This document shows, piece by piece, positions 1 to 8,307 of a DNA stretch of 8,307 nucleotides (the first letter of the stretch is position 1; every line of letters begins with the position of its first letter). The stretch lies in NCBI GenBank assembly GCA_016193065.1, contig JACPSX010000167.1:1-8307 (forward strand). Direction: 5' to 3'. The position numbers were made by a program, and so were the translations under genes. The notes beneath the pieces were generated by a model. That model worked only from the letters and a program-made list of their open reading frames with translations. It had not been told where the DNA came from and did no database searches. The stretch is from Candidatus Tectimicrobiota bacterium (lineage in GTDB: Bacteria; JACPSX01).

Positions 1-442
1 CAAAGGGGAAAAGGAAGTCGGTAAACAGGGCGCGCCCGATGGCCTGAGTGTTGCCGGCCTGGCGCAGCACCTCCTGGGAAAAAGGCCCCCGCGGCCCCAG
101 GGGAATCCGGCCGGACAGCGCTCCCCCCAGCAGGCCCAACAAGACCAGGGCTCCAATCGATCCGGCCGTCTTGAGCCAGCTCCCCCCCTTTTCCTCAATG
201 TCCCCCCGGCGCAGGTTCAGGAGCATGACCACGAACAGGAAGAGAACCATGATGGCCCCCGTGTACACGATGATCTGGGCCGCCGCAATGAACTCGGCCC
301 CCAGGGTGAGGAAGAGGCCTGCCAGGGAGATGAAAGAAATAATAGCGAAGACGACGCTGTACACCGGGTGGGTCTGGAAAATCACCAGGAGGGCAGAGGC
401 CAGCATGATGGACGACAAAATGTAGAAGAGAATGGCCGGCAT
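1..442 (-). CDS. nuoJ: NADH-quinone oxidoreductase subunit J (NuoJ), C-terminus cut by window edge
   Basis: NuoJ is a membrane-arm subunit of respiratory complex I in the cytoplasmic membrane and takes part in coupling quinone reduction to proton pumping. The 147 visible residues begin MPAILFYILSSIM and show four hydrophobic segments at about residues 3-22, 28-48, 53-76 and 90-110. The third holds the family hallmark VYTGAIMVLFLFVVMLLN (about 59-76). This is the helix that carries a pi-bulge in solved complex I structures, and Tyr60 matches its conserved tyrosine. The start at 442 is set by the ATG and by GAGG about 6 nt upstream inside the end of nuoH. Only 7 bp separate it from the nuoH stop, so nuoI, which normally sits between H and J, is missing. 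The reading frame is open to position 1, where the gene leaves the window. Identification is firm. Confidence 0.96.
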   Translation of the reverse strand, partial: MPAILFYILSSIMLASALLVIFQTHPVYSVVFAIISFISLAGLFLTLGAEFIAAAQIIVYTGAIMVLFLFVVMLLNLRRGDIEEKGGSWLKTAGSIGALVLLGLLGGALSGRIPLGPRGPFSQEVLRQAGNTQAIGRALFTDFLFPF

Positions 443-449
443 CAGAACC

Positions 450-1463
450 TCAGCGCAGCAGCACGAGCCCGAGGCCCGTGAGCAGGACGTTGAGCAGCGA
501 CAGGGGAAGAAATACTTTCCACCCCAGATTCATGAGCTGGTCATAGCGAAACCGGGGGAGCGTCCAGCGCACCCACAGGAACAGGAACAGGAAGAAGGCC
601 ACCTTCCCCACAAACCAGAGGACCGGAGGGATCCCCAGGGTCCCCAGCCCGGGCAGTCCCTGCCAACCTCCGAAGTAGAGGGTGACGGCCATGGCGGAGA
701 TGGTGAACATGGCGGCATACTCGGACATGAAGAAGAGGGAAAACTTCATGCTGCTGTACTCCGTGTGATACCCGGCCACCAGCTCCGGCTCGGCTTCCGG
801 CAGGTCGAAGGGGAGGCGGTTGGTCTCGGCAAAGGCGGCGATAATGAAGATGATAAATCCCAGAGGCTGCAGGAACACATACCAGAGACCAGCCTGATCC
901 TCGACCACCCGGGTCAAGCTCAGGCTGCCGGACATCATGAGGACCCCGACCACGGACATCCCCAGGGAGAGCTCGTAGCTGATCATTTGAGCCGAGGAAC
1001 GCAGGCCTCCGAGCAGGGAGTATTTGTTGTTGGAAGACCAGCCCGCCAGGACGATCCCGTAAACCCCCATGGAAGAGAGGGCAAATATGTAGAGGATGCC
1101 GATGTTCACGTCGGCAATTTGCAGGGGAACCGGCTCGGGCAGCAGGCCGAAAAAATCGGTGGGCGGCCCCAGCGGGATCACCGCATAGGCAGCAAAGGCC
1201 GCCACCGTGGAGATCGCCGGCGCCAGGAGGTAGATGACCTTGTCCACATGATCGGGGATGATGTCTTCCTTGAACATGAGCTTGAGCCCGTCGGCGATGG
1301 GCTGCAGGAGTCCGAAAGGGCCGACCCGGTTGGGTCCCAGACGAAGCTGGATGTGGCCGGAAACCTTGCGTTCCGCCAGCGTCATGTAGGCGACGACCCC
1401 CAGGACGGCGCCGAAAATCACGCCCACCTTCACCAGGGTCACAAGCCACCAAAGAACGGACAT
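450..1463 (-). CDS. nuoH: NADH-quinone oxidoreductase subunit H (NuoH)
   Basis: NuoH is the membrane subunit that docks the hydrophilic arm and forms much of the quinone access channel of complex I. The 337-residue protein is full length for the family and has about eight or nine hydrophobic segments. Family motifs are intact. ERKVSGHIQLRLGPNRVGP spans about 31-49 and is followed by LLQPIADGLKL. The acidic loop region has AETNRLPFDLPEAEPELVAG (about 212-230) with Glu213, 223, 225 and 227. The last loop is RWTLPRFRYDQLMNLGWK (299-316). The ATG at 1463 has GAGGG about 10 nt upstream. It follows nuoF after 54 bp, where nuoG would be expected, and precedes nuoJ by 7 bp, where nuoI would be expected. 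Nothing in the protein looks degenerate, so the gene appears to be under selection despite its missing neighbours. Confidence 0.97.
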   Translation of the reverse strand: MSVLWWLVTLVKVGVIFGAVLGVVAYMTLAERKVSGHIQLRLGPNRVGPFGLLQPIADGLKLMFKEDIIPDHVDKVIYLLAPAISTVAAFAAYAVIPLGPPTDFFGLLPEPVPLQIADVNIGILYIFALSSMGVYGIVLAGWSSNNKYSLLGGLRSSAQMISYELSLGMSVVGVLMMSGSLSLTRVVEDQAGLWYVFLQPLGFIIFIIAAFAETNRLPFDLPEAEPELVAGYHTEYSSMKFSLFFMSEYAAMFTISAMAVTLYFGGWQGLPGLGTLGIPPVLWFVGKVAFFLFLFLWVRWTLPRFRYDQLMNLGWKVFLPLSLLNVLLTGLGLVLLR

Positions 1464-1481
1464 ACGTCTTGTACCCTCTAT

Positions 1482-1497
1482 CCCGCCCAGCGGCGGG
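1482..1497. other. GC-rich stem-loop between nuoF and nuoH
   Basis: CCCGCC at 1482-1487 pairs with GGCGGG at 1492-1497 around a 4-nt loop. It lies in the 54-bp gap where nuoG would be expected. No T-run follows on the minus strand, so it is not a convincing intrinsic terminator. It could stabilise or process the mRNA upstream of nuoH. The same gap can be read on the minus strand as the end of an open frame (AVAEARRWAG then TAG), possibly a tail left by a lost gene. Confidence 0.5.
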
Positions 1498-1517
1498 CCT
1501 CAGCAACCGCGGATCTT

Positions 1518-2786
1518 TCAGGGCGCGAAAGGGCAACCCTTCCCCTGGATGTGGGATTCGTACTCGGAGCGGAAAAGCTTCACCGTGCTTTCCACCGGAG
1601 TGAGGGCTGCGTCGCCAAAAGGGCACAGGGTCTGGCCCCGAATATTGCTGCACACGTCCAGGAGCAGATCCAGGTCCTGCTGCCGCCCCCGGCCGTGCTC
1701 GATCCGCTCCAGAACCACGCTCATCCAGCGCGTCCCCTCCCGGCAGGGAGTGCACTGTCCGCAGGATTCGTGCTCGTAAAAATGGCACAGATTCAGGGCG
1801 GCCCACACCATGCAGGTCGTGTCATCCATGACGATGAACCCCGCCGACCCTAAAAGAGATCCGGCCTGGGCCACCGACTCGAAATCGAGCTTTACGTCCA
1901 GATGCTCCGCAGTCAGGAAGGGGACCGAGGATCCTCCGGGGATAAACGCCTTGAGCGGCCGGCCGCCCCGGATGCCCCCGGCGTGCTCGTAAATCAGATC
2001 GCGGGCCGTGACCCCCATGGGGAGTTCGTAAGTCCCCGGCCGGTTCACATGCCCGCTCACGCAGAACACCCGGGTGCCGGTGCTTTTCTCGGTGCCAATG
2101 GCGGCGAACCACTCGGGCCCCTTGAGCACGATGTCGGGAATGTTGGCCAGGGTCTCCACGTTGTTGATCACCGTCGGGCCGCCGAACAGGCCCCGTGTAG
2201 CCGGGAACGGGGGCTTCACCCTGGGTTCGCCGCGCTTGCCCTCCAGGGATTCCATGAGGGCGGTCTCCTCCCCGCAAATATAGGCTCCGGCTCCGCGATG
2301 GACGTAGATCTCCAGGTGAAAATCGCTGCCCAGGATGTTGTTCCCCAGGAATCCGGCCCGCTGAGCTTCAGCGATGGCTTGCTCGAGCACCCGGGCCCCG
2401 AACACCATCTCCCCCCGGATGTAGATGTAGGCCGTATGGATTCCAATCGCGTAGCAGGTCAGGGTGATCCCCTCCAGGAGAAGATGGGGATCCTTCTCGA
2501 TGATGACCCGATCCTTAAATGTCCCGGGCTCGCTCTCGTCGGCATTGCAGCACAGGTATTTGGGGAGCTTGGATTCCTTGGGAACGAAACTCCACTTGAG
2601 TCCCGCGGGAAACCCGGCCCCGCCCCGCCCCCGCAGTCCGGAGCGCTTGACAATGTCAATCAGGTCGTCGGGCTTTATCTCTTTAAGAGCCTTTTCCAGG
2701 GCCCGGTACCCGCCACGCGCCCTGTAGGTCTCCAGCTCGCGGGAGTTCGGGGCCTCCACATTCTTAAACACGATTCTCTCGGCCAC
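1518..2786 (-). CDS. nuoF: NADH-quinone oxidoreductase subunit F (NuoF), FMN- and NADH-binding
   Basis: NuoF oxidises NADH: it binds NADH and FMN and carries the [4Fe-4S] cluster N3, the entry point of electrons into complex I on the cytoplasmic side. The 422 residues are normal family length. The NADH/FMN-binding glycine-rich loop is RGRGGAGFPAGLKW (52-65). FMN-site motifs are CNADESEPGTFKDR (80-93) and GAGAYICGEETALM (165-178). An SLBB-like ubiquitin fold covers about 243-290. The cluster ligands are Cys342, Cys345 and Cys348 (SCGQCTPCREG) and Cys388 (TLCPFGD). The start is a GTG at 2786, chosen for the strong GGGAGGG site a few nt upstream and the MAERIVFKNV beginning. It lies 9 bp after the nuoE stop, as in the usual E-F pair. 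NuoG, its normal electron acceptor and usual next gene, is absent downstream. Confidence 0.98.
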   Translation of the reverse strand: MAERIVFKNVEAPNSRELETYRARGGYRALEKALKEIKPDDLIDIVKRSGLRGRGGAGFPAGLKWSFVPKESKLPKYLCCNADESEPGTFKDRVIIEKDPHLLLEGITLTCYAIGIHTAYIYIRGEMVFGARVLEQAIAEAQRAGFLGNNILGSDFHLEIYVHRGAGAYICGEETALMESLEGKRGEPRVKPPFPATRGLFGGPTVINNVETLANIPDIVLKGPEWFAAIGTEKSTGTRVFCVSGHVNRPGTYELPMGVTARDLIYEHAGGIRGGRPLKAFIPGGSSVPFLTAEHLDVKLDFESVAQAGSLLGSAGFIVMDDTTCMVWAALNLCHFYEHESCGQCTPCREGTRWMSVVLERIEHGRGRQQDLDLLLDVCSNIRGQTLCPFGDAALTPVESTVKLFRSEYESHIQGKGCPFAP

Positions 2787-2795
2787 AGTCCCTCC

Positions 2796-3266
2796 CTATT
2801 CCCGAGAGAGTTGTTCCAAGATCCGATCCACCTTTTCCAGGTTCAGCCCCTCGTAGTAGTCATCATTAATCTGGATCACCGGAGCGGTTCCGCAGGAGGC
2901 CAGGCATTCGACGGTGACCAGGCTGAACTTCCCGTCGGGGGTGGTCTCTCCCACCTCGATGCCCAGCTTCCCTTTCAGGTATTCCAGGATCTTCCGGCTT
3001 CCGCACAGCGCGCAGGGCAACGTGCGGCAGACCTGGATCACGTACTTCCCCATCTTCTCCTTGTAGAACATCGTGTAAAAAGAAGCCACGCTGTGGACGT
3101 AGGTCGGGGAGAGAGCCAGAAGTCCCGCCACAAAGTCGATGGCTTCCTTGGACACGTACCCCACTTCGGACTGCACGAGATGAAGGGTGGGAAGGAGAGC
3201 CGCCTGCTTGTTGGGATAGCGCTTGAGCAGTTGCTGAAATTTCTCCATTCCTGCCGGTGAAAGCAT
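2796..3266 (-). CDS. nuoE: NADH-quinone oxidoreductase subunit E (NuoE), [2Fe-2S] protein
   Basis: NuoE is the small thioredoxin-fold subunit of the NADH dehydrogenase module and holds [2Fe-2S] cluster N1a next to the FMN of NuoF. The 156 residues match family length. Ligand cysteines follow the family spacing: Cys80-x4-Cys85 (VCRTLPCALCGS) and Cys121-x3-Cys125 (ECLASCGTAP). The N-terminal helical part has HLVQSEVGYVSKEAI (29-43) and SVASFYTMF (59-67), also typical. The ATG at 3266 is preceded by AGAGGCGACGGAGCC, giving a good ribosome site; an internal ATG at Met7 (3248) is less likely. The gene starts 15 bp after the nuoC stop. The roughly 1.2-kb nuoD gene that normally lies between C and E is missing. 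Confidence 0.97.
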   Translation of the reverse strand: MLSPAGMEKFQQLLKRYPNKQAALLPTLHLVQSEVGYVSKEAIDFVAGLLALSPTYVHSVASFYTMFYKEKMGKYVIQVCRTLPCALCGSRKILEYLKGKLGIEVGETTPDGKFSLVTVECLASCGTAPVIQINDDYYEGLNLEKVDRILEQLSRE

Positions 3267-3281
3267 GGCTCCGTCGCCTCT

Positions 3282-3764
3282 TTAGGACTGCTCGCGCTTA
3301 CCCCGCAGGGGAAAGTCCTTCCGCAAGGGGTAGCCCTCAAAACCGTCGGGGGTCAGGATTCTCCGCAAGTCCGGATGCGCGCTGAAGGTGATCCCGTACA
3401 TGTCGTAGATTTCCCTCTCCAGCCAATTGGCCGCGGGCCAGACGGATACCACCGAGGGGAGAGAACAGGAGTCAGCCGGAACCCCGACCTTGAGGCGGAC
3501 CCGAAGCTGCCGGCTCAGAGCGTAGAGGTGATAGACAACCTCGAAGCGGGGGTGGCGATCCAAATAATCCACCCCGCAGAGGTCGCTCAGGTAGGTAAAC
3601 TCCAGCTCCGGGTCATCGCGCAGGAACTGGCAGACTTCCCGGATCAGCTCGCGCTGGATGGTCAACGTGGGCCAGCCCTGAGATTCTCCCGCCTCGAGCA
3701 CCGCCGCAGGGAAAGACTGGCGCGTCTTGCGCACCACAAGGTCATCCGCCACCTTCCCCTCCAT
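3282..3764 (-). CDS. nuoC: NADH-quinone oxidoreductase subunit C (NuoC, 30-kDa subunit)
   Basis: NuoC is a cofactor-free structural subunit of the peripheral arm that packs against NuoD and NuoB near the quinone site. The 160-residue protein is a free-standing NuoC, not a NuoCD fusion, since TAA follows at once. The C-terminal family signature is intact: NWLEREIYDMYGI (113-125) and then RRILTPDGFEGYPLRKDFPL (134-153). The central part has DLCGVDYLDR followed by a beta-rich domain, as in the family. The start is less certain. ATG 3764 has only a weak GGGA upstream, lying in a small hairpin. An in-frame GTG four codons later has GGAGGGG just before it. The frame is open back to the nuoA stop but has no ATG. 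Its usual neighbours nuoB (upstream) and nuoD (downstream) are both absent. Confidence 0.96.
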   Translation of the reverse strand: MEGKVADDLVVRKTRQSFPAAVLEAGESQGWPTLTIQRELIREVCQFLRDDPELEFTYLSDLCGVDYLDRHPRFEVVYHLYALSRQLRVRLKVGVPADSCSLPSVVSVWPAANWLEREIYDMYGITFSAHPDLRRILTPDGFEGYPLRKDFPLRGKREQS

Positions 3765-3767
3765 GCG

Positions 3768-3782
3768 TTTCCCGCGGGGAAA
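3768..3782. other. Stem-loop covering the nuoC ribosome binding region
   Basis: TTTCCC (3768-3773) is complementary to GGGAAA (3777-3782) around a GCG loop. On the minus-strand mRNA it ends 3 nt before the nuoC ATG and includes the only purine-rich stretch there. It could limit initiation at that ATG or favour the GTG just inside the gene. It also lies in the 69-bp nuoA-nuoC gap where nuoB would be expected. That a structure forms and has an effect is inference. Confidence 0.45.
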
Positions 3783-3833
3783 CAGCCGGCCATGGATTCC
3801 CGCCTCTTCCGGGACATCCCGTCTGCCCAGCCT

Positions 3834-4171
3834 CTACTCCCATTCAAGTGCACCCCGCTTCCAAAGGTATACGAAGCTGAGAAGCAAAATGCCGATAAAC
3901 ACCAGCATTTCGATGAAGCCGAACCAGCGCAGGTCCATGAAAACGACCGCCCAAGGGTAGAGGAAAACAGTTTCCACGTCAAACAGGATGAAGAGCATGG
4001 CGATCAAGTAAAACTTCACCGAAAAACGCAGGCGGGCATCCCGCACTCGTAGACGGAGAGCTTCACCTTCTCGTAGGTGCGCTTCCCCATGAAATGAGAC
4101 ATCACGAGAGTGCCCAGGGCAAAGCCCGTCGCCAGCAGGATTAAGATGAAAATCGGCAGGTAATCGCCCAT
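3834..4171 (-). pseudogene. nuoA: NADH-quinone oxidoreductase subunit A (NuoA), split by frameshift
   Basis: NuoA is a three-helix membrane subunit at the junction of the two arms of complex I. The ATG at 4171, with GAGGGCTGGAG before it, opens a frame coding for [12 protein letters not shown], the first membrane helix and the conserved VYECG at residues 40-44. That frame then reads MPACVFR and stops at 4016. The rest of NuoA continues in another frame from about 4046 as [20 protein letters not shown], with helices two and three and the ending GALEWE at 3834. In the family five residues, of the pattern x-x-P/S-V-G, lie between ECG and (D/S)AR. Here only two extra bases join TGC to the GAT of DAR, so 16 nt appear to be missing. 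The 3' part could only be made as a 70-residue fragment from GTG 4046. As read, no full NuoA is produced. A sequencing or assembly error is possible, because all other residues look well conserved. Confidence 0.9.
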
Positions 4172-4229
4172 CTCCAGCCCTCGACCTCGCGAACTTTTCT
4201 TCTCAAGTTCCTTTTTTCACAACGCGCGC

Positions 4230-4259
4230 ACGATAGCATAAAACTTCCGGAGCTGACAA
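4230..4259 (-). promoter_or_regulatory. Predicted sigma70-type promoter of the nuo operon
   Basis: On the minus strand, TTGTCA (4254-4259) matches the -35 consensus at 5 of 6 positions. TATCGT (4230-4235) is a -10 with 4 of 6 matches, preceded by the extended -10 element TGC. The spacer is 18 bp. Transcription would start near 4223, giving a leader of about 50 nt before the nuoA ATG. The 163-bp gap 4172-4334 is the only sizeable gap before the nuo genes. Apart from this promoter it holds the heptamer repeat and no gene. No operator was recognised. Confidence 0.55.
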
Positions 4260-4278
4260 CCCCCTTTTCCCGACGGAA

Positions 4279-4306
4279 GCATTCAGCGATCAGCCATCAG
4301 CTTTCA
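4279..4306 (-). repeat. Heptamer tandem repeat (TGANNGC), copy 1
   Basis: Four consecutive 7-bp units of the form GCNNTCA on the plus strand (TGANNGC on the minus strand): GCATTCA, GCGATCA, GCCATCA and GCTTTCA. It lies between the small gene ending at 4335 and the nuo promoter. A related cluster in the opposite orientation lies at 6061-6084. The two share, in minus orientation here, GGCTGATCGCTGAA then NGCTTC. They look like copies of one dispersed intergenic repeat family; its function is unknown. Confidence 0.7.
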
Positions 4307-4334
4307 GCAAGAAGAGGTGAAGAGTCCTGATGGA

Positions 4335-4619
4335 TTAAGGGGAGAAATTCTCAGCGGCCATCTTCTCGTTCAGGAGGCGGTTCAGGCGGGGACGGTAAAT
4401 CAGATCGAAGGCTTCTTCTTTTTCCGGAAAGAGAAGGAGGGCCTCACGCTTGGCGAGATCGGCCAGCGCGACGGCCTCCTCGTAAGAAATGGAAGGCTGC
4501 AGGATCAGACTCCCGGTCAAATCGATCAGGCGCTGCAAGCGCCGGACCCTGCGCTCCTCTTCCCGGTATGCCTCATCCGATCGAGTCGGTTTTTCCGGAG
4601 CATGGGCAGGCTCAATCAC
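4335..4619 (-). CDS. Conserved-looking small protein of unknown function, 94 aa
   Basis: I do not recognise a family. The 94-residue protein starts at a GTG at 4619, which has an excellent AGGAGGG seven nt upstream, and lies 11 bp after the tolC-like stop, so it is almost certainly translated as the last gene of the export operon. It is soluble, with no signal peptide, membrane segment or cysteine. The N-terminal 30 residues are highly charged (EAYREEERRVRRLQRLIDL). The middle and C-terminal parts look helical: ISYEEAVALADLAKREALLLF (44-64), then PEKEEAFDLIYRPRLNRLL (65-83). The alternation of charged and hydrophobic residues suggests a small helical-bundle or partner-binding protein in the cytoplasm. 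A role tied to the pump is suggested only by position. Confidence 0.75.
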   Translation of the reverse strand: MIEPAHAPEKPTRSDEAYREEERRVRRLQRLIDLTGSLILQPSISYEEAVALADLAKREALLLFPEKEEAFDLIYRPRLNRLLNEKMAAENFSP

Positions 4620-4630
4620 GATAATCCCTC

Positions 4631-5980
4631 CTAGGGGGCCGGGGCAACGCCCGCGGCTTTCTCGAGGCTGGCCTGAGCCGTCCTGAAATCATAGAGGGCC
4701 TGCACGTAAGTGGTCTGGGCGTTGGTTAGCGAGACCCGGGCGTCGGTCTCCTCCAGGAGAGTCCCCACCCCCGCCTGGTACCGGCCCCGGGCCAGTTCCA
4801 GATTCTCCTGGGCCTGACGCACCACAAGCTCGCCCACGCGCACGCGCTCCTGGGCTTCTTGCAGGTTGAGAAACGCCTGCTGTACTTCGCGCCGGATCCC
4901 CAGGCGCAGGTTCTCCTCCTGGGACTTCACGTTCTCCACATTGGCCCGGGCCTCGGCCACCTGCTCCCGAGTTTCAAAGCCGCTGAAGAGATCAAAGCTT
5001 AAAACCGCCCCGAAGTTCCACGTCCGGTTCAGGGGAAACTCTTTCCCGCTGACTCCGTACCCGGCGTTCCCCGTAAGGGTGGGGAAGAAATTCGTGCGGG
5101 AAAGCTTGAGAGAATCTTCCGCAGACTGCCGTTTCGCCTTGAGGGATTTCAGTTCCGGCCGGTTCTGTTCCGCCTGCAGGAGAATGTCCGGAAGCTGGTA
5201 AGCGACTGGAGAGAAACCCAGGTTGTCCACGAGATCGTAGGAGGTGTCGTTGGGAATTCCCATGGCGTTGTTCAGCGTGACCCGGGCAAGCTCCAGGTTG
5301 TTGCGGACCCGGATCAGGTTGAGCCGGGCATTGCTCAGGTTCACCTCGGCCGATGTCACGTCAAAGCGGGGACGCACGCCCACCTCGTAGAAGCTCCTGG
5401 CCTCTTCCAGCCTCTTCTCGAACTGGGCCACGGTCTCCTCGTTGACCGCCACCAGCCGCTTGCTGGCCAGGAGCTGGTAATAAGACTGCCGCACGTTAAA
5501 GATGATCTGATCCCGGACCGAGTTCAAGTCTTCCTGGGAGGCGCGCAGGTTATCCCGGGCCACATCCGTGCGCTCAGAGGTCCGACCGAAGTCGATCAGC
5601 GTTTGGTTCAGGTTGAGGTTCAACCCGTAGCTGTTTGAAGAGCCCGCCGTGGTCGATCCCTGGGAACGCCTGTCAAAAGGCAATTCAGTCCCGGAACGCG
5701 TGTACTGGCCGGAAACCCCAAGCTGGGGGAAAAAGCCCGACAAAGCCTGGCCGACCCGGGCCTGATTGGCCTCCACGGTGAACAGGGAAGCGCGCAAGTT
5801 GGGGTGCTGCTGAAGCGCAATTTCCACGGCCTTTTCAATGGACACGACTTTGGGCAGAGCCGGCACTTGCACCTCCTGGCCGTAACTTGGACAAACGGCC
5901 AGGAAAAGCAAGAGGAGACCGCCCGTGATCAATCCCGCCCCTCCAGCGAACTTCCCTGCGCTCTTCGGCAAACCGTTCAT
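4631..5980 (-). CDS. TolC-family outer membrane efflux/secretion channel
   Basis: A TolC-like protein (OEP family) would form a trimeric channel through the outer membrane and periplasm for substrates delivered by the adjacent ABC transporter. The start at 5980 is chosen over an upstream in-frame ATG at 6022 because AAGGAG lies 6 nt before it and because it yields a signal peptide. This has KSAGK, then a hydrophobic core at about residues 15-30, and probable signal peptidase I cleavage after SYG (34). Cys30 in LAVC is a poor lipobox. The 449 residues show the two-fold OEP repeat at about 45-240 and 262-445. Each has a long coiled-coil hairpin, for example LEEARSFYEVGVRPRFDV (191-208) and LELARGRYQAGVGTLLEE (394-411), and the second beta segment has FDLFSGFETR. 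It lies 108 bp after the permease gene, in a gap holding a heptamer inverted repeat. No adaptor gene is next to it. Confidence 0.95.
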   Translation of the reverse strand: MNGLPKSAGKFAGGAGLITGGLLLLFLAVCPSYGQEVQVPALPKVVSIEKAVEIALQQHPNLRASLFTVEANQARVGQALSGFFPQLGVSGQYTRSGTELPFDRRSQGSTTAGSSNSYGLNLNLNQTLIDFGRTSERTDVARDNLRASQEDLNSVRDQIIFNVRQSYYQLLASKRLVAVNEETVAQFEKRLEEARSFYEVGVRPRFDVTSAEVNLSNARLNLIRVRNNLELARVTLNNAMGIPNDTSYDLVDNLGFSPVAYQLPDILLQAEQNRPELKSLKAKRQSAEDSLKLSRTNFFPTLTGNAGYGVSGKEFPLNRTWNFGAVLSFDLFSGFETREQVAEARANVENVKSQEENLRLGIRREVQQAFLNLQEAQERVRVGELVVRQAQENLELARGRYQAGVGTLLEETDARVSLTNAQTTYVQALYDFRTAQASLEKAAGVAPAP

Positions 5981-6024
5981 CTCAGTCTCCTTATGTACTG
6001 AATGATTCCAGCGCACAAGCACCT

Positions 6025-6084
6025 GCTCTCAGCTGTCGGCCATCCGTGGGGAAATTTTTCGGCTGACGGCTGATCGCTGAACGC
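6025..6084. repeat. Heptamer repeat (copy 2) and imperfect inverted repeat between permease and tolC-like genes
   Basis: Three TGANNGC units run on the plus strand at 6064-6084 (TGACGGC, TGATCGC, TGAACGC). A 17-bp arm at 6025-6041 is the reverse complement of 6061-6077 at 13 of 17 positions, giving an imperfect hairpin with a 19-nt loop. It fills most of the 108-bp gap between the permease stop and the tolC-like start. In the operon mRNA it could act as a stability or processing structure. No T-run follows, so it is not a clear terminator. It is the inverted relative of the repeat at 4279-4306. Confidence 0.65.
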
Positions 6085-6088
6085 TTCT

Positions 6089-7318
6089 TTATTCATAGCG
6101 CAGGGCGTCGATGGGATTCAAGCTGGCCGCTTTCCGGGCCGGATAAAAGCCGAAGAAAACCCCCACGGCGCCCGAAAACCCGAAGGACATGACGAGGGAC
6201 AGGGGAGTAATGAAGACCGGCCACTTGGCCCACAGCGAGATCCCCTTGGCCACCCCCACACCGAGAAGAATCCCCACCAGCCCTCCGGTGGTGCTCAGCA
6301 CGATCGCTTCCACGAGAAATTGCTTCAAGATGTCGCGGCGCCGGGCCCCGACGGCCATGCGGACCCCAATCTCCCGGGTCCTCTCGGTCACCGAGACCAG
6401 CAAGATGTTCATGATGCCGATGCCCCCAACCAGGAGTGAAACGGAGGCAATGCTCCCCAGCAGGAGGGTCATTACCGAGGCGGTGGCCTGAGCCGTGGCC
6501 CCGATATCTTCCAGTGATCGAACCGTGAAATCGTCCTCTTCGGACTGAATCCGGTGGCGGCGCCGCAACACCTCCGTGATCTGCTTTTGGGCCTCGGTCA
6601 CCTGCAAGGGGCCCACGGCGGAGACCACGATGCTGCTCACCGTTCCCAAAAACCGGCTTCCCACTACCCGCCGCTCCGCGGTGGTGAAGGGGATCAACAC
6701 CGTATCGTCCTGGTCCTGATGGCCAAAGGCGGATTGCCCCTTGGCTGCCAGCACGCCGATGATCCGCAGAGGGATGTTCCGGATGCGCAGGATCTGTCCC
6801 ACCGGGTCCTCCCCCGGAGCGAAGAGATTCTTAGCGACACTCTGCCCCAACACGACCACGGAGGTGCCCCCGTCAACGTCCTGCTGGGTGAAGAATTCGC
6901 CCGCTACCAGAGGCCAGTCGCGAATCTGCACGTATTCCGGAAACACGCCCTGGATACTCGTAAACCAGTTCTGATCCCGATAAACTGCCTGGGCGGCACC
7001 CCGCTTCACGGGGGAAACCAGACCGACGGCAGAGCTCTCCTGCCGGATGGCTTCCATATCGGCCATGGTCAGGGTAGAGGAAGCTCCGGCCCCCATTCGA
7101 ACCCCGCCGCTTGTAACGCTGCCGGGGAAAATCACCAGCATGTTGGAGCCGATGGCCGCGATGCTCTGCTGAATAGAAGCCTTGGCCCCTTGACCAACGG
7201 CCAGCATGGCGATCACGGAGCCCACCCCGATAATCACCCCCAGCATGGTAAGGGCGGTGCGCAGACGATTTTTTCCCAGGGCCTTATAGGAAACGCGGCA
7301 AATCGCCAGCAGGTTCAT
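6089..7318 (-). CDS. MacB/FtsX-type ABC transporter permease
   Basis: This is the membrane subunit of a type VII (MacB-like mechanotransmission) ABC exporter, which moves substrates from the periplasm outwards through a TolC channel rather than across the inner membrane. The 409 residues have the family layout. The N-terminal helix is at about 22-42 (LTMLGVIIGVGSVIAMLAVG). A large periplasmic MacB_PCD domain spans about 45-270. Three C-terminal helices lie near 282-308, 334-360 and 372-392. The cytoplasmic hallmark SVTERTREIGVRMAVGARRRDI (309-330) and the ending PARKAASLNPIDALRYE are typical. The ATG overlaps the ATPase stop as ATGA, implying translational coupling and equal production. Unlike E. 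coli MacB, the ATPase is a separate chain. The substrate cannot be told from sequence: macrolides, peptides and siderophores are all handled by this family. Confidence 0.96.
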   Translation of the reverse strand: MNLLAICRVSYKALGKNRLRTALTMLGVIIGVGSVIAMLAVGQGAKASIQQSIAAIGSNMLVIFPGSVTSGGVRMGAGASSTLTMADMEAIRQESSAVGLVSPVKRGAAQAVYRDQNWFTSIQGVFPEYVQIRDWPLVAGEFFTQQDVDGGTSVVVLGQSVAKNLFAPGEDPVGQILRIRNIPLRIIGVLAAKGQSAFGHQDQDDTVLIPFTTAERRVVGSRFLGTVSSIVVSAVGPLQVTEAQKQITEVLRRRHRIQSEEDDFTVRSLEDIGATAQATASVMTLLLGSIASVSLLVGGIGIMNILLVSVTERTREIGVRMAVGARRRDILKQFLVEAIVLSTTGGLVGILLGVGVAKGISLWAKWPVFITPLSLVMSFGFSGAVGVFFGFYPARKAASLNPIDALRYE

Positions 7319-8037
7319 GCGCCTTCTCCACGGCCAGACCCGAGAGCCACTTCCCGCCGGACACTATCCTCCGCAATGACGCCGTCCCGGAAGCGGATCT
7401 GACGCCGGGCCTGAGCGGCAATGTCGGGCTCGTGGGTGACGATAACGATGGTGACGCCCTCCTCCATGTTCAAGGCCTGAAAAAGCGCGATGATTTCCTG
7501 GCCCGTCTGGCTGTCCAGATTCCCCGTCGGCTCATCGGCCAGCAACAGAGGGGGATGATTCACCAGGGCCCGGGCAATGGCGACCCGCTGCTGCTGTCCC
7601 CCCGAAAGTTGATTTGGAAAGTGCTCTTCCCGGTCCTGGAGTCCAACGCGCTGCAGCATCCGCCGCGCGATTTCCCGGCGCTTTTTTGCCGGAGTATCCG
7701 TATAGAGCAGCGGCAGTTCCACATTCTCCCGCGCCGAGGTGCGGGACATGAGAAAAAAGTTTTGGAACACAAACCCGATCTTCTCGTTGCGCAGCCGGGC
7801 CCGCTCGTCGGATCCCATTTGCGTCACCCGGTCTTCATCAAGCCAGTAATCCCCCCGGTCGGGCAAATCGAGGCATCCCAGGATGTGCATCAATGTAGAC
7901 TTCCCCGAGCCCGAGGGTCCCGTGATGGCCACAAATTCCCCCCGCTCCACCGCCACGCTGACCCCGCGCAAAGCCTCGACCCGAACCTCTCCCAAAAGGT
8001 AGTTCTTCCAGACCTCGACGACTTCGATCAGCGGCAC
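7315..8037 (-). CDS. MacB/LolD-type ABC transporter ATP-binding protein
   Basis: This is the cytoplasmic ATPase that drives the permease encoded immediately downstream. Counting from GTG 8037 the protein has 240 residues, normal for this subfamily. Motifs are complete: Walker A GPSGSGKST (40-48), Q-loop Gln92 (FVFQNFFLM), signature LSGGQQQRVAIARAL (144-158), Walker B LLLADEP (164-170), D-loop NLDS and switch His202 (IVTHEPD). The start is problematic. Homologues begin just before the IEVxxVxKxY stretch, which here is preceded only by GTG-CCG-CTG, and this GTG lies in a terminal repeat of the MITE-like element at 8035-8190. The Shine-Dalgarno is weak (GGAACGG). The frame stays open to an ATG at 8139, but that extension is made of repeat-element sequence and is unlikely to be native. 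The insertion has probably replaced the original upstream region. Confidence 0.94.
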   Translation of the reverse strand: MPLIEVVEVWKNYLLGEVRVEALRGVSVAVERGEFVAITGPSGSGKSTLMHILGCLDLPDRGDYWLDEDRVTQMGSDERARLRNEKIGFVFQNFFLMSRTSARENVELPLLYTDTPAKKRREIARRMLQRVGLQDREEHFPNQLSGGQQQRVAIARALVNHPPLLLADEPTGNLDSQTGQEIIALFQALNMEEGVTIVIVTHEPDIAAQARRQIRFRDGVIAEDSVRREVALGSGRGEGA

Positions 8038-8190
8038 TAGTACCGTTCCAACTCTAGAGAACAAATCATGTCCATAAGTTATCCCAACTCCTCGGAACTG
8101 GGATAATTCTCCAAACCGAAAGCCCCGCCCCGATGACACCGGACTTTGCCGCCCGACCCTTTGTCCGAACCAGTTGGAACGGCACTAGTA
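8035..8190. mobile_element. MITE-like element with 19-bp terminal inverted repeats
   Basis: The left end CACTAGTACCGTTCCAACT (8035-8053) and the reverse complement of the right end, TACTAGTGCCGTTCCAACT (8172-8190), agree at 17 of 19 positions. The element is about 156 bp with no coding capacity. Its interior holds an 8-bp stem-loop at 8079-8106. CTAG, or ACTAGT, is present at both tips and could be a target duplication or part of the ends. The left tip overlaps the ATPase start codon. No transposase is in the window, so if mobile it would depend on one elsewhere. It could instead be a non-mobile palindromic repeat pair. Confidence 0.55.
8079..8106. other. Stem-loop inside the MITE-like element
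   Basis: TTATCCCA (8079-8086) is perfectly complementary to TGGGATAA (8099-8106) across a 12-nt loop. It sits about 40 bp upstream of the ATPase GTG, within any mRNA leader or promoter region. It could be an operator-like palindrome or just part of the element's folded structure. I saw no convincing promoter pair around it. Confidence 0.5.
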
Positions 8191-8201
8191 CCGTTCCAAC
8201 T
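8172..8201. repeat. 30-bp near-perfect palindrome
   Basis: Arms AGTTGGAACGG (8172-8182) and CCGTTCCAACT (8191-8201) are exact reverse complements around the centre CACTAGTA. The right 22 bp (8180-8201) are repeated exactly in direct orientation at 8032-8053, where the outer part of the left arm is missing. The palindrome can be read as the fused tips of two abutting elements, one at 8035-8190 and another running right from about 8183. Confidence 0.8.
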
Positions 8202-8307
8202 ATTTTCGCCCAAGATAGCAGGAGGTGTGCCGGGCCAAGGAACGAGCATAACGAGGTGCGAGCCCTGAGCCGACTGAGGCGTACTGAGGGAGTACGCCGC
8301 AAGGACG
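8202..8307. other. Gene-free right edge, probable dispersed repeat with hairpin
   Basis: I see no credible gene here. The stretch continues outward from the palindrome and holds a perfect 8-bp stem, GGCGTACT (8278-8285) and AGTACGCC (8291-8298), with a GAGGG loop. It also has short internal duplications (GAGCC twice at 8260-8270; ACTGAGG at 8273-8279 and 8283-8289). This texture resembles a structured dispersed repeat more than coding DNA. The C-terminus of an adaptor protein (MacA), expected upstream of the ATPase, could not be found on the minus strand. Confidence 0.45.

Follow-up and report, generated by a model that had tools for sequence, protein, structure and literature searches.

In the canonical nuoA-N operon, as found in Nitrospirota and others, all 14 subunits of complex I are encoded in one contiguous row. 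Split nuo clusters are already known as well. According to a survey from 2025, most complex I clades are a mixture of single-cluster and split gene sets (PMC12361115), and in Nitrospina gracilis the genes of NUO-2 are dispersed over several loci (PMC3578206). The gene set described here agrees with the canonical operon in the total of 14 subunits and in the relative order of the remaining operon genes, but nuoB, nuoD, nuoG and nuoI are not in place. With NUO-2 it shares the dispersal over several loci; NUO-2 differs in its partition (ACHIJKLMN, EGD, B, F), its altered NuoF and NuoG and its proposed use of ferredoxin (PMC3578206). The partition into ten genes (A-C-E-F-H-J-K-L-M-N) and four genes (B-D-I-G) represents a further variant of such splits, of which no description was found in the open-access literature searched.

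The window, i.e., the whole stretch of 8,307 nucleotides which was analyzed, represents contig C32 in full, one contig of a MAG of 2.9 Mb that consists of 294 contigs and is 86% complete. As all 40 comparison genomes drawn for this MAG are related to it at the level "same domain" only, the host seems to represent an isolated lineage.

Reduced nuo Operon in the Window

ORFs combined with profile HMM matches (NCBIfam/TIGRFAM) revealed the gene order nuoA-C-E-F-H-J on the minus strand of the window (Table 1). This order, together with spacers of 69 bp (A/C), 15 bp (C/E), 54 bp (F/H) and 7 bp (H/J), had been described in an earlier note on the sequence and was hereby confirmed. The spacers leave no room for nuoB, nuoD, nuoG and nuoI, which are absent from exactly these four positions of a contiguous nuoA-N operon. 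Of the genes that were regarded as intact in the same note, nuoC, nuoE, nuoF and nuoH are indeed full-length, whereas the reading of nuoJ stops because the contig ends there. A further qualification concerns nuoA, which is frameshifted near 4030-4046 and thus present as two halves in different frames; the sequence between YECG and RFSVKFY, in which the frame is lost, falls about 16 nt short of its length in relatives. NuoF contains the FMN/NADH motifs and the cluster motif ESCGQCTPC. Since every subunit was matched by a profile HMM and splits of this kind occur in other genomes, too, the reduced operon is not a product of chance.

The operon continues on another contig. C32 is joined through its end to the start of C21 by an exact overlap of 21 bp, across which the nuoJ frame stays open to its stop. 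Among the host contigs compared, no other exact end overlap was found, setting aside three contigs consisting entirely of N. As the overlap carries nuoJ into nuoK to nuoN, the operon comprises ten genes. On its other side, 5' of nuoA, the minus strand of the window (4335-4619 and 4631-8139) carries a 94-aa ORF without family match as well as genes encoding a TolC-like efflux protein of the outer membrane and, of the MacB-like kind, a permease and ATPase.

Table 1. Complex I genes of the two loci and the neighboring methyltransferase gene.
Gene	Contig	Position	Strand	Remarks
nuoA, 5' part	C32 (window)	4016..4171	-	51-aa ORF; NCBIfam NuoA match, profile positions 1-46
nuoA, 3' part, other frame	C32 (window)	3834..4046	-	NCBIfam NuoA match, C-terminal half; sequence reading
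nuoC	C32 (window)	3282..3764	-	TIGR01961, above cut-off
nuoE	C32 (window)	2796..3266	-	TIGR01958, above cut-off; 2Fe-2S ligand motifs CRTLPC, CLASC
nuoF, GTG start	C32 (window)	1518..2786	-	TIGR01959 equivalog, above cut-off
nuoH	C32 (window)	450..1463	-	NCBIfam NuoH models, best 445 bits
nuoJ, truncated at contig end	C32 (window)	1..442	-	NCBIfam NuoJ models
nuoJ end, then nuoK, nuoL, nuoM, nuoN	C21 (L012)			continuation of the C32 operon
nuoB	C152 (L011)	4545-4012		passes NCBIfam cut-off
nuoD	C152 (L011)	4001-2811		passes NCBIfam cut-off
nuoI	C152 (L011)	2807-2244		passes NCBIfam cut-off
nuoG	C152 (L011)	2092-491		468 bits; NCBIfam cut-off 470
NDUFAF7/MidA-family methyltransferase gene	C152 (L011)	5955-7178		upstream of nuoB

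The Four Absent Genes Form a Block on Another Contig

The earlier note proposed to search the genome for nuoB, nuoD, nuoG and nuoI and considered that the four genes might be encoded together elsewhere in a dispersed complex I. In searches of the whole genome all four subunits converged on a single contig, C152, where this expectation was borne out by a block nuoB-nuoD-nuoI-nuoG with one direction of transcription and intergenic gaps of 10, 3, and 151 bp. The NuoG protein, with 533 aa, is similar in size to its relatives (542-571 aa, stop to stop) and carries Fe-S ligand motifs. In NuoB the motifs ACC and GCPP and in NuoI two CxxCxxCxxxC motifs were read from the sequences. Upstream of the block and in the same direction there are genes encoding a GlcF-like Fe-S protein, a MidA/NDUFAF7-family methyltransferase and a ferritin-like protein.

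The ten genes of C32/C21 and the four genes of C152 add up to exactly one set of the 14 core subunits, with A, C, E, F, H, and J on the window, K to N on C21 and B, D, I, and G on C152; nuoA is counted here in spite of its frameshift. Motifs of the FMN/NADH site and of the Fe-S ligands are present in NuoE, NuoF, NuoG, NuoB and NuoI, as determined by a check of motifs, not of structure.

An inverted repeat of 43 nt brackets the glcF-nuoBDIG block (C152, 73-115 and 5978-6020). Its core belongs to a low-copy dispersed repeat with the hairpin core GGGTACCCGCGCTTCGCGGGTGTTGCGC, which occurs at five places in the genome and is also found on C279, C246 and C15. For this reason the flanking repeats were not taken as evidence for transposition.

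Evidence Linking the Two Loci

The tie between C152 and C32 is based on binning, composition and phylogeny. In the phylogenetic tree, NuoD of C152 falls into a clade with NuoD from window-type operons of Methylomirabilota, Acidobacteriota and Zixibacteria (support 100/98), and a topology in which it was constrained to the NuoD proteins of the second complex was rejected (AU test, p = 0.006). NuoB and NuoI of C152 likewise lie within the matching window-type clades with support of 100/99 and 99/98, respectively. Both of these clades also include Zixibacteria operon genes, and that of NuoB Acidobacteriota operon genes too. Window NuoH and NuoK of C21 are placed on the side of the window-type operons as well (SH-aLRT 94 and 86). 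Tetranucleotide composition and G+C content of C32, C21, C152 and the further contig C144 are within the spread of 32 other host contigs, with loci of other genomes lying further off, which fits an origin from a single genome.

Comparison with Relatives

For the comparison, 80 named loci were fetched with NuoF, most of which retain B, D, G, and I at their usual positions. The comparison suggested by the earlier note yielded one nearly identical reduced order and graded splits in other genomes. The former was detected in the Acidobacteria MAG L111 (JACQGI010000030.1), whose operon A-E-F-H-J-K-L is likewise devoid of B, D, G, and I and differs from the window in that nuoC is absent as well. No match for NuoB or NuoD was found in the 1.4-Mb, probably incomplete assembly of L111. 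Within the Acidobacteriota, the operons of L090, L103 and L109 are without G and I, with the shorter contigs L071 and L114 being consistent with this, and those of L095 and L102 are without B and I, in agreement with the shorter L117.

The Methylomirabilota carry a split complex I (e.g., G073) that resembles the host in that the operon is of the same type and contains neither B nor I; several of the genomes lack G there, too. Operons without B, G, and I were found in G073, G074, G077, G079 and G082, operons without B and I in G050 and G044, and an operon without B, C, D, and I in G056. As these versions are graded and G073 consists of a single contig of 2,752,854 bp, such splits are real and not the result of an assembly collapse. 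The Methylomirabilota possess stand-alone nuoB-nuoI genes, often beside a gene of the ErpA/IscA family and in some cases near 2-oxoglutarate:ferredoxin-oxidoreductase-like and glycolate-oxidase-like genes, and their products share clades with NuoB and NuoI of C152. As in the host, a second cluster, here A-C-D-H-J-K-L-M-N, is located nearby; the same genomes have a second set, including nuoG-nuoB-nuoI in several of them. In L152 and L213 nuoB and nuoI flank 2-oxoglutarate:ferredoxin-oxidoreductase-like, glcD/glcE/glcF-like and peroxiredoxin-like genes, following an ErpA/IscA-family gene; a GlcF-like gene precedes nuoB on C152, too.

The host therefore matches the Methylomirabilota in that B and I are separated from an operon which retains E-F and the membrane genes, but its nuoD is located on C152 between nuoB and nuoI, whereas in Methylomirabilota nuoD is kept in the operon or, in one subgroup, stands alone. 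Such a lone nuoD is found in G056, G058, G059 and G061, and according to our reading of the sequence it adjoins ABC-ATPase and CcmB/CcmC-like genes in G056 and G059. The two tandem clusters of the Methylomirabilota are furthermore arranged in reversed order. A B-D-I-G block was seen in none of the genomes compared other than that of the host.

The sets missing in relatives are B,I, B,G,I, G,I, B,C,D,I and B,C,D,G,I, and in all splits seen here the relocated genes derive from B, C, D, G, and I. The view of the earlier note that the missing genes form a coherent functional group is thus valid insofar as peripheral-arm genes are always concerned, but the exact set varies between relatives.

Second Set of Complex I Genes

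Directly after nuoN, contig C21 carries a second partial cluster, A-C-D-H-J-K-L-M, which is cut by the contig end. Irregularities of the two clusters of C21 fall at 701-3073 and 7160-9261. In the first cluster the nuoL frame runs on into nuoM for about 500 bp; in the second, nuoD is short and shows a gap when set against the family model, and nuoH contains a run of N. The N run and the nuoL overrun are regarded as defects of the assembly. The second cluster had been expected to be orthologous to the second cluster of the Methylomirabilota, on which the trees of NuoD and NuoH did not decide. The C152 proteins could in principle be shared with this cluster.

On C144 (L013, 12550-18388) there is a second nuoI-nuoB pair, after which come genes of the NuoE-like and NuoF-like kind and a formate dehydrogenase alpha gene. 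A short NuoB match had initially led to the assumption of a Hox hydrogenase, which was replaced by this gene content upon reading of the DNA. The NuoF relative has an identity of 44% and adjoins the formate dehydrogenase alpha gene. These genes are candidates for the partners and the formate input of the second C21 cluster. An affiliation of this NuoB and NuoI with the second ("beta") set of the Methylomirabilota had been expected and was not shown by the trees.

The second nuoB (C144, 13087-13566) contains an in-frame TGA at 13201-13203, exactly where the CC motif that binds cluster N2 would have its second Cys (FGLAC*AIEMM). This position is occupied by Cys in 138 of 138 other matches in the loci examined. 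Candidate readings of the codon are selenocysteine, a nonsense mutation and a sequence error, of which selenocysteine was not supported by the tests made: the FdhA following nuoB carries Cys, the fold downstream of the TGA is unremarkable (z -0.45), and a scan of approximately 15% of the host genome revealed no tRNA-Sec.

A Probable Single Complex I Encoded at Two Loci

Taken together, the host very probably possesses one ordinary 14-subunit NADH:quinone complex I encoded at two loci, the operon on C32 and C21 and the block on C152, with the split representing an evolved operon rearrangement. Two transcripts giving rise to one ordinary complex would be the simplest account, the subunits of both loci presumably meeting after translation and assembling in trans into a working enzyme. 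Thereby NuoE and NuoF would accept the electrons from NADH, NuoG, NuoI and NuoB from C152 would provide the Fe-S chain leading to cluster N2, NuoD would form the quinone site with NuoB and NuoH, and NuoA, NuoH and NuoJ to NuoN would constitute the membrane arm. The nuoBDIG genes are probably co-transcribed with the upstream GlcF-like and MidA-family genes. As far as can be judged from the sequences, the two loci may give rise to an active proton-pumping enzyme, and separate control of the block, whose neighborhood differs from that of the operon, is possible.

It is conceivable, yet unlikely, that the block together with the GlcF-like and MidA-family genes is a separately regulated module of electron wire and quinone site which can be loaded on either membrane arm, that of the window operon or that of the second cluster on C21; if so, the cell could re-wire complex I by controlling one block. 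Little credit is given to the second proposal of the earlier note, an incomplete second copy of complex I with other partner proteins, under which a complete nuo operon would be located in another part of the genome. The partial cluster on C21 and the nuoI-nuoB pair on C144 would agree with such a copy, as would the incompleteness of the assembly, but in this 86% complete assembly neither a second complete nuo operon nor another NADH-type copy was detected. Only one other NuoF relative, that of C144, was found and not a single further NuoG of this type; moreover, the trees pair B, D, and I of C152 with the window operon type.

Even less probable is a decaying operon whose complex is no longer made. 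The out-of-frame nuoA would be in line with decay, but C, E, F, H, B, D, I, and G are full-length, with ligand motifs where checked, and the absent genes are present elsewhere rather than lost. The least probable explanation in our view is that B, D, G, and I belong to the operon and were dropped during assembly. Defects of the assembly do exist, namely the nuoA frameshift, the nuoL overrun and masked or N stretches; such a loss, however, would have had to remove exactly one whole gene at each of four junctions and to leave clean short spacers. All four genes are assembled elsewhere in one block, and unrelated assemblies, one single-contig genome included, show comparable gene orders.

The two-locus complex I joins other cases in which the peripheral-arm genes B, C, D, G, and I lie apart from the operon, in combinations that differ between bacterial lineages, with the membrane-arm genes and E-F remaining together. 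Split operons of this kind offer natural material for the question of whether operon order matters for complex I assembly. They are also a warning for annotation, as an operon apparently without electron wire may have its wire genes elsewhere. In other respects the biological consequences are modest, as no gene of the set seems to be lacking.

Methyltransferase Gene Upstream of the Block

Human NDUFAF7 methylates Arg85 of NDUFS2, the homolog of NuoD, early in assembly (PMC3829151). In 19 Nitrospirota loci a MidA-family gene is located directly upstream of nuoA, and NuoD of all 19 loci has Arg at the matching position of the HxGxEK motif. On C152, NuoD carries Thr at this target position, as opposed to Arg in NuoD of the second cluster on C21. 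A modification of Arg is therefore impossible at this site of the neighboring NuoD, and the MidA-family protein may act in the second complex or on another target.
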